Origin: Methylomonas sp. LW13
Lineage (GTDB): Bacteria > Pseudomonadota > Gammaproteobacteria > Methylococcales > Methylomonadaceae
Direction: 5' to 3'
DNA length: 64,000 bases
Assembly (NCBI RefSeq): GCF_016865255.1
Contig: NZ_CP033381.1
Location: 186,001-250,000 of the forward strand
Shown here: one piece after another, positions 1-64,000 of the stretch
Numbering within the stretch: position 1 is the first letter of the stretch
Layout of the letters: each line of letters begins with the position of its first letter
Made by a program: the position numbers and the translations under genes
Notes under the pieces: generated by a model
The model's database searches: none
The model's input: only the letters and a program-made list of their open reading frames with translations
What the model was told of the DNA's origin: nothing

Positions 1-2
1 AT

Positions 3-89
3 TTCCAAGTTGGCATTCGTGACATTGGAAAAGTAATCCATATCGGCTGGGTTTCTCGCCCAACTCGCGATCCCCCTCCAACGCTTTAA
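3..89 (+). CDS. 3' end of an unidentified protein gene entering from the left edge
   Basis: A frame open from the first bases of the window ends in TAA at 87-89 and reads as a plausible C-terminus (ending ...GWVSRPTRDPPPTL). The other two forward frames stop earlier, at 22 and at 34-36. A rho-independent terminator on the same strand begins 15 bases after the stop, which supports a real gene ending here. The gene is convergent with rimK. The visible 28 residues do not identify a family. Confidence 0.4.
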   Translation, partial: FQVGIRDIGKVIHIGWVSRPTRDPPPTL

Positions 90-103
90 CGATTCTGTTG
101 ACT

Positions 104-138
104 AAATCCGGGTTACCGATTACCCGGATTTATTTTTC
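104..138 (+). terminator. Rho-independent terminator between convergent genes
   Basis: A perfect 10-bp stem (104-113 with 122-131) with an 8-base loop is followed by ATTTTTCCC on the plus strand, so it would stop the gene that enters from the left edge. Its right arm overlaps the last codons and stop of rimK on the other strand. The minus strand has no T run after the hairpin, so it is at most a weak stop for rimK. Confidence 0.7.
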
Positions 139-1010
139 CCGACATGCTTTTCAATGTATTCGATCATCAAGCCGGCAATATCCTTGTCGCTGGTTTTTTC
201 TATGCCTTCCAGGCCGGGCGAGGAATTGACTTCCATCACCAGCGGTCCGCGTTTGGAACGCAGCAAATCCACGCCGCAGACGTTGAGCCCCATGATTTTC
301 GCGGCGCGCACTGCCGCCGAGCGCTCCTGCGGGGTCAATCGGACCAGCGTGGCCGTGCCGCCACGATGAAGATTGGAACGAAATTCACCTTCGCGGCCTT
401 GGCGTTTCATCGCCGCCACCACCTTGTCGCCGATAACAAAGCAGCGAATATCACTACCCGCGGCTTCCTGAATGAACTCCTGCACCATGATGTTGGCGTT
501 TAGACCCATGAACGCCTGAATCACGCTATGCGCGGCGTTATGAGTTTCCGCCAGCACCACGCCTATGCCTTGCGAACCTTCCACCAGTTTGATCACCAGC
601 GGCGCGCCGCCGACTTCGGCGATTAGATCTTCGATGTTATCCGGATTGTGGGCAAACGCGGTAATGGGCAAATCGATACCCTTGCGAGCCAGCAACTGGC
701 TGGACGCCAGTTTGTCGCGGGAGCGGCTGATCGATGCGGAATTGTTGAGAACAAAGGTGTTCATTACCTCGAATTGCCTAAGCACCGCCGTGCCGTAAAA
801 GGTGATAGACGCACCGATGCGGGGAATGACCGCGTCGTAACCCACCAGATTTTCACCCATGTAATGAATGGACGGCTTCATGGAAGTGATATTCATGTAG
901 CAGTGGGTCGGGTCCAGCACCCTGGCCTCATGGCCGCGAGCGGCGGCGGCCTCCAGCAGTCGGACGCTGGAATACAGCGTCGCGTCGCGCGACAGGATCG
1001 CTATTTTCAT
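120..1010 (-). CDS. rimK: RimK, ribosomal protein S6-L-glutamate ligase
   Basis: This 296-residue ATP-grasp ligase adds glutamate residues to the C-terminus of ribosomal protein S6, and the length is typical of RimK. The start [15 protein letters not shown], the Q-E-F-I-x-E-A-x-G-x-D-I-R-C-F-V strand near residue 180, and the metal-binding E-V-N-S-S-P-G-L-E motif near 265 are ATP-grasp/RimK signatures. The gene begins 18 bases after the mtnC stop, so it probably shares a transcript with mtnBDC. Some bacteria use RimK paralogues for other glutamate or amino-acid ligations, so the exact acceptor is inferred from family. Confidence 0.9.
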
Positions 1011-1028
1011 AGGTAAACAGTGCCAGGT

Positions 1029-1703
1029 TTACAGATGAATGCCATCAAAATCGCTGACTTGCACATGTTCAGTGTCGGAGTTGGGATTCTGGTCGCGCAC
1101 CAGCCAGCAAGTGGCGAAGCCGGCCTGGCGCGCGGCGTCTAATTCGTCTTTTATATCCGACAAGAACAGGATTTGTTCGGCCGGCAAGCCAAGCTCGGCG
1201 GCAATTCGCTCATACGATGTTGCCTCTTTCTTGCCACCGATGTGTGTATCGAAATAACCGGAAAATAAAGGGGTAAGATCGCCGAAGTCGCTGTACCCGA
1301 ACAACAGCTTTTGCGCCTGCACCGAGCCGGAGGAATAGACATAAAGCTTGTAGCCCAGGCCAAACCAGTTTCTCAAGTTGCGCACAGCGTCTTCATAGAC
1401 ATGGCCGGTGAAATCGCCGTTGCGATAGCCTTCCAGCCAGATCAAGCCCTGCAAGGATTTTAACGGCGTAATTTTTTGGTCGGTATCTATCCAGTGGATG
1501 AACTGTGCAATCAGTGCATCGTCATCAAGTTCACCGCCGGCTAACTGCTTGGCATCGGTCAATAATAGCTTGATCTCGGCTTGCTCTCGATGGCGGCTCA
1601 CAAAATCCGGCAAGCGGGCGCGGGCGTACGGAAACAACACATCTTTGACGAACGACAATGACGATGTGGTTCCCTCAATGTCGGTAACAATAGCCTTGAT
1701 CAT
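1029..1703 (-). CDS. mtnC: MtnC, enolase-phosphatase E1
   Basis: This HAD-superfamily enzyme of the methionine salvage pathway enolises and dephosphorylates 2,3-diketo-5-methylthiopentyl-1-phosphate to give acireductone. The N-terminus MIKAIVTDIEGTTSS carries the HAD nucleophile motif D-I-E-G-T. The middle segment with V-Y-S-S-G-S and the late F-L-S-D-I-K-D-E motif supply the remaining HAD residues. The ATG at 1703 gives 224 residues, the family length, and overlaps the mtnD stop as ATGA. A longer frame to 1805 exists but would run 100 bases into mtnD. Third gene of mtnB-mtnD-mtnC. Confidence 0.93.
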   Translation of the reverse strand: MIKAIVTDIEGTTSSLSFVKDVLFPYARARLPDFVSRHREQAEIKLLLTDAKQLAGGELDDDALIAQFIHWIDTDQKITPLKSLQGLIWLEGYRNGDFTGHVYEDAVRNLRNWFGLGYKLYVYSSGSVQAQKLLFGYSDFGDLTPLFSGYFDTHIGGKKEATSYERIAAELGLPAEQILFLSDIKDELDAARQAGFATCWLVRDQNPNSDTEHVQVSDFDGIHL

Positions 1704-2257
1704 AAGCCGGCGACGTATTGGTCCAGCGTCGGAAAACTTTCTGCAATCGGATTGCCGGTAAATTCCGCCACCCAGCCGTCTTCGGTAGTGAACAGGCGTA
1801 TGCATTTAAACGCCGGGTTTTCGCCCATGTCGAACCAATGAGTGGTGTTGGCCGGCACGCTAATCAGATCGCCTTGCTCGCACAGCATGGCATAAACTTG
1901 ATCGCCGACATGCAGATAAAACAGCCCTTTGCCTTCCACGAAGAAACGCACTTCAAAATCGCTGTGGGTATGCTCGGCCAAAAACTTCTGCCGTAACGCA
2001 TCTTTATTGGGATGGTCGGCGTTCAGGCTGATGACGTCCACCGACTGAAAACCGTATTGCTGTTTGAGTTTGTCTATCGAGCTTTGATAGGCCTTTAGTA
2101 CCGCATCGGCATCATCCGTCTGCGAAAATTCGCAATCGGCCTGCCAGCGCTCGAACTGTACGCCTATGCCTTGCAGCTGCTCGGCGATGGCTGCAAAGTC
2201 GAGAAAGGTATGGCCTTGGTGCGGTTTATCGGCAGGGTAAAGGGTTAATGCGCTCAT
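1700..2257 (-). CDS. mtnD: MtnD, acireductone dioxygenase
   Basis: This cupin metalloenzyme oxidises acireductone to the 2-oxo acid precursor of methionine plus formate (iron form), or takes the off-pathway CO-releasing route (nickel form). It has 185 residues. The ligands His96, His98 and Glu102 lie in E-H-T-H-S-D-F-E-V-R-F-F, and His140 in N-T-T-H-W-F-D-M, at the positions known from the Klebsiella enzyme. It overlaps mtnB upstream and mtnC downstream by four bases each (ATGA), which indicates translational coupling and matched expression with the other two salvage enzymes. Confidence 0.96.
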   Translation of the reverse strand: MSALTLYPADKPHQGHTFLDFAAIAEQLQGIGVQFERWQADCEFSQTDDADAVLKAYQSSIDKLKQQYGFQSVDVISLNADHPNKDALRQKFLAEHTHSDFEVRFFVEGKGLFYLHVGDQVYAMLCEQGDLISVPANTTHWFDMGENPAFKCIRLFTTEDGWVAEFTGNPIAESFPTLDQYVAGL

Positions 2258-2880
2258 AATCGTGTTACTCCATGTAGGCGAATTTCAACGTCGAATAAAA
2301 ATTCCAGGGCTTCCAGGTGGCGCAAGGCATCATCTACCGATGCGCCCCAAGTATAAAAACCGTGGCCGGCAATAATATAGCCGTAAACGTCGTGCGTGTG
2401 ATGGTCCAGGTAATTGTCCACCTTGTCGGCCAACCGGGGAATGTCCTGATCGTTAGCAAAAATCGGGATGGAAATGCGGGTCTCATGGGTATTAATGCCG
2501 GCAAACGCCTTGAGCAGTTCGTAATCTTTCAGCACGATCTCATGCTTGAACAAGCGCGCCGTTAACGTGGCGTTGATCGAATGCGGATGCAGCACCGCCT
2601 GAACCTCCGGAAAACGTTGGTACAGCGAGGTGTGCAATAGCGTTTCCGCCGAAGGTTTCTTGCCGTCCAGGGAATGACCTTTGCTGTCGATCAACATGAT
2701 GTCATCGGTTTGCAAGCGGCCTTTATGGCGGCCGGATACGGTAATCGCGATATTGCCGTCGCTGAGTTTAGCGGAGAAATTACCGCTGGTGGCGGGCACC
2801 CAGCCCTTGCCGTCGATGAAGCGGCCGGCGGCAATCAACTGATCTGCCTTGCGGAAAAATTCGTCGGTTTTTGCTGTCAT
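2254..2880 (-). CDS. mtnB: MtnB, methylthioribulose-1-phosphate dehydratase
   Basis: A class II aldolase/adducin-family zinc enzyme that dehydrates 5-methylthioribulose-1-phosphate in methionine salvage. Family marks are G-W-V-P-A-T-S-G-N-F-S-A-K near residue 30, the H-P-H-S zinc ligands near 100, and G-H-G-F-Y-T-W-G near 175. The start MTAKTDEFF at 2880 gives 208 residues, the usual size. An upstream start at 2961 would overlap the RNase P RNA and is rejected. First gene of the coupled mtnBDC-rimK cluster. The mtnA and mtnK/mtnP steps are not encoded in this window. Confidence 0.93.
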   Translation of the reverse strand: MTAKTDEFFRKADQLIAAGRFIDGKGWVPATSGNFSAKLSDGNIAITVSGRHKGRLQTDDIMLIDSKGHSLDGKKPSAETLLHTSLYQRFPEVQAVLHPHSINATLTARLFKHEIVLKDYELLKAFAGINTHETRISIPIFANDQDIPRLADKVDNYLDHHTHDVYGYIIAGHGFYTWGASVDDALRHLEALEFLFDVEIRLHGVTRL

Positions 2881-2918
2881 GGAGTATTTTGCGGATTGCA
2901 AAAGAAAAAGAAGAGGAA

Positions 2919-3262
2919 GAGTTGGCCTGTAAGCCGGGTTCTGTCTTGAACAGCCATTCATCTAGGCGTCAGATCACTCTGACGCTCAAGCAATCTACCC
3001 AGGAGCAGCGCGGGCCACGCCAATGCTCCTCTATTTGATCTTGCTCCGGGTGGGGTTTACCCTGCCACACCTGTTACCAGTTGCGCGGTGCGCTCTTACC
3101 GCACCATTTCACCCTTACCGGGTTCCGAAAAACCAGGCGGTATATTTTCTGCGGCACTTTCCGTAGGCTCACGCCTCCCAGGCATTACCTGGCACCCTGC
3201 CCTATGGAGCCCGGACTTTCCTCCCTTTTATTTGCATAAAACGGCGACTGTTCGGCCAACTC
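2919..3262 (-). ncRNA. rnpB: RNase P RNA (type A)
   Basis: Read on the minus strand, the segment begins and ends with complementary GAGTTGGCC/GGCCAACTC arms (helix P1). Near the 5' end it contains GGAGGAAAGTCCGGGCTCC followed by ATAGGGCAGGGTGCCAGGTA. Near the 3' end it contains ACCCGGAGCAAG and GACAGAACCCGGCTTA, the hallmark core of bacterial type A RNase P RNA. Length is about 344 nt. A T-rich stretch follows the 3' arm and may terminate it. The gene lies 38 bases upstream of mtnB on the same strand. Confidence 0.96.
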
Positions 3263-3270
3263 TGCTGGGG

Positions 3271-3299
3271 ATTATACAGGCAAAGCCGGGAAATAGGAG
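3271..3299 (-). promoter_or_regulatory. Probable sigma-70 promoter of rnpB
   Basis: On the minus strand a perfect TATAAT -10 box occupies 3276-3271, about eight bases before the inferred 5' end of RNase P RNA. The -35 region 17 bases upstream is poor (CTCCTA). Position and the strong -10 box are the basis for the call. Confidence 0.6.
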
Positions 3300-3558
3300 T
3301 AATTGCGCACTTTAGCTACTCAGAGAGGAATCAGACGGGATGTGATGGAGAGGTAGTCGCAAAATTCAAGTATTGGAGATCGAGAAAGTTTGCTTGATGT
3401 GTGATCTCATCTTACCCGAATGTGGGAATGCTCTAAAGGCTGGTGCTTCCGGCCAATTTGAATGTATAAGCCAATGACTACAACTTGGCTCAAATCCAAC
3501 TAATAATGGTTTGGCTGGATCCATAGCCTAAATGCGTATCAAGCTTCAAATTACTGGA

Positions 3559-3891
3559 CGGGGTTTTCTCCCGTATGCCGCGCTGAGTACCGGAGCTTTC
3601 GGCGGGATTAGCCCGTAGGGGCGACGCATGGATGCGGCGCGTTGACGAAGGGGCAGGAAGCCCCTTTCGTCAACCCCCGGCGAAAGCGAGGAACGCAGGG
3701 TGCAAGCGGCATCCGGGCCGCCTTTTCTTAGGATACTTTCTTTTGGCGGAGCACAAATTCGCCTGGAGCGAATTTGAACAGCCGGTAGGCTGGCCCGGAG
3801 GGCGAAAACCATGGACGGTTTTCGTAGCGAAAGTATCGCGGTTGTCGGTCCGCGAACCGACATTAAAACCAGCCGTCGAGCCAGCGACACA
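3559..3891 (+). repeat. Hairpin-chain repeat, copy A (long form)
   Basis: A segment of about 330 bp that recurs as copy C (17443-17779, same orientation) and as a shorter copy B (15531-15793, inverted). It is a chain of small inverted repeats, among them GCGACGCA/TGCGGCGC, GTTGACGAA/TTCGTCAAC, AAATTCG/CGAATTT, GCCC/GGGC, TTTCG/CGAAA and GTCGGT/ACCGAC. An outer pairing GCTTTCG/CGAAAGC encloses the first hairpins. It lies between rnpB and the IS110-like element. Open frames across it are coincidental. The stretch 3300-3558 before it shows no gene or motif. Confidence 0.75.
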
Positions 3892-3916
3892 TTATTTTGA
3901 AATACTTCAAATCCGC

Positions 3917-3939
3917 GTGGGCACGAAAACCGTGCCCAC
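3917..3939. repeat. REP-like palindrome GTGGGCACG/CGTGCCCAC
   Basis: Two 9-bp perfect arms (3917-3925 and 3931-3939) are separated by five bases. It lies just left of the presumed left end of the IS110-like element. IS110-family elements often insert in or next to such palindromes, so this may mark the insertion target. Confidence 0.55.
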
Positions 3940-3989
3940 CCTTGTATGATGAATTTTAACAACCGATAGCCCAGAAAAACCGATTAAGC

Positions 3990-4180
3990 TGTGATTGTTC
4001 ATTGGGAGGCCGTCCCACCCTGAGGACTGGTGGTTTACCAGAGCCTGTCGTGTAGATTGGCCCCCGCCCTATTCACCCATACCGTGGAGTATCCGAGGCT
4101 TAGAGCCTGCATACACAAGGAAGGTAGGTGCATGTGCAGGGTCGGGAACCGGTGAATAGTGTACTTCCCTTTAACTGTAT
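3990..4180 (+). ncRNA. Candidate bridge RNA (seekRNA) in the IS110 leader
   Basis: The non-coding leader upstream of the transposase contains several short hairpins: GGGAGGCCGTCCC near 4000, CTGGTGGTTTACCAG near 4027 and AGGCTTAGAGCCT near 4098, plus GTGCATGTGCA-like sequence near 4130. In IS110-group elements the left-end leader encodes a bridge RNA whose loops pair with target and donor DNA. Position, size and hairpin content fit, but the guide loops were not assigned. Support is by position and family knowledge rather than by a covariance model. Confidence 0.5.
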
Positions 4181-4192
4181 TCAAAAACGATT

Positions 4193-5230
4193 ATGACGAA
4201 CCACCCGCTCAACACCACCGCTGAATCTATCCCTCGCCTGTTTGCCGGCGTGGATGTGGGCGCCGATGAATTGGTGCTGGTGATCCGCAAGAACGGCAAG
4301 CCGTTCGATCCGCAAAAATATGCTAATACTCGTAGCGACCGTGCGCGTCTGGTGAATAAGTTGATCAAATTACCCGGCATCAAGGTCTGTCTGGAAGCCA
4401 CCGGTATTTACCATTTCGATCTTGCTATTGCGCTACACGACGTCGGTGTACCTGTGATGGTGGTCAATCCCAAGGCTTCGCATCACTTCGCTAAGGTATT
4501 GATGAAAAACAGTAAAACCGACGCCGTCGATGCCAACACCTTGGCCGAATATGTCGAGCGCATGGATTTCGTCGCCTGGACTCGTCCTTCGAATCAAGCG
4601 CTGGCTTTGCGCGGCTATGCTCGCCGTATCGACGCGCTAACCGGTCAGAAGGCCGCCGCGAAAAATCATCTACATGCGCTGAGTGCGACCGAGGAAACGC
4701 CGAAGGCCCTACTACGCGATGCCAAATTGGCGATTAGTCAGCTGGAAAAACGCATCGATACGTTGGCTGGCGAGGCGCTGGCGTTGATCGACCAGCATCC
4801 GGAACTGCAACGAATATTCGACCTGTTGACCGGCATCAAAGGCATTGCCCAAACCAGCGCCATTGCCTTGATGGGCGAACTACTGCTATTGCCGCCCAAC
4901 CTGTCGCATCGCGAATGGGTCAAGTTTGCCGGACTCGATCCCAAGGCCTTTGAGTCGGGCAAAAGCGTACACAAGAAAATGCGGTTATCCAAGGCCGGTA
5001 ACCGGCATATTCGTTCGGCGTTGTATATGCCGGCCTTGAGTGCCAAACAGCACGATCCGCATGTGCGAGCGTATTTCCAGCATTTGATCGACAACGGCAA
5101 GAAACCTTTGCAAGCCGTCTGCGCCGTCATGCGTAAATTACTGCATGCGATCCATGGCATGTTGAAGCACGATCAGCCGTTCGATAACACGCGGTTTTAT
5201 GCCATCCCTGAATCCATCATCGCCGAGTAA
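4193..5230 (+). CDS. IS110-family DEDD transposase (RNA-guided recombinase type)
   Basis: A 345-residue protein with the N-terminal RuvC-like DEDD domain (acidic residues in G-V-D-V-G-A-D-E near 21, L-E-A-T-G near 67, and K-T-D-A-V-D-A near 108). A central coiled segment follows, then the C-terminal Transposase_20 domain with L-T-G-I-K-G-I near 212, A-G-L-D-P and E-S-G-K-S near 250, and L-S-K-A-G-N-R-H-I-R. Length and domain order are complete, so it may be active. It moves the element by recombination guided by an RNA from the same element. Confidence 0.9.
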   Translation: MTNHPLNTTAESIPRLFAGVDVGADELVLVIRKNGKPFDPQKYANTRSDRARLVNKLIKLPGIKVCLEATGIYHFDLAIALHDVGVPVMVVNPKASHHFAKVLMKNSKTDAVDANTLAEYVERMDFVAWTRPSNQALALRGYARRIDALTGQKAAAKNHLHALSATEETPKALLRDAKLAISQLEKRIDTLAGEALALIDQHPELQRIFDLLTGIKGIAQTSAIALMGELLLLPPNLSHREWVKFAGLDPKAFESGKSVHKKMRLSKAGNRHIRSALYMPALSAKQHDPHVRAYFQHLIDNGKKPLQAVCAVMRKLLHAIHGMLKHDQPFDNTRFYAIPESIIAE

Positions 5231-5280
5231 AAGATGATGAAATTTGTTGCTTTTGAACAGAGTATCTACGAACTACGAAA

Positions 5281-5829
5281 CTAGCCGGATGGCTCCGCAT
5301 TTTTACCACCAAAAACGAACCGATTTCGATAGTCAAGTAGCCTTTGCCCGCGGTCTCGACACACATTAAGCATTTCATCATCTTCGATAGTAAAGACAAT
5401 GGAAAAGGTTGATAGCTCTTTATACAACGGCTTGGTGTAAGGCAGCGATTGACCAAATTCGCCATCGATCTGAAAATGCACCGATGTCCTTGATAGATTC
5501 AAAACCATATCTATAGAGCAAATAAGAAAGGTCGAATGTCCTGAGTCGGTATCGGCTGCTGCGGCATAGCCTCGAAGACAATCCATTGACCCCAAGCGAT
5601 CACCTTTGCAACTCAGACGAAATATTGGTTGTCTCCGGACTTCGTAGAGCCATCGCTCCAGAACATTAACATTGAATATCGAGAAATCAAATATGCCACC
5701 GTATGAGCTGGTATCTCCTGCGGGCCTAGAGATCGCAAAACTTGTCGGAGACAAGTGAACACTTGGGCTCTCGTAGGATAATTCGGGATGTTGATCGATA
5801 GTGACTTGACCAGTGACATCAGTTGACAC
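5281..5829 (-). CDS. Hypothetical protein, 182 residues
   Basis: The frame starts at GTG (5829) with a good GGAGG ribosome-binding site about nine bases upstream, so it is likely a real gene. The protein lacks a signal peptide or membrane segment. It is rich in Ser, Asp and Phe, with a few cysteines, and gives no recognisable motif. It lies immediately beyond the right end of the IS110-like element, convergent with the transposase, so its 3' end may have been altered by the insertion. No function is proposed. Confidence 0.5.
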   Translation of the reverse strand: MSTDVTGQVTIDQHPELSYESPSVHLSPTSFAISRPAGDTSSYGGIFDFSIFNVNVLERWLYEVRRQPIFRLSCKGDRLGSMDCLRGYAAAADTDSGHSTFLICSIDMVLNLSRTSVHFQIDGEFGQSLPYTKPLYKELSTFSIVFTIEDDEMLNVCRDRGQRLLDYRNRFVFGGKNAEPSG

Positions 5830-5887
5830 TATTTCTTCCTCCTAAAATTGATTGCGGAATAAGCGGTAATTGGTCAGAGCAAGAAAT

Positions 5888-6334
5888 TCACTCACAAACC
5901 TCCACCTCAAACACCGCCCCCTTCACCGCCACCACTTTCACCTTAGCCCCCAGCGGACTATCCTCCCCATGCACCTTCCAAACCGTGTCGTCGGCCTTAA
6001 TCTTACCCTGACCATTCTCGATAGGCGCAATCAGAAAAAAAGTCCTACCAATATATTGAGCGCCACGCTGATTCAATAAAGGATGATCGGTGGCATCCAC
6101 TGCGCGGGTGCGGGCGTATTTGCGCCAGCCCAATACCGACAACACCGCCAGTAAGGAAAACATCAATAACTGCACGTTGAACGGCGTGGCCGGCACTAAC
6201 AGCACTACCGCGCCGACGATGAACGCCGACACCGCCAACCACAGAAAAAAGAAGCCGGTGACGACGATTTCCAAGGCCAAAAAGCCGACCGCCAGCACCC
6301 ACCAGTACCAAAATACGATGTCTTGCTCCCCCAT
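5888..6334 (-). CDS. NfeD-like membrane protein
   Basis: A 148-residue protein with two or three N-terminal transmembrane helices (about residues 8-70). A C-terminal OB-fold of the NfeD type follows (R-G-A-Q-Y-I-G-R-T-F then V-W-K-V-H-G-E-D to the end). Short NfeD proteins pair with SPFH/stomatin-like proteins and are thought to scaffold them in membrane microdomains. It begins two bases after the stop of such a partner, so they form an operon. Confidence 0.85.
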   Translation of the reverse strand: MGEQDIVFWYWWVLAVGFLALEIVVTGFFFLWLAVSAFIVGAVVLLVPATPFNVQLLMFSLLAVLSVLGWRKYARTRAVDATDHPLLNQRGAQYIGRTFFLIAPIENGQGKIKADDTVWKVHGEDSPLGAKVKVVAVKGAVFEVEVCE

Positions 6335-6336
6335 AA

Positions 6337-7257
6337 TCAGGCCTTTTTGTTTAAGGCTTCTTTAGCCAGTTCGCCGATGCCGCCCAGCGCGCCGATGACG
6401 CTGGAGGCTTCCAGCGGCATGAAGATCAGTTTGCTGTTGTTGGCGGAGGCGACGTCTTTTAAAGACTCGATATATTTTTGCGCGACGAAGTAATTGATGG
6501 CCTGCACATCGCCTTTGGAGATGGCTTCCGACACCATCATCGTGGCGCGGGCTTCCGCTTCTGCCAGACGTTCGCGGGCTTCGGCGTCGCGGAATGCGGC
6601 TTCTTTGCGGCCTTCCGCATCCAAAATCGCACCTTGTTTCAAACCTTCGGCTTTCAGAATTTCCGCTTGCCGCAAGCCTTCGGCTTCCAGAATCTGTGCG
6701 CGTTTTTCCCGCTCAGCTTTCATTTGCCGGGCCATGGAATCGACCAAGTCCTTGGGCGGGGCGATGTCTTTGATTTCGATACGGGTGACTTTAATACCCC
6801 ACGGCGAGGTGGCCTCGTCGACCACGTTCAGCAGCCGGGCATTGATTTCATCACGACGTGACAAGAGTTCGTCCAGGTCCATGGAACCCATCACGGTACG
6901 AATATTGGTCATCACCAAGTTGATGATTGCCACGTCCAGGAAATTGACTTCATACGCCGCTTTGGCGGCATCCATGATCTGGTAAAAAATCACCCCATCC
7001 ACCCGCACCATGGCGTTGTCTTTGGTAATGACCTCTTGCGACGGCACGTCCAGCACCTGTTCCATCATATTCAGCTTGCGGCCGATGCGGTCGATGATAG
7101 GCATGATGATATTCAAGCCAGGCGTCAAAGTCGCGGTATATTTACCGAAGCGTTCGACGGTGTATTCCATGCCTTGCGGAACAGATTTGACGCTCATGAA
7201 CACCATCAAAACCGCAAATACCAACAACATTATTGCGAATAAACCAAAGCCGCCCAT
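6337..7257 (-). CDS. qmcA: SPFH/band-7 (stomatin, QmcA-like) membrane protein
   Basis: A 306-residue protein with one N-terminal membrane anchor (residues 3-22), then the SPFH domain ([15 protein letters not shown] ... [13 protein letters not shown]). A long Glu/Ala-rich coiled coil with repeated E-A-E-G-L-(R/K)-Q-(A/G) units spans about 190-260. These proteins oligomerise in the inner membrane and modulate membrane proteases or order lipids. It forms an operon with the NfeD-like gene two bases downstream. The symbol follows the E. coli family member. Confidence 0.88.
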
Positions 7258-7358
7258 AGCGCCTCCTAAATTATGAAAATGAATTGTGTATTGCCAACGG
7301 TCACGCGGCTAATAATAATGTATGTCTCTTTAACTTGCTGGAAACAGGGTTCCGATTC

Positions 7359-7622
7359 ATGAATACTTTGATCTACTACAGTTTTAACGTGATGATTTTG
7401 GCGGCGATTATATTGGTCGTCGGCCTGATCAAACCCAAGTGGATACTGCTGTGGATGGACAAACCCGGTCGCCTGCCTATCATCGCGATTGCCGGCGCCA
7501 TATTCATGGCCGGCGCGGTGATGTTCGGCGAAGGCAACAAACAAAAACAACAGGAACAAGCTGCGGCCGCGGCCAAGAATCCAGCCCTAAAAGGGGCTGA
7601 AGAAGTGCCGGATTTACATTAA
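7359..7622 (+). CDS. Small predicted inner-membrane protein
   Basis: An 87-residue protein starting at ATG 7359. Hydrophobic segments at about residues 12-28 and 42-58 are joined by K-P-K-W-I-L-L-W-M-D-K-P-G-R. A charged tail rich in Lys, Gln and Ala ends in E-E-V-P-D-L-H. It is divergent from the SPFH operon. The longer frame back to 7284 has no good start context and is not adopted. No named family is recognised; the two-helix layout suggests a small membrane-associated factor. Confidence 0.65.
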   Translation: MNTLIYYSFNVMILAAIILVVGLIKPKWILLWMDKPGRLPIIAIAGAIFMAGAVMFGEGNKQKQQEQAAAAAKNPALKGAEEVPDLH

Positions 7623-7733
7623 TCCGTCGCATAAATTCGCGCTGCAAATTTCGCTTTTTGCTTCCCTCACGCCAGCCCGCTCCCTGATGGTTATCAAACA
7701 GATATGCTGAAATTTGCGGTGGAAAAGATATAT

Positions 7734-9683
7734 TTAAACTCTAAAGCGCGCGACCAATCGTTTTAGAACCTGCAAATCGCCGGCTTCGCTGTCGGCTTGG
7801 TAGCGTAAGCGAATATAAAGCGCGGTAATCCGCTCAATCGCTTCGGCTAAATCCGGGCGCAGCTTTTTGGCGCGCTCGGCGACGGTTTGGGGACCGTCGC
7901 CAATGTCAACGCTTAAGCCGGCTTTACCTAACTTGGCGCAGAACTGCCGGTACAAGCGCAACGCCGGATCTTGGCGGCGCCGGTTAGGCCGCAACAAGCG
8001 CCAAGCCACGACACCACCGATACCGGCAACGCTAATCACCAGCCAATAGCCAAGCTTCACAAAGCTGTCTATTCCTAAGCTCTGTAAAAACGCTTTCTGA
8101 TTAACCGTGTCATAGTTGATAACCCAGCGTTGCCAGTTGTAATCGACGCTTTGCCACAATTGCCGGCCGCGTTGCAGCCAGGACAAGGTCTTGGCATCGA
8201 GTTGCACCGGGCTGAAATTCACCGCACCGCTAGCAATCTGTAAATCCACATTCACGCCGCGCTCGATGCGTTCCGGAGCGATGGCGGCAGTCGGGTCAAA
8301 TCTGACCCAGCCGCGTCCTTCCAACCAAGCTTCCGCCCAAGCATGAGCATCGGCTTGCCTGATCTCCAGAAAGCCGCCGACTTGGTTAATCTGCCCACCT
8401 TGATAACCGCCCACCACCCGGGCCGGAATCTCCGCCACGCGCAGCAAATAGACGAAGGCCGTGGCGTAATGGCTACAAAACCCGGCACGGCGCTCAAACA
8501 AAAACGTCTCGATGGGTTTATCCGGCATCGCTTCCGGGCTTAAGGTGTAATGAAAATTTTCCTGCCGGAAATATTGCAACAAATTGGCGATAAACAACTC
8601 GGGGCTTGCTGGCCGGCCTTGTAACTGCTTAACCAATTCGACGATTTTTTCCGACGCTTTGCCGGGTAGTTGCAAGCTTTCCCGACGCTCGGATTTACTG
8701 ATGCCGCCGGTGTTATAGGCTGGCGACGAGCTCAGCCGATACTCGGCGCGGTCGCCGGGGTTTTTGTTGGTAATTAATTGATACAAACCGTTGCGCCGCA
8801 AGCCTTCAAACTGGCTGGGCATCTCCAGCGCGAATACCCAATTCTGTTTTTGCGGCTCCATCATCAGCGTGTAATCGTAAGTCGTGCCGGTAAAAACAGG
8901 TTGATCCGGATTTTTCTCCCGCCCTAACACCGGCGGCGCTCGCCAACTTACGCCATCGGTATTGGCATACACCGGCCCGCGCCAATAGCGCTGCGCGGGC
9001 GGCGGCAGGTCGCCGGTGAATTTGACACGGAACACCAGTTCCGGCGATAGACTCAATTCGGCAATCGAGCCTGGCTCCAATGTATTGCTTAAACCGCTTT
9101 TGGCATGCGTATCATCGTCCAACCAACTCCAGTGCGGTGCTTCCAGTCGCGGGAACAACACAAACAACACCAGAGCCAGCGGCAGGCTTTGCAGAATAAT
9201 CGCCGCCGAAATTTTTAAAGCCGCCAGGGTTTGCGGCGCCTGGCTGTTTTGCGTAATCAAGGTAGCCAGCAAGACCCCGCACACCAGCAGGATATAAAGC
9301 GCCATCAAGATACTTTCTTCGTACAAAAACTGCGTCACGGCGACGATGAAAGCCAGATAAACGATCACATACACATCGCGCCGGCCGTGAATTTCCAGTA
9401 ACTTCAAACCCAAGGCCACCACGAACAGACTGGTACCGGCATCGCGGCCGAATACCGAGTGCTGCTGACTGTATAACAAGCCTATTCCCAGCAGCATCAA
9501 TAAAAACACGCCAAGCCGGTTCGGCAAATAGCGGGGCTGCCAAATACTCAGCAAGCGCCAAAGCAGCAGCAAGGTAAAAAAACTGAACAATATCGGCGGA
9601 ATATGCCAGGCATGCGGCAAGGTGATCAGGCCTATCGAACCCAACATAAACAACATCAGCCGTGTGGAGGGTAGAAACGGCAT
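7734..9683 (-). CDS. tgpA: TgpA-like transmembrane transglutaminase
   Basis: A 649-residue protein with about six N-terminal transmembrane helices (DUF3488, residues about 10-200), a periplasmic transglutaminase core, one further helix near 560 and a cytoplasmic C-terminus (DUF4129-like). The Cys-His-Asp triad is visible as R-A-G-F-C-S-H-Y-A, then D-A-H-A-W-A-E-A-W and R-F-D-P-T-A-A. It resembles Pseudomonas TgpA, an essential protein with periplasmic transglutaminase activity. ATG at 9683 lies two bases after the DUF58 stop, which favours this start over the upstream one at 9815. Third gene of a moxR-DUF58-tgpA operon. Confidence 0.9.
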   Translation of the reverse strand: MPFLPSTRLMLFMLGSIGLITLPHAWHIPPILFSFFTLLLLWRLLSIWQPRYLPNRLGVFLLMLLGIGLLYSQQHSVFGRDAGTSLFVVALGLKLLEIHGRRDVYVIVYLAFIVAVTQFLYEESILMALYILLVCGVLLATLITQNSQAPQTLAALKISAAIILQSLPLALVLFVLFPRLEAPHWSWLDDDTHAKSGLSNTLEPGSIAELSLSPELVFRVKFTGDLPPPAQRYWRGPVYANTDGVSWRAPPVLGREKNPDQPVFTGTTYDYTLMMEPQKQNWVFALEMPSQFEGLRRNGLYQLITNKNPGDRAEYRLSSSPAYNTGGISKSERRESLQLPGKASEKIVELVKQLQGRPASPELFIANLLQYFRQENFHYTLSPEAMPDKPIETFLFERRAGFCSHYATAFVYLLRVAEIPARVVGGYQGGQINQVGGFLEIRQADAHAWAEAWLEGRGWVRFDPTAAIAPERIERGVNVDLQIASGAVNFSPVQLDAKTLSWLQRGRQLWQSVDYNWQRWVINYDTVNQKAFLQSLGIDSFVKLGYWLVISVAGIGGVVAWRLLRPNRRRQDPALRLYRQFCAKLGKAGLSVDIGDGPQTVAERAKKLRPDLAEAIERITALYIRLRYQADSEAGDLQVLKRLVARFRV

Positions 9684-9685
9684 GC

Positions 9686-10636
9686 TCAAAACAGCGCCAA
9701 GGCTTGCAGGCAGTGACGGTAATGCGCGGCGCCGTTGTCCGGCGGCAGACGCAAGCCGGGCAGTACCAAGCCGTAGCGTAAGCCGGCCTGTTCGGCGTCC
9801 ACTAGCCAACGGCATAACTGGCTGAGGCGTTCTTCGGTGTGATGCCCCGGTGCCTGTTGATAATCCAACAACAATTCACTCGCACTGGCGCCGCTGTAAT
9901 GTTTACTGTGTACGCCCTGGCCTTTGGCGAAGGCTTTCCAATGGATTTGCCGAATCGCGTCGCCACGCTGATACACTCTTACGCCATCAAACTCATCCCC
10001 GCTGCGGCGGTTTTGGCCGGGTTTATCCTGACCGCCGTCGCTATCCGGAAACGGCAGTAATTTACTGGCCGGCTTGGGATACACCAGCAGCGGGCTATCG
10101 AAACGTAGTGGCGCCCAAGCCCGAAATAAACCCAAGGGGTAGGTACTGGAAAGGGTCAGCGTACCCGGCAATTGCCAGCCGCGTTGCCGGGTGGGCTGAT
10201 ACAGCGTGACGGTTTGGGTTTGTTCGGCGGCCAAGCTTATGGATAACTCGGATTGCAAAGCCAAATCCAACGCAAAGCGCGGCTGCGAACCCGGATTGCT
10301 GATCTGGAAATTAAACGGACCGGCCTGGCCGGCAAACACCGCGTGCTGCCGGGCCGGCTGAATCGCTAATCCGGCCAAGGCTTTGAAGCTGTGCAGGATG
10401 GTCACGAAAAAGATGCTGGCCAGTAAAAATCCCAGTAAATACGCCAAGTTATTGTTGTAGACAAAACCTATCAGCACCAGCAACAGAATCAACAGTACAA
10501 AAGCCAAGCCGCGTTGCGTGGGGAGAATAAATACCCGCCGCTGCGTCAACACAATCGGTCCTGCGGTCGGCGCTTCGCCGGTAAAAAAGCGCGATAGTTT
10601 AAAGCGCTGTTTTAAGGATAAGGCCGCTTCGCTCAA
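9686..10636 (-). CDS. DUF58 domain protein
   Basis: A 316-residue protein with two membrane helices near residues 40-85. The C-terminal DUF58/vWA-like region includes D-E-F-D-G-V-R-V-Y-Q-R-G-D-A-I-R-Q-I-H-W-K-A, the DUF58 signature. It probably starts at TTG (10636), overlapping the moxR stop as TTGA, a coupled arrangement. DUF58 proteins accompany MoxR ATPases and are thought to be their substrates or partners in assembling or remodelling membrane complexes. Confidence 0.88.
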   Translation of the reverse strand: MSEAALSLKQRFKLSRFFTGEAPTAGPIVLTQRRVFILPTQRGLAFVLLILLLVLIGFVYNNNLAYLLGFLLASIFFVTILHSFKALAGLAIQPARQHAVFAGQAGPFNFQISNPGSQPRFALDLALQSELSISLAAEQTQTVTLYQPTRQRGWQLPGTLTLSSTYPLGLFRAWAPLRFDSPLLVYPKPASKLLPFPDSDGGQDKPGQNRRSGDEFDGVRVYQRGDAIRQIHWKAFAKGQGVHSKHYSGASASELLLDYQQAPGHHTEERLSQLCRWLVDAEQAGLRYGLVLPGLRLPPDNGAAHYRHCLQALALF

Positions 10637-11538
10637 AATACCGGCACATGCTTGAGAATGGGCGCGACGATGGCCGCCGAATCATTGGCGCCCACGTTTA
10701 AACGATGTCCGGCCACTGCCGGCAAAACCGCTTGCAGATCTTCAGGCAACACGGCCTTGCGCTTGTCGATAAGCGCCCATGCCTTGGCGGCGGCCAGCAA
10801 ACCCAGTCCGGCCCGCGGCGACAAACCGTTGGCAAAGTCCGTGGATTGGCGGCTGAACGCCAGAATGGCTTGCAGATAATCCAGCAAGGCCTGCGATACG
10901 TGTACCTGATCCGCCGCCTGTTGCAACTCTGCCAATTGCGCGGGTAGTAACGCTACAGGCAACTCGTCGATCAAGACATGCCGGGGTTGACCGCTTAGTA
11001 ATTCCCGTTCGGCTTGCCGGCTGGGATAACCTAACTCGATACGCATCAAAAACCTATCGACTTGCGATTCCGGTAAAGGGAAGGTGCCAATCTGATGCGC
11101 CGGATTCTGGGTAGCGATGACGAAAAACGGTTGCGGCAGGGGATAAGTACGGCCTTCTACCGTTACCTGCCGTTCTTCCATCGCCTCTAATAACGCACTT
11201 TGCGCCTTGGGCGTGGCCCGGTTGATTTCGTCGGCCAGGATCATTTGTTTGAAAATTGGCCCGGGGTGAAAACTGAAGAGCTGTTGATGGGCATCGAATA
11301 CCGAGGATCCGACGATGTCGGCCGGCAAAATATCGCTGGTGAATTGAATCCGCTGATATTCCAGACCAAACAAGCGCGCCAGAGTGTGGGAGAGGGTGGT
11401 TTTGCCGACACCGGGAATGTCCTCAATCAGCAAATGCCCTCTGGCCAACAGGCAGCACACCGCCAGACGAATTTGGGGTTGTTTACCGAGAATGACTTGA
11501 TTGGCGGCGGCGAGTAAGCGGTCGAGAGCAAGGTCCAT
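10633..11538 (-). CDS. MoxR-family AAA+ ATPase
   Basis: A 301-residue AAA+ ATPase with Walker A G-V-G-K-T-T (residues 43-48), Walker B I-L-A-D-E-I-N-R-A, the sensor strand V-I-A-T-Q-N-P, and P-L-P-E-S-Q-V-D-R-F-L-M-R. These match the MoxR group, which acts as a chaperone for maturation of protein complexes with vWA-domain partners. It starts the moxR-DUF58-tgpA operon. This group is common near transglutaminase genes and does not imply a methanol-dehydrogenase role. Confidence 0.92.
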   Translation of the reverse strand: MDLALDRLLAAANQVILGKQPQIRLAVCCLLARGHLLIEDIPGVGKTTLSHTLARLFGLEYQRIQFTSDILPADIVGSSVFDAHQQLFSFHPGPIFKQMILADEINRATPKAQSALLEAMEERQVTVEGRTYPLPQPFFVIATQNPAHQIGTFPLPESQVDRFLMRIELGYPSRQAERELLSGQPRHVLIDELPVALLPAQLAELQQAADQVHVSQALLDYLQAILAFSRQSTDFANGLSPRAGLGLLAAAKAWALIDKRKAVLPEDLQAVLPAVAGHRLNVGANDSAAIVAPILKHVPVF

Positions 11539-11683
11539 TGTGCAAAAAGCTAGAAATGTCGATGACTCGAGTATAGATCAGCTTGGTTGCACCTGCTATC
11601 GGCTTCATTGTATAAACCAGGGATTGACATCCGGCCGACAGAAGCCGGTTATTAAACCATGCAGCCCTGCTGCGGAGAGCACC

Positions 11684-12025
11684 ATGAAAGACTATACCGA
11701 TGTACGCGACCAACTATTGAATATGCTGGAAGACCTGGACGACAGGCTGGGAAAAATCACCGAAGACGTCAGGCACACCGACAAACCGCTGGCCCAGGAT
11801 TTTTCCGAACAGGCCGTCGAAACCGAAAATGACGAAGTCTTGGACGCCTTGGGCAATGCTACGCGCGACGAAGTCGAAAAAATCAAACAAGCCATTTCCC
11901 GCATCGATGCCGGTACCTACGGCATTTGCCTGAGTTGCGGCGAACCCATAAAAAAGGAACGCTTGGCTGCGGTGCCGTATGCCAATCAATGTATACACTG
12001 CGCCGAAAAAAGCCAGCACCGCTAG
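11684..12025 (+). CDS. DksA/TraR-family zinc-finger protein
   Basis: A 113-residue protein with an acidic N-terminal coiled coil (about residues 1-75) and a C4 zinc finger, C-L-S-C-G-E-P-I then C-I-H-C. The spacing I-D-A-G-T-Y-G-I-C-x-x-C-G-x-x-I is characteristic of DksA/TraR-type proteins, which bind the secondary channel of RNA polymerase. The ATG at 11684 has a GGAGAG site upstream. It is shorter than true DksA (about 150 residues), so it is probably a DksA-like paralogue. Confidence 0.85.
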   Translation: MKDYTDVRDQLLNMLEDLDDRLGKITEDVRHTDKPLAQDFSEQAVETENDEVLDALGNATRDEVEKIKQAISRIDAGTYGICLSCGEPIKKERLAAVPYANQCIHCAEKSQHR

Positions 12026-12141
12026 GCCGATCCACCACTCACCAGCATAAGGGTTGCTGCCAAGCAGGAATAAGCCGGCCGGTTTTGAATTGTGTACTAT
12101 CCTTGCCGACGATCATTCCTTTTATTGTTGGGACATAAATC

Positions 12142-13179
12142 ATGGATATCGCCGAACTCTTGACCTTTTCCGTCAAAAACAAAGCCTCCGACTTGCATCT
12201 TTCCGCCGGCCTGCCGCCGATGATTCGGGTGGACGGCGACATCCGCCGTATCAATATCCCGTCCTTAAATCACAAGGAAGTCCACGCGCTGATTTACGAC
12301 ATCATGAACGACAAGCAGCGCCGCGATTACGAAGAGTTTCTGGAAACCGACTTCTCGTTCGCGCTGCCCGGCGTGGCTCGCTTCCGGGTCAACGCCTTCA
12401 ATCAGGATAGAGGCGCCGGCGCGGTATTCCGGACCATTCCGTCCAAGGTGTTAACCCTGGAAGAATTGGACGCGCCGAAATTTTTCGCGGAATTGTGTAC
12501 CAAACCGCGCGGCCTGATTCTAGTGACCGGCCCAACCGGTTCCGGTAAATCCACCACGCTGGCGGCGATGGTGAATCACATTAATACCAACGATTACGCA
12601 CACATCCTGACCGTCGAAGACCCTATCGAGTTTGTCCACGAAAGCCAGAAATGCCTAATCAACCAGCGCGAAGTACATCGCGATACCTTAGGTTTCAACG
12701 AAGCCTTGCGCTCGGCACTGCGGGAAGACCCGGACATCATTCTGGTGGGTGAGATGCGGGATTTGGAAACCATCCGCCTGGCCTTGACCGCCGCGGAAAC
12801 CGGCCACTTGGTGTTCGGCACCCTGCATACCACCTCGGCCGCGAAAACCATAGACCGGATTATCGACGTGTTCCCTGCCGCCGAAAAAGATATGATCCGG
12901 GCCATGCTGTCCGAATCCTTGCAGGCGGTTATCTCGCAAACGCTATTGAAAAAAGTCGGTGGCGGCCGGATTGCCGCCCACGAAATCATGGTCGGCACCC
13001 CTGCCATCCGCAACCTGATCCGCGAAGCCAAGGTGGCGCAGATGTATTCCGCGATCCAAACCGGCCGTAAAGACGGCATGCAGACGCTGGATCAAAACCT
13101 GAAGGAATTGGTCGACAAAGGCTTGATTACTGCGAAAGGCGCGATGGTCAAAGCCGTCAACAAAGATATGTTCCGTTAA
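12142..13179 (+). CDS. pilT: PilT, type IV pilus retraction ATPase
   Basis: A 345-residue hexameric ATPase that drives type IV pilus disassembly and twitching motility. Walker A G-P-T-G-S-G-K-S-T is at residues 130-138. The Asp box T-V-E-D-P-I-E-F-V-H, Walker B D-P-D-I-I-L-V-G-E-M-R-D and His box T-G-H-L-V-F-G-T-L-H-T follow. The C-terminal A-I-R-N-L-I-R-E motif (AIRNLIRE) is diagnostic of PilT. It is followed after 15 bases by pilU. Pilus structural genes are not in this window. Confidence 0.97.
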   Translation: MDIAELLTFSVKNKASDLHLSAGLPPMIRVDGDIRRINIPSLNHKEVHALIYDIMNDKQRRDYEEFLETDFSFALPGVARFRVNAFNQDRGAGAVFRTIPSKVLTLEELDAPKFFAELCTKPRGLILVTGPTGSGKSTTLAAMVNHINTNDYAHILTVEDPIEFVHESQKCLINQREVHRDTLGFNEALRSALREDPDIILVGEMRDLETIRLALTAAETGHLVFGTLHTTSAAKTIDRIIDVFPAAEKDMIRAMLSESLQAVISQTLLKKVGGGRIAAHEIMVGTPAIRNLIREAKVAQMYSAIQTGRKDGMQTLDQNLKELVDKGLITAKGAMVKAVNKDMFR

Positions 13180-13194
13180 ATTTTAGGAGGCGTC

Positions 13195-14328
13195 ATGGAC
13201 TTTAAAGCCCTATTGGCCCTGATGGTGGAAAAGAAAGCGTCCGACTTGTTCATCACCGCCGGCCGGCCGCCGTCGATGAAAGTCAACGGCAAAGTCGTCG
13301 AAGTGTCCAAATCCGTTTTAACTAGCGAACAGACCATGATGCTGGTTCTCAGTATCATGTCGCAGCGCCAACGCGACGAGTTTGAAAACACTCACGAATG
13401 CCAGTTTGCCTTGAGTGCCCACAGTCTTGGCCGGTTCCGGGTCAGTGCGTTTACCCAACGCGACTCGGCCGGCATGGTGTTGCGCCGCATCGAAACCACC
13501 ATCCCCAGCGCAGAGGAATTGCACCTGCCGCCGGTGTTGAAAGAACTGATCATGTACAAGCGCGGTCTGGTGATGTTTGTCGGTGCCACCGGTACCGGTA
13601 AATCCACCTCGCTGGCGGCCTTGATTCGGCACCGCAACGAAAACAGCAGCGGCCATATCATTTCCATTGAAGACCCTATCGAGTTTATCCATCCGCACAA
13701 GGGCTGCATCATCACCCAGCGCGAAGTGGGCCTGGATACCGAATCGTTTGAAGTGGCGTTAAAAAACACCCTGCGCCAAGCGCCGGACGTAATCCTGATT
13801 GGCGAGGTCAGAAGCCGGGACACCATGCAACATGCGATCACCTTCGCCGAAACCGGGCATTTGTGCGTCTGTACCCTGCACGCCAATAACGCCAACCAGG
13901 CCTTAGACCGCATTCTGCATTTTTTCCCGGAAGAAATGCACAGCCAGCTGTTCATGGATTTGTCTTTGAACTTGCGCGGTATCGTCGCCCAACAATTGAT
14001 TCAGCGCGCCGACGGCAAGGGCCGCTACCCGGCTATTGAGATTTTGCTGAATACCCCGCTGGCATCAGACATGATCCGCAAGGGCGAAGTACACAAATTA
14101 AAAGAACTGATGAAAAGCTCCCGCGAGCATGGCATGCAGACTTTCGACCAAGCGCTTTACGATCTGTATACGGCGGGTAAAATTGGTTACGATGACGCCT
14201 TGCACGCTGCCGACTCCCGCAACGAGGTGCGCCTGATGATTAAACTGGGGGCCGAGAACGTCAACTTCGAAACCGCCGGCATGACCCTGGCCGAAAACGA
14301 CGACGAGGGAGGCAGTCTTTTTAAATAG
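13195..14328 (+). CDS. pilU: PilU, accessory type IV pilus retraction ATPase
   Basis: A 377-residue PilT paralogue. Walker A G-A-T-G-T-G-K-S-T is at 130-138, with S-I-E-D-P-I-E-F-I-H and A-P-D-V-I-L-I-G-E-V-R. It has a longer, acidic C-terminal tail typical of PilU. PilU works with PilT to add retraction force. A strong AGGAGG site seven bases before ATG marks the start. It forms an operon with pilT. Confidence 0.95.
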   Translation: MDFKALLALMVEKKASDLFITAGRPPSMKVNGKVVEVSKSVLTSEQTMMLVLSIMSQRQRDEFENTHECQFALSAHSLGRFRVSAFTQRDSAGMVLRRIETTIPSAEELHLPPVLKELIMYKRGLVMFVGATGTGKSTSLAALIRHRNENSSGHIISIEDPIEFIHPHKGCIITQREVGLDTESFEVALKNTLRQAPDVILIGEVRSRDTMQHAITFAETGHLCVCTLHANNANQALDRILHFFPEEMHSQLFMDLSLNLRGIVAQQLIQRADGKGRYPAIEILLNTPLASDMIRKGEVHKLKELMKSSREHGMQTFDQALYDLYTAGKIGYDDALHAADSRNEVRLMIKLGAENVNFETAGMTLAENDDEGGSLFK

Positions 14329-14345
14329 CCCTGGATATAACTCGC

Positions 14346-15527
14346 TTGTATACATTTAGTACTAGTAAAGTCTCGCTACAAAACGCCGGTTCGGCACTGT
14401 TAATAACACTTTTGGCGGGCTGCGCCTCGCAGCCGCCCGCCGGCGATAAAGCCAATACTCGCGTCCGCACACCCACCCAACAAACCGCGCCCAACCAGTC
14501 GCGCCAAGCCACGCCGGACTTACGGCCGTTCGCCAGCGTCGGCGGCTATCACGCTACAGCCGTCACCGGTGATTACGCCGGCTATCCGGCTTTGAACCAG
14601 TTCATCGAACAGATGGTGCAAAAGCACGGCTTTAACCGCGAATATCTGCAAGGCCTGTTCTCGCAAGCCAAACGCAAGCAATGGACGTTGGATTATCTGG
14701 CCAAATCCGATCAGGGCATGAAAGGTAAAACCAGCAAAGGCGGCTGGACCCGCTACCGCGCGCAATTTCTGGACGACCGGCATATCAACGCCGGCATCAG
14801 CTTCTGGCAACAGCATCATGCAACGCTGCAACGCGCCAGCCAGCAATACGGCGTGCCGGCCGAATACATCCTGGGCATCATGGCCGTGGAAACCACTTTC
14901 GGCAGCTTCGTCGGCAACCATAGAATCATCGACGCGCTAACGACCTTGGGCTTTGACTACCAGCGGCGTGGCGAATATTTCCGCAGCGAACTGGAAAATT
15001 TTCTGGTGATGAGCCGTAGCGAGGGCCTGGACCCCGGCAAACCGGTCGGCTCCTTCGCCGGCGCAATGGGCCTGGGCCAATTCATGCCCGGCAGTTTTTT
15101 GCAATGGGCGGTGGACTTTAACGGCGACGGCCGCCGCGACCTGTGGAATCCGGAGGACGTGATCGGCAGCGTGGCCAATTATTTTGCTCAGCACGGCTGG
15201 CAAGCCGGTCAACCCATCGTCTCGGCCACACGCGGCAGCTTCCATGGCATCGACAGCCTGGAACCCGGCGCGGACCATGCTTATTCTTTGGATACCTTGG
15301 TTAAAGCAGGTGTGGAACCGGCTGACACATGTGCTTGCGATTATCCGTTGCGGCTGTTGTTGCTCAGGCATCAAAGCAAAGACGAATACTTGCTGGGACA
15401 TCCTAACTTTTATGCGATTACCCGCTACAACCAGAGCACGCACTATGCGATGGCGGTGCATGAGTTGGCGTTGGCGATTAAGAGGGGGTATCAGAGGGTG
15501 GCTGTTAATCGGTCTGATGCTGGGTAG
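14346..15527 (+). CDS. mltB: MltB-type lytic murein transglycosylase (lipoprotein)
   Basis: A 393-residue membrane-bound lytic transglycosylase (SLT_2/MltB family) that cleaves peptidoglycan glycan strands. The N-terminus carries a lipoprotein signal with lipobox L-L-A-G-C at about residue 26. The catalytic Glu is in I-M-A-V-E-T-T-F-G-S-F near 182, followed by A-G-A-M-G-L-G-Q-F-M-P-G-S-F near 240 and the C-terminal goose-lysozyme-like fold. The start is probably TTG with a weak ribosome-binding site, 15 bases after pilU; an exact start is uncertain. Confidence 0.88.
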   Translation: MYTFSTSKVSLQNAGSALLITLLAGCASQPPAGDKANTRVRTPTQQTAPNQSRQATPDLRPFASVGGYHATAVTGDYAGYPALNQFIEQMVQKHGFNREYLQGLFSQAKRKQWTLDYLAKSDQGMKGKTSKGGWTRYRAQFLDDRHINAGISFWQQHHATLQRASQQYGVPAEYILGIMAVETTFGSFVGNHRIIDALTTLGFDYQRRGEYFRSELENFLVMSRSEGLDPGKPVGSFAGAMGLGQFMPGSFLQWAVDFNGDGRRDLWNPEDVIGSVANYFAQHGWQAGQPIVSATRGSFHGIDSLEPGADHAYSLDTLVKAGVEPADTCACDYPLRLLLLRHQSKDEYLLGHPNFYAITRYNQSTHYAMAVHELALAIKRGYQRVAVNRSDAG

Positions 15528-15530
15528 GAT

Positions 15531-15793
15531 TTTTGTGTCGCTGGCGCGACGGCTTGATTTAATGTCGGTTCTTGGACCGACAACCGAGATACTTTTCTTT
15601 GCTTGTCCAAAGAAAAGTATCCAAAAGAAAAGACACCCGGATGCCGCTTTGATCCTCCGCTCCTCGCTTTTGAACGGGGTTGCCGAAAGGGGCTTCCTGC
15701 CCCTTCGGCAACGCGATGCATCCCTGCATCGCCCCTGCGGGCTATTCCGCTCAAAAGCTCCGGTGCTCGGCGCGGCATACGGGAACAAAACCA
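15531..15793 (-). repeat. Hairpin-chain repeat, copy B (short form, inverted)
   Basis: Read on the minus strand this matches copies A and C at both ends, but lacks about 90 bp of the middle hairpins (the AAATTCG/CGAATTT to AAAACC/GGTTTT section). It retains the outer stem GCTTTTGAGCGG/CCGTTCAAAAGC (one G-U pair), hairpin GCGATGCA/TGCATCGC, hairpin GTTGCCGAA/TTCGGCAAC and the terminal GTCGGT/ACCGAC and GTCGC/GCGAC stems. It starts four bases after the mltB stop. Confidence 0.75.
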
Positions 15794-15817
15794 TCCCGAT
15801 TTCACGATACCCCGTAG

Positions 15818-15884
15818 GTACGATTAGCGGAGCGTAATCGTACGCAAGACTCACATCCCCCCGATTACGCTTCGCTAATCGGGG
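15818..15884. repeat. Two palindromes of a GATTAGCG...CGTAATC family
   Basis: Two adjacent inverted repeats: GTACGATTA/TAATCGTAC at 15818-15843 and CCCCGATTA/TAATCGGGG at 15859-15884. Both have a GC-rich centre built on GCGNAGCG or its complement. A related palindrome, CGGGTTA/TAACCCG, occurs at 41545-41571. They look like REP-type intergenic repeats and may stabilise or terminate transcripts. Nothing else is evident between here and the gene ending at 16028. Confidence 0.6.
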
Positions 15885-16027
15885 CTACGATGCTATAGAT
15901 AAGTGTCAATCCTTTAGTCTCCATCGGGTAAAACCAGCTGGATTTAATGAGTTGGCCTTTTTGGTCATCGGTTACCGTTGTCATAGTTTTCCGCTGTTTG
16001 TATGTAAGTTAAAATTTAAAGTAAGCT

Positions 16028-16597
16028 TCATGGTTCCATGTATTTTCTAAGGCCCTGTAAATCATCGGGTATATTGGATACATTGGTGCCACATTCATCT
16101 TGATTGTTTTCACCGCAAAGCAATTGTTTTAGATTGCTATATTTACTCATTTTTTTTTCAAAAAATTGAAAAAAAATAGAGTCTTGAATAGTAATATTAA
16201 TGAATTTATCTTTATAGGCGATAAAAACACGCCAAGGTACACTTACACTTTCCTTTGCCCGCTCAAGCTTTTTTGAGGCATCAAATGGAAGCGATAAAAA
16301 TACATCCACCAGTTCATTCAACTGCTCTGCTGTCATCTGTGCATAGCGGTCTTCGGATTCACTACCAAAATCAGTTTTGTTGCGGTGAAAATGGACTTTG
16401 CCATCGGGATATATTTTGATAACGGAAGTAGGAACGCCGCCCCAGGTATGCGTCAACTCGAAAACAGGCTCGGGATTAGTTTCTGCCAAGCTGTTTTGGC
16501 ATGACAATAAGGTGAAACAGAAGGCTGCAAGGCGCAATAACCAACAGGCATTGCGCTGTATTTTCAAACTATTCAAAATCATATAAAACTCCATCAA
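16028..16597 (-). CDS. Exported hypothetical protein
   Basis: A 189-residue frame with an N-terminal signal peptide. Cleavage may follow S-L-A-E; alternatively L-L-S-C could be a lipobox, so it may be a lipoprotein. The mature part has S-V-I-K-I-Y-P-D-G-K-V-H-F-H-R near residue 60, a lysine-rich middle, and a C-terminal pair of cysteines. The base composition is clearly more AT-rich than its neighbours, which suggests acquisition. The start could be MMEFY or MILNS. No domain is confidently recognised. Confidence 0.55.
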   Translation of the reverse strand: MMEFYMILNSLKIQRNACWLLRLAAFCFTLLSCQNSLAETNPEPVFELTHTWGGVPTSVIKIYPDGKVHFHRNKTDFGSESEDRYAQMTAEQLNELVDVFLSLPFDASKKLERAKESVSVPWRVFIAYKDKFINITIQDSIFFQFFEKKMSKYSNLKQLLCGENNQDECGTNVSNIPDDLQGLRKYMEP

Positions 16598-16750
16598 TTA
16601 CCGTTATCACGCGCAATAGGGGCCAGGTCTTGCATTAACGCATTATTATTTTTCATGCGGATAATCTCCAGGTTTTATCATTTGCCGCATTGCCAACGGC
16701 GGAGGCGTTGACTCCTGTCCATCCGTTGAGCCGATCAACGGTATTATCTC

Positions 16751-16773
16751 GTTCCCACGCGCCGCGTGGGAAT
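16751..16773. repeat. REP palindrome 3' of the RAYT gene
   Basis: TTCCCACGC and GCGTGGGAA are perfect arms separated by three bases (GCC). The same palindrome occurs on the other side of the RAYT gene at 17392-17414, so the transposase is bracketed by its own REP sequences. Confidence 0.75.
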
Positions 16774-16797
16774 GCAAACCAGCCGCGCTGCGGTCAG

Positions 16798-17334
16798 CTA
16801 AAACCAATCCCGATAAACCGGCAACAATCCATCCTGCCCCGCATAATTCCGGGCACTCGAATACCGCCAATGCTCCGGTAAATCGACATAGCCGCGTTTG
16901 ACCGGATTCAGGTGGATATAGTCTAATTTCTGCCGCAAGACGTCGGGGTTGTCGATCAACTGCGGATGACTACCTTCTTCCCACAACTGATAATCCCGGT
17001 CGGTTTTATGAGCCTTGCGAAACCAGTTCAATTGCTTCAATAAGCGCTCGGCGTTAATGGCTTGCAAATAATCGATCAGCTGGCGCGCGGTGTATAATTT
17101 GAAGTGGGCCAATTGATGGGATAAATCGTCAACTTGTACCAGCAAATGCAAGTGATTTTCCAAAATGACGTAGCCGTAAATTCGCCAATTGTGCTGCTGT
17201 TGACGGTAAATCAAGGCGTCCAGCACGATTTGCACGGTAGCCGGGCGCGTGAATAACGGTATCCAGTTAAGTACGGTACAGGTTATGAAATGCGGCTGCT
17301 GGGATTGGAGAATGCGGTAACGACTGCGGCCCAT
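16798..17334 (-). CDS. REP-associated tyrosine transposase (RAYT)
   Basis: A 178-residue Y1-type transposase (IS200-like, TnpA_REP family). The metal-binding H-x-H is in I-L-E-N-H-L-H-L-L-V near residue 60. The family C-terminal signature Y-I-H-L-N-P-V-K-R-G-Y-V is near residue 140 and S-S-A-R-N-Y near 160. RAYTs process REP sequences as single-stranded DNA and are tied to spread of REP/BIME elements. It is flanked by a matching palindrome on each side. The length is complete, so it may be functional. Confidence 0.92.
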   Translation of the reverse strand: MGRSRYRILQSQQPHFITCTVLNWIPLFTRPATVQIVLDALIYRQQQHNWRIYGYVILENHLHLLVQVDDLSHQLAHFKLYTARQLIDYLQAINAERLLKQLNWFRKAHKTDRDYQLWEEGSHPQLIDNPDVLRQKLDYIHLNPVKRGYVDLPEHWRYSSARNYAGQDGLLPVYRDWF

Positions 17335-17390
17335 GGGTTTGACCTCGTTTGCTTGCTTTGTCGTATGTTACCGCTGGCGCGGATAGTCTG

Positions 17391-17415
17391 CGTTCCCACG
17401 CGGCGCGTGGGAACG
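17391..17415. repeat. REP palindrome 5' of the RAYT gene
   Basis: GTTCCCACGC (17392-17401) and GCGTGGGAAC (17405-17414) are perfect 10-bp arms with a 3-base loop. It matches the palindrome at 16752-16772 and lies about 57 bases upstream of the RAYT start. Confidence 0.78.
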
Positions 17416-17442
17416 AGGAAATACTAAATAACATCCAAAGCG

Positions 17443-17779
17443 AGGTACGGTTTTCTCCCGTATACCGCGCCGAGCACCGCAGCTTTTGAACGGAGCAGCC
17501 CGTAGGGGCGATGCATGGATGCATCGCGTTGCCGAAGGGGCAGGAAGCCTCTTTCGGCGACCCCGTTCAAAAGCGAGGAGCACAGGGAATAAGCGGCATC
17601 CGGGTGGCCTTTTCTTTGGATACTTTCTTTTGGCGAAGCACAAATTCGCCGGGAGCGAATTTGAACAGCCGTCAGGCTGGCCCGAAGGGCAAAAACCAGG
17701 GATGGTTTTCGTAGCGAAAGTATCTCGGCTGTCGGGCCGAGACCCGACTTACAAATAACCCGTCGCGCCAGCGACACAA
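17443..17779 (+). repeat. Hairpin-chain repeat, copy C (long form)
   Basis: It is the same element as copy A. The outer stem is GCTTTTGAACGG/CCGTTCAAAAGC. Inner hairpins include GCGATGCA/TGCATCGC, GTTGCCGAA/TTCGGCGAC, AAATTCG/CGAATTT, CAGCC/GGCTG, GCCC/GGGC, AAAACC/GGTTTT, TTTCG/CGAAA, GTCGGG/CCCGAC and GTCGC/GCGAC. Comparison with A shows paired changes in several stems. It lies between the 5' REP of the RAYT and the end of the MBL-fold gene. Confidence 0.75.
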
Positions 17780-17811
17780 AAAAACCAAACTCCAGCAAAA
17801 TCAGGCTTAAC

Positions 17812-18708
17812 TTATTCGGACTGACCAGAGTCATCCAACAACTCAAACTCCTCCCCCTCCCGAGCCAAACAAACCGAAACCTCACCAGCCTGCAACAGCG
17901 ATGCAAAAATCGCCTCCAAATCCGCATCACTCCGCGTCGGCTCATGATGCGTCAAAAATAACTGTTTAGCGCCCGCCTGCGCCGCGAAATTCATCGCCGA
18001 ACGATAAGTGCCGTGGCCCCAGCCATGTCGGTTGGCGTATTCGGCGTCGGTGTAGGAACTGTCCATGATCAACGCATCGACCCCGGCCATGGCCGCAATC
18101 ACTTCTTCGTGCTTTTGTTCTATTAATTCCTGCATGGCCGGGTAGCCGGGATGATCGGGCTGATAAGGATTAAGCTGTGGCTCGTAATCGCCGGTAAAAA
18201 ATAAGGAGCTGCCGTCGGCGTCATCCAGACGATAGCCAAAGTTGTAAACCGGATGATTCAGTACCGTCGGCGTCACCCGTACGCTACCCACGGTAATCGG
18301 CGCGCCGGCTTTCAGTGTGAAATAACGCACCTCGGCCTTTAACTGCGCTTCGCTGATCGGGAAATAGCTGTGTTGTAACTGCACATGCATGGCTCGCTCG
18401 ATACCCTGATGGGTCAAGGGTTCCAGGCCGCCGTAGATATTGATGATGTTGCCGGGCTTGAACATCGGCAAAAAAAACGGCAAGCCTTGGATATGATCCC
18501 AATGGGTATGGGTAATCAGAATATGTGCTGTCAACGCTTGTTGGGGCAAGCTTTGCGCCAGCGCGTGGATACCGGTACCGGCATCCATAATGATTAAATC
18601 GCCGGCGCTACTGGTGACTTCGATACAGGTGGTGTTACCGCCGTATTTAACCGTGCTCGGTCCCGGCGTGGCAATCGAGCCGCGCACTCCCCAGAACTTG
18701 AATTTCAT
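17812..18708 (-). CDS. MBL-fold metal-dependent hydrolase
   Basis: A 298-residue protein of the RNase Z/PhnP-like branch of the metallo-beta-lactamase fold. It starts F-W-G-V-R-G-S-I-A-T-P-G, with G-G-N-T-T-C-I-E-V, the metal site T-H-T-H-W-D-H-I-Q-G near residue 87, F-T-G-D-Y near 175, D-S-S-Y-T near 218 and L-T-H-H-E-P near 258. All metal ligands appear present. Substrate is not predictable; proteins starting FWGVRGS are often annotated as uncharacterised hydrolases and are sometimes fused to sensory domains. It follows polA by 22 bases. Confidence 0.85.
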   Translation of the reverse strand: MKFKFWGVRGSIATPGPSTVKYGGNTTCIEVTSSAGDLIIMDAGTGIHALAQSLPQQALTAHILITHTHWDHIQGLPFFLPMFKPGNIINIYGGLEPLTHQGIERAMHVQLQHSYFPISEAQLKAEVRYFTLKAGAPITVGSVRVTPTVLNHPVYNFGYRLDDADGSSLFFTGDYEPQLNPYQPDHPGYPAMQELIEQKHEEVIAAMAGVDALIMDSSYTDAEYANRHGWGHGTYRSAMNFAAQAGAKQLFLTHHEPTRSDADLEAIFASLLQAGEVSVCLAREGEEFELLDDSGQSE

Positions 18709-18730
18709 GGCCCAACAGCCTCAGCAATCA

Positions 18731-21508
18731 TCAACGCGCTTCGTCCCAATTCTCGCCGCTACCCACTTCCACCAGCAAGGGCACATGCAACTCGGCCGCG
18801 CCGGACATGATGCCGCGGATGGTTTCCATATGTTCCCCCATGCGCGCTTCTGATACTTCAAACACCAATTCGTCATGTACTTGCATGATCATTTTCACGT
18901 CCGGATTGTCCGTGCCTATCCAGGCGTCGCAAGCCAGCATCGCCCGTTTGATGATGTCGGCGGCTGTACCTTGCATCGGTGCGTTGATCGCGGTGCGCTC
19001 GGCGTATTGGCGCATCGCGGCGTTGCGCGAGTTGATCTCCGGCAAATACAAACGCCGGCCGAAGATAGTTTCCACGTAACCTTGCTGTTTGGCCAGTTCC
19101 CGGGTGTTGTCCATGTATTGCTTCACGCCGGGATAACGGCTGAAGTACAGATCAATATAGGCCTGGGCCTGGTTGCGCGGCAAGCCCAATTGCTGGGCCA
19201 GTCCAAACGCCGACATGCCGTAAATCAAACCAAAATTGATGGCCTTCGCCGAACGGCGCAAATCGTGAGTCACCTGATCCAGTTCCACTTCGAATACTTC
19301 CGCCGCCGTCGCGCGATGCACGTCCACACCTTGCGAAAACGCCGCCAGCAAGCCGGCATCGCCGGATAGATGCGCCATTATGCGCAACTCAATCTGCGAA
19401 TAGTCGGCGGCGACGATTTTATAGCCGGGCGGGGCGATAAAAGCCTGCCGAATCTTGCGGCCTTCTTCACTGCGAATCGGGATGTTTTGCAGATTGGGGT
19501 CGGATGAGGACAAGCGCCCGGTCGCGGCCACGGCCTGATGATACGAAGTATGCACCCGGCCGGTGCGGCTACTGACCTGTTGCGGCAATTTGTCGGTGTA
19601 AGTGGATTTCAGCTTGCTCATGCTGCGAAAATCCAGAATCAGCTTGGGCAAGGCATAATCCACCGCCAGTTCTTGCAACACCGATTCGTCGGTGGACGGC
19701 TGACCTTTCGGAGTTTTTTTCAACACCGGCAAATTTAAACGGTCGTACAAGATTTCCTGAATCTGCTTGGGCGAACCCAGGTTGAACGCCGATCCGGCCA
19801 GATCGTGGGCCTGCTGTTCGATGCCTATCATCCGGTTCGCCAACTCCAGACTTTGCTGGGCCAGCATCGCACTGTCGATCAGCACGCCGTTTTCCTCGAT
19901 CCGCGCCAACACGCCGATCAGCGGCACTTCTATCTCGTTATACAAGGCCCATAAACGGGGGTGCTGTTGCAATTGATCGGACAGGGTTTGATGCAGACGC
20001 AGGGTGATGTCGGCGTCCTCGGCGGCATATTCGCTGGCTTGCTCGATAGCCACTTCGGCAAAGCCGATTTGCTTGGCGCCCTTGCCGGCCACGTCTTCGA
20101 AATGAATGGTATCGACGCCCAGGTAATGCTTGGCCAGATCGTCCATATTGTGTTTGGTGGCGGTGCTGTTTAGCACATAGGATTCCAGCATGGTGTCGTG
20201 TTGGATGCCGCGTAGTGCGATGCCGTGATTGACCAGCACATGGGCGTCGTATTTCAGGTTTTGGCCTAGTTTGGCTTTGTTTGGGTCTTCCAGTAAGGGC
20301 TTCAAGGCATCCAAGACGCTTTGCCGGTAAAGTTGGGCCGGTACGCCGGGATAATCGTGCGCCACCGGCAGATAAGCGGCCTGGCCGGCGTCTACCGCGA
20401 AGGACACGCCGACGATTTGCGCGTCGCTGTAATTCAGGCTGGTGGTTTCGGTGTCAAAGGCAAACAGCTCGGCTTGCCGGAGTTTTTCCAGCCAGGTATC
20501 GAAATCGGTTTGGGTGAGGATGGTTTGGTAGTTTCTGGTAAGCGCGGCCTTCGGCTCATTCTCCTCCGCGGGTAAAGGCTGAAATGAGGGGGGGCTACTT
20601 TGATTTCCCCTCACCCCTCCCTCTCCCGCTGGAGAGGGGGTTGAACCGTCGCCGTTCAAAGTTTTTAGCCAGCTGCTGAAACCCAAATGGCCCAACTGAT
20701 TTTTCAGCGCGGCGATGTCCGGCTCCTTGCGTTTCAAATCGTCCAGACTGTAATGCAAGGCCACGTCGCACTTAATGGTGGTCAGTTCGCGGGACAAGGG
20801 CAGTTGGCCCAAGGCTTCGCGCAAGTTATCGCCGACTTTGCCCTTGATCTCGTCGGCGCGGGCGATCAGATTATCCAGCGTGCCGTATTCCTGCAACCAT
20901 TTGGCGGCGGTTTTCGGACCGACTTTCGGCACGCCGGGGATGTTATCCACCGCATCACCCATCAGCGCCAGATAATCGATGATTTGCTCCGGCTTGACGC
21001 CGAATTTGTCCTGCACACCCTGAATATCCATGCGGGTGTTGGTCATGGTGTTTTCCAGCGTGATTTGCTCGTTGACCAGCTGCGCCATATCCTTGTCGCC
21101 GGTGGAAATGATCACTTCAAAGCCTTGGCGCGCGGCGTTTTGCGCCAGACTGCCCAGCACGTCATCGGCTTCCACGCCGTGTTCGATAATCAGCGGTAAA
21201 CCCAAGGAGCGAATCAAATCGTGCAAGGGCGCAATCTGCACGCGCAAGTCGTCCGGCATCGGTGGCCGATGCGCTTTGTATTGATCGTACAAATCATGTC
21301 TGAAAGTCTTGCCCGGCGCATCGAATACCACGGTGATATAGGGCGTGTTGTAATCATTGATCAGCTTGCGCAGCATATTGGACACGCCGTAAACAGCGTT
21401 AGTTGGCTCCCCCTGGGCATTGGTCAACGGCGGCACGGCGTGAAAGGCGCGAAACAGAAACGACGAGCCGTCGACCAGAATCAATTTGTTGGGAGCGGAA
21501 TCGGACAT
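18731..21508 (-). CDS. polA: DNA polymerase I
   Basis: A 925-residue PolA with three activities: 5'-3' nuclease (about 1-290), 3'-5' exonuclease (about 335-520) and polymerase (about 520-925). Proofreading residues are present (F-A-F-D-T-E-T-T-S-L, N-L-K-Y-D and Y-A-A-E-D-A-D). Polymerase motif A is D-Y-S-Q-I-E-L-R-I and motif C is Q-V-H-D-E-L-V-F. The linker between nuclease and exonuclease domains (about 285-330) is low-complexity and contains a translated dispersed repeat. It functions in Okazaki-fragment processing and repair. Confidence 0.97.
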   Translation of the reverse strand: MSDSAPNKLILVDGSSFLFRAFHAVPPLTNAQGEPTNAVYGVSNMLRKLINDYNTPYITVVFDAPGKTFRHDLYDQYKAHRPPMPDDLRVQIAPLHDLIRSLGLPLIIEHGVEADDVLGSLAQNAARQGFEVIISTGDKDMAQLVNEQITLENTMTNTRMDIQGVQDKFGVKPEQIIDYLALMGDAVDNIPGVPKVGPKTAAKWLQEYGTLDNLIARADEIKGKVGDNLREALGQLPLSRELTTIKCDVALHYSLDDLKRKEPDIAALKNQLGHLGFSSWLKTLNGDGSTPSPAGEGGVRGNQSSPPSFQPLPAEENEPKAALTRNYQTILTQTDFDTWLEKLRQAELFAFDTETTSLNYSDAQIVGVSFAVDAGQAAYLPVAHDYPGVPAQLYRQSVLDALKPLLEDPNKAKLGQNLKYDAHVLVNHGIALRGIQHDTMLESYVLNSTATKHNMDDLAKHYLGVDTIHFEDVAGKGAKQIGFAEVAIEQASEYAAEDADITLRLHQTLSDQLQQHPRLWALYNEIEVPLIGVLARIEENGVLIDSAMLAQQSLELANRMIGIEQQAHDLAGSAFNLGSPKQIQEILYDRLNLPVLKKTPKGQPSTDESVLQELAVDYALPKLILDFRSMSKLKSTYTDKLPQQVSSRTGRVHTSYHQAVAATGRLSSSDPNLQNIPIRSEEGRKIRQAFIAPPGYKIVAADYSQIELRIMAHLSGDAGLLAAFSQGVDVHRATAAEVFEVELDQVTHDLRRSAKAINFGLIYGMSAFGLAQQLGLPRNQAQAYIDLYFSRYPGVKQYMDNTRELAKQQGYVETIFGRRLYLPEINSRNAAMRQYAERTAINAPMQGTAADIIKRAMLACDAWIGTDNPDVKMIMQVHDELVFEVSEARMGEHMETIRGIMSGAAELHVPLLVEVGSGENWDEAR
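20604..20643 (-). repeat. Dispersed CT/GA-rich repeat translated inside polA
   Basis: On the coding strand the segment reads CCCCCTCTCCAGCGGGAGAG followed by GGAGGGGTGAGGGG, an imperfect dyad typical of intergenic repeats in proteobacteria. It is in frame and encodes S-P-A-G-E-G-G-V-R-G in the variable linker of PolA, where insertion would be tolerated. Confidence 0.6.
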
Positions 21509-21673
21509 GTAAAGTCAACAAGCAAGAATTAGGGTTCCCGCAACGATACAGGGCCACGCTGATGGCTGCAAGTGCGTTATTACCAGTTGGCGCCGGGACG
21601 CTTGACTGCCAGGCCGGCTATCGACTATGTTGCATCACACCGTTTGAAAACTGCTTTCCTCGTGAGTTCAGCC

Positions 21674-21838
21674 ATGGCATTACCGCACTCCCAGCGCAGC
21701 ATTAGCCCGGAAGAATATCTTCGGGGATAACTACAGCCCACAATCAAACATCAATTAATCGATGGTGAGGCTTATGGGATGGCGGACGCCAGCGAAAACC
21801 ATAACTTACTCGCTGGCATCAGCCTCTTAAACTTAATC
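21674..21838 (+). pseudogene. Uma2 (DUF820) family gene relic, N-terminal part
   Basis: From ATG 21674 the frame reads M-A-L-P-H-S-Q-R-S-I-S-P-E-E-Y-L-R-G, then an in-frame TAA. It continues L-Q-P-T-I-K-H-Q-L-I-D-G-E-A-Y-G-M-A-D-A-S-E-N-H-N-L-L-A-G. This matches the N-terminal half of the intact Uma2 protein at 40924-41511 (E-E-Y-L, Y-I-D-G-R-I-Y-A-M-A-G and N-H-N). The stop is where a Glu codon is expected (GAA to TAA). The rest of the gene is missing, replaced by the end of the PepSY gene. The preceding 165 bp upstream of polA shows nothing distinct. Confidence 0.7.
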
Positions 21839-23059
21839 CTGCAACACCGTTTTTTGCAGTCTGGCCCGGCGTTTTTTCAGCCAGATGACTACTCCGGTCA
21901 CCGAGAGCATCACAATCACCAGCCCCAGCAGGCACACAAAAATCCGGTAAGGCATGCCGAACACGTTAGCCATGTGCAAGGCCCCCAACCAGTTAGTCAC
22001 TGTGTTGCCGGCATACTGGCCGCGGGGCAGTAACAGCAATTTTTCAGCACCGGTAGTGGCGTCGATTACCAAGCGGGTAGTGCCGTGCTTGTCCTGTATA
22101 TCCAGGCTAGTGCGCACCTGATAAACATAAAACCCTTTGGCCGGGTTGTAGCGAAAGCCTGACGGTGACTGAATCACAAATCCTTGCTCACGCGCCGCTT
22201 GGCCCATCTGCTCGACGGCTATCCGGTAAGCGTCAGACCAGGCAATTGCTGGCTGCTCCAAGGGTTTGTCCAGATCAGGAAAATCGATCCAGGGTTCGTG
22301 ATAATCGGTGAATACCGCCCGGGTGACCGGCGCGTAAACAGTATCTGCCAGATTCATATAAACGCTGGACCAGGCGAACACCAACAGCATGGCCCACACC
22401 CACAAGCCGCCGGCCCGATGCAAATCAAAGTTTATTCGGAAGCTGGAGCCGTTCCATTTAATTTTCCAGGCCGGCGCCCAGCGTTGCCAAAACGAACGCG
22501 GCTTTCCGTGGGCAGCCGGCGAGGTGTGTCGTTTTGCAACGGGCAGCGTCAGATAAAATCCCACGAAGCAATCCAAGGTCCACACCAGCGCGGTAATGCC
22601 TAAAATCCAGCCGCCGATTTCATCCAGTGCCAGGGCATAATGCAATTTGTATACAAAGGGCATCAGGTTGATCCAGCCTTCGGAAATCGCGCCCCAAGTG
22701 CGGCGGCCCAGTTCTTCGCCGGTGTAGGGATTCAGAATCAGCTGGGTGAAGCCAAGTTCGTACGGCTTACCGCTAGCCGGATCGGTGCGCGGCGCCACAT
22801 CGAGATGCGCGGCATCGTGTTCCAGCCATATTGAAACAACATTACCCTGAGGCACCAACAGTTCGGCCTTGGCTTTTAGCAAAGGCGGGCTCAAGCGCGG
22901 TAAAGACGATGCTGGCGCCGATAGCTGCGGGCTGATCAAATGCTCCAATTCGCTATAAAACGCCAACAGACTGCCGGTCAGGCCGACGATGATCAAAAAA
23001 ACCGTCATCGCCAGACCGGCATAACGGTGCACCAATACCCAAAAGGGACGAATTTTCAT
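21833..23059 (-). CDS. PepSY-TM protein of module 1 (candidate ferrisiderophore reductase)
   Basis: A 408-residue inner-membrane protein with four transmembrane helices (about 15-35, 165-190, 205-235 and 370-395) and a periplasmic PepSY-type region. Conserved helix histidines (V-H-R-Y-A-G-L, K-L-H-Y-A-L, F-D-L-H-R-A-G-G and L-G-A-L-H-M-A-N-V-F-G) fit the heme-binding pattern of PepSY-TM reductases such as FoxB, which reduce iron in siderophores in the periplasm. It lies downstream of the module 1 receptor and has its own FecI-type candidate promoter. Substrate is inferred from context only. Confidence 0.8.
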   Translation of the reverse strand: MKIRPFWVLVHRYAGLAMTVFLIIVGLTGSLLAFYSELEHLISPQLSAPASSLPRLSPPLLKAKAELLVPQGNVVSIWLEHDAAHLDVAPRTDPASGKPYELGFTQLILNPYTGEELGRRTWGAISEGWINLMPFVYKLHYALALDEIGGWILGITALVWTLDCFVGFYLTLPVAKRHTSPAAHGKPRSFWQRWAPAWKIKWNGSSFRINFDLHRAGGLWVWAMLLVFAWSSVYMNLADTVYAPVTRAVFTDYHEPWIDFPDLDKPLEQPAIAWSDAYRIAVEQMGQAAREQGFVIQSPSGFRYNPAKGFYVYQVRTSLDIQDKHGTTRLVIDATTGAEKLLLLPRGQYAGNTVTNWLGALHMANVFGMPYRIFVCLLGLVIVMLSVTGVVIWLKKRRARLQKTVLQD

Positions 23060-23109
23060 AGCGGCTCCAGGATTTCCATTTCAAGCCGGCAAAGTACCGG
23101 CCATCATCG

Positions 23110-23137
23110 GATAAGACGTATGAGGTAGTGAAATTCC
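23110..23137 (-). promoter_or_regulatory. Candidate FecI-type promoter for the module 1 PepSY gene
   Basis: On the minus strand GGAATT is followed, about 19 bases from its start, by CGTCTTATCC. The same pair, with the same spacing within one base, precedes the PepSY genes of modules 4 and 5. It sits about 50 bases upstream of the ATG. Confidence 0.55.
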
Positions 23138-23162
23138 CACCGGCCTAGCCAAAGAAATCTTA

Positions 23163-23188
23163 GGATCGGGGTTGGACCGCCCCGATCC
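23163..23188 (-). terminator. Hairpin after the module 1 receptor gene
   Basis: Perfect 9-bp arms GGATCGGGG/CCCCGATCC with an 8-base loop lie 17 bases beyond the receptor stop. No strong T run follows, so it may be an RNA-stabilising hairpin or a weak terminator that separates receptor and PepSY transcription. Confidence 0.5.
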
Positions 23189-23204
23189 GCTAATGCGTTT
23201 GGAA

Positions 23205-25721
23205 TCAAAACTCCACCCGCACCGAACCTAAAAACGTCAACGGTTCGCCGGGGCGAATATTCAGCCGATTGCTGGAATGGTCGTAATAGGTTTTGTCGAG
23301 TAAGTTGTAGACATTGAGTTGCGGGGTGATTTTGGTGCCACCGTGTTTGAAACTGTAACTAATGCTGGCATCCCAACGCGCATAGCCAGGCAATTGAAAG
23401 CTGTTGGCGTTATCGCCCTGCCGCTGGCCGCGGGCATAAACGCCGGTACCGAAGTTCAAGCCCCGCAAAAGGCCGTTGTCTATGCCATATTTGGCCCACA
23501 GGCTGCCAGAATGGCGTGGTGCCGTGGGCAGTTGGTGGCCGGTGTTGCCCGAGTTCGTGGCAATGGCGTTGCCGTCAGCATCATAGATCGCCGCCGAATC
23601 CTTGGTGATTTTGGTATCGGTATAGGCATAAGTGCCGATCAAACTCAGGTTCTCGGTAACCCGGCCGGTTATGTCGAGCTCCACGCCGCGGCTACGGGCT
23701 TCGCCGATCGCGACACTGTATCGGGGATTATTCGGGTCGGTGGCCAGCGAATTTTGCTTAGTTATATGGTAATACGCCAACGTCGAACTCAGCCGGCCAT
23801 CGAAAAAATCGGTTTTGATGCCGCCTTCGAATTGGGTCGCGGTTTGCGGTCCGAACGGTTGGCCGGAGGCGGAAAGGCCGCCGTTATTGCTGCCGATCGA
23901 TTCGACGTAATTACCGTAAAGCGCCAGCCATTGCCAGGGTTGATACAGGATTCCGACCCGAGGGCTGAAAAATTCGCTACGGGTATTTTTCATCGAGATT
24001 GCGGCATGCGAATTCGACGATTCGCCGCTACCATTTTCCGTCCAGTCGTGGCGGCCGCCGCCCAAAATATGTAGTTTGTCCCACAAGGTGATCTGATCCT
24101 GAAAATAGACGCCGTACCAGTTATCTTGGGATTTATAGTAAAAGTTCTTCGCGCCGGCCAGCGCCGACATATCGACACCGTACACCGGGTTGTTGATATT
24201 GATGTCCAGGTCCGAATAAGTATCGGCATAGCCCGAAAATCCGCCGCCGTCCTGACTGTTAAAGCGATTTAAATCGAAGCCGACCAATACATCGTGGTGG
24301 GCAAATCCGGTATCGAACTTGCCGGTCAAATCCAGATTGGTGCTGTAGGTCATCCGGTGTATGGGTGTATGCCACAGGCCGCGAGAAAGCGTTTGATTGT
24401 CATCCGCCAGGCTATCCGCCCACAGTATCGATTGATGATACTGCGCGTCGATGTATTGGAAGCGGTTTTTCAGCTTCCAGTCTTGGGTGAACTGATACGA
24501 CCAATCGAAACCCAACAGCACCTTATCCTGAGTATTCGGGTTTTGACGATTGAACACCGCGTCGCCCAGATAGCGATTAATCGGGAGATTGGCCGGACGG
24601 TTGCCGATAGCCGGAATGCCACTATCGCTGCCGTCTTCCACCCAGGTATCGTGCTGATATTCGATGTCCAGATTGGTTTCGAAGCGGTCGTTGGGACGCC
24701 AGGTTAGCGAAGGCGCGACAAACACATGCTCCTGATGCGCGAAATCCCGAAAGGTATCGTTGTCTTTGTATGCGATATTCATCCGGTACAACAGCGATTT
24801 ATCCGCCAATAGCGGTCCCGTCGCATCGACCGTGGTGCGGAAGAGGTCGTATGAGCCGAACTGTTGTTGTACGGAATAATAAGGGGTGTCGAGCGGACGC
24901 TTGGTCGCCAGGTTGACCAAACCGCCGGGTTCGATGCGGCCGAATAAGATCGATGCCGGCCCTTTCAGGACCTCCACCCGATCCAGATTGGCGGTTTCCA
25001 GGTTGGTAATATAAGGTTGGCGCAGCCCGTTACGATAGGTGCTTTGCCCGGCATCGAAGCCGCGGATCGTGGCGTTGTCGTAAAAGCTATAACCGCCCGA
25101 TTGCACGCCGCTGACGTTTTTCAACGCATCGCCGACCGAAATTGCTTGTTGATCGTCCAGCACCGCGCGCGGAATCACTTGGATCGACATCGGCGTTTCC
25201 ATGATGGGGGTATCGGTTTTGGTCGCGGTACTGGCGATGGGCCTATTGTAGTCGCGGCTATAAGGGTCCGTGAGGTCATACGCAGCCTTACCGGCCACCG
25301 TCACCGTAGGCAAAGTATTGGCGCCAGATTGCGGCTCGGGTGCGGCGGCTTTTTCCAAAGTCACCGTGCCGTTGCGGCTGGATTGCACCGCCACGCCGGT
25401 GCCCGCCAGCAATTTTCGTAAAGCCTGCTCCGGTGCATATTGGCCGGATACGCCAGGAGAGATAACGCCGGCGGTCAATTTGCCGTCGGCCACCACTTGA
25501 ATGCCGGATTTCAGCGAAAACTCCACCAAGGCCTTGTCCAGAGTCTGCGAGCGAATCCGGTAGTCGGCCGTTTGCTCGGCCAGGGCTGTCGAGGCCGGTT
25601 CCACACCGTGCGCGGCATGGGATGCCGCCAGCGAAAGTAGCAACAGGCCGCCGGGCAGCCGCGCGGGTGTTTTGGACTTGCACCGTGGCAAGCGGGTGGC
25701 GATAGGTGTTTGATCAGGCAT
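23205..25721 (-). CDS. TonB-dependent siderophore receptor with STN domain, module 1
   Basis: An 838-residue outer-membrane receptor. An N-terminal signal region is followed by the STN signalling domain (Y-R-I-R-S-Q-T-L-D-K-A-L-V-E-F ... L-L-A-G-T-G-V, about 52-125), a TonB box (L-P-T-V-T-V-A-G), the plug (T-P-M-S-I-Q-V-I-P-R to the E-V-L-K-G-P-A-S-I-L-F-G-R-I-E-P-G-G-L-V-N motif near 260) and a beta-barrel ending in V-R-V-E-F. The plug places it in the siderophore receptor group with FhuE/FpvA-like proteins. The STN domain implies signalling to the FecR/FecI pair encoded upstream. Ligand unknown. Confidence 0.92.
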   Translation of the reverse strand: MPDQTPIATRLPRCKSKTPARLPGGLLLLSLAASHAAHGVEPASTALAEQTADYRIRSQTLDKALVEFSLKSGIQVVADGKLTAGVISPGVSGQYAPEQALRKLLAGTGVAVQSSRNGTVTLEKAAAPEPQSGANTLPTVTVAGKAAYDLTDPYSRDYNRPIASTATKTDTPIMETPMSIQVIPRAVLDDQQAISVGDALKNVSGVQSGGYSFYDNATIRGFDAGQSTYRNGLRQPYITNLETANLDRVEVLKGPASILFGRIEPGGLVNLATKRPLDTPYYSVQQQFGSYDLFRTTVDATGPLLADKSLLYRMNIAYKDNDTFRDFAHQEHVFVAPSLTWRPNDRFETNLDIEYQHDTWVEDGSDSGIPAIGNRPANLPINRYLGDAVFNRQNPNTQDKVLLGFDWSYQFTQDWKLKNRFQYIDAQYHQSILWADSLADDNQTLSRGLWHTPIHRMTYSTNLDLTGKFDTGFAHHDVLVGFDLNRFNSQDGGGFSGYADTYSDLDININNPVYGVDMSALAGAKNFYYKSQDNWYGVYFQDQITLWDKLHILGGGRHDWTENGSGESSNSHAAISMKNTRSEFFSPRVGILYQPWQWLALYGNYVESIGSNNGGLSASGQPFGPQTATQFEGGIKTDFFDGRLSSTLAYYHITKQNSLATDPNNPRYSVAIGEARSRGVELDITGRVTENLSLIGTYAYTDTKITKDSAAIYDADGNAIATNSGNTGHQLPTAPRHSGSLWAKYGIDNGLLRGLNFGTGVYARGQRQGDNANSFQLPGYARWDASISYSFKHGGTKITPQLNVYNLLDKTYYDHSSNRLNIRPGEPLTFLGSVRVEF

Positions 25722-25782
25722 TTACATCTCCGCAAGATAAATCGTCGTCAGGGTTGCTGGGCGATTCGGCCCATTAACCAGC

Positions 25783-25807
25783 AAGGACGATGGCTTTGCG
25801 CATATCC
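25783..25807 (-). promoter_or_regulatory. Candidate FecI-type promoter for the module 1 receptor
   Basis: On the minus strand GGATAT is followed 18 bases on by CGTCCTTGC, about 65 bases upstream of the receptor ATG. It matches the pattern seen before the other receptors and PepSY genes. Confidence 0.5.
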
Positions 25808-25921
25808 CTAGGCAAAATTAAAAATATTTCACCTCTACGCCACGCTGTGTTTATTGTGTTAAGAAACGCGAGTCATTAAACTGGTATTCACGATGTTTTT
25901 CGAACAACGGAAGAAGCCGCC

Positions 25922-26161
25922 ATGCCTGTTACCTTACAAATAAATCCCGAACTAAAAGCCCAATTGAGCGCGCTTGCCAAGCAAACTCATCGAGATGAAA
26001 CGGAGCTAGCGAATCAAGCCATCGGCAATTTCATTGCGTGGGAAAATGGCATGCTGGATAAAATCAAGGAAGGGCTTGCTCAAGCGGACCGTGGAGAATT
26101 CGTTGACGACGCGGAAATGGCCGCGTTTTTTGAACAACATTCGTTGCCATCAATGAAATGA
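25922..26161 (+). CDS. Ribbon-helix-helix antitoxin (ParD/CopG-like)
   Basis: A 79-residue protein with an N-terminal RHH-type region (V-T-L-Q-I-N-P-E-L-K-A-Q-L-S-A-L-A-K) and an acidic C-terminal tail that would bind the toxin. Its stop overlaps the toxin start as ATGA, so the two are translationally coupled. It presumably represses its own promoter. The pair is inserted in opposite orientation between fecR and the receptor of module 1. Confidence 0.8.
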   Translation: MPVTLQINPELKAQLSALAKQTHRDETELANQAIGNFIAWENGMLDKIKEGLAQADRGEFVDDAEMAAFFEQHSLPSMK

Positions 26162-26442
26162 GACTCCGCTATACCCGGCGAGCCAAGACCGATTTGAGCG
26201 AGATATACGACTTTGTGGCTCAAGACAACCGCAATGCTGCAACACGAATTATTACCAAAATTCACGACACGCTGAATAGCTTACTCGCAAATCCTTTCAT
26301 GGGCCGTCCGGGCCGTATCGACGGCACCCGAGAACTGATCATTACGCATTTTCCGTTCATTGTTGTTTACCGTGTACAGGATAAGGACATTCATGTGCTT
26401 GCCATTATTCATACGGCCAGACTTTGGCCGGACACACTCTAA
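26158..26442 (+). CDS. ParE/RelE-family toxin
   Basis: A 94-residue protein of the RelE/ParE superfamily. Family marks are R-A-K-T-D-L-S-E-I-Y-D-F-V near residue 10, N-P-F-M-G-R-P-G-R near 47, R-E-L-I-I-T-H-F-P-F-I-V-V-Y-R-V near 60, and the C-terminal I-H-T-A-R-L-W-P. ParE-like members target gyrase, RelE-like members cut mRNA; this sequence style favours ParE. Its stop is two bases from the converging fecR stop. Confidence 0.85.
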   Translation: MRLRYTRRAKTDLSEIYDFVAQDNRNAATRIITKIHDTLNSLLANPFMGRPGRIDGTRELIITHFPFIVVYRVQDKDIHVLAIIHTARLWPDTL

Positions 26443-26444
26443 CT

Positions 26445-27275
26445 TTACCCTAGCAACACCCAATAGTCGGCAATGCGCCGGGCCCGAATGCCGAAGGTTT
26501 GCTCCAGCGCGGATACCGCATCGTCCAACTTGTCGATATTAAACACCGCCGTGATCGGCCGATTTTCCAATTGCGGGTCCGTGACGATCAAACGGCCGGG
26601 GCGATAACGATTGATTTGCGCCACCACCTCAGCCAGCGGCGCTTGCACGAATACCATTTGCCCTTGGCGCCAGGCCAATTCGCGCGCTATGTCGGCCGTG
26701 TGCTTGGCGGAGAGCCGGGCGCCTCGATAATGCGCCGACTCGCCCGGTGTCAAGGCTGTGATCTGTTCGGGATGGCTTTCGGTGCTGGTTTCCACTCGGC
26801 CCTCGGCGACGGTGACGGCAACATTTTCCGAACGGCGGCCGACGCTGAACGCGGTGCCGGTGACTCGGGCGCGGGCGTCGCCGGCCACCACCCAAAACGG
26901 CCGTTGCGGCGCGCGCGCCACTTCGAAATACGCTTCGCCGCGCAGCAGCGTAACCCGGCGTTCAGCGGCGGTCATTTCGATGCCAACCGCGCTGTCGGTA
27001 TTCAGCAGCAACCGCGAGCCGTCGGTCAACGTGACTAGGCGCTGTTCGCCGGTGGCGGTGTGATAATCGCTTTGCAGGTTTTGCAGAAGTGTCGATTGCG
27101 GGAGCACGGTGATCAAGACCGCGCAAGCGGCCAAGGCCGCTGCCATGCTAGCGGTTCGCAGGCGTCGAGGACGCTTGGCGGTCAAGGGTGCCGCGGCTTG
27201 CCGGCGAACGGCCTTGGCGGGGGCTTCCAAATCCGCGAACAACGCTTGCACCGTATCCCAGGCCTCGGCATGCAA
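26445..27275 (-). CDS. fecR: FecR-type anti-sigma/signal transducer, module 1 (start unresolved)
   Basis: The TTG start at 27275 gives 276 residues, but the same frame is open up to 27434. The extra part reads F-T-E-A-N-A-W-F-F-R-L-R-A-D-D-V-D-A-A-E-R, the conserved DUF4880 region of FecR proteins, yet it contains no ATG, GTG or TTG. Either an unusual start (CTG near 27431 or ATT near 27410) is used or the start was lost. The visible body has a membrane helix near 45-62, a FecR domain (T-L-T-D-G-S-R-L-L-L-N-T-D-S; V-T-G-T-A-F-S-V) and a C-terminal receptor-binding domain. It would pass the receptor signal to the ECF sigma factor. Confidence 0.75.
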   Translation of the reverse strand: MHAEAWDTVQALFADLEAPAKAVRRQAAAPLTAKRPRRLRTASMAAALAACAVLITVLPQSTLLQNLQSDYHTATGEQRLVTLTDGSRLLLNTDSAVGIEMTAAERRVTLLRGEAYFEVARAPQRPFWVVAGDARARVTGTAFSVGRRSENVAVTVAEGRVETSTESHPEQITALTPGESAHYRGARLSAKHTADIARELAWRQGQMVFVQAPLAEVVAQINRYRPGRLIVTDPQLENRPITAVFNIDKLDDAVSALEQTFGIRARRIADYWVLLG

Positions 27276-27552
27276 GGGGCTGGCGGCCAGCCATGCGGCA
27301 AACCGTTCTCGCTCGGCAGCGTCGACATCGTCCGCGCGCAGCCGAAAGAACCAGGCATTGGCTTCGGTAAAGAGGCGGTCGGAAGCGGAGGGTGATTCGA
27401 TTGGGTGAATGGCGAGACTCCGGGGTAGCAGCGGCTAAAAGTTCAGTTAAGCGCGATTGTAAAGCAAAGCCCGAGCCGGTTCGACCGGGTATATTTTCAG
27501 CATGGGATACTTGAATGGGGGGCGGCTGCGCCGAGTGCTATTTAAACAGCAC

Positions 27553-28068
27553 TCAAGTATTGGCCAAAAAACTTCGACACAGCAGCAGCGCTTGGCGCAG
27601 ATGATATTCGACGGTTCGTTCGGAAATATCCAGTCGCGCGGCGATCTGTTTGTAGCTCAGTTCGTCGGCGCGGTATAACAGAAAAATTTCCCTGGTTCTG
27701 TCCGGCAAGCTGGCGATGGCTTGTTGCAATTGTTCTCCCAGATATTGCCTGGCGACGATGTCTTCCGTGTGCGGTTTCGAGTCGGCGATGTCGGTATCCA
27801 GCGGCACCATCTCGCGATGTTGCTGGCGTTTGATACCGCGCAGATGGTCACGCGCCAGATTGGCGGCGATGGTAAACATGAAGGCATTCAGATCCAGAAT
27901 GTGTCGCGGCTCTTGTCTCAAAAACCGCAGATAGGTTTCCTGCGCCAGCTCCTCAGCCACTTCCCGCGAGCGGACCTGCCAATACAGATATTTTTGCAGT
28001 TGCGGGTGGCTGGCGTTAAAAAAATCGGCCAATTCCTGACTGGTGGCGGTGTTGTGTGGTTGAGTCAT
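27553..28068 (-). CDS. fecI: FecI-type ECF sigma factor, module 1
   Basis: A 171-residue extracytoplasmic-function sigma factor. Region 2 reads A-E-E-L-A-Q-E-T-Y-L-R-F and A-F-M-F-T-I-A-A-N-L-A-R-D-H-L-R. Region 4 reads R-E-I-F-L-L-Y-R-A-D-E-L-S-Y-K-Q-I-A-A-R-L-D-I-S-E-R-T-V-E-Y-H, a helix-turn-helix. It is expected to transcribe the module 1 receptor and PepSY genes. The 277 bp to fecR are longer than in the other modules, consistent with local damage. Confidence 0.92.
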   Translation of the reverse strand: MTQPHNTATSQELADFFNASHPQLQKYLYWQVRSREVAEELAQETYLRFLRQEPRHILDLNAFMFTIAANLARDHLRGIKRQQHREMVPLDTDIADSKPHTEDIVARQYLGEQLQQAIASLPDRTREIFLLYRADELSYKQIAARLDISERTVEYHLRQALLLCRSFLANT

Positions 28069-28206
28069 GCCAAATCGAATTCATGCGAGAATCCAATTTT
28101 CTGCAAGCTACATGCCATGGCGGCGGATTGCCGGCAATATGGGGTGCCCGTGTAGCCGGGGTCGTTGAATTGGGGCTAAAAAACTAAGGCATATGGCCAA
28201 TCCTAT

Positions 28207-28224
28207 GCGCGATATGACACAGTT
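28207..28224. promoter_or_regulatory. Dyad-type motif upstream of module 1 fecI
   Basis: GCGCGATATGACACAGTT lies about 140 bases upstream of fecI. A near-identical motif is found upstream of module 5 fecI (58060-58078, inverted), and related GCGGCATATCAC sequences precede the fecI genes of modules 3, 4 and 6. Function is inferred from position. Confidence 0.35.
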
Positions 28225-28230
28225 GGTTTG

Positions 28231-29481
28231 TTAGGTTCGCTGCTGTTCGGGTTGGTCGACCAAGGCTGCAATCACCAAATCGCCGCTAACATTTAAAGTG
28301 GTGCGGCACATGTCCAGGAAGCGGTCCACCCCCAAAATCAAACCCATGCCTTCAGCAGGAATCCCGACCTGTTGGGTCAATATCATGATCAGCGGTAACG
28401 AGCCGCCGGGTACTCCGGCCGTGCCGATACCGGCCAATATCGACATCAACACCACTTGTACCTGCTGCGCCAGCGATAAATCGACACCATATACCTGTGC
28501 CAGAAACAGCACGGTAATGCCTTCGAACAAGGCCGTGCCGTTCTGGTTGGCGGTGGAACCTATTGTCAATACAAACCGCGCAACTTCCGGCCTAAGTTTT
28601 AAATCGTGTTCCGCCAGTTCCAGCGAGCGCGGCAATGTGGCATTCGACGACGCTGTGGCAAAGGCGTAGAGATAGACATCCCGGCATTGCCGGAAAAAAT
28701 TCAAGGGCTTTAGGCTGGTAAAGAAGCGCAACAGCATGCTGTACACCACCACTTGCTGTAGCAGCAGCCCCGTCACCACCACCAGCACGTAAAACCCCAA
28801 GGAAAACAATATGTGATGCCCAAATTTGAAAGTCGATTGAAACACCAGCGCAAACACCGCAATCGGCGCCAGTTTCATCGCGGTATCGACGATCAACAAG
28901 CAGGCGGCATAGGTTTCTTCCAATAAGCCAACCCAACGCGACGGCTTGTCGCCATTGGTCGCCGCCAGCGCCGCGCCGAAGGCCAAGGAAAAGAACATCA
29001 ACGACAACATCTCGCCTTCCAGTGCTTGAGTGGCACTGGCGAACGGATTTTTGGGAATGATCTCCAACAAAGACTGCACCACCGGCTTGGCTTGGGCGAC
29101 GTTTTGCTGGATTTTATTCACGCCGCTGCTATCGCCCAACATCTGCGAAATATCCAAACCAACGCCCGGCTGCGCCAGATTGACCAGTGAAATCCCCACC
29201 GCCACCGACGCCGAACTGGCCAGCAAGGTAAAAAACAAAGTGCGCTGGGCGACCCGCGCCAATCCGTGATGATTGCTGAGTTGATACACACCCAACATCA
29301 AACCACTCATCACCATCGGCACCACGATCATGAAGATCAGCCGCAAGAAGATTTGGCCGATGGGTTCCATCAAGTAGCGGTTAAAGATTTGCAATGCCTC
29401 GCTGTTGGCAAAGCCGTGGCAGACCAGTCCGGCGCACGCGCCCAGCACTAAACTCAGCAGTAATCGGTGGTGGTTTTTCAT
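28231..29481 (-). CDS. Dicarboxylate/amino acid:cation symporter (DAACS family)
   Basis: A 416-residue inner-membrane transporter of the GltP/DctA family with about eight helices and two re-entrant hairpins. The HP1 serine-rich motif appears as F-A-T-A-S-S-N-A-T-L-P-R-S-L-E. Helix 7 has I-G-S-T-A-N-Q-N-G-T-A-L-F-E-G, a variant of the usual N-x-D-G-T with Gln-Asn. HP2 has G-I-G-T-A-G-V-P-G-G-S-L-P. Helix 8 has D-R-F-L-D-M-C-R-T-T-L-N-V. It probably takes up glutamate, aspartate or C4-dicarboxylates with protons or sodium; the substrate is not certain. Confidence 0.9.
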   Translation of the reverse strand: MKNHHRLLLSLVLGACAGLVCHGFANSEALQIFNRYLMEPIGQIFLRLIFMIVVPMVMSGLMLGVYQLSNHHGLARVAQRTLFFTLLASSASVAVGISLVNLAQPGVGLDISQMLGDSSGVNKIQQNVAQAKPVVQSLLEIIPKNPFASATQALEGEMLSLMFFSLAFGAALAATNGDKPSRWVGLLEETYAACLLIVDTAMKLAPIAVFALVFQSTFKFGHHILFSLGFYVLVVVTGLLLQQVVVYSMLLRFFTSLKPLNFFRQCRDVYLYAFATASSNATLPRSLELAEHDLKLRPEVARFVLTIGSTANQNGTALFEGITVLFLAQVYGVDLSLAQQVQVVLMSILAGIGTAGVPGGSLPLIMILTQQVGIPAEGMGLILGVDRFLDMCRTTLNVSGDLVIAALVDQPEQQRT

Positions 29482-29589
29482 GACGGAATTAGAACAGTTA
29501 GCGGGGATGCTTTGATCTTAGGGGTTTTGCGGATGCTTTGCTTGATTTCTCGCCATGATGGGTTTTGGGTCGGATGAAAATGCTCTGAC

Positions 29590-30060
29590 AATCGATACCA
29601 CCCCCGCAGTTATTCGGGTCTGCATTTAGCGAGGTAAATGGCGGTGATCATGGCACCTGAATGACGGGAAACAACATTAAACCAATAAAACTAACGGGAG
29701 AAGTACCAAGCAGTCAGATGGAGAATGGGGTCGGAAGGGGCGTAAATGGTGGCAAAAGTACCGCCGTAGCGAGTGTCGAGGTGAATTATTAACTGCTAAT
29801 AATGTAATCTTGGCGGGGTGTCACGAGCAGCCCTAAAAATAGAGTGTTCCGCGGAAATGCGGGTGGAGTTAGAGTGACGCGCAGCGAGCCGGCAGAAGCA
29901 CGGGTGGTTCTGGGCGGTCTGGCGGGAGAGCAAGTCAGAGAGGTTGTAGCGAACAGCCTAACGCGAGCAAAGTGCAATCCAATGACTACATCTTTTCAAT
30001 GGCGAAAACACGAGGGTCGTAGTGCGTAACCACGAAATACTATCGCTAACTTGCGGGATT
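29590..30060. other. Unexplained non-coding stretch, possibly an RNA or element relic
   Basis: The interval between the symporter and fdxA contains no convincing gene. It is purine-rich, with segments such as GGGGTCGGAAGGGGCGTAAA near 29730 and GGCGGGAGAGCAAGTCAGAG near 29921 that look unlike both the coding regions and the usual intergenic DNA here. Short frames on both strands (about 60 codons) lack ribosome-binding sites. A retroelement or ribozyme fragment is possible but not shown. Confidence 0.35.
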
Positions 30061-30097
30061 AAGTGCTAGTGACTAGCGAGTGCTTTAACGCTGGGTT

Positions 30098-30124
30098 GAG
30101 CCCATGCCGGAAGGGCATGGGCTC
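30098..30124 (-). terminator. Strong hairpin downstream of fdxA
   Basis: Perfect 11-bp arms GAGCCCATGCC/GGCATGGGCTC with a 5-base loop lie about 27 bases beyond the fdxA stop. There is no clear T run on either strand, so it may act as a terminator or a 3' stabilising hairpin. Confidence 0.5.
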
Positions 30125-30150
30125 GGTATTTCATTAATCAATGGCAGTTC

Positions 30151-30474
30151 TTACTTTTCCAACAACGCAAATTTACCGGGTTTGCCGTTCCATTCGTCGG
30201 CGTCTGGTAGAGAGTCTTTCACTTCCGTAATGATAGGCCATTGTTTGGCCAGTTCCGCGTTCAGCGCTGCGAAGTGTTCTTGGCCTTCCGGCAATTCGTC
30301 TTCCGCGTGGATGGCGTTGGCTGGGCACTCGGGTTCACAGAGGGTGCAATCGATACATTCGTCGGGATCGATAACCAGAAAATTGGGACCTTCATGAAAG
30401 CAATCGACGGGGCATACGTCAACGCAGTCGGTAAATTTGCATTTGATGCAGTTTTCGGTGATTACAAAAGCCAT
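30151..30474 (-). CDS. fdxA: FdxA, 7Fe-type ferredoxin
   Basis: A 107-residue ferredoxin. The cysteine pattern [17 protein letters not shown] then [12 protein letters not shown] matches 7Fe ferredoxins ([3Fe-4S] plus [4Fe-4S]) of the Azotobacter FdI type. The C-terminal extension [17 protein letters not shown] is typical of FdxA. It is a low-potential electron carrier; partners are not visible here. Confidence 0.95.
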
Positions 30475-30534
30475 ATTGTTCTTCCAAGGTTAGGTAAATG
30501 AACAAGCTGCCGTGCATGGCGGAAGCTTTATGGT

Positions 30535-30567
30535 TAAAAATGCACCTGCCGCTTAACGCGGCAGGTG
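30535..30567 (-). terminator. Rho-independent terminator of the EF-G gene
   Basis: Perfect 10-bp arms CACCTGCCGC/GCGGCAGGTG (30543-30552, 30558-30567) with a 5-base loop. On the minus strand the stem is followed by CATTTTTAACC. It lies about 55 bases beyond the fusA stop. Confidence 0.8.
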
Positions 30568-30622
30568 GCTGATCGGCAATATTAAGCAGAATAAGGGCCG
30601 ACAAGATCAGCCCGTATAATGC

Positions 30623-32728
30623 TTATTTGTCTTTGTTACGTTCCTTAACTTCCTTGATCACCTCTTCCGCGACATTGCGTGGGCAAGCGGTGTAATGCGA
30701 GAACTCCATGGAGAACTGGCCGCGACCGGAAGTCATGGTGCGCAAATCGCCAATGTAACCGAACATGTCGCTCAGCGGCACGTCGGCTTTAATACGCACA
30801 CCGGTAACACCGGCATCTTGCGATTTGATCATGCCGCGGCGACGGTTCAAGTCACCGATTACGTCACCGACATGCGCATCCGGTGTGAATACGTCCACTT
30901 TCATGATCGGCTCCAGCAATTGCGGACTACCTTTTGGGATCGATTGACGGTACGCGGCACGGGCAGCGATTTCGAAAGCGATGGATGAGGAGTCGACCGC
31001 GTGGAAAGCACCGTCGGTCAGAATGACTTTGAAGTCCAAGCAAGGGAAGCCTGCCAACACACCTTTGTCGATACTGGCTTTAAAGCCTTTTTCGACAGCA
31101 GGCCAGTATTCGCGAGGTACGTTACCGCCGGTCACTTGTGATTCGAATACGAAACCGCTGCCTGCTTCGCCTGGCTCGATGACGTAATCGATTTTCGCGT
31201 ATTGACCGGAACCGCCCGATTGTTTTTTGTGGGTGTAGCTGTCTTCGATGCGTTGGGTAATGGTTTCGCGGTAAGCCACCTGTGGTTTACCCACGTTGAC
31301 GTCTACACCGTGGGTACGGCGCAAGATGTCGACTTTAATGTCAAGATGCAGCTCACCCATACCTTTGATGATGGTTTCGCCGGATTCTTGGTCGGTTTCA
31401 ACGCGGAAAGAGGGATCTTCTTGCACCATTTTGCCCAGCGCAATACCCATTTTTTCGTTACTGCCTTTGTCTTTCGGTGCAATCGCAATGGAGATAACGG
31501 GATCCGGGAATACCATCGGCTCCAATGTGGCCGGTTTGTCGGGGTCGCACAGGGTGTGGCCGGTTTGCACGTTTTTCAAACCGATCAACGCGACGATGTC
31601 GCCGGCTTGTGCGGTTTCGATCTCGTTACGGTCGTTGGCGTGCATTTCCACCATCCGGCCCACACGTTCGGTTTTGCCGGTGTAGGTGTTCAATACGGAG
31701 TCGCCTTTTTTCAGCTTGCCGGAATAAACACGGACGAAGTTCAGGGCGCCGAAACGGTCGTCCATGATTTTGAAAACCAGCGCGCGGAACGGACGTTCTG
31801 GATCGACAATCGCGTGTTCGCCGGTTGGTACGCCTTCGATATCGGTTTCAGGCTGCGGGTTAACTTCGGTAGGATTCGGCAGATATTCGATAACACCGTC
31901 CAGTACCAATTGCACGCCTTTGTTTTTGAACGAAGAACCGCAATAGGTCGGGAAGAAATCCATCGCGATGGTACCTTTACGGATGCAGCGTTTGATTTCT
32001 TCGATGGTGGGTTCTTCGCCTTCCAGATATTTTTCCATGATGTCGTCATCTTGGTCGGCGACTGAATCGATCAGTTTCGCGCGCCATTCTTCGACTTGTT
32101 CCACCATGTTGGCGGGCACATCTTGGATTTCGTATTTCATTGGATCGCCGGAGTTATCCCAGACCCAGGCTTTGCGAGTCAACAGGTCGACCACGCCGAC
32201 GAAATTGTCTTCTTCGCCGATAGGCAAGGTCATGACGACCGGTTTTGCACCGAGTACGTCTTCGACTTGCTTGACGACGCGGTAGAAATCCGCGCCCAAT
32301 CTGTCCAGCTTGTTGACGTAAATGATACGAGAAACTTTGGAGTCGTTCGCATAGCGCCAGTTGGTTTCGGATTGCGGTTCAACGCCGCCGGAACCGCAGA
32401 ATACGCCGATGCCGCCGTCCAATACTTTCAAGGAACGATAAACTTCGATAGTAAAGTCAACGTGGCCCGGGGTGTCGATGATGTTGAAGCGGTGTGGCTC
32501 AAATTGCTTGGTGCTGCCCGCCCAAGAACAGGTAGTGGCCGCTGACTGAATGGTGATACCGCGCTCGGCTTCCTGAGCCATGAAGTCCATGGTTGATTCG
32601 CCTTCGTGAACTTCACCGATTTTGTGGATTTTTCCGGTCAGCTTCAAAATCCGCTCGGTTGTCGTGGTTTTACCGGCATCGACGTGAGCGAAGATGCCGA
32701 TGTTTCTGTAAAGCGATAGATCAGTCAT
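30623..32728 (-). CDS. fusA: Elongation factor G, probably an EF-G2 type paralogue
   Basis: A 701-residue translational GTPase. P-loop [13 protein letters not shown] is near residue 14, D-T-P-G-H-V-D-F near 87 and N-K-L-D-R near 141. All five EF-G domains are present, and domain IV keeps [10 protein letters not shown]. Several diagnostic positions differ from canonical EF-G1 (for example [16 protein letters not shown] and N-K-L-D-R instead of N-K-M-D-R). The gene stands alone, with no rpsL, rpsG or tuf nearby, which suggests a second EF-G rather than the str-operon copy. It catalyses translocation or ribosome recycling. Confidence 0.85.
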
Positions 32729-32947
32729 GGTTATACTCTAAAAATGGACATAAAAACTTTTAAACCCCAGCACCATTGCCACGGTTGGTTGTGGATCACA
32801 TAGCTGCTAGTCTAGCGAAGTATGCGGCCGGTCTTCGCTTTGCAAGGTCTGAGGCGAAATTCACACGGCTTCTTCAAAGACAGGGTCAATGAAAATCTTC
32901 ACATTCTAACCGAAAAATAACAAAAAGCAGAATGTCAATTGTGTGAA

Positions 32948-33886
32948 TTAGCTAAGAAGGCTATTAGAACGGATTTGCAGCTCCCGGAGTTGCATCAATA
33001 CATAAAGCGACTGCAGGCAAGGACAGTCTAAACCTTGCCGCTGGGCGGCGCGCACCGCGTTGCCGAGAATGGCTTCGGTTTCCATGGTCTGTCCGCGTTC
33101 GAAGTCCAGCAGCATGCTGGTTTTATAGGGTGGCATATCACAGGTCAGAGCAATGTGTTTTTCGACAATATCGGTCGGGAGCGGATGGCCGCAAGCCGCG
33201 GCAATACTGCAGACTTCCTGCATAACGCGGCGCACAAAATTTTCCTGATTCTGCAATATCGCCTGAGTTGCCAATCCGCCGGACAGTACCGATAGCGGAT
33301 TAAACGGCGCATTCCACACGCATTTTTGCCAGCGGCTGGCGACAATATCTTCACTAATCGCGCATTCGATGCCGGCTTGTAGGAACAAATCGCGCAAATG
33401 CGATGTTTTAGGTTCGTGGCTATCTGACAGATTACCCAGAATCAACTTGCCGTAAGCCAAGTGGCTAATCTCGCCGGGAGCCAGCCGGTTACAGCAAATA
33501 AATGCCAAGCCGCTGATTAACAGATTGTCCGGGAAAGCTTGTTGCAGCTCCTGTTCAATCTCGACACCGTTTTGGATCAGCACAATCGCCGTGTGTGGAG
33601 CTACCGCATCGCGAAGCAGTGCCACCCGGTCGATATCCGGGGTTACCTTGCTGCATAAAATCAGGTAATCGGCTTGACCATCGTAATCGGCGGCATTGCG
33701 CAATACCTGACTAGGCATGAATTGCCAGCAACCCAAGTCATGGCTTTTTATACGGTAACCCTGTTGTTTGACGATGTGATAATCGGAGCGGCACACCACC
33801 GAGACCTCTGCGCCAACCTTAGCCAGCAGGCCACCGTAAAAGCCGCCGATAGCGCCGGCACCTACGATCAATACTTTGCTACTCAT
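32948..33886 (-). CDS. panE: Ketopantoate reductase family protein (PanE-like)
   Basis: A 312-residue NADPH-dependent reductase. The nucleotide-binding motif G-A-G-A-I-G-G-F-Y-G is at residues 8-17. The active-site region R-W-Q-K-C-V-W-N-A-P-F-N-P-L-S is near 185 (Lys and Asn of PanE), and the substrate Glu lies in E-T-E-A-I-L-G near 275. PanE makes pantoate for coenzyme A; related paralogues act on other 2-keto acids. Its ATG overlaps the hda stop (ATGA). Confidence 0.82.
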   Translation of the reverse strand: MSSKVLIVGAGAIGGFYGGLLAKVGAEVSVVCRSDYHIVKQQGYRIKSHDLGCWQFMPSQVLRNAADYDGQADYLILCSKVTPDIDRVALLRDAVAPHTAIVLIQNGVEIEQELQQAFPDNLLISGLAFICCNRLAPGEISHLAYGKLILGNLSDSHEPKTSHLRDLFLQAGIECAISEDIVASRWQKCVWNAPFNPLSVLSGGLATQAILQNQENFVRRVMQEVCSIAAACGHPLPTDIVEKHIALTCDMPPYKTSMLLDFERGQTMETEAILGNAVRAAQRQGLDCPCLQSLYVLMQLRELQIRSNSLLS

Positions 33887-34575
33887 GTTTCGTCAGCCAG
33901 AATTTGCTTTAAAAACGGGATAGTTAGCTTGCGTTGCGCGGCCAAGGTAGCGCGGTCGATTTTTTCCAGAAGTAACCATAGCGCTGCTAAATCGTGAACA
34001 TAATGATTCAATAAAAACCGCCCCACTGCCGGCGGAATGTCGAAGCCCAAAAAATGGGCTTTATAAGTCAGTGCCTCGATTAATTGATCGTCGCGCAAAG
34101 GCTGGATTTTTAAGGTCAGTCCCCAAGCCATCCGGGTTTTCAGGTCGGGTAAGTCAAAGCCCAAAAACTTTGGCGGGCAATCGGCAGCCAGCAGCAATTT
34201 ATGATTGTTCTGCCGATGCGTATTATAAAAAGCAAACAGCGCGTGTTCCCAGTCGAGGTGGCCGGCCAGCGCTTGCATATTGTCGAAACAGACCAATTCC
34301 AGATCTTCCAGGCCGTCCAACAAGGTCGGTGCCGGCAAATGGTCGATGTCAAAAGCCAGATAGAACGGGTCTTTACCCGCCAGTTTGGCTTGCTGGCAAC
34401 AGGCCTGCAACAAGTGGCTTTTCCCGCTGCCGGCATCGCCCCAGATAAAAATTTGCTGTTCCTGGCCGTTCTCTGCCAGGGCCTTTAATTGCGTGACGAT
34501 TTCGGCGTTATTGCCGGGAAAAAAACTGGCAAAGGTCTGATCGTTCTGAAACTCGAATTGTAACGGGACTTGCAT
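33883..34575 (-). CDS. hda: Hda, DnaA regulatory inactivator
   Basis: A 230-residue AAA+ protein related to DnaA domain III. Walker A reads W-G-D-A-G-S-G-K-S-H-L-L near residue 45. The acidic strand V-C-F-D-N-M-Q-A-L-A is near 95, and the sensor-like region L-K-T-R-M-A-W-G-L is near 145. The N-terminus M-Q-V-P-L-Q-F-E-F carries the Q-x-x-L-x-F clamp-binding motif. Hda works with the DNA-loaded sliding clamp to trigger hydrolysis of DnaA-ATP. The start at 34575 gives family length. Confidence 0.9.
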   Translation of the reverse strand: MQVPLQFEFQNDQTFASFFPGNNAEIVTQLKALAENGQEQQIFIWGDAGSGKSHLLQACCQQAKLAGKDPFYLAFDIDHLPAPTLLDGLEDLELVCFDNMQALAGHLDWEHALFAFYNTHRQNNHKLLLAADCPPKFLGFDLPDLKTRMAWGLTLKIQPLRDDQLIEALTYKAHFLGFDIPPAVGRFLLNHYVHDLAALWLLLEKIDRATLAAQRKLTIPFLKQILADET

Positions 34576-34586
34576 GCCGCCGGTGC

Positions 34587-34931
34587 TCAGGCTTTTTCCG
34601 CTTTGTAGACATACAGGCCGGCGCCGAAGCACAGCAGCAGGCTGAACAACACTTCCAGCAGCGCATAAGGCCGTTCTATTTGATTGACATAGGCTTCAGC
34701 GGCGCCATGCGCGAAATACGGTAGGCTCAAATAACACATCCAGGTGCAGCTTTTCAGGTTGCGGTTTAATAAACCTTTAAACGGCAGCAATAGCGGTCCG
34801 GCCGAGATTAACAACAGCAATGCAGTGGGCAACTTGTTCGATGGTGACAATAGCGTATGCCAAGCCATCATTAACAAAAACAGGCCGAAGAAGCCCATCA
34901 AGGCCGCGTAATAGTAATAGATTCGTTGCAT
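34587..34931 (-). CDS. DUF2069 membrane protein
   Basis: A 114-residue protein with four predicted transmembrane helices (about 5-25, 36-52, 63-80 and 90-108). The pattern (S-L-P-Y-F-A-H-G-A-A-E-A-Y) matches DUF2069 proteins, which are commonly encoded next to hda in gammaproteobacteria. It ends 11 bases before hda, giving a DUF2069-hda-panE operon. Function is unknown. Confidence 0.82.
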   Translation of the reverse strand: MQRIYYYYAALMGFFGLFLLMMAWHTLLSPSNKLPTALLLLISAGPLLLPFKGLLNRNLKSCTWMCYLSLPYFAHGAAEAYVNQIERPYALLEVLFSLLLCFGAGLYVYKAEKA

Positions 34932-35037
34932 GAGAGCGGCAAATGGCCAGAGTGATAGAGTTAAGCTGATCTATTATCACAAAGTCTCTGCAATAATGCA
35001 GTGTCGCTCGTTTTTTTAACCCACAAAGGACATAGTC

Positions 35038-35604
35038 ATGATTCGAAAACTTTGCTCCATAACCGCTGCCGGCCTGATGAGTTTTAGCGTGTTGGCCGCC
35101 GATAGCTATACCATCGATAGCCATCACACCTTCCCCAGCTTTGAAATCAGCCATTTGGGTTTTTCCACGCAACGCGGCCGTTTTAACGAAACCAGCGGCA
35201 AAGTGACGCTGGATACCGCAGCGGGTAAAGGCAGCATAGACATCAGCGTCAACACCGCGTCTATCAGTACCGGTTTGAAGGAGTTGGAAGAGCATTTGCG
35301 TGGCAAGGAGTTTTTCGATAGCGGGCAATATCCGCTGATGGCCTTTAAATCTGACACGCTCAGTTTTCAAGGCGAAAAATTGGTCGGTGCGGATGGCATT
35401 TTGACCTTGCACGGCATCAGCAAGCCGGTACATTTGGACGTTGAGCACTTTTACTGCGGGATGAATGTCATCAGATTAAAGTACACCTGTGGCGCCGATG
35501 CGGTCGGCACGATAAAACGCTCGGAGTTTGGTATCGACAAATATGTGCCGGCAGTCGGCGATGAGGTCAAGGTGCTCATCCAGGTTGAAGCTGTTAAGGA
35601 TTAA
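35038..35604 (+). CDS. YceI-family periplasmic lipid-binding protein
   Basis: A 188-residue secreted protein with a signal peptide (cleavage after V-L-A-A near residue 20). It has a lipocalin-like YceI fold: Y-T-I-D-S-H-H-T-F-P-S-F-E-I-S-H-L-G-F-S at the N-terminus, H-L-R-G-K-E-F-F-D near 85 and L-T-L-H-G-I-S-K-P-V near 122. Family members bind polyisoprenoids. An AAAGGAC site precedes the ATG. It is divergent from the DUF2069-hda-panE operon. Confidence 0.9.
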   Translation: MIRKLCSITAAGLMSFSVLAADSYTIDSHHTFPSFEISHLGFSTQRGRFNETSGKVTLDTAAGKGSIDISVNTASISTGLKELEEHLRGKEFFDSGQYPLMAFKSDTLSFQGEKLVGADGILTLHGISKPVHLDVEHFYCGMNVIRLKYTCGADAVGTIKRSEFGIDKYVPAVGDEVKVLIQVEAVKD

Positions 35605-35698
35605 GTTGCCCAGCGCTTTGCTCAATGCCGAGCCAATCTTTACCTTGCGCCGAAATCGGGTGTTACACAACGCTTTTAATGCTTAGCCGGAGACGGGG

Positions 35699-36142
35699 AT
35701 GGAAATAAGCTTAGCCAATGCGGCCGACATCCCGGCGCTTTGTCAGCTACTAGGCGAATTATTCAGTCAAGAAGCCGAGTTCCAGCCCGATTATGCCGCT
35801 CAGCATCGAGGCTTGGCGAGCATCATTGCCGACCCAAACATCGGCCATATTCTGGTGGCGCGGCATGAATGCCAAATTGTCGGTATGGTGAATCTGCTTT
35901 ACGCAGTCTCCACCGCGCTGGGCGAAAGGGTGGCCTGGCTGGAAGATATGGTCGTGTCAAGCGAGGTTCGCGGCCTAGGTCTTGGTAGCCGGTTGTTGGA
36001 ACACGCGGTCGCGTTTGCCCGCCAAAATGGCTGTCGCCGGCTCAGCTTGTTGACCGACGCCGATAATCTGCAAGCTCAGCGCTTTTACCAGCGACAAGGT
36101 TTCAGCGCGTCTCAAATGTTGCCCATGCGCTTGATTTTTTGA
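35699..36142 (+). CDS. GNAT-family N-acetyltransferase
   Basis: A 147-residue acetyltransferase with the acetyl-CoA motif V-R-G-L-G-L-G-S-R-L-L-E near residue 93 and a late D-N-L-Q-A-Q-R-F-Y-Q-R-Q-G-F motif. The acceptor cannot be predicted. It follows yceI by 94 bases and may have its own promoter. Confidence 0.85.
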   Translation: MEISLANAADIPALCQLLGELFSQEAEFQPDYAAQHRGLASIIADPNIGHILVARHECQIVGMVNLLYAVSTALGERVAWLEDMVVSSEVRGLGLGSRLLEHAVAFARQNGCRRLSLLTDADNLQAQRFYQRQGFSASQMLPMRLIF

Positions 36143-36189
36143 ATAACAGTGCCGCATTGCGCAAAAATGGCCCGCTTTTGTGGTCGGGG

Positions 36190-36311
36190 GCAACGTGCGG
36201 ATGGGTAATGATGTTTATCCCTGGGTTGCAGAAAACCGGCTGGCGACGATGTTTTTTTCCATGTCGCCGGTGATCATCAAGGAAGTGCAGCCGGTCCTGC
36301 TTAACAAATAG
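36190..36311 (+). pseudogene. Uma2 (DUF820) family gene relic, middle part
   Basis: Translation gives V-R-M-G-N-D-V-Y-P-W-V-A-E and, after a shift, M-F-F-S-M-S-P-V-I-I-K-E-V-Q. This parallels V-R-M-G-K-D-Y-V-Y-P-D-V-L-V and V-F-S-T-S-P-V-I-I-V-E-V-L-S of the intact gene at 40924-41511. DNA similarity is also visible (GTGCGGATGGGTAA; GGCGACGATGTTTTT; TCGCCGGT). A run of seven T where the intact gene has six implies a frameshift. No other gene lies in 36143-36408. Confidence 0.65.
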
Positions 36312-36408
36312 CCCCATTTGTCGCCGATTACTAACCCCGCCCTCAGCCCAAACGGTTTGGGGCGGTGGATGCGCGGAGTTTTCCGTCCATCCTTATCCTT
36401 AGCGGCTT

Positions 36409-38766
36409 TTAGAACTCATATTTCAACGAACCCAATACGCTGATGGGTGAACCTGGAATGCTGGTGTGGCGTCCACCCGACGTATTTGCGTAGTAATCCT
36501 TATCCAAAACATTATTGATGTTCAACTGCAAAGTCAGCTTGTGTTGACCAATGCGAGGGCTATACGCCGCCATCGCATCCACGCGAGCGTAGCCGGGCAA
36601 CGAGCAGGTATTGGCGGTATCGCATGGCCGGCTACCAACGGCAACGGCACCTAAGCCCGCTTTAAAAGTATCGGTAAACTGCCAGGTACCCCACAGGCTG
36701 CCCTGGTGCTCGGGTACATTCTCCAAGCGATTGCCTTTTAGTCCGCTGAAGCTTTGCACATAATTAACCTGGGTATAGGCATACGTCCCCAACAAATGCA
36801 GTTGCTCGGTAATTTGCCCGGCCAGATCCAATTCAATACCTTTACTGCGGATTTTGCCGGCCAGAATCTGGTAGTCGGGATTGGCTTCGTTAGGATCGTC
36901 GGTTAGCAGATTGCTCTTGGTTAAATGAAAAAACGCCAGGGTCGATGAAAAGCGCTTGTCATGCGACTCTGTCTTGATGCCGATTTCATATTGCTTACCA
37001 ATCTGCGGCTCAAAACTGGTGCCGCCGACGCTCACGCCATTGTTGCCGCTGAAAGATTTAGTGTAACTGCCGTAAATCGACAGCCAATCCTGGACTTGGT
37101 AAAGAATACCGGCTCTCGGGCTAAAAGCGTTGTCTTCCCGCTCTATCCGTCCGGCTTTGGCCGCATCCAGGGAGGCCGTCGAAGCGATAGCGCCGGTGGT
37201 GACGTTGTCGTAGCGGCCTCCCAACAAAATGTGCAGCTTATCAAATAGCGTTATCTGGTCCTGGGCGTATGCGCCCACCCACGATTCCTCGCGATAAAAG
37301 AATCTGTTGTAGGTCGACAAGGCGGCAAAGTTTACTTGCCCATAAACCGGATTATATATGTCGATAGAAGCAGCCGAGCCGTTTGCCGATGGCGCCTCGG
37401 TCGTGGCGTGAAAGCCGTCGACGCCAACCAACAGATTGTGCTTGCTGCCCAGGAGTTCGAATTTACCGTTCAAATCGATGTTGCCGGAATGGGTCCTTAC
37501 ATCTTGTACACCCACGGAGGCGGAACGATTCAGAATGCGGTTGTTAGCCTGTAAGCCACCGTTGAAAATGGCCGGACCGCTTAGCGACCAATCCTTAAAC
37601 AGATAACGCTGGGTGATTTTCCAATCGTCGTTAAAGTGGTAAGTCCAGTCGTAGCCCACCAGCGTACTTTCCACGGTTTGGCGCTGAAAGCCATCTTTTA
37701 GGCTGCGGTCGAAGGGAATGGCTGCCGGGCGGTTGCCAATCGCGGGAATGCCGAAATCCGCGTTAAAGTTGTCATGCTTGTATTCAAGCTCGAGATTACT
37801 TTCGAACTTTTCATTCGGCCGCCAGGTAACGACCGGTGCCACAAACACGCGCTCGTTGCCGACAAAATCCCGGAACGACTGATTATCCGTGTAAGAGCCA
37901 TTGAATCGATAAAGCAGCGTCTTGTCGTCATTAATTGGTCCGGTGGCATCGACCAAGGTGCGATATTGATCGTAAGAGCCGAACTGTTGTTGCAGAGAAT
38001 AGTAAGCAGTATCCAGCGGTTTCTTGGTCACATAATTCACCAGGCCGCCGGGCTCGATCCGCCCGTAAAGCACTGCGGCCGGGCCTTTTAATATCTCCAC
38101 CTGCTCGATATTGGCAATATCGTAAATGTCTTGGCGATTGAACAAGCCATTGCGGTAGGCATCGCCAAAACCGGAACCGGCAAGGCCGCGAATGATGAAG
38201 TTGTCGTACAAAAATCCCCCGCCCGTGCGGCCCAATACGCCGCTGACATGGCCGTTTACTGCGTCGGGCAAGGTCATGGATTGTTTGTCCGCCAGCACGG
38301 CTTTAGGCACTACCTGAATCGAAACCGGCGTCTGCATGATCGGGGTATCGGTCTTGGTGGCCGTCGTGGCATTGGGGCGGTTGTAATCGGTATTGTAGGG
38401 ATCGGTGGCGTTGTAAACCGTCTGACCGATAACATTCACCGGTTGTAACATCGTCGCGTCCTTGCCCGCCGCCTTGATCGATACCGAACCGTCACCGGCA
38501 ATCGCAAAACTCAGGCCGCTGGCCGACAGCAGTTTACTGAGTGCTTCGTTTAGCGTCATCGTGCCTCGTAACGCCGGTCCATTGCGGCCTGCCACACTAT
38601 CGTGAGCGTAAAAAATTTGTACGCCGGATTGCGCCGCCAGTTTTGGCAACGCCGCCGCCAGTTCCTGGGCCGGGATATCAAAGCTGTAGGTGGTTTCGGT
38701 TGCCCGCACTTCGCAGGCAGTGGCCAATAAGGCGCCGAGCAACGCCGGTTGTATTAAAAACTTCAT
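36409..38766 (-). CDS. TonB-dependent siderophore receptor with STN domain, module 2
   Basis: A 785-residue receptor. It has a signal peptide (about 1-22), STN domain (F-D-I-P-A-Q-E-L-A-A-A-L ... L-L-S-A-S-G-L, about 28-97), plug (T-P-V-S-I-Q-V-V-P-K to E-I-L-K-G-P-A-A-V-L-Y-G-R-I-E-P-G-G-L) and a barrel ending Y-E-F. The start has AAAGGAG eight bases upstream. A CGTCTT element 55 bases upstream lacks a matching GG-type -35, so its promoter is less clear than in the other modules. No accessory PepSY gene follows. Ligand unknown. Confidence 0.92.
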   Translation of the reverse strand: MKFLIQPALLGALLATACEVRATETTYSFDIPAQELAAALPKLAAQSGVQIFYAHDSVAGRNGPALRGTMTLNEALSKLLSASGLSFAIAGDGSVSIKAAGKDATMLQPVNVIGQTVYNATDPYNTDYNRPNATTATKTDTPIMQTPVSIQVVPKAVLADKQSMTLPDAVNGHVSGVLGRTGGGFLYDNFIIRGLAGSGFGDAYRNGLFNRQDIYDIANIEQVEILKGPAAVLYGRIEPGGLVNYVTKKPLDTAYYSLQQQFGSYDQYRTLVDATGPINDDKTLLYRFNGSYTDNQSFRDFVGNERVFVAPVVTWRPNEKFESNLELEYKHDNFNADFGIPAIGNRPAAIPFDRSLKDGFQRQTVESTLVGYDWTYHFNDDWKITQRYLFKDWSLSGPAIFNGGLQANNRILNRSASVGVQDVRTHSGNIDLNGKFELLGSKHNLLVGVDGFHATTEAPSANGSAASIDIYNPVYGQVNFAALSTYNRFFYREESWVGAYAQDQITLFDKLHILLGGRYDNVTTGAIASTASLDAAKAGRIEREDNAFSPRAGILYQVQDWLSIYGSYTKSFSGNNGVSVGGTSFEPQIGKQYEIGIKTESHDKRFSSTLAFFHLTKSNLLTDDPNEANPDYQILAGKIRSKGIELDLAGQITEQLHLLGTYAYTQVNYVQSFSGLKGNRLENVPEHQGSLWGTWQFTDTFKAGLGAVAVGSRPCDTANTCSLPGYARVDAMAAYSPRIGQHKLTLQLNINNVLDKDYYANTSGGRHTSIPGSPISVLGSLKYEF

Positions 38767-38869
38767 CCATCTTCTCCTTTTGCTTGGGTTTCCAGAATGA
38801 AACGCACCAAGCCGAAAAAGACGCCAAAAATTATTGGAGGGGAAGACGCGCTGTGCGGTCTTGGCGGCC

Positions 38870-39826
38870 TCAGCGTCCGGCCAATATTACCTGTCCCGGC
38901 GAAGGCCGCTGAATATTGACCGGCAGCGTCATCGCGATCACATTCAGCGCGCCGTCGAGATTACCGATATGGAAGGTGCCGCTGACCCTTAGCTTGGCCA
39001 GGCTCGGGTCGGCCAGGGTCAAGCGCGTGTCGTGAAAGCGTTCCAGTTCGCTTAATACCTCATCCAGCCGCCGGTTTTCGAACACCAGTTGGCCGCGTAG
39101 CCAGGCTGTGATAGTGGCCGGTTTGTCTTGGCTTTCCAGAAAGTCGCCGCGCTGATCGTAAGCGAGTACTTGATTGGCGCTGATTTCCCGGCTGCCGCTC
39201 GTCACAATCTTTACCGCGCCTTCCAGCACCGCGACAGCGACCTGCCGATTTTGCAAGCGCACGTCAAACTCGGTGCCAATATCAACGATACTGCCATGGC
39301 CGGCCTGCACCTCAAACGGCTGTTGCGGGTTGTGGGCCACACTAAAAAATGCCTCGCCCTTAATCAATTCAACCGAGCGCCGCCAACGGTTGACTCGCAG
39401 AGTCAGCTCGGTATCGCCGCTCAGTTCCAAACGCGAGCCGTCGGCCAGGTGTACGGTTTGGCGGCTGCCGCGCTCGGTTGCATAGTGGCGAGGGTAGCCG
39501 TACCAGCCGTACTCGGAAAAAGTCGCTATGCCCAAGCCCAATAGCAGCGAAGCGGCTAACGCCAGCGTGCTAAGGCGGCGCGTTCGCTTGTGAGGTGCCC
39601 GGTAGCTCAGCGCTTGCCGACGCACCGGAAAATCCCGGCCCTTATAGCGATCCAGTTTGTTCCAACGGCTGGCCAACTGCTGATAAATGCGTCGCCGGTC
39701 TTCGCCTAGCGCCAGCCACTCTGCGAAGGCCTGGCGATCTGCAGGCGTGCAGGTAGCCGAATCCAGCCGCAGAATCCACTCTATGGCTTGTTGCTGCAAA
39801 ACGGTTGAGGTCTGGATGTTGGGCAT
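38870..39826 (-). CDS. fecR: FecR-type anti-sigma/signal transducer, module 2
   Basis: A 318-residue inner-membrane regulator. The N-terminal DUF4880 segment reads A-I-E-W-I-L-R-L-D-S and F-A-E-W-L. A membrane helix (about 85-102), FecR domain (V-H-L-A-D-G-S-R-L-E-L-S-G-D-T; D-I-G-T-E-F-D-V) and C-terminal receptor-STN-binding part follow. It should hold FecI inactive until the receptor signals. The gene starts 110 bases after fecI. Confidence 0.9.
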   Translation of the reverse strand: MPNIQTSTVLQQQAIEWILRLDSATCTPADRQAFAEWLALGEDRRRIYQQLASRWNKLDRYKGRDFPVRRQALSYRAPHKRTRRLSTLALAASLLLGLGIATFSEYGWYGYPRHYATERGSRQTVHLADGSRLELSGDTELTLRVNRWRRSVELIKGEAFFSVAHNPQQPFEVQAGHGSIVDIGTEFDVRLQNRQVAVAVLEGAVKIVTSGSREISANQVLAYDQRGDFLESQDKPATITAWLRGQLVFENRRLDEVLSELERFHDTRLTLADPSLAKLRVSGTFHIGNLDGALNVIAMTLPVNIQRPSPGQVILAGR

Positions 39827-39936
39827 GTTAAACAGAGGACATTAGGTTGCGCTTGCCGAGCATTATCACGTAGCCGCCCAACATTTAAAATCCGGCAAAT
39901 GAAGCGGTGAGAAAAACCGCTGCCCCGCCCATGCGC

Positions 39937-40461
39937 TTAGTCATCCAACGAAGCAAAGCGCAGCAGAACGTGTTGCGCGGCGATCCCGAGCAAACGCACG
40001 GAATTACGTTCGGAAACGCCCAGTCGCCGGCCAATTTCCTTGTGTGACAATCCTTCCAGCCGGTAAAGCACGAAAACGTTGCGGGTTGCCTCCGGCAATT
40101 CCTGCAAAATGCTGTTTAAGGCATGCAACTCCTGCTGCGAGGCTAATTTATCTTCCGGTAATGGCTCGGGAGTCGGTATGGCATGCAGTACCTGGTCGTC
40201 GCCGTTGATTTCGGCATGAAAACGGTCGCGGACGTTTTGCCGGCGATGTTGATCGACGCTGAGATTGGCGATCGTTCGATATAGAAAGGCTCTGGCATTA
40301 TCGATTGACTCCGGTTCGGGGTGCTGCATCAGCCGCAAATACGCTTCCTGTACCAAATCGTCGGCAAACTCATTGCCGCTACGCAGGCCGGCAAACACCC
40401 GGAGTTCCTGGCTATGCCGCTGAAATAGCCGATCAAACAGCGATGGTTTGGATTTTGGCAC
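39937..40461 (-). CDS. fecI: FecI-type ECF sigma factor, module 2
   Basis: The GTG at 40461 gives 174 residues beginning M-P-K-S-K-P-S-L-F-D-R-L-F-Q-R-H, the usual FecI N-terminus. Longer starts at 40530 and 40596 are open but lack support. Region 2 has D-L-V-Q-E-A-Y-L-R-L and A-R-A-F-L-Y-R-T-I-A-N. Region 4 has V-F-V-L-Y-R-L-E-G-L-S-H-K-E-I-G-R-R-L-G-V-S-E-R-N-S-V-R. The 40462-40923 interval contains only a proline-rich frame without family resemblance. Confidence 0.88.
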   Translation of the reverse strand: MPKSKPSLFDRLFQRHSQELRVFAGLRSGNEFADDLVQEAYLRLMQHPEPESIDNARAFLYRTIANLSVDQHRRQNVRDRFHAEINGDDQVLHAIPTPEPLPEDKLASQQELHALNSILQELPEATRNVFVLYRLEGLSHKEIGRRLGVSERNSVRLLGIAAQHVLLRFASLDD

Positions 40462-40923
40462 TAACAAGACTCGGTGACGAAAAAGATAACGGTTAGGCAA
40501 ACTACCAAGCTGGGCTGGACTTAACGGCATGGCAGCCGGACCAATTCCGGTTTGGTGGGGTTGATCGAACGGAATACCTCGCAAAAAACATTCCATCCGG
40601 CCGGATTCAAATCGATAGACAGGTTTTGGCTGCGATTAAACCGTTTGCAAACAGTAGCTTGAGTTACCCGTAACGGTGGTTGCTTGTGTTTGGGCGGCGG
40701 GAGTTTTTGTGGAACCGGGTGCGTTAGATCACGCAAAATGGCTTTTAGATACGCCAAATCACACAGGCTTTTTCCGCATTATCAATTTCAGGGGCAATTG
40801 CCGAGCGCGGCATGCTCAAACCTGAGCAATCCTGCTGCCGTTAGTCGAGAATTCCCCCTTGTATTCCCAGGCCAGGTCCCTAACAATATCTTCAAGCAAC
40901 GCAAGCATAGTTGGGAGCGAGTC

Positions 40924-41511
40924 ATGGCGTTACAGCAAGAGCAAGACAGTTTTTATCTGAGCGAAGAGGAGTATCTGACCACGGAGATCCATTCCGACGT
41001 TAAGCGCGAATATATCGACGGCCGGATTTATGCGATGGCCGGGGCCGGCTATAACCACAACTGTATCTCGGCCAATATTTTGGGCGAGTTCCGAAACCAT
41101 TTGAAAGGCACGCCCTGTGCAACGTTCATGGCCGACATTAAAGTGCGGATGGGTAAGGATTACGTTTATCCCGATGTACTGGTGGATTGCAGCAAAATGG
41201 CCGGCGACGATGTTTTTTCCACTTCGCCGGTCATCATCGTCGAAGTACTGTCGCGCTCGACCCGCAAAACCGACACCACCACCAAACTGCTGCGCTACAT
41301 CAATTTGCCGTCCTTGCAGGAGTATGTGTTGATAGAACAGGACATCGTTTCGGTGCAGGTGTTGCGCCGGAACAAGCACTGGCTGTCGGAATATTATTTT
41401 TTGGGCGATGCGGTGACTTTCGAATCCATAGGTTTGACCTTAAACGTGGAAGACATTTACGACCGAGTCGATAACCGTGATATGAACGAATTCAGGCAAG
41501 AAAAGGGTTGA
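40924..41511 (+). CDS. Uma2 (DUF820) family protein, PD-(D/E)XK-like
   Basis: A 195-residue protein of the Uma2/DUF820 family, a restriction-endonuclease-like fold. The N-terminal S-E-E-E-Y-L, Y-I-D-G-R-I-Y-A-M-A-G-A-G near 45, D-I-K-V-R-M-G-K-D-Y-V-Y-P-D-V near 77 and P-V-I-I-V-E-V-L-S-R-S-T-R near 105 are the conserved motifs, with P-D...E-V as candidate nuclease residues. The cellular role of the family is unknown. The only gene on the plus strand within the module 2-6 region. Two relics of the family lie elsewhere in the window. Confidence 0.88.
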   Translation: MALQQEQDSFYLSEEEYLTTEIHSDVKREYIDGRIYAMAGAGYNHNCISANILGEFRNHLKGTPCATFMADIKVRMGKDYVYPDVLVDCSKMAGDDVFSTSPVIIVEVLSRSTRKTDTTTKLLRYINLPSLQEYVLIEQDIVSVQVLRRNKHWLSEYYFLGDAVTFESIGLTLNVEDIYDRVDNRDMNEFRQEKG

Positions 41512-41544
41512 TCCGTCGTCGGTGTGGGCGTCATAAACGTAAGT

Positions 41545-41571
41545 CGGGTTAGCGCGATAGAGCGTAACCCG
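41545..41571. repeat. Palindrome CGGGTTA/TAACCCG between convergent genes
   Basis: CGGGTTAGCGC and GAGCGTAACCCG form a near-perfect stem around a short centre. It belongs to the same general style as the pair at 15818-15884 (GATTAGCG/CGTAATC). It lies between the stops of the Uma2 and module 3 receptor genes, so may end transcripts from both sides. Confidence 0.6.
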
Positions 41572-41581
41572 GCCTATGTGA

Positions 41582-43963
41582 CTAAAACTCCACCTTTACC
41601 GAGCCCAAGAAAGTCCGGGGCGCACCAGGCATGGTTTGGTAAATAAAATTACCGTAACCGTTGCTGGATGCGATGTATTCCTTATTCAAAAGATTTTCTA
41701 TGTTGAATTGCCAGGTTATACGGGAAGGTCCGGCTTTGTGCTGGTACTTCAACATCGTATCGACGCGGGTATAGCCGGGTATTTCGAAGCTGTTATCGAC
41801 ATCCCCTGAGCGCTTGTCAACCACGTATACACCTGCCCCGGCGCTGAAGCCCTGTGCCCCCAGACCTGAAAAATCATAGGTGGACCATAAACTGGCGGTA
41901 TTTCTGGGGATATTCTCCAGGCGATTGCCGGCTTTGCCCACGCCGCTGAACGGAGACTCGTTGCCGCTGGTGACAACTGCGCCGATGTAGGTATAAGTGC
42001 CAATGATGTTCCAGTAATCGGTCAACTGCCCTTGCAAGTCGAACTCGATGCCTCGACTGCGTGCCGCGCCGATTGTGGCGTAAAAGCTGTTGTTAGGGGC
42101 CGGCAGTTGCGATTTGATATTGCTTTTGGTCAATTCGAAGAACGCCAGATTGGCGCGCAATTGTCCATCCAACCATTCGCCTTTCAAGCCAAACTCCATT
42201 TCCTTGGATTTTTCCGGGGCGAAGGCGGAACCGTCGATAGGCCGTCCGGCATTAAAGGCGTTGAAGCCATTAACGTAATTGACGTAAGCACCCAGCCACG
42301 GCACGGGTTGGTACAACAAGCCTATGCGCGGACTAAAGTTGTCGTCGTCGGTGTGATTAGTGGAAACGCCTTGCGCATCGTAATTGCTGTGCATGGCATT
42401 ATCGAAGCGTCCGCCCAGCAATAAATGCCATTGATTCCATAACGAAATTTGGTCTTGAACGTAAATGCCGTACCACTCATTGACAGTATCGTTCTGTCCT
42501 CCTAGCGGCAGGTCCAGCAACTCGGTATATCCGTATTGCGGGTTGAAGATATTGATATGGGGAGCGGTCGCATAAGCGCTAAACAGATTTCTGTTTTTGG
42601 AATGGTAGTAATCCGCACCCAGCAAAACAGCATGTTTCAACGCTCCCGTCTCGAAGTGACCGGTTATATCCACGGTGCCATAGTGATTTTGAAAATCGTC
42701 GCTGGTTTTGATAAACCCTCTAGCCAAATTTCCCAAAAGATCGGTATTTTCATTCGAAGAAGTCTGCGCGGTTAAAAACGTTTGGTTATGGGTTGAATAT
42801 TTTGCCCGCACTTTCCAGTCTTGATTAAACTCGTGGGTCAGGGTTAAGCCGCCGGTATAAGCCTCTTTGTCGGCAAAGTCGGTCGGTTCGTTGCCGGAAA
42901 AGTGAAATGGAATTTTGCCGGGGATTGCTCCCGACTGCTGCAAGCTGTAAGGGATGCCGGAATCGGCGACGTCTTTAACGTTCTGATACATAAAATCCAG
43001 ATCCAGCCGGGTATGGTCGGTAATGTTCCAGCTTAGGCTGGGCGCTACAAAGTCGCGGGTGACCGGATGATTGTCCCTAAACGTCGCGCTGTCCAAATGC
43101 TCGTAATTCAGACGATAGGCCAATGCACCGTCTGCGGTGATTTTATTGGTGGCATCCAGCAGGGTGCGGTAAGTATCGAAGGAACCAAATTGCTGTTGAA
43201 GCGAATAATAAGCATCGGTACGGGGCCGTTTGGTGACGATATTGACCAGACCGCCCGGTTGGGCGCGGCCGTACAACATGGCCGAAGGCCCTTTAAGCAC
43301 CTCAATGCGTTCGGCGTTAGCCAGTGAAATAGGCGTGTTGGGAGTTAAAACGCCGTCACGATAAATATTATTGGTGTTGGCGAAACCGCGAATATAGAGA
43401 TTTTCGTCTTTGTCGTTGCCGAAGCCCCAGCCTTTCGCAACGCCGCTGACGTTTTTCAGGGCGTTTTCCAGACCGATGGCTTGCTGGTCGTCGATGACGG
43501 CTTTGGGTAGCACTTGTACTGAAATCGGGGTATCGAACAGCGGCGTATCGGTTTTGGTCCCGGTCACGGCGTTGGAGACTGAGTAATCCTTGTTGTAAGG
43601 ATCGCTCGGGTCACTCGTGCCTTTGACTAACACAGCGCCTAACGTTGTCGCATCGCTGCCGGAGGATGCTGGTTTCAACGTCACAGTACCATCTGCGCCA
43701 ATACTATAAGTCAAGCCGCTGCCGTTTATTAACTGACGGACCGCTTCCTCGACGCTAAATTCGCCTCGCAGCGCCGGGCTGGTCTTGCCGGCGGCGGATT
43801 GTTCGGCATACAGCATCGCTCTGCCGGATTGATTTGCCAGTTGTTGAAGCGCGGAGGCCAAACTTTGGGCGGGAATATCGAAATGGCGTTTGTCGTCCTC
43901 GGCGTAGGCTTGCGCCGAGATCAGCGCGATTGCGGTCGCCAGGCGTTTTATCGTCAATGTCAT
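41582..43963 (-). CDS. TonB-dependent siderophore receptor with STN domain, module 3
   Basis: A 793-residue receptor beginning M-T-L-T-I-K-R-L, favoured over 43978 because a GGAGA site lies about eight bases upstream. Signal peptide (cleavage after A-Q-A-Y-A), STN domain (H-F-D-I-P-A-Q-S-L-A-S-A-L, about 25-95), plug (T-P-I-S-V-Q-V-L-P-K; E-V-L-K-G-P-S-A-M-L-Y-G-R-A-Q-P-G-G-L) and a barrel ending V-K-V-E-F are visible. R-A-Q-P-G-G replaces the R-I-E-P-G-G of most other receptors here, so it is a distinct subgroup. Ligand unknown. Confidence 0.92.
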   Translation of the reverse strand: MTLTIKRLATAIALISAQAYAEDDKRHFDIPAQSLASALQQLANQSGRAMLYAEQSAAGKTSPALRGEFSVEEAVRQLINGSGLTYSIGADGTVTLKPASSGSDATTLGAVLVKGTSDPSDPYNKDYSVSNAVTGTKTDTPLFDTPISVQVLPKAVIDDQQAIGLENALKNVSGVAKGWGFGNDKDENLYIRGFANTNNIYRDGVLTPNTPISLANAERIEVLKGPSAMLYGRAQPGGLVNIVTKRPRTDAYYSLQQQFGSFDTYRTLLDATNKITADGALAYRLNYEHLDSATFRDNHPVTRDFVAPSLSWNITDHTRLDLDFMYQNVKDVADSGIPYSLQQSGAIPGKIPFHFSGNEPTDFADKEAYTGGLTLTHEFNQDWKVRAKYSTHNQTFLTAQTSSNENTDLLGNLARGFIKTSDDFQNHYGTVDITGHFETGALKHAVLLGADYYHSKNRNLFSAYATAPHINIFNPQYGYTELLDLPLGGQNDTVNEWYGIYVQDQISLWNQWHLLLGGRFDNAMHSNYDAQGVSTNHTDDDNFSPRIGLLYQPVPWLGAYVNYVNGFNAFNAGRPIDGSAFAPEKSKEMEFGLKGEWLDGQLRANLAFFELTKSNIKSQLPAPNNSFYATIGAARSRGIEFDLQGQLTDYWNIIGTYTYIGAVVTSGNESPFSGVGKAGNRLENIPRNTASLWSTYDFSGLGAQGFSAGAGVYVVDKRSGDVDNSFEIPGYTRVDTMLKYQHKAGPSRITWQFNIENLLNKEYIASSNGYGNFIYQTMPGAPRTFLGSVKVEF

Positions 43964-43996
43964 GCTCCATGTCTCCATTGGTTAAGGTGTCATGGG

Positions 43997-44022
43997 CATA
44001 GACGCAGTCGATCAAAAAAGCC
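43997..44022 (-). promoter_or_regulatory. Candidate FecI-type promoter for the module 3 receptor
   Basis: On the minus strand GGCTTT is followed 18 bases on by CGTCTATGCC, about 40 bases upstream of the receptor ATG. The spacing equals that in modules 1 and 6. Confidence 0.5.
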
Positions 44023-44222
44023 GCCAGCAAAACGATAGTTTATTTTGTGACGACCGGCGTTAAGGGCGAATGATTGAGTCGGCCTTAGGTATGGCAGCTA
44101 TTCCCGTTTGGGCTAGGCGCTTTGGCTGTGCTCGGGGCTGGTGTTGTCAACGCCCGTTGGGTCACGTCTTAAACGGGTATGTAGCCAAGCTGCATAAAGG
44201 CGAACAGTTTTCAAACCCCGAG

Positions 44223-45266
44223 TCAATCATTCGCCCTGCGCGATGATGCCGCTTCCAGCACGATTTCGCGCTCGCCGACATGTTTGACTTTGACCGGCAA
44301 TAACATGGCAACCGCGTTCAGCATATTGTCCAGTTGCTCGGTGCGGAAGCTGCCGTTGACGCGCAGTTCGGCCAGTTTAGGATCGGGCAGGCGGATTTGT
44401 ACGTCGTGATAACGGCCGATTTCCGCCAGCGCTTCGCCAAGAGGCCGGCCGCGAAAAATCAGCTGGCCCTGCCGCCAGGCGGTTACGGTGGCGATGTCGG
44501 ATTGCAAGGCTTCGACGAAGCGCTGGTCATGGCTATACGCCAACTGCTGACCGGCGTGCAATTCGCGGCTGCTGCCTTGGCCGGTCATTTCCACCAAACC
44601 GTCCTGCACAGCGACGCTGACCCGGTCGGATTGTTTGTAGACATCGAATGCCGTACCGATGTCGCGCACGCTGACATTGCCAACATGCACGGTGAATGGC
44701 CTTTCGGCATCGTGAGTCACGTTAAAAAAAGCCTCGCCGCGCACCAGATCGACATGGCGCTGACGACGGTTGAAATGCACTCGCACCTCGGTGTCGGTGT
44801 TGAGTTCCAGGCTGGAGCCGTCTGCTAGCGTCACGGTCTGTCTTTGGCCCTTGCCGGTGCCATAGCTATGGGGGAATCCGTACCAACCTTGCGGCGAGAA
44901 TAACGCCAGGCCGACGCCCAGCAAGACAATCGCGGCAGCGCTATAGCTTGCCCAACGCAGCCAAACCGGCTTGCGAGTAGGCGGCCGGTAACGCAAGGCC
45001 TGGTTGCGCGCCAGGAAGGCCTGTTGTTTGAAGGGTTCCATCCAGGCCCATTGCGCTTCAACCTGTTGGTAAGCCTGCCCATGCAGTGGATCGGCTGCCA
45101 GCCAATCAGCAAATTCCTGGCGGATTTGCGGGTTGCCGGGCGCATCGCGCAGACGCAGCAACCAGCTTATCGCTTGCTCGCGGGTCGCTTGGCTGCAAGA
45201 TTGAATGCTGGTCACGCTGGTCTTCTGTTCAATTGAGTGGGGCAGCAGTTTACCGGACATAGGCAT
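44223..45266 (-). CDS. fecR: FecR-type anti-sigma/signal transducer, module 3
   Basis: A 347-residue regulator if started at ATG 45266 (a TTG at 45284 is possible). DUF4880 motifs are A-I-S-W-L-L-R-L-R-D and F-A-D-W-L-A-A-D-P-L-H-G-Q-A-Y. A membrane helix (about 110-128), FecR domain (V-T-L-A-D-G-S-S-L-E-L-N-T-D-T; D-I-G-T-A-F-D-V) and the C-terminal part with L-A-E-I-G-R-Y-H-D follow. Its start is within 19 bases of the fecI stop, so the two are cotranscribed. Confidence 0.9.
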   Translation of the reverse strand: MPMSGKLLPHSIEQKTSVTSIQSCSQATREQAISWLLRLRDAPGNPQIRQEFADWLAADPLHGQAYQQVEAQWAWMEPFKQQAFLARNQALRYRPPTRKPVWLRWASYSAAAIVLLGVGLALFSPQGWYGFPHSYGTGKGQRQTVTLADGSSLELNTDTEVRVHFNRRQRHVDLVRGEAFFNVTHDAERPFTVHVGNVSVRDIGTAFDVYKQSDRVSVAVQDGLVEMTGQGSSRELHAGQQLAYSHDQRFVEALQSDIATVTAWRQGQLIFRGRPLGEALAEIGRYHDVQIRLPDPKLAELRVNGSFRTEQLDNMLNAVAMLLPVKVKHVGEREIVLEAASSRRAND

Positions 45267-45284
45267 AGACGGGCTAGACGGCAA

Positions 45285-45812
45285 TTACCGCCAAGCGTGC
45301 TCCGGTTCTTCGCTGAGCTTGGCGCTGATGTGCTGCATTGCCAGCATCACGTAACGCTCGGAGCAACGTACCGAAATGCCCAGGCGCTTGGCGATTTCGG
45401 CATGGGAACAGCCTTCTATGCGGTATAACACAAAGGCGTGGCGGCGCAATTCCGGCAGTTCGTCCAACCAGCTGGAGAATTTCTCCAATTGCTGATGAGT
45501 TTGCCAATAATGCTCGGGCGAAAGGCTTTGGTCGGCAACATGCTCGATGTCTGCGTCGGCTTCATCGAAGCGTGCGCGCGTTGCGCGGCGGCGATGCCGG
45601 TCAACCGTTAGATTGGCGGCGGTCTGAAATAAAAACGCCCGGGGGTTTTGAATGGTTTGCGGATCGGGATATTGCGATAAGCGCAGAAAAGTCTCCTGCA
45701 CAATGTCGCTTACATCGGGCTCTCGCGGCCAACGGCCGCGTAAAAAGCTGCCGATTTCGTGCGCGTGTTGCAGAAACAGCGTGTGCAGAAATCCGGAAAG
45801 GTCTTTGGGCAT
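45285..45812 (-). CDS. fecI: FecI-type ECF sigma factor, module 3
   Basis: 175 residues from ATG 45812 (M-P-K-D-L-S-G-F-L-H). Region 2: D-I-V-Q-E-T-F-L-R-L-S-Q-Y-P and A-F-L-F-Q-T-A-A-N-L-T-V-D-R-H-R-R-R. Region 4: A-F-V-L-Y-R-I-E-G-C-S-H-A-E-I-A-K-R-L-G-I-S-V-R-C-S-E-R. Very short gap to fecR. A hairpin with the recurrent dyad motif lies about 145 bases upstream. Confidence 0.92.
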   Translation of the reverse strand: MPKDLSGFLHTLFLQHAHEIGSFLRGRWPREPDVSDIVQETFLRLSQYPDPQTIQNPRAFLFQTAANLTVDRHRRRATRARFDEADADIEHVADQSLSPEHYWQTHQQLEKFSSWLDELPELRRHAFVLYRIEGCSHAEIAKRLGISVRCSERYVMLAMQHISAKLSEEPEHAWR

Positions 45813-45954
45813 TGGCGATTGTTTGCGGAGGGACAGCTGGCGCGAAACCAGCAATGTTCAGGCCATGACGCTGAAAACGATCTGAGGTAGCGGTTTGCGC
45901 CGACCGCTACGCTAGCTTGCGTCGGTGCTTGGTTATACCCACTGATTGAGCGCT

Positions 45955-45998
45955 GTGTGATATGCCGCAGTTTTTGAAAAAGTCGCGGCATATCACAC
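45955..45998. promoter_or_regulatory. Long dyad GTGTGATATGCCGC/GCGGCATATCACAC
   Basis: Perfect 14-bp arms at 45955-45968 and 45985-45998 flank a 16-base centre that is itself partly self-complementary. It overlaps the end of the module 4 PepSY gene and lies upstream of module 3 fecI. It could be a terminator of the former or an operator for the latter. Related motifs occur upstream of other fecI genes. Confidence 0.5.
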
Positions 45999-47228
45999 GG
46001 CAAAATTTTTGCGGTTATTTTGGCCGGCTCTACGCTTTTGCCGCCAGCGGATCACGCCGGTGACGAATAGAACCGGACAGGCCAGACCGGTGATAAACAC
46101 CAAAATCCGCCCGGTCATGCCGAAGGCCTGGCCGGAGTGCAAGGGCCATTGCCAGTGGGTGAAGATTTCACAGGCGGTAGCAGTCGGCAGGCTGGGGTCG
46201 TCCAGGTCCAGAATCTTGCCGCTGTAACGGTCGATCACCGTGCAGCGGCGCTGCAAAATGCTGCCTGGCGCATCGACGCCGTCCTGGCACACCGTATAGG
46301 TTTTAGTCGGTTCCGCAGCCCCATAAATCCAGTGCGGACGGCCTTGCGGATACTGCTTAAAGGCAATCGCCACCGCCTCGTCCATGCCGATGGCCGGTGC
46401 ATTTGGATAAGGCGGTTTGGATTGAAACCAGTAGCGGTAAGTCACCGGCGAGAACAGTTCCAGCACCGGCACCACGTTATGCGGCAGCACCATGTAAATC
46501 CCTGAGAACAGCACCGGCACCATCACCAAGGCGGTGTAAAATCCGCTGGTTTTATGCAGATCGTAATTGAAGCGCACCTTGCCGGCCTTGGCTTTAAAGG
46601 TCAAGGCGTTGCGCCAATGTCCGGTCAACGGCCACCAGACGACCAGGCCGGTCAAGGTCGAAATAATTAATAACGCGGCGGACATACCGACTATCGGCTC
46701 GCTGAGTTCTCCCGGAATCAACAAGGCGAAATGCAATTCAAACATCAAGCCGATAAAAGTGCTGGGCAGCCAGTTGCTGGAGCGCCTCTTGAGTTGCTTA
46801 CCCGTGATATTAGTCGTATACGGGTCAACGGCAACTTCCCAGTTTTCCAGCGAGCCGTCAGCACCAGCAACCGCGTACCGCAGTTTGAAGGCCGCGAATT
46901 CGTTGCGCGGATAAGTGGCGAAGGTATGCTTCGCGGCTGGCGGCATCGCCTGCTTGCCGGCTGCGAAAATTTCCGCCAAGGGTCGATATTCGGCATGCGC
47001 CAGTGGCTGCACCGTCAACATCTCGGGATGCAACCATTCGTCGATTTCGGCATGAAACACCAGGATGCTGCCGGTGATGCCGTAAATCGACAGGAGCAAA
47101 CCCAGCGTCAGACCCAACCATAAATGAACGGTCAGCCAGCGTTGGCGGCGGGCTTTCAGGCGAGACAACTCTCGGTTTTGCGGCTTGGATTGGATAAGCG
47201 TGTCAGGTTGATAGAGATTACTGTTCAT
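45993..47228 (-). CDS. PepSY-TM protein of module 4 (candidate ferrisiderophore reductase)
   Basis: A 411-residue protein from M-N-S-N-L-Y-Q at 47228. Four transmembrane helices (about 35-55, 155-180, 195-225 and 370-395) and conserved histidines (V-H-L-W-L-G-L, E-L-H-F-A-L-L, D-L-H-K-T-S-G-F, H-W-Q-W-P-L-H-S-G-Q-A-F-G) match the PepSY-TM reductase pattern. It is very close to the module 5 PepSY protein, with some blocks nearly identical (for example C-Q-D-G-V-D-A-P, R-R-C-T-V-I-D-R-Y-S-G-K-I-L-D-L-D-D-P-S). It follows the FecA-like receptor of module 4. Confidence 0.85.
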   Translation of the reverse strand: MNSNLYQPDTLIQSKPQNRELSRLKARRQRWLTVHLWLGLTLGLLLSIYGITGSILVFHAEIDEWLHPEMLTVQPLAHAEYRPLAEIFAAGKQAMPPAAKHTFATYPRNEFAAFKLRYAVAGADGSLENWEVAVDPYTTNITGKQLKRRSSNWLPSTFIGLMFELHFALLIPGELSEPIVGMSAALLIISTLTGLVVWWPLTGHWRNALTFKAKAGKVRFNYDLHKTSGFYTALVMVPVLFSGIYMVLPHNVVPVLELFSPVTYRYWFQSKPPYPNAPAIGMDEAVAIAFKQYPQGRPHWIYGAAEPTKTYTVCQDGVDAPGSILQRRCTVIDRYSGKILDLDDPSLPTATACEIFTHWQWPLHSGQAFGMTGRILVFITGLACPVLFVTGVIRWRQKRRAGQNNRKNFAV

Positions 47229-47320
47229 GATGGGAGTACGGTTATCGTCAATATTCGAAAAAGAAGCCAGGGAACCAGATACTGCTCTTGTCCGGATCAA
47301 GCGCTGGCTGCCTTTCTTGC

Positions 47321-47347
47321 ATAAGACGTTTAGGCGTAGGAAATCCG
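47321..47347 (-). promoter_or_regulatory. Candidate FecI-type promoter for the module 4 PepSY gene
   Basis: On the minus strand GGATTT is followed 18 bases on by CGTCTTATGC, about 95 bases upstream of the gene. The -10 part CGTCTTAT is shared exactly with the module 1 and 5 PepSY genes. Confidence 0.55.
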
Positions 47348-47458
47348 CATCGTATCGACCGGGTTTGGCGGGAACTAAGTGCCATTCCCACCGTCATTTC
47401 GGGCCGGAGCGGTATGCCCCGGCACGTTTAGGCCTACTAATTGACAACCCGCCAGTGC

Positions 47459-49825
47459 TTAAAACCGGTATTCCACGCCACCGAATACCGAGCGGGTCGC
47501 GCCGGGATTGAACTGGTCCAAATCGGCACCATTCGCATTGCCTAGAACCCACACCGACGACGCATAATGCTCGTCGGTCAAATTTCGGCCATCGACGAAC
47601 AACTTCCAATGTTTGCCGTCATCCCAACCCATGCGTGCGCCCAACAGCGCATAAGGTTTGGCGGCCAGGGTGTTGGCGAAGTCCGCATAATTGGAACTGA
47701 CGATGCGGGCATTGGGGCCGATGTAAAAGCCGCTGGGATGCTGGTACAGCGCTTCGACGAAAGCATTGTGTTCGGGAATGCCGGGCAAGCGGTTATTGCG
47801 AAGCGCGGGGTCGCTGTCAAACGTAAAGTCATTCCAGGTGTAGTTGCCGCTGAGCCGTAAGTTATCGCCCGACGCCGCCAGATTTAGCGGTAAAGTGGTT
47901 TCCAAGCCGAGTTCGACACCACGATGCAAGGTCGTGCTATCGGCGTTGGTGGAGGAAAAGGCCGTTGGATTTCTGGGATTGGAAACAATCAAGTACTCGT
48001 TGTTAACCCAGGACTGATAAAAAGCCAAGTCCCATTTCAAGCGCTGGGCTTGCCCGCGCGTGCCAATTTCCACGGTGCTGGCAGTTTGCAGATTTCGTTT
48101 GGGTTGGAGATAAATGTTGGCAAGATCGGCCATTTTTGGCGGTTCAGCGCTACGGCTGACATTGCCGTAAATCTGTGCTTCGTCGGTGGCTTGCCAAGTA
48201 AAGCCCAGCTTGGGGTTAGCCGTGAAGAAATCTTGATTGGCTTGGTTGCTGGGTCTGGCGGCACTAGCCACATAACCTTCGTACCGTTCGTAATTCACAT
48301 CGCGATAATTCAATTGAATGCCGGCAATCAAGGTAAACCTGTCGGTCAAACTCAATTGATCTTCCATAAACGCTTCGACATTCAGCCAGCGGTCACGCTC
48401 CGCCGTCAACAACGGCCCAAGCTGTCTGCCGACGATGCCGTAGTTTTTATCGTTGATAAATTGCCATTGGGTCAGACCGCCCCAAACTACCCGGTTATTT
48501 AAACCCAATAACTGGCCGTTGATCTCATGCCGCCAGTTAAAGCCGACATCCTGCCACTGGTCGTGATTGCCGCTATCGGTATAGTCGTAACGATAGTTAT
48601 TGATCGAGTAATAAGTGCCGACATCGAGTCGATCGCCGCCATGCAATTTTACCGAATGCTTTAGATCGAAGCGGTAAGATGAAAAGCTGTTAGGTAAGGA
48701 CCAATCGTTGGGGTTTTGCTGGGGATTTTGGTCGATTTGTCGCTTGCTCAGCGTTGCCGGCCACAAGAAATTATGGTTTTGCGCATCGAAATACAAACGG
48801 GTTTCGTGATTTTCGTTCCAGCGGTAGCCGACATTGCCATGGCCTAAAAACTGCTCTTGATGATTGTTTTCCCGGGTCGTATCGGTATTGACGTAGGAAA
48901 ACGTGCCGAAAACATCCAATCCGTTTTCAAACGCTTTACCGCCGCTGAAATAAGGTCGGTAATAATCGTTGGTGCCGCCGACGATGCCGATTTTCAACCC
49001 ATTGGCGGTATACCCGGTCGGCGTGATGTAGTTGATGGCGCCGCCCAAATTGCTGCCGCCGTATTCCAAGGCATTGGCACCGCGATAGACTTCGATATGC
49101 TCGATAGCATAAAGATTGAGCGCCTCGACATCGAACGTCCCGTTGGCGTGAGTAAACGGCATGCCGTTGCGCAGAAATTTTATTCCGCGAATCGGCGAAA
49201 TATCGGAATTGCCGTCCGAACCGCGGATGGAGATGCGCGATCCACCGGTCGCGCCGGCACTAATGTCGCCCACATAAACGCCCGGCGCCGTCGCCAAGGC
49301 ATCGCTGACCGACAAGGGCGCGCCTTCTTCGATCCGCTTGCCGTCGATCACCGACGTACCGCCCGCCACGCGATTCAGTTTGATTTGCGATTCTTGGAGC
49401 GATGGCGTAGTCAGGCTTGGGCTTTCGCTTGCTAAGGCTTTACCCGTCACCGTCATCGTCGGCAAGGTTGTCGTACCGGCGGCGGACTGCGGTTCCACCG
49501 CCGCCGCCTTTTCCAAGGTGACGGTATTGCCGTTGCTGAACCGGTACTGCAGCCCGGAGCCGCGCAGCAAGTTCCGCAGAGCCTGTTCCGGCGTATAACG
49601 GCCGATTAATTCCGGCGCGGTGATGCGCTCGGCAATGTCGCCTTCATACAGCACTTGCAAGCCGGTGAGTGCGGAAAACCGGATCAGCGCGGAGGACAGC
49701 GCTTGGGAGCGAATATCAAAGGTTTGCGCGGTTTGCTCGGCAGACAGGATAACAGTAGGCGTCAATAGGCCGGCAGCAAGTGCTACGTAGAGTGGGGCAC
49801 GGCAAGTGTGTGCGGGGTATTTCAT
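47459..49825 (-). CDS. TonB-dependent receptor with STN domain, FecA-like, module 4
   Basis: A 788-residue receptor starting M-K-Y-P at 49825, with AAGGAG ten bases upstream. It has a signal peptide, STN domain (F-D-I-R-S-Q-A-L-S-S-A-L ... L-L-R-G-S-G-L, about 37-108) and TonB box-like L-P-T-M-T-V-T-G. The plug differs from the others (V-I-D-G-K-R-I-E-E-G-A; I-E-V-Y-R-G-A-N-A-L-E-Y-G-G-S-N-L-G-G-A-I-N-Y), and the barrel ends E-Y-R-F. It resembles FecA/OprC-type receptors rather than the FhuE/FpvA group, so a different ligand class (for example ferric citrate or another metal chelate) is likely. Confidence 0.9.
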   Translation of the reverse strand: MKYPAHTCRAPLYVALAAGLLTPTVILSAEQTAQTFDIRSQALSSALIRFSALTGLQVLYEGDIAERITAPELIGRYTPEQALRNLLRGSGLQYRFSNGNTVTLEKAAAVEPQSAAGTTTLPTMTVTGKALASESPSLTTPSLQESQIKLNRVAGGTSVIDGKRIEEGAPLSVSDALATAPGVYVGDISAGATGGSRISIRGSDGNSDISPIRGIKFLRNGMPFTHANGTFDVEALNLYAIEHIEVYRGANALEYGGSNLGGAINYITPTGYTANGLKIGIVGGTNDYYRPYFSGGKAFENGLDVFGTFSYVNTDTTRENNHQEQFLGHGNVGYRWNENHETRLYFDAQNHNFLWPATLSKRQIDQNPQQNPNDWSLPNSFSSYRFDLKHSVKLHGGDRLDVGTYYSINNYRYDYTDSGNHDQWQDVGFNWRHEINGQLLGLNNRVVWGGLTQWQFINDKNYGIVGRQLGPLLTAERDRWLNVEAFMEDQLSLTDRFTLIAGIQLNYRDVNYERYEGYVASAARPSNQANQDFFTANPKLGFTWQATDEAQIYGNVSRSAEPPKMADLANIYLQPKRNLQTASTVEIGTRGQAQRLKWDLAFYQSWVNNEYLIVSNPRNPTAFSSTNADSTTLHRGVELGLETTLPLNLAASGDNLRLSGNYTWNDFTFDSDPALRNNRLPGIPEHNAFVEALYQHPSGFYIGPNARIVSSNYADFANTLAAKPYALLGARMGWDDGKHWKLFVDGRNLTDEHYASSVWVLGNANGADLDQFNPGATRSVFGGVEYRF

Positions 49826-49860
49826 GCGTCTATCTCCTTTGTCGATGGCAGGTGTTACCG

Positions 49861-49889
49861 ACAAAGACGACGCGGGTTCGGGCTTACCC
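49861..49889 (-). promoter_or_regulatory. Candidate FecI-type promoter for the module 4 receptor
   Basis: On the minus strand GGGTAAG is followed about 19-20 bases on by CGTCTTTG, about 41 bases upstream of the receptor ATG. The -35 part is a weaker match than in the PepSY genes. Confidence 0.45.
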
Positions 49890-49954
49890 TTAGTGCCGAG
49901 AAAAATATTTTTATATTCGTTGGCTAACGGCGCAAGGCGCGCCCATCTATTACG

Positions 49955-50965
49955 TCAATACAACAACACCCAATCGCCCGGCATCCGCAAGGCCTTGGCT
50001 TGCAGCGTGGTGGTCAGCGCGGCCAGCACAGCATCGGGGTCGGCGTTGTTGAAGACACCGTTGACCACCCGCTCGGCCAACCGCGGATTGACCGCGACAA
50101 TCCGGCCGCTGCGATAGCGGTTAATTTCTTCCAATACTTGCGTCAAAGGTTGGCGGTGAAACACAGTTTGGCGTCGTCGCCAGGCCAATGCATCGTCGTT
50201 GTCGAGCCGAGCAACGGCTTGCAGCCGGCCTTGCCGGTATTCGGCTTGCTCGGCGGCGTGCACCAACGCCTTAGCACTATCGGCGTCAACTTCTACGGTG
50301 CCTTCGCTAACAACGACGCGCAACTCGTCGGCTTGTTTACGAACGCTGTAGGCGGTACCGACGGCGCGCGCGGTCGCCTGACCGCCGTCGACGACGAACG
50401 GCCGTTGCTTATTAGGCGCGACTTCGAAATAGGCTTCGCCGCGCAACAATTCGATCTCCCGCAAGTTGTCGCTGTAACGGACCGCCAGTGCCGTATCGGT
50501 GTTCAAAGTCAGCCGAGAGCCGTCTTCCAATTCGATACTGAGTTGCTGACCGGCTGCGGTATGGTAATCGCTGCGCCAGTTTTGCCAGTGCTCCGGTAAG
50601 CGCCAGCCGGCCACCAGCAACAACAGCCCCAGGCAGGCTGAAGCAAAACGCAGCAGGTTTCGGCCGCTCGCCGACGATTGTAAGCGCCCCACACCCAGCG
50701 CCCTTCCGGTGGAAAAAGTCTCGGTTTTAAATTGGGCGGCATCCGCTTGCAGGCGTTGTTGAACCCGCTCCGCCGGCTGTTGCAGCAGGCTCCATAGCTT
50801 GCGGGATTTATCGTAGGCTTCGGCGTGCCGAGGATCGGCGTGGTACCAAATTTCAAATTGGCGGCGCACATCGTCGCTGACGTCATCCGCTTGCAAGCGG
50901 GCAAACCAGGCGAGTGCCTGGTCCGAGAGCAAATCGGAAGACGCGGATTGGAGCTTATCGGACAT
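49955..50965 (-). CDS. fecR: FecR-type anti-sigma/signal transducer, module 4
   Basis: A 336-residue regulator from M-S-D-K-L-Q at 50965. DUF4880 motifs are A-L-A-W-F-A-R-L-Q-A-D-D-V and F-E-I-W-Y. A membrane helix (about 105-122), FecR domain (I-E-L-E-D-G-S-R-L-T-L-N-T-D-T; A-V-G-T-A-Y-S-V) and C-terminal region with I-N-R-Y-R-S-G-R-I-V-A-V follow. It lies about 90 bases after fecI. Confidence 0.9.
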   Translation of the reverse strand: MSDKLQSASSDLLSDQALAWFARLQADDVSDDVRRQFEIWYHADPRHAEAYDKSRKLWSLLQQPAERVQQRLQADAAQFKTETFSTGRALGVGRLQSSASGRNLLRFASACLGLLLLVAGWRLPEHWQNWRSDYHTAAGQQLSIELEDGSRLTLNTDTALAVRYSDNLREIELLRGEAYFEVAPNKQRPFVVDGGQATARAVGTAYSVRKQADELRVVVSEGTVEVDADSAKALVHAAEQAEYRQGRLQAVARLDNDDALAWRRRQTVFHRQPLTQVLEEINRYRSGRIVAVNPRLAERVVNGVFNNADPDAVLAALTTTLQAKALRMPGDWVLLY

Positions 50966-51054
50966 GGTTGGGAGCGCGAAGCGTTGAGCCGAGGCAGGCA
51001 TGATGCCACGATTTTAGAACGGGGTTAAGTTGCATGATACGAACGCACGGCGCA

Positions 51055-51561
51055 TCAAAGGAAATCGATGCGGTCTTTCAAATGCTTCAAGGCCTTGTAC
51101 ATATGGGCCTCCACGGTACGTATCGATATGCCCAGCTCGGCGGCGATTTCGGAATAACGCTTGCCTTCCACTCGGCACGACAAGAACACCTTGCGGCATT
51201 GCGGCGGCAGTTCGTAGATGAGTTTTTCGAACAATTCCATTTGTTGCTGCCCCTCCAGCATGCTGTCCGGTTGCGGTTGTCTGCAAACGAGGTCTTCCTC
51301 GACCAAGCCGCCGTCGCGTTGCTCGTGTCTGGCCCGGCTGCGCAAATGGTCCAGGGCCAGATTGTCGGCGATGCGGAACACAAACGCCCGCTGGTTGACG
51401 ATCTCGCCGTCGGCGGAATAGCGGGCGATGCGCAGATAGGTTTCCTGAATCAAATCGGCCGCGGTTTCCGCGCAATTGACCTTATGCGTCAAAAATTGCT
51501 GGAGCTCCTTCTGATAGAGCAGAAAGCTGGCCAGTAAATCGGAATCGGTAATTGCATCCAT
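51055..51561 (-). CDS. fecI: FecI-type ECF sigma factor, module 4
   Basis: 168 residues from ATG 51561; a GTG two codons upstream (51567) is equally possible. Region 2: D-L-I-Q-E-T-Y-L-R-I-A-R and A-F-V-F-R-I-A-D-N-L-A-L-D-H-L-R. Region 4: V-F-L-S-C-R-V-E-G-K-R-Y-S-E-I-A-A-E-L-G-I-S-I-R-T-V-E-A-H. It should activate the FecA-like receptor and possibly the PepSY gene downstream. Confidence 0.92.
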   Translation of the reverse strand: MDAITDSDLLASFLLYQKELQQFLTHKVNCAETAADLIQETYLRIARYSADGEIVNQRAFVFRIADNLALDHLRSRARHEQRDGGLVEEDLVCRQPQPDSMLEGQQQMELFEKLIYELPPQCRKVFLSCRVEGKRYSEIAAELGISIRTVEAHMYKALKHLKDRIDFL

Positions 51562-51695
51562 GAACACATAGTCGGCAATGAAACGTCTTCCGCTGCAGCA
51601 ACTTTTAAGCCACTAACCTGGGAAGTCAGTGTTGTACGGCGCTTGATCCGTCAGTCGGCGGGATTGATGCCAAAACCCTCGAAAGCGCGACGAGC

Positions 51696-51719
51696 AAAGT
51701 GCGGCATATCACGCACTTT
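51696..51719. promoter_or_regulatory. Hairpin with GCGGCATATCAC motif upstream of module 4 fecI
   Basis: AAAGTGCG and CGCACTTT are 8-bp arms around GCATATCA. It contains the GCGGCATATCAC motif that also forms the dyad at 45955-45998. It lies about 140 bases upstream of fecI and about 110 bases downstream of the module 5 PepSY gene. The surrounding 51562-51829 interval holds no other recognisable gene. Confidence 0.4.
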
Positions 51720-51829
51720 TAAATTGCGCATCCTGCTTCTAAGCACGCCTTGCGGAGCGGCAAATTCAGGCACCTCGTGTCGGTCGAAAATATTGACCAC
51801 TCGTTTCGGCACCTGATAACGGATCGGAA

Positions 51830-53053
51830 TCAGCCCTTCCGTACTTGCTTGGTCCTGGATTTTTGCCGCCAGCGAATCACCCCGGTGACGAATAGCACCG
51901 GGCAGGCCAGTCCGGTGATAAACACCAAAATCCGCCCGGTCATGCCGAAGGCCTGGCCGGAATGCAGCGGCCATTGCCAATGGGTGAAGATTTCGCCGGC
52001 CGTGGCGGTCGGCAGGCTGGGATCGTCCAAGTCCAGAATCTTGCCGCTGTAACGGTCGATTACCGTGCAGCGGCGTTGCAAGATACTGTCGGGTGCATCG
52101 ACGCCGTCCTGGCATACAGTGTAAGTCTGGCTGGGATTCGGCGCGCCGTAAATCCAGTGTGGCCGGCCTGTTGGGTATTGTTTCAATGCAATAGCCACGG
52201 CTTGATCCATGCCGATGGTCGGCGCATCCGGCGTAGATGGCGTGGAATGAAACCAGTAGCGGTAAGTCACCGGCGAAAACAATTCCAGCACCGGCACCAC
52301 GTTATGCGGCAACACCATGTAAACCCCGGAAAAAAGCACCGGAATCATCACCAACGCGGTGTAAAAGCCGCTGGTTTTATGCAGGTCGTAATTGAAGCGC
52401 ACCTTGCCGGCACCGGCTTTAAATACCAGTGCTTGCCGCCATTTGCTGGTCAGCGGCCACCAGACGATTAGGCCGGTCAGCGTGGAGATGATCAATAATA
52501 TGCCGGACAGGCCGACCACTACTGTGCTGATGTCTTTGGGCAACAATAAGGCATAGTGCAACTTGAACATTAGGCCGATGAAGGTGTTGGGCAACCAATC
52601 GCCGGATCGTTCCTGGAGCTGTTTACCGGTGACTTTCGCGGTGTAAGGATCAACGCCTACTTCCCAGCGTTCCACCGCACCGTTGGCATCCGCCACCGCG
52701 AAGCGCAGCTTGAAGCTCGCAAACTCGTTACGCGGATACGTGGCGAAGTTGTGTTTGGCTTGTGGTGGCATGGCAGCTTTGCCGGCCGCGAAAATTTCAG
52801 CCAGGGGCCGATACTCGGCATGTTCCGGCGGTTGTACCGTCAACATCTCGGGATGCAACGATTCGTCGATCTCGGGATAAAACACCAAGACGCTGCCGGT
52901 GATGCCGTAAATAGACAGTAACAAGCCAAGCGTCAGCCCCAACCAAAGATGCACGGTTAGCCAACGTTGGCGGCGGGCTTTGAGGCGGGCAAGCGAATGG
53001 TGCTCTGGTTCGCTGCGAACGATAAGGCCGGATTGAGGATTGGTTACATTCAT
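51830..53053 (-). CDS. PepSY-TM protein of module 5 (candidate ferrisiderophore reductase)
   Basis: A 407-residue paralogue of the module 4 PepSY protein with the same four-helix plan and histidine pattern. The C-terminal 130 residues are almost identical to the module 4 protein, whereas the middle (around residues 100-230) is clearly more diverged. At DNA level long runs near the 3' ends are near identical, suggesting gene conversion or a recent duplication. It follows the module 5 receptor after about 250 bases. Confidence 0.85.
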   Translation of the reverse strand: MNVTNPQSGLIVRSEPEHHSLARLKARRQRWLTVHLWLGLTLGLLLSIYGITGSVLVFYPEIDESLHPEMLTVQPPEHAEYRPLAEIFAAGKAAMPPQAKHNFATYPRNEFASFKLRFAVADANGAVERWEVGVDPYTAKVTGKQLQERSGDWLPNTFIGLMFKLHYALLLPKDISTVVVGLSGILLIISTLTGLIVWWPLTSKWRQALVFKAGAGKVRFNYDLHKTSGFYTALVMIPVLFSGVYMVLPHNVVPVLELFSPVTYRYWFHSTPSTPDAPTIGMDQAVAIALKQYPTGRPHWIYGAPNPSQTYTVCQDGVDAPDSILQRRCTVIDRYSGKILDLDDPSLPTATAGEIFTHWQWPLHSGQAFGMTGRILVFITGLACPVLFVTGVIRWRQKSRTKQVRKG

Positions 53054-53138
53054 CGCAGTAACAGATTTGAGTTGAGAATTTGAAGAGTCAGGGCTTTGTA
53101 TCCAAGCTCACCAACCCTTGTTTTTATGTGTTTCATTT

Positions 53139-53166
53139 GGATAAGACGTTTCCCGGCCAAAATTCC
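53139..53166 (-). promoter_or_regulatory. Candidate FecI-type promoter for the module 5 PepSY gene
   Basis: On the minus strand GGAATT is followed 18 bases on by CGTCTTATCC. It is the same -10 element as the module 1 PepSY promoter and lies about 90 bases upstream of the gene. Confidence 0.55.
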
Positions 53167-53239
53167 TCACGCGCTACGAGTTAGACCGGCAAGGCGTTAA
53201 TCGGAATTTCTCCAAGCCAAATACCTTTACCTTGAAACC

Positions 53240-53279
53240 AAGCCGATCATGGTTTGAACTGGCTCACCATGATCGGCTT
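53240..53279 (-). terminator. Strong hairpin after the module 5 receptor gene
   Basis: Perfect 14-bp arms AAGCCGATCATGGT/ACCATGATCGGCTT with a 12-base loop lie 26 bases beyond the receptor stop. No long T run follows. It separates receptor and PepSY transcription units, in line with the separate PepSY promoter. Confidence 0.6.
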
Positions 53280-53304
53280 GATAGGATTACCGAGCCATCC
53301 GGCG

Positions 53305-55740
53305 TCAGAACTCCACGCGGATCGAGCCCATGAAATTGCGCGGCGCGCCCGGCTGAGTCAAATAGCTGTTAAATGCCGATGTTTCGTAAATCGTCTTATC
53401 CAACAGATTATTGACGTTCAACTGCGCGGTCACTTTAGACTTGCCTATCTCCCAGGAATAGCCGAGCAAGGCATCGACTCTGACGTAGCCCGGCATTTGC
53501 CAATTATTCAAATTATTACCTTGGCGCTCGCCAACCAGATACGCGCCGGCGCCAACATTTAGGCCACGCAAAGCGGGATCTTGAAATGCGTATTTGGCCC
53601 AGAAGCTGCCCGAATTTGCCGGCACGTTCCATAGCTTGCGGCCTTGATTACCGCTGTTATCCTGTGTGATGACTGCGTCGGTATAGGCGTAAGTCGCGAT
53701 CAAGTTCAGGCCATCGGTAATCTGGCCCGATATGTCTACTTCGATACCACGGCTGCGGGCCTCGCCGGTTTGCACGGAAAACCGGGTATTTACCGGGTCC
53801 GGCGTCGCGATGTTTTGTTTGGTCAATTCGTAAAAGGCAACGGTGGTCATCAGCCGCTTATCGAACCATTCGGTTTTGAATCCAACCTCGTGCTGCTGCG
53901 CGGTTTCGGCATCCAGCGGTTTGCCGGTTGATGCCAACGCGCTGTTCGCCCCGCCCAGCGATTCCGTATAATTTCCGTACAGTGATAGCCAGGGCCAGGG
54001 TTGATAGACCACACCCACGCGCGGACTGAAAGCCTCGTTTTTAACTTCAGTCTCACTGTTTCTGGCAGCTGCGATGGAAGTCGAGGCTGCGCCGCTGCTG
54101 CGCGTTGCCCAATCGTAGCGCCCGCCACCCATGATATGCAGCTTGTCAAACAGGGTGATTTGATCCTGAAAGTAAGCGCCGTACCAATATTGTTCTAAGG
54201 TGCTGAAATTATTGAAACCCCGGCTGGCAGCGGATGGAACCTGTCCGTAGACCGGATTAAAAATATCAACCACCGGCCTATGGCTGGCGGGAGCGGGCGC
54301 ACCAAAGAACCCCTGACCTTCAAAGTCTTCCCAAAAGTAATCGAATCCCGCCAATACCCGATGCTCGGTTCCAAATAGTTTGAATTTGCCGGTGAGATCG
54401 ATACTGGTCGCGACGGTATCGGTAATGTCGATGGGCCTATCGGTCACATTTCTTACCGAGGTGCGATTATTCGCGGGATTGACCGGTCCTGGGAAAAATG
54501 AAGAATTGTTGATTTGGTAATCCAGCTTGTAGTAGTGAAAGCGATGCTGGATTTTCCAATCGTCGTTGAATTGGTGCGACCAATCAAACCCGATCAAAAA
54601 CTTGTCGAATACCGATTTTTCATTATCCGAGCCAAAACCGTAGTAACGGCTGATCGGTACATTGGCCGGACGGTTGCCCTGTACCGGCAAGCCGGTATAA
54701 CTGGTGCGGGTATCGTAGAGATACTCCAAATTCAAATTGATTTCGGTGCGGTCGCTGGGCTTCCATGTGAGGGACGGCGCGAAAAACACCCGTTCCTGAT
54801 CCATTTTATCGATGAAAAATTCATTGTTTTGATAGGCCAAATTGACTCTGTAAAGCAAGGAACGGTCTTGGTTGATCGGTCCGGTTGCATCGGCTGTAGT
54901 ACGGAACATATCGTACGAACCAAACTGCTGCTCCAATGCGTAATAAGGGGTATCCAACGGTTTTTTGGTAACAATGTTGATCAAGCCGCCCGGCTCGATC
55001 CGACCATACGCCGCCGCAGCCGGACCTTTCAGAACTTCCAAGCGTTCCAGATCGGCAACCTCTTGTACGGCACGCCGGATGCGCAGTCCGTTCCGATAAA
55101 CCGTGGTGGTGCCATCGGTCTGAAAACCGCGTAACTGAAAGCCTTCGTACATCGGGTCGGTCGCCCAGTTTATGCCGCTGACATTTTTCAGCGCATCCTT
55201 GATTCGAATTGCCTGTTGGTCTTTCAATATCTGCTTAGGAATGACCTGTACCGACATCGGTAATTCCATGATCGGCGTATCGGTTTTCGTGGCGGCGCTG
55301 GCGTTGGGTAGGTGATAGTCCGAGTTATAGGGATCGTTAGGGTCCGACAGGGTTTTGCCCAGCACCGTCACACTCGGCAAAGTTGTCGTACCGGCTGCCG
55401 ATTGCGGTTCGATTGGCTTTGCCGACTTTTCCAGCGTCACGGTGCCATCGGTCGCGGTTTGTGGTGTCAGACCGGTTCCGCTCAACAGTTTGTCCAGCGC
55501 CTGTTGCGCTGTAAAGCGGCCTTGTACGGCGTTGCCGCGCAGGTTGCCGGCCAATTGAGAGCTGAAGAACACCTTGATGCCGCTGGTTTCGGAAAATTGC
55601 AGCAAGGCATCCGCCAACGGTGCGGCCGGGATGGCAAACTCGATGGCAGTTTCCGCCGCACACCAGGGGCTGGCGCTCATCGCGACGGCAAAAACGGTTA
55701 AACAGAACGGGTTAAAGGGCGGTATTGTGCGCTGACTCAT
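53305..55740 (-). CDS. TonB-dependent siderophore receptor with STN domain, module 5
   Basis: An 811-residue receptor from M-S-Q-R-T at 55740, preceded by an AGGAT site; a longer frame to 55824 is less likely. Signal peptide, STN domain (F-A-I-P-A-A-P-L-A-D-A-L ... L-L-S-G-T-G-L, about 33-105), TonB box (L-P-S-V-T-V-L-G), plug (L-P-M-S-V-Q-V-I-P-K; E-V-L-K-G-P-A-A-A-A-Y-G-R-I-E-P-G-G-L) and a barrel ending R-V-E-F are visible. The FhuE/FpvA-like plug suggests a hydroxamate or mixed siderophore; ligand unknown. Confidence 0.92.
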   Translation of the reverse strand: MSQRTIPPFNPFCLTVFAVAMSASPWCAAETAIEFAIPAAPLADALLQFSETSGIKVFFSSQLAGNLRGNAVQGRFTAQQALDKLLSGTGLTPQTATDGTVTLEKSAKPIEPQSAAGTTTLPSVTVLGKTLSDPNDPYNSDYHLPNASAATKTDTPIMELPMSVQVIPKQILKDQQAIRIKDALKNVSGINWATDPMYEGFQLRGFQTDGTTTVYRNGLRIRRAVQEVADLERLEVLKGPAAAAYGRIEPGGLINIVTKKPLDTPYYALEQQFGSYDMFRTTADATGPINQDRSLLYRVNLAYQNNEFFIDKMDQERVFFAPSLTWKPSDRTEINLNLEYLYDTRTSYTGLPVQGNRPANVPISRYYGFGSDNEKSVFDKFLIGFDWSHQFNDDWKIQHRFHYYKLDYQINNSSFFPGPVNPANNRTSVRNVTDRPIDITDTVATSIDLTGKFKLFGTEHRVLAGFDYFWEDFEGQGFFGAPAPASHRPVVDIFNPVYGQVPSAASRGFNNFSTLEQYWYGAYFQDQITLFDKLHIMGGGRYDWATRSSGAASTSIAAARNSETEVKNEAFSPRVGVVYQPWPWLSLYGNYTESLGGANSALASTGKPLDAETAQQHEVGFKTEWFDKRLMTTVAFYELTKQNIATPDPVNTRFSVQTGEARSRGIEVDISGQITDGLNLIATYAYTDAVITQDNSGNQGRKLWNVPANSGSFWAKYAFQDPALRGLNVGAGAYLVGERQGNNLNNWQMPGYVRVDALLGYSWEIGKSKVTAQLNVNNLLDKTIYETSAFNSYLTQPGAPRNFMGSIRVEF

Positions 55741-56042
55741 TGGGCATCCTGGCTTGTGATTGTGATGACGGCGGTTGGCGAGGGAAGGTGTTCCGTCGGC
55801 GTATCCGCAGGGGTTCCAAAGCAAAGACGAAGGGAGGGATGGGTTTTATAACCTGGCTGAGAAAATATTTTTGGCCGAGGGCGCAGCGCAATGCCCTCAG
55901 CGACCGGATGGGGCCTAGGCTCGGCGCCACGCCGCTCCGTAAAAGCTATGAAATTCACCCGGTCAATAATCCCGTGTAGGCAGTACTGGCGAATTTATCC
56001 AGGGCTTATTGGCAGGGGCTAAAAATTATTAATCCGGCCCAA

Positions 56043-56086
56043 AAATGCCGTTCACCTTTATGCCCCTGAGGGTGCGAACGGCATTT
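56043..56086 (-). terminator. Terminator after module 5 fecR
   Basis: Arms AAATGCCGTTC/GAACGGCATTT lie about 20 bases after the fecR stop on the minus strand and are followed by TTTTTGG (the last Ts overlap the stem). It would separate fecI-fecR from the receptor. The rest of the 366-bp gap has a CGTCTTTGC element near 55822 but no clear -35 partner. Confidence 0.6.
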
Positions 56087-56106
56087 CACCGATAAATAGG
56101 GCCGGG

Positions 56107-57078
56107 TCAATAATGGCGGTGCAGAACGATTAATGCGTCGGTCAGACGGGTTTCGCTAACCGCCAAGGTGGTCTCGATAACCGTCAACGCCGCTTCCGGG
56201 TCGTTGGCGTCGAATACGCCGGTCACCAAATGCGCGGCCAAGTCGGGATCGGCGATGACGATTTTTCCCGGACGGTAGCGGTTTAGATCGTCGATGACTT
56301 GTTGCAGCGGCTTTTCCTTAAACACCAGGCGCCGCTCCTGCCAAGCGGCGGCTTGCCTGAGATTGGCCTGTTCCGGCGCGCCGCTTTTACCGTCGAGCGA
56401 CGCGACGCGCTGACCCTCCGGCAGGCGCTCGATGGTCGCGCCGTCGGCAAACGCAACGCGCACACTGTGCTCGTAAACGGTGACTGCCAGGTCGCCTTGC
56501 CACTGTTTGACGTCAAATGCCGTGCCCAAGGCGCGAACCCTACCGCCGCCGGCAACGACCTCAAACGGTCTTGCGGCATCGGCGGCCACTTTGAAATAGG
56601 CTTCGCCGCCGTGCAATCGAATCACCCGCTGCTGTTCGGAAAAATCCACCGACAGCGACGAAGCGGTATTCAGAATCACCATCGAGCCGTCGCTGAGCTG
56701 AATTCGGCGCTGCTCGCCGGTGCCGGTGCGGAAGTCGGCAAAATAGCCGGCGTTAAACGCCCAGCCCAAACATAATGCCAGCATCAGGCAGGCGGCAATG
56801 GGCCAGCGCCATAGACCCGCCCCGGCCGCAGCTGCTCTGCCGGCTTTTTGTACTGATCGTTCGATTCGGCGAACTTGGGCCGGATTCAAGGTCTCCACGC
56901 GCCGAAAAAAAAGCTGTGTTTGTTGCCAGGCTTCCAGGTTCTCTCGGCTGGCCGCCAGCCAGGCCAGCCACAATTTTTCCTGCTCACTGTCGTAGAACGG
57001 CGATTCGCGCAGGGCCAGCCAGTATTCGGCTTGCTCTTCGGCGCTGGCGTCGGGAAAAGGCGGGAAGGAAGGGTTCAT
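56107..57078 (-). CDS. fecR: FecR-type anti-sigma/signal transducer, module 5
   Basis: A 323-residue regulator. DUF4880-like N-terminus (Q-A-E-Y-W-L-A-L-R-E-S; L-A-W-L-A-A-S-R-E-N-L-E-A-W), membrane helix (about 92-110), FecR domain (I-Q-L-S-D-G-S-M-V-I-L-N-T-A-S; A-L-G-T-A-F-D-V) and a C-terminal part with L-N-R-Y-R-P-G-K-I-V-I. It is the most diverged FecR of the set in its N-terminus. It lies 182 bases from fecI, more than in modules 3, 4 and 6. Confidence 0.9.
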   Translation of the reverse strand: MNPSFPPFPDASAEEQAEYWLALRESPFYDSEQEKLWLAWLAASRENLEAWQQTQLFFRRVETLNPAQVRRIERSVQKAGRAAAAGAGLWRWPIAACLMLALCLGWAFNAGYFADFRTGTGEQRRIQLSDGSMVILNTASSLSVDFSEQQRVIRLHGGEAYFKVAADAARPFEVVAGGGRVRALGTAFDVKQWQGDLAVTVYEHSVRVAFADGATIERLPEGQRVASLDGKSGAPEQANLRQAAAWQERRLVFKEKPLQQVIDDLNRYRPGKIVIADPDLAAHLVTGVFDANDPEAALTVIETTLAVSETRLTDALIVLHRHY

Positions 57079-57260
57079 ATCGAAAGTGGCTGTGCTGTCA
57101 ACTCGGTGTCCTGATTATAAAACGCTTGTTGGTAAACTCAGGCCCGATGGGCAAAAACTATTAATTCGGCCCAAAATGCCGCTGGCCCTGCGGGTGTTGA
57201 AGGATTCAGGGTCAAAGGCGTTCCGGAAGTTGTTATCGACGGTTTGATAAACAAACCCGG

Positions 57261-57782
57261 TCAATCCAGATCGCCAACCTTCGCTCGGCAGTGGCGCATG
57301 GCCTGGGTCAAATATTTAAAGATCATGGTTTGTGATATGCCCAGCCTTTGTTCCACCTCTGCGTAACTGCAATGCTTGAGTTTGAGCAAGATAAACACTT
57401 CTCGGCATTTGGGCGATAAATCATCCAACGCAGTGACCAGTTGCTCTAGTTGTTGTTGCGACATGACAGTCCGTTCGGCGGATAGCGCAGATTGTACGCC
57501 TACTTCAGCCTCGTCATTTTCGGCGGCTTCCAGATCTGGGCCGGTATGGCGGCTGTGGCTGCGCAGATAATCGGTAGCCAGATTGGCGGCGATGCGGAAA
57601 ATGAAGGCGCGGGGATTTTCCACGCTATCTTTGCCGCCGTAACCGGCATAGCGAATGAAGGTTTCTTGAAAAATATCCTGCGCCGTATCCGTACAGCTGA
57701 TGCGTTGCGATAAAAACCGCAACAATTCGTGGCGATGCTTGTGCATCAGATCGGCAATGTCGGCGGCAGTCAATTCAAGCAT
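57261..57782 (-). CDS. fecI: FecI-type ECF sigma factor, module 5
   Basis: 173 residues from ATG 57782 (M-L-E-L-T-A-A-D-I-A-D-L). Region 2: D-I-F-Q-E-T-F-I-R-Y-A-G-Y and A-F-I-F-R-I-A-A-N-L-A-T-D-Y-L-R-S-H-S-R. Region 4: V-F-I-L-L-K-L-K-H-C-S-Y-A-E-V-E-Q-R-L-G-I-S-Q-T-M-I-F-K, with a recognition helix that differs from the other five, so it may read different promoters. Confidence 0.92.
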   Translation of the reverse strand: MLELTAADIADLMHKHRHELLRFLSQRISCTDTAQDIFQETFIRYAGYGGKDSVENPRAFIFRIAANLATDYLRSHSRHTGPDLEAAENDEAEVGVQSALSAERTVMSQQQLEQLVTALDDLSPKCREVFILLKLKHCSYAEVEQRLGISQTMIFKYLTQAMRHCRAKVGDLD

Positions 57783-58150
57783 GGGATAGTTTAGGTAGGC
57801 GGCCAAATAGGGTGTTGATTAAACCGGCCCTATTTGTCGCGGGTATGCCGTTCGGGCTGGCTCAGTACCTTAAGAGCGCTAAGGCGAGCGACATTAAGGG
57901 CTGGGTTAATAAGCAAGCAATATTTGCACCCAAACTTAGAAAAGAGAGGTTTTTTAGCGTGAGATTGTCCGGAAAGCCCGCCGGGCTTGAGGGACGGCGA
58001 AAATCGCTAAAGGCAATTGGGAGAAGTCGGCGGGCAATACGCGGCGAAACAACTGGATAAACTGTGTCATATCCCGCGTTTGGGAATGCTGGCGAAGGGC
58101 TCGGGACGAGCGGAATATCTCAAGGTCAATCTGCTCTTTTAGGGGCTTGT
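57783..58150. other. Intergenic region between module 5 fecI and the BNR-like gene
   Basis: No convincing gene. It contains an ATTAAACCGGCCC string near 57818 related to repeats flanking module 5 fecR, and an AACTGTGTCATATCCCGCG motif at 58060-58078 that matches, inverted, the motif upstream of module 1 fecI. Two short overlapping frames on opposite strands look fortuitous. Confidence 0.4.
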
Positions 58151-59365
58151 TTAGTCGAGGGATAAACTGACCAGGCGTACTTTCTTCTGAAGCGGATCGG
58201 TCCAGGCCACAAAAGCTTGCTTGCCGACGCGGGCCAGCGCCAGGTATTTGCTGGGCCATTTCGGGAAGCTGCCGCGATATACGGTGGTTTGCCGGCTGAT
58301 TTTGCCCTTGCTGGTCACTTTCGCAACCCTTAGCTCATCGTCGGGACCATTGCGGCCGCGCCAGCTGACCAAGGCCGAGCCGTCGTCCAGCAGCAAGGCG
58401 TTGGTATAGCCGCTGGCGTCGGCATCCAGCTCGATAGGCGAATTAAAATGCGCGCCTTGGTCAGTGGAGAAAGCCAATTTCACCCGGCCTTTGCCGTCGG
58501 CGGCAGTGAACCAAGCCGCCACACCGGCGGTGGGCGTCAGATCAATGGATGGCCCATTACTGGGGCAACCGCCGATCACCCAGCCGTCCGCATGCACGTT
58601 AGCGATTTGCGGATTGCCGCCAGCCTGCCAGCGCACCGCGCTGATGTCGCGAATTTCCCCGGTGGCATGATCACGGTAGACCGTGACCAGTTGCTCGCCT
58701 TGTGCGTCGGTATAGCTGCGGCAGCAGGAGCAGACATCGTCATCCAGCACGATCTCCGGGCTGGCTTGCCAGTTTTTGTCGATGACGCTTGCCATCAGTT
58801 GATAGCGGTTGGTTTTTTTATCAGCCGCCGGGTCGTGGCTGGCGTGGCGCATGTCGGTCCAGACCAGCGCCAGCCGTGCATCGGGAAGCGCGGCCAAAGA
58901 CATTTGTGCGTCATAAATTCGTGCCGCGTCGCCGTATGGTTTTAACGCCGGACTCCAACTCAAGCCACCGTCGATAGAACGTGCCAGTAAGATGTCCGCC
59001 GCATAACGATCAGTAGCACCTTGCCGATAAGGCATCCAGGCCGCCGCCAGGCTACCGTCGCTCAAGCCGATCACCACCGGCGGATCGGCCAGCTTGCCTT
59101 TCACTTGGACGACGGCGAGCGGGATGCTCCAACCCCCTTCTTCCAATATCGCAAACTTGGCGGTACTGGTTTCGGCGTCGGTTTCCACCCAGCTGACAAT
59201 CAAATGCTCATCGGCGGTCTTGGCCAAATGGTGCTGCTGGCTGAAACCGGCCACCGGCAGGTCCAATTCGCGGAACGGCAGCGGTTTGGCCAATAGCGAT
59301 TGGCTGATGCCGGCAAACAGCAACAGGCCGGCAAGGGTGTTTGTAATCAATTTGGCGTGGCGCAT
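58151..59365 (-). CDS. Secreted sialidase/BNR-like beta-propeller with CxCC motif, module 6
   Basis: A 404-residue exported protein with a signal peptide (cleavage after L-L-A near residue 24). It is built of BNR-like blades (S-I-D-G-G-L-S-W-S-P near 125; S-T-D-Q-G-A-H-F-N-S-P near 270). It has a D-D-D-V-C-S-C-C-R-S-Y motif near residue 195 and a further cysteine in G-G-C-P-S-N-G-P, which could bind a metal or form disulfides. No catalytic sialidase Arg triad was recognised. It starts 39 bases after the receptor stop on the same strand, so it is probably cotranscribed and may assist the same uptake system in the periplasm. Confidence 0.75.
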   Translation of the reverse strand: MRHAKLITNTLAGLLLFAGISQSLLAKPLPFRELDLPVAGFSQQHHLAKTADEHLIVSWVETDAETSTAKFAILEEGGWSIPLAVVQVKGKLADPPVVIGLSDGSLAAAWMPYRQGATDRYAADILLARSIDGGLSWSPALKPYGDAARIYDAQMSLAALPDARLALVWTDMRHASHDPAADKKTNRYQLMASVIDKNWQASPEIVLDDDVCSCCRSYTDAQGEQLVTVYRDHATGEIRDISAVRWQAGGNPQIANVHADGWVIGGCPSNGPSIDLTPTAGVAAWFTAADGKGRVKLAFSTDQGAHFNSPIELDADASGYTNALLLDDGSALVSWRGRNGPDDELRVAKVTSKGKISRQTTVYRGSFPKWPSKYLALARVGKQAFVAWTDPLQKKVRLVSLSLD

Positions 59366-59404
59366 GATGGTTCTCGACGGTGGCGGACAGGTGGGCAATT
59401 TACC

Positions 59405-61936
59405 TCAATATTCCACCCGAATCGAGCCGATAGCCGTCAGCGGCGCACCGGGATACACGCCGAGGGCCGGCGCGACGTTGGAATCGGGGTCGGTGGACTC
59501 GTAATATTCCTTGTCCAGCAAATTGCGGATGTTGAACTGGGCGGTGATGCGGGAACCGCCGACTTTTTGCTTATACGCCAAAAAAGCGTCCAGCCGCACA
59601 TAGCCCGGCATTTGGAAAGTGTTGGTATTGTCTCCCTCGCGTTGGCCGGCAGCAACACCGCCAAAACCCGCGCTCAAACCGTCCTTGGCGGCGTAGCCGT
59701 TCATATCGTAACGCAGCCACAGGCTACCGGAATGCTCCGGCACGTTGCTCATTCGATTGCCCTGAGTGCCGCCGCTGTAGTCCTTGATGATCCTCGCATC
59801 AGTAAACGCATAGCTGCCGATCAAACTGAATTTGTCGGTCAAATACCCGGTGGCGTCCAACTCAATGCCTTGGCTGCGTTGCAGGTTGGCGATACGGTCG
59901 AAAGGATCGGGGGTTGCATTATTGGCAACCAGAATATTGTCTTTTTCCAGATGGAAATAAGCCAAGGTTGCCAATAGCCGTTGGTCAAACAATTGAGTTT
60001 TCAAACCCACTTCGAATTGCTCGCCGATCTGCGGATCAAAACTGCGGCCATCAGCGGCTGGCGCGTTGTTAGCGCCGAACGAAGTGGTCCAGTTGCCGTA
60101 AAGACTGAGTTCGTCCATGGCCTCATAAAGGATGCCGACTTTAGGGCTGAAACCTTGGTCCTCGCGTTTGAACTGGTTGATACGACTCTCGGCGGTAGCA
60201 AAATCAAAGCCGTTGCCGCGGCCGGTTTCGGTCCAGTCGTAACGGCCGCCGCCCATGATATGCAGCTTATCCCAAAAGGTGATTTGATCTTGGAAATACA
60301 CCCCGTACCAGCTGTTGTAGATTGAAGCGCGATTACCGATGCCGCCATTCGCTGCGGTGCCGAATGTGTCGCCGGTAGTCGCAAATCCGCTATTGAATGT
60401 CGACTGGGAAATGCCGTAGCTGGGATAGGGGTTGTAGATGTTGATCGCCAATGCCGGATCGGCGCTCTTCCAACGGCCGTCGCCGCCATACTTGTTGAAT
60501 GTGCGGTAAAAGTCGAATCCGACCAACATGTCATGTTTTAGATCGCCGGTTTGAAATTTGCCGGTGAGATCCAGGTTGGTAGCGTAATGTTCTTGATCGG
60601 TGATTTGCCGGAAGATATTGCGTTGCATCAAGCCGGTAGTCTGGTTCAACGCTGCTGCGGCGTCAAATGCGGGCCCCGGATTGACAAACGTAGTACCTCC
60701 TTCCGCGAGACTGGCCAGAAAGCGGTTGTGTATCGCCCAGTCGTCGTTAAAGCGATGGTTGATTTCGCTGCCGATTTTGACGCCGGATTGCTCGCCGTTC
60801 GGCGTATTCGGATCGCCCAGGTTACGACTGATCGGAATTGAGGCCGGGCGATTGCCGATAAATGGAATGCCGAAATCGGCCGGTGCGGTCTTTTCGGTGC
60901 CCTCGATATCCAGCGTCACGTCGGTGTAATCGCTGGGCCGCCATGTAATGCTGGGATTGAACACCATCCGGTCCACCGACACGAAATCCCGGAACGAACC
61001 GTTACTTTGGTAGGCGCCGGAAAAACGATATACCAAAGACTTGTCGCTGGTCAGCGGCCCGCCGGCATCCCATTGGGTCCGGTAGTGGTCGTAGTTGCCG
61101 AACTGCTGTTCCAGCGAGTAGTACGCCGTATCCAGGCCGCGTTTGGTGGTGAGATTGATCATGCCGCCGGGTTCGGTGCGGCCGTAAAGTTGTGCCGGAC
61201 CTTTGATCACTTCGATATTTTCAAGGTTGGCGGCGTCGAAGTCGCCAAAGAAGGCCTCGCTGGCCATTAAGCCGTTACGGTAAATGTTGTTGTTGCGAAA
61301 GCCGCGCACGATGAAGCCCACGCCACCACCCAGCGAGGGATTAGCGCGCACGCCGCTGACGTTTTCCAGCGCATCCTTGACCTTGGTGGTTTTCTGGTCG
61401 TCCATCACTGCACGTGACACCACTTGCACGGACGTGGGATTCTCCATCAATGGCGTGTCCGTTTTAGTGGACGCAAAGGATTTTGTCACCGCATAGTCCT
61501 TGCTGTAAGGGTCGGCGGCGTTGCTGCGGGTGCGATTGCCGGACACCGTGACCGCCGACAAGGTTGAAACATCGTTGTGCGAATCCGGCGCTTTTTGCAG
61601 CGTAATGGTGCCGTTACCGGTGGCACCGGCTACCACGCCGGTGCCGGCCAACAGTTTTTGTAAAGCTTGTTGGGCCGTCAATTGGCCGCTGACACCGGGC
61701 GATTTCAAGCCTGCCGCCATTTCCGCCGGATAACTAAGCTGTACGTTGGCGGCGTCGGCAAAGGCATTTAATGCGCCGCCTAAGCTTTGTGCGGGGATGT
61801 CGAAAGCGATGTTTTGTTCGGCGGCAATGACGGCAGGTGTGCTGAGCACAGCGGCGATTGTCAGCGACAAAGGCCAACGATTATATTGCGTCGGCTTGCC
61901 TTTGCGGTGGGCTTTGCGGAACGGATAAGATGCCAT
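59405..61936 (-). CDS. TonB-dependent siderophore receptor with STN domain, module 6
   Basis: An 843-residue receptor from M-A-S-Y-P-F at 61936, with AAGGGAG upstream. Signal peptide, STN domain (F-D-I-P-A-Q-S-L-G-G-A-L ... L-L-A-G-T-G-V, about 47-118), plug (N-P-T-S-V-Q-V-V-S-R; E-V-I-K-G-P-A-Q-L-Y-G-R-T-E-P-G-G-M) and a barrel ending R-V-E-Y. R-T-E-P-G-G-M distinguishes it from the others. Its neighbour is the CxCC propeller rather than a PepSY protein, which hints at a different cargo. Confidence 0.92.
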   Translation of the reverse strand: MASYPFRKAHRKGKPTQYNRWPLSLTIAAVLSTPAVIAAEQNIAFDIPAQSLGGALNAFADAANVQLSYPAEMAAGLKSPGVSGQLTAQQALQKLLAGTGVVAGATGNGTITLQKAPDSHNDVSTLSAVTVSGNRTRSNAADPYSKDYAVTKSFASTKTDTPLMENPTSVQVVSRAVMDDQKTTKVKDALENVSGVRANPSLGGGVGFIVRGFRNNNIYRNGLMASEAFFGDFDAANLENIEVIKGPAQLYGRTEPGGMINLTTKRGLDTAYYSLEQQFGNYDHYRTQWDAGGPLTSDKSLVYRFSGAYQSNGSFRDFVSVDRMVFNPSITWRPSDYTDVTLDIEGTEKTAPADFGIPFIGNRPASIPISRNLGDPNTPNGEQSGVKIGSEINHRFNDDWAIHNRFLASLAEGGTTFVNPGPAFDAAAALNQTTGLMQRNIFRQITDQEHYATNLDLTGKFQTGDLKHDMLVGFDFYRTFNKYGGDGRWKSADPALAINIYNPYPSYGISQSTFNSGFATTGDTFGTAANGGIGNRASIYNSWYGVYFQDQITFWDKLHIMGGGRYDWTETGRGNGFDFATAESRINQFKREDQGFSPKVGILYEAMDELSLYGNWTTSFGANNAPAADGRSFDPQIGEQFEVGLKTQLFDQRLLATLAYFHLEKDNILVANNATPDPFDRIANLQRSQGIELDATGYLTDKFSLIGSYAFTDARIIKDYSGGTQGNRMSNVPEHSGSLWLRYDMNGYAAKDGLSAGFGGVAAGQREGDNTNTFQMPGYVRLDAFLAYKQKVGGSRITAQFNIRNLLDKEYYESTDPDSNVAPALGVYPGAPLTAIGSIRVEY

Positions 61937-61986
61937 TAGATTCTCCCTTAGCGAATGAATTGATCCCCCGAAAGATTGGGGTTGCA

Positions 61987-62013
61987 ATGGAGACGGGCGA
62001 AATGCGTTTTCCC
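61987..62013 (-). promoter_or_regulatory. Candidate FecI-type promoter for the module 6 receptor
   Basis: On the minus strand GGGAAAA is followed exactly 18 bases on by CGTCTCC, about 58 bases upstream of the receptor ATG. It would drive receptor and propeller gene together. Confidence 0.5.
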
Positions 62014-62113
62014 TCAGCTTGACGGTAAAACTATTTTTTGAAGCTAAGAAGATATGGCTGAATGGCGGCTAGCTTTGTCGGGCGATTTGGCTAGGCGATA
62101 AGCTTTGCGATGC

Positions 62114-63106
62114 TCAAGCGATCACCACCAGCCACGGTGTAAATCGGTAAATCCGGATTGGCAGGGTTTGTTGTAACGACTCCAGGGTTTTATCGGTGTC
62201 GCGAATATCAAAGCGGCCGCTGACTTTCATGTCCTGCGATACCTGATTGCGGATTATCAGGCTACCGCGCCGATAGCGGCCAATTTCCGCAATCACCTTC
62301 TTGAGCGGCACATTATCGAACGAGACGCTGCCTTTTAACCATGCCGTGGCGTTGTCGGCGGGCTGGTGGCGGATTTCGCCTTGGTGGCGAGCGCCGACCT
62401 CCACGCTGTCATTGGCGTTCAATGTGGCCGGATTTTGCCGATCCCGGCTGACTTCCACCACCCCATTCACCACGCTGACCGTGTCGCTGTCGGCGTCTTC
62501 CTTAACCACGAAACGTGTACCCAATACCCGTGTGTTGCTGTAGCGGCCATCCACTTGAAAAGGATGTTGAGAGTCGTGTTGCACCTCAAAAAATGCCTCG
62601 CCCCGGACTAGCTGGACATGGCGCCGGCCATTACGCATGTTAACGTTAAGCGCGGTACCGGAGTTTAAAGTGACTTGGCTGCCGTCGCTGAGCTGTACGG
62701 TTTTTATTTCGCCGACGGCGGTGCAGTAGTCGGCCTGCCAGCAGCTTAATGCCGGCTGATAAATAAGCGCGGCGATGACCAGGCAAGCGGCTGCGGCTAA
62801 CAACGGTTTGGCGCCGGGGGCGATACCTAAACGCCGCCTTGGGCTGTTGACTGGTTTACTATTCAGCGAAATCTGTGGCGACAGCGTGGCGGCGTCCAGC
62901 GTGGCGTGGAAATCGGCATCCTCCCAAAATGCAGCGATTTCGGCATAGGCCTCGCGGTGAGCAGGGGCGGCTTGGTGCCAGATTTGAAATAGCCGGCGTT
63001 CGTCTGCCGCTACCGACTCGGCACGCAGCCTCACAAACCATGTCATCGCCTGCTCGCTAATGGCATCAGGCTTATCAGAGTCGGCGGACGGTTGGTTTTC
63101 AGTCAT
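62114..63106 (-). CDS. fecR: FecR-type anti-sigma/signal transducer, module 6
   Basis: A 330-residue regulator from M-T-E-N-Q-P at 63106 (a longer frame to 63205 would approach fecI). DUF4880 motifs are A-M-T-W-F-V-R-L-R-A-E-S-V and F-Q-I-W-H. A membrane helix (about 105-122), FecR domain (V-Q-L-S-D-G-S-Q-V-T-L-N-S-G-T; V-L-G-T-R-F-V-V) and the C-terminal part with I-G-R-Y-R-R-G-S-L-I-I follow. Confidence 0.9.
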   Translation of the reverse strand: MTENQPSADSDKPDAISEQAMTWFVRLRAESVAADERRLFQIWHQAAPAHREAYAEIAAFWEDADFHATLDAATLSPQISLNSKPVNSPRRRLGIAPGAKPLLAAAACLVIAALIYQPALSCWQADYCTAVGEIKTVQLSDGSQVTLNSGTALNVNMRNGRRHVQLVRGEAFFEVQHDSQHPFQVDGRYSNTRVLGTRFVVKEDADSDTVSVVNGVVEVSRDRQNPATLNANDSVEVGARHQGEIRHQPADNATAWLKGSVSFDNVPLKKVIAEIGRYRRGSLIIRNQVSQDMKVSGRFDIRDTDKTLESLQQTLPIRIYRFTPWLVVIA

Positions 63107-63179
63107 GGCTGCATTATAAGACGCTGGGCTAGGCGTATGCCTGGGTAATATCGGTACGACGGTTAAGGCGGCAAAAACC

Positions 63180-63695
63180 TCAGTCGGTCCGATACGGGCG
63201 GCCAAAATGACTGCCTAGCTGTTTGCGGCAATACATTAAGCCTTTGAGGATGTGTTTCTCCACGGCGCTCTCGGAAATATCCAGAAAATTAGCCACTTCC
63301 CGATAACTCAAGCCATGAATTTTATGCAGGATAAATGCATCACGGCAGCGCGGCGGTAACTCGTAGATGGTTTGTTGCAACAGGGTGCGCCATTGCTGAT
63401 CGGCTAATTCGGCTTCCACTCCGGCCAGTTGCGGCTCATCCAGATGCCGCGTCGCTTCCTGATGACGCTCGACGACTTTATGGTGGCGCAGGTGATCCAT
63501 CGCCAGATTGCTGGCGGTGCGGTATAAAAATCCGCGCGGGTGGTCTATGGAGGTATCGTTGGCGGTGCGGGCCAAGATCAGATAGCTTTCTTGCAGCAAA
63601 TCTTCCGCGGTTTCCGGGCATTTGACTATTCGCAGCAAGTGGTGCAGCAGCTCCTTGCAATGCAGTCGATACAGCGAGCTGATGTCCGGGGTCAT
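63180..63695 (-). CDS. fecI: FecI-type ECF sigma factor, module 6
   Basis: A 171-residue sigma factor. Region 2: D-L-L-Q-E-S-Y-L-I-L-A-R and G-F-L-Y-R-T-A-S-N-L-A-M-D-H-L-R-H-H. Region 4: A-F-I-L-H-K-I-H-G-L-S-Y-R-E-V-A-N-F-L-D-I-S-E-S-A-V-E-K-H-I. It lies 73 bases from fecR and heads the last module. Upstream DNA to the right edge contains only a hairpin. Confidence 0.92.
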   Translation of the reverse strand: MTPDISSLYRLHCKELLHHLLRIVKCPETAEDLLQESYLILARTANDTSIDHPRGFLYRTASNLAMDHLRHHKVVERHQEATRHLDEPQLAGVEAELADQQWRTLLQQTIYELPPRCRDAFILHKIHGLSYREVANFLDISESAVEKHILKGLMYCRKQLGSHFGRPYRTD

Positions 63696-63861
63696 GAGGC
63701 AGGGTTGGGTTTCAGTGGTTTCAGGAGCTCCGTCCCATGCCTGATTCGTGCCAGTAATGATTCAAATGCGGACCAAGGCGCTGAATATCCTGATATTGCT
63801 GGCTTGGAGCAAAGATCGGCGGTTCGCATTCGCGCTACCCGCACACATTTAACTGGTGTTG

Positions 63862-63906
63862 AATAGGTTATATGGCGCATCTGGCGCGGCATATAACCTA
63901 TTTTTT
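63862..63906 (+). terminator. Hairpin with T run near the right edge
   Basis: AATAGGTTATATG/CATATAACCTATT is a 13-bp stem with a GC-rich inner stem, followed on the plus strand by a T run. It also carries GCGGCATAT in its inner part, similar to the dyads upstream of other fecI genes, and lies about 170 bases upstream of module 6 fecI. It could be a terminator for a plus-strand gene or part of the recurrent fecI-upstream motif. Confidence 0.5.
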
Positions 63907-64000
63907 GATGGTGGCCGGTACGATACCGGAAAGCAAAATAGGGGGACTGATTAGCGGATTAGCGAAATGCCGAGAAAAGCGTTCGATGTGTCGGGGCCTG

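Follow-up and report, generated by a model that had tools for sequence, protein, structure and literature searches.

Comparison of related genomes indicates that a family of folded repeats occurs as inverted pairs around small sets of accessory genes in Methylomonas, and that these genes are replaced at fixed chromosomal sites. Three copies lie in the stretch of 64,000 nucleotides analysed here (the window), which corresponds to bases 186001–250000 of a host genome consisting of one contig of 5,233,523 bases. There is good support for the fold and for the arrangement in pairs, and the exchange of cargo at fixed sites is shown at the level of sequence. On balance, we consider it probable that the elements form structured borders around exchangeable gene cassettes, whose cargo would be swapped mainly by homologous recombination.

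The three copies described in a first-pass annotation of the window are real and lie where it had placed them. Copy A, of a long type, occupies 3559–3890 on the + strand and has a sharp 3' end, GCGACAC, at 3890; copy B, of a short type, occupies 15535–15793 on the - strand; and copy C, again long, occupies 17443–17777 on the + strand. B and C are the left and right ends of one unit of 2243 bp (15535–17777, bounded by GTGTCGC...GCGACAC), with their 3' ends (GCGACAC) directed outward at 15535 and 17777, respectively, a relation that the annotation had overlooked. No partner copy was found within the 7 kb examined around A. Two cargo genes, both on the - strand, lie in the B–C unit: one encodes a protein of 189 aa (16028–16597), which is lipoprotein-like by eye and has no Pfam or NCBIfam match, and the other encodes a REP-associated tyrosine transposase (RAYT) of 178 aa (16798–17334; NF047646, 96.5 bits). 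An IS110-family transposase gene (4193–5230, + strand) is located just past copy A, outside the element. The earlier statement that no transposase is encoded holds for the element itself and fails for its neighbourhood.

A whole-genome search with copy C returned at least 81 matching pieces (40 of 69 candidates scored), and about 49 copies or part-copies were listed for the Methylomonas genome from this search together with the copies in extracted stretches. The two size classes proposed earlier were recovered among 138 distinct complete copies, which span 235–399 bp and include 103 short (~260 bp), 29 long (~330 bp) and six other copies; at one site the block that separates the classes distinguishes two genomes of a single species (L298/L051, L numbers denoting loci and G numbers genomes). 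Copy C was matched in 33 of 36 Methylomonas genomes, and this search found no element in G001 (83% complete), G023 and G032. When 45 copies were used to build a covariance model (R1) for the 3' domain, matches appeared in 92 of the 369 genomes sampled from the class and in 75 of the 272 genera, seven of the 92 with a best E-value of only 1e-6 to 1e-4, R1 E-values being rough. In the plasmid, phage and E. coli collections, two, zero and zero records contained the element. RNase P RNA was the sole Rfam 15 family matched in the window, a further search gave five weak matches, none close to a gathering cut-off, and ten loci from other genera and phyla matched no Rfam 15 family; open reading frames running through the elements had no Pfam match. 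A match to a known coding gene, which the first-pass annotation had named as telling against its reading, was not found in Pfam.

That annotation had also proposed, from covariation among the three copies, that selection acts on a folded strand (RNA or single-stranded DNA), and this was upheld far beyond these copies. The two-sided changes on which it relied were confirmed, with GTTGCCGAA/TTCGGCAAC in B against GTTGACGAA/TTCGTCAAC in A, and GTCGGG/CCCGAC in C against GTCGGT/ACCGAC in A and B. An alignment (A1) was made of 66 of the 103 distinct short copies, including B, other copies of the host genome and copies of relatives in the genus; 37 short, 29 long and six other copies lie outside it. 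The structure drawn on A1 comprises 74 pairs, with 98.3% of 4,860 cells paired and both-sided changes in 40 of the 74 pairs (506 cells, a count that overstates the independent events because covarying states can be spread by conversion), and none of 500 shuffles attained any of five measures. Slid controls had 40–49% of cells paired compared with 98.3% for the drawn structure, a comparison that leans towards the latter because it was drawn from these same sequences. Furthermore, since copies exchange parts, the changes in the fold are not all independent events. Copy C, which was folded singly, beat all 100 shuffles on either strand (z of -5.3 and -5.9).

In order, the fold consists of an outer stem (CCCG/CGGG, ATGCCGC/GCGGCAT) and then an inner stem with two hairpins; on the 3' side, a pseudoknot is followed by a hairpin, GTCGGK/MCCGAC, and by a terminal hairpin plus AC (in B, GTCGC-GCCA-GCGAC and then AC, at 15535–15550 on the - strand). 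G.U cells outnumbered A.C cells by 100 to 8 in helices P0–P3 and by 111 to 22 in all drawn helices, an excess that favours the outward strand as the folded strand. The sequences point to a folded form that would be RNA of the outward strand, or single-stranded DNA of that same strand. Helices SwA and SwB are mutually exclusive, and SwA had 95% of its cells paired, yet ten A.C and zero G.U.

The 3' pseudoknot is predicted to carry a U.A-U/C+.G-C triple helix. Its stem S1 is TGTC/GACA, with the variants TGGC/GCCA, CCGC/GCGG and TCGC/GCGA, and its stem S2 is ATACTTTTCTTTG/CAAAGAAAAGTAT or ATACTTTCTTTTG/CAAAAGAAAGTAT. In copy B, where the pseudoknot with the predicted triple helix occupies 15589–15635 on the - strand, S1 pairs TGTC at 15635–15632 with GACA at 15607–15604, loop L1 runs from 15631 to 15621, and S2 pairs 15620–15608 with 15601–15589. 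S1 is intact in A and B and, by eye, is not complementary in C (TGGC against GCGA). In all 65 gap-free rows, eight positions of loop L1, which is TTTTCTTTTGG or CTTTTCTTTGG, lie parallel to the purine strand of S2 and fit it (T over A or C over G), and at two of these eight positions the letters change together (36 rows against 29). Other registers fitted at 48–63% in parallel and at up to 76% in antiparallel orientation, and L1 is a mirror image, not a copy, of the 5' strand of S2, as a triple helix demands.

Among the class-wide matches, every triple position fitted in 30 of the 42 that were parsed (two of 44 were unparsable), with 87% of triple positions fitting in register compared with 43–60% in six other registers, and further triple states were encountered, such as TTCTCTTT over AAGAGAAA. 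Several of the misses concern runs where one base too many was included in the parse, and a few are true mismatches. An independent scan of named genomes, using a pattern that fixed only S2 and part of its loop, gave at least 120 stretches with at least 126 matches. Among the matches listed, which represent 113 distinct upstream contexts, the loop strand TTTCTTTT was present in 103, an S1 complementary to the free loop base was present in 95 with 3 bp and in 82 with 4 bp, and 22 additionally contain a triplet that suits another base. Many of the records belong to Methylomonas and other Gammaproteobacteria, and the same arrangement was seen in Selenomonadaceae, Leeuwenhoekiella, Desulfobulbus and others.

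Orientation was counted for neighbouring copies no more than 4 kb apart, and divergent neighbours predominated in the host genome (19 divergent, one convergent, one in the same direction), in three relatives (36, one and eight), on class contigs with at least two matches, among the matches listed (22, zero and five), and, by eye, at named loci of other genomes (eight, zero and two). The 3' ends of the pairs face outward and are sharp: 16 of 17 tabulated units start with GTGTCGC, and at 181 distinct ends the G content of the next seven bases is 1–7%. No target-site duplications were obvious by eye at the printed units. Unlike the ends of a recent transposon, the two elements of one unit are no closer to each other than random copies are (median of 79% against 77% in 39 units, a comparison disturbed by long/short differences). 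Some copies are single or in tandem, and solos of 75–77 bp occur, which retain two terminal hairpins and one central hairpin. At L117, two elements that are 85% alike agree in their final 30-odd nt and in a 23-bp flank (one case), and the L118/L119 elements are identical over the final 30 nt and the flank and 75% identical over the body. We rejected the notion that each exchange leaves the outer 30 nt at the site, as it is represented by single cases and the tails at orthologous sites are in general no closer than background.

Between the paired elements lie one or a few unrelated accessory genes, or no cargo. Most of the first 40 cargo open reading frames (ORFs) scanned from the host and its relatives had no Pfam match; the matches obtained were to Mrr, PIN, MqsA-like HTH, cupin, DUF1152, DUF3644, DUF4357, FRG, HSDR_N, GNAT, cold-shock plus DUF1294, and Y1_Tnp. 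Larger cargo included HNH, dCTP deaminase, SIR2, a retron-sized reverse transcriptase, an AAA/Abi-like ATPase, and IS1595 and Mutator transposases, and PADLOC, applied to ten cargo, matched Mrr, PDC-S19, SIR2 and dCTPase. Some units (L180, L187, L189, L207 and L215) have no ORF longer than 70 aa, and the interiors of the host's units have a GC content of 35–51%. Every cargo gene, whichever its direction, has a sense-oriented element downstream. Mrr, which was tracked as a single cargo protein, occurred sporadically, in 19 of 61 genomes, and the nearest protein (70%) was in an element-free genome.

The joined flanks of five of the host's units located their sites in 17 genomes of the genus. At site L036, five of 16 genomes were without the element (flanks 26–84 bp apart), ten were filled and one had a single flank found; the host's cargo was common to one of the ten filled relatives (L123). 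The window's site was filled in L147, L148 and L150 and reduced to a 75-bp solo in L149. Its RAYT gene is kept in the host and the three filled relatives (89–95% among the four), with other genes differing, and is stable over four species and a second genome of the host species. Sites common to the host, G011, G018 and G031 had up to four contents, four different ones being found at L053/L188/L195/L208 and likewise at L042/L187/L197/L200. In one instance, homologous cargo occurred at two different sites (L050 and L208, 57%).

Exchange was also evident within the species. Genome G427 was called the same species as the host by the tool used, and 11 sites were compared, two of which had interiors too short. 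Eight of the nine comparable interiors share 0–22% of their sequence, and the flanks are 84–99.9% identical where found (a single flank was found at L287/L036). At the window's site, G427 shares all of the host's cargo and contains an inserted IS110 in addition. The G427 gene at site L039 is 98% identical over 534 aa to a gene at the same site in another species (L282 and L182), and that at site L035 is 92% identical to its counterpart (L288 and L146), which suggests that cassette alleles circulate by site. At L050/L283, one breakpoint lies 115 bp inside the left element and the other at the 5' edge of the right element, in which the pseudoknot block differs between the two same-species genomes, the 5' domain is kept and the ends are identical; these breakpoints fit recombination with the elements and flanks as arms. 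A swap of the gene together with its downstream element was considered for this site and dropped, because base-level alignment showed that the right element retains its 5' domain. The interpretation of several G427 units as new sites was also dropped, as their flanks are those of the host's own sites.

In the cassette reading that we prefer, homologous recombination would be the main route of cargo exchange, with the flanks and the near-identical elements serving as arms; the reasons are that breakpoints are located at the edges of elements or within them and that other species have the same cargo allele at the same site. The colonisation of new sites would have required a trans-acting enzyme. 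The fold may be kept because cargo read in either direction would be transcribed into an element, so that each transcript would end in this structure, and the terminal structure might be bound by a host or mobilising factor or might shield the transcript. A point against the cassette reading is that recombination alone gives no reason for the fold to be kept across phyla. The unremarkable likeness of the paired ends, the single and tandem copies, the A.C cells of SwA and the stability of the RAYT cargo at the window's site also count against it.

A more far-reaching alternative, which we put forward tentatively, is that the element is an unnamed phylum-spanning RNA whose telomerase-like triple-helix pseudoknot would be the recognition signal of a dedicated cassette system. 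A putative enzyme would recognise the folded strand at each end of a unit, and single accessory and defence genes would thereby be inserted, excised or replaced at fixed sites in the chromosome; the system would be a functional counterpart of integrons with inverted RNA-like ends.

It seems improbable that the inverted pair is an outsized REPIN or TIRtron, that is, a non-autonomous transposon whose folded single-stranded DNA is read by a RAYT-type HUH transposase and in which cargo was caught. Inverted doublets occur in REPINs according to the available text of PMC3116915, and RAYT genes flanked by long TIRs are described in that of PMC3733652; RAYT lies inside units at two sites (host/L147/L148/L150 and L158/L160/L161), and ORF-less units and the 75–77 bp solos would also suit this explanation. 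However, RAYT was found in 36 of 37 genomes of the genus, including G001, G023 and G032, in which no element was found, just four of the host's 27 loci contain RAYT or fragments despite 21 RAYT matches genome-wide, and the RAYT gene in the window is adjoined by REP-like palindromes of its own. RAYT-linked mobility, as raised in the first-pass annotation, was therefore not borne out, and RAYT was rejected as a partner because it does not track with the presence of the element.

We also doubt that the element functions only as a 3' untranslated region, whose triple helix would stabilise or regulate the cargo transcript, with cargo turnover being ordinary recombination independent of the fold. 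Such a function is consistent with the sense-oriented element downstream of every cargo gene and with the excess of G.U over A.C in P0–P3, and stabilising RNA triple helices exist, for example in MALAT1; but ORF-less units retain both elements, and the recurrence of this pairing in further genera and in other phyla suggests that it is inherent in the element.

Still less likely is an integron-like mechanism, in which the folded strand would be the recombination site of a site-specific recombinase. The cargo does resemble that of integrons (orphans, restriction, toxin-antitoxin, acetyltransferase), the main cargo ORFs are one-directional at sites L032 (10 of 10) and L035 (6 of 6), and the shared ends at L118/L119 and the hairpins retained by solos would also suit such a site. 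Orientation is mixed at L043, however (3 to 2), the pairs are inverted and do not form direct-repeat arrays, and tail segments at orthologous sites are generally no closer than background. The integron integrase scored above the curated cut-off in 14 of 37 genomes of the genus and not in the host genome, and it was rejected as a partner. An RNA-guided system, with the element as guide scaffold and the flank past its 3' end as guide, is very unlikely: the flank follows directly on the 3' end, some Cas12/TnpB guide RNAs have a pseudoknot triplex beside the guide, and the L117 pair offers one case of shared end and flank, but TnpB (PF07282), rejected as a partner, was found in three of 37 genomes of the genus, one of them the element-free G032, and not in the host.

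If the cassette reading is true, a large share of the strain-specific accessory and defence genes of Methylomonas would reside in cassettes of a single recognisable kind, and the elements would provide a handle for finding such genes elsewhere. A predicted triple-helix pseudoknot kept in repeats across phyla would constitute a new RNA family with a putative partner protein.

Among described systems, REPINs and BIMEs with RAYT are structured repeats arranged as inverted doublets; they are extragenic, non-autonomous and numerous in each genome, as set out in the available text of PMC3116915. The element pairs are likewise inverted doublets of repeats, whereas REPINs and BIMEs are 20–40 bp hairpins and the elements are units of 260–330 bp with a predicted pseudoknot triple helix, contain genes between their copies and do not track with a cognate RAYT. 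TIRtrons (TIRYT) are long inverted repeats around a RAYT-type gene, and the available text of that account mentions neither folded RNA nor cargo exchange nor Methylomonas (PMC3733652). The B–C unit and a few other sites resemble them in holding a tyrosine transposase gene between long inverted repeats, whereas most units have other genes in place of a transposase.

Different genes at one site between conserved flanks, as found here, also characterise the minimal mobile elements of Neisseria, in which homologous recombination exchanges allelic gene cassettes at a fixed site; to our knowledge, that concept includes no structured repeat pair, which the elements add. Integron cassettes carry mostly orphan, defence and toxin-antitoxin cargo with a structured element beside each gene, and the units described here are similar in both respects, whereas their pairs are inverted at dispersed sites and the host genome has no integron integrase. 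The telomerase-type pseudoknot is of the H-type, and its U-rich loop lies in the groove of a U-A stem. The predicted pseudoknot of the elements is also H-type with a U-rich loop, and S1, S2 and loop-purine covariation can be recognised in its sequences, whereas the elements are bacterial, multicopy and paired around genes. No reverse transcriptase tracks with them, and this enzyme was rejected as a partner since it was not found in the element-bearing G021, G025, G016 and G427. A search of the open PubMed Central literature, which leaves subscription papers largely outside and contains no bioRxiv preprints, found no description of the element, and a name may exist outside that literature. Because each known family considered either fails a defining test or lacks the fold, we call this a kind of element new to the described systems.

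The first bases past the 3' end of the element were A-rich, and G was scarce there, at 1-7% at positions +1 to +7, as determined from 181 element 3' ends in the loci of the genus. Just inside the 5' end, a module of approximately 100 bp was common to several units, the divergent element pairs that enclose cargo genes or nothing (for example, interior 53-158 of locus L036), and in some cases this module itself contains part of the 5' end of the element a second time.

In one unit (L201, G018:C1:495700-501600), a retron-sized reverse transcriptase of 316 aa was located at 3532-4482, together with a 285-aa gene for which no Pfam match was found. The REP-associated tyrosine transposase (RAYT) carried between copies B and C is adjoined by a palindrome, GTTCCCACGC/GCGTGGGAAC, at 17377-17417, which recurs in several further fetched loci.

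Tandem and solo forms of the element were also identified. The tandem pair in L117 (G031:C2:191200-194000, 490-1021) consists of elements that are 85% alike and identical over their last 30-odd nucleotides; they are separated by a stretch in which 23 bp of the flank are repeated. The solos, found in L149 (573-647) and in L162 at the place equivalent to L116 1361, are 75-77 bp long, with one central hairpin between two terminal hairpins replacing the whole unit.

Copy A is located approximately 300 bp from the RNase P RNA gene (2914-3263; RF00010, 361.8 bits), and an IS110 element starts approximately 20 bp past this copy (stretch 3890-4192, with the transposase gene at 4193-5230). A transposase identical to that of this neighbor adjoins or lies within another element copy in L048. 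In G427, the second genome of the same species, one was inserted next to the L057 element (L295), and a different IS110, encoding 325 aa, adjoins copy B (L280). REP-like palindromes are present at these places, and insertion of IS elements into REPs is a known phenomenon (PMC1525189).
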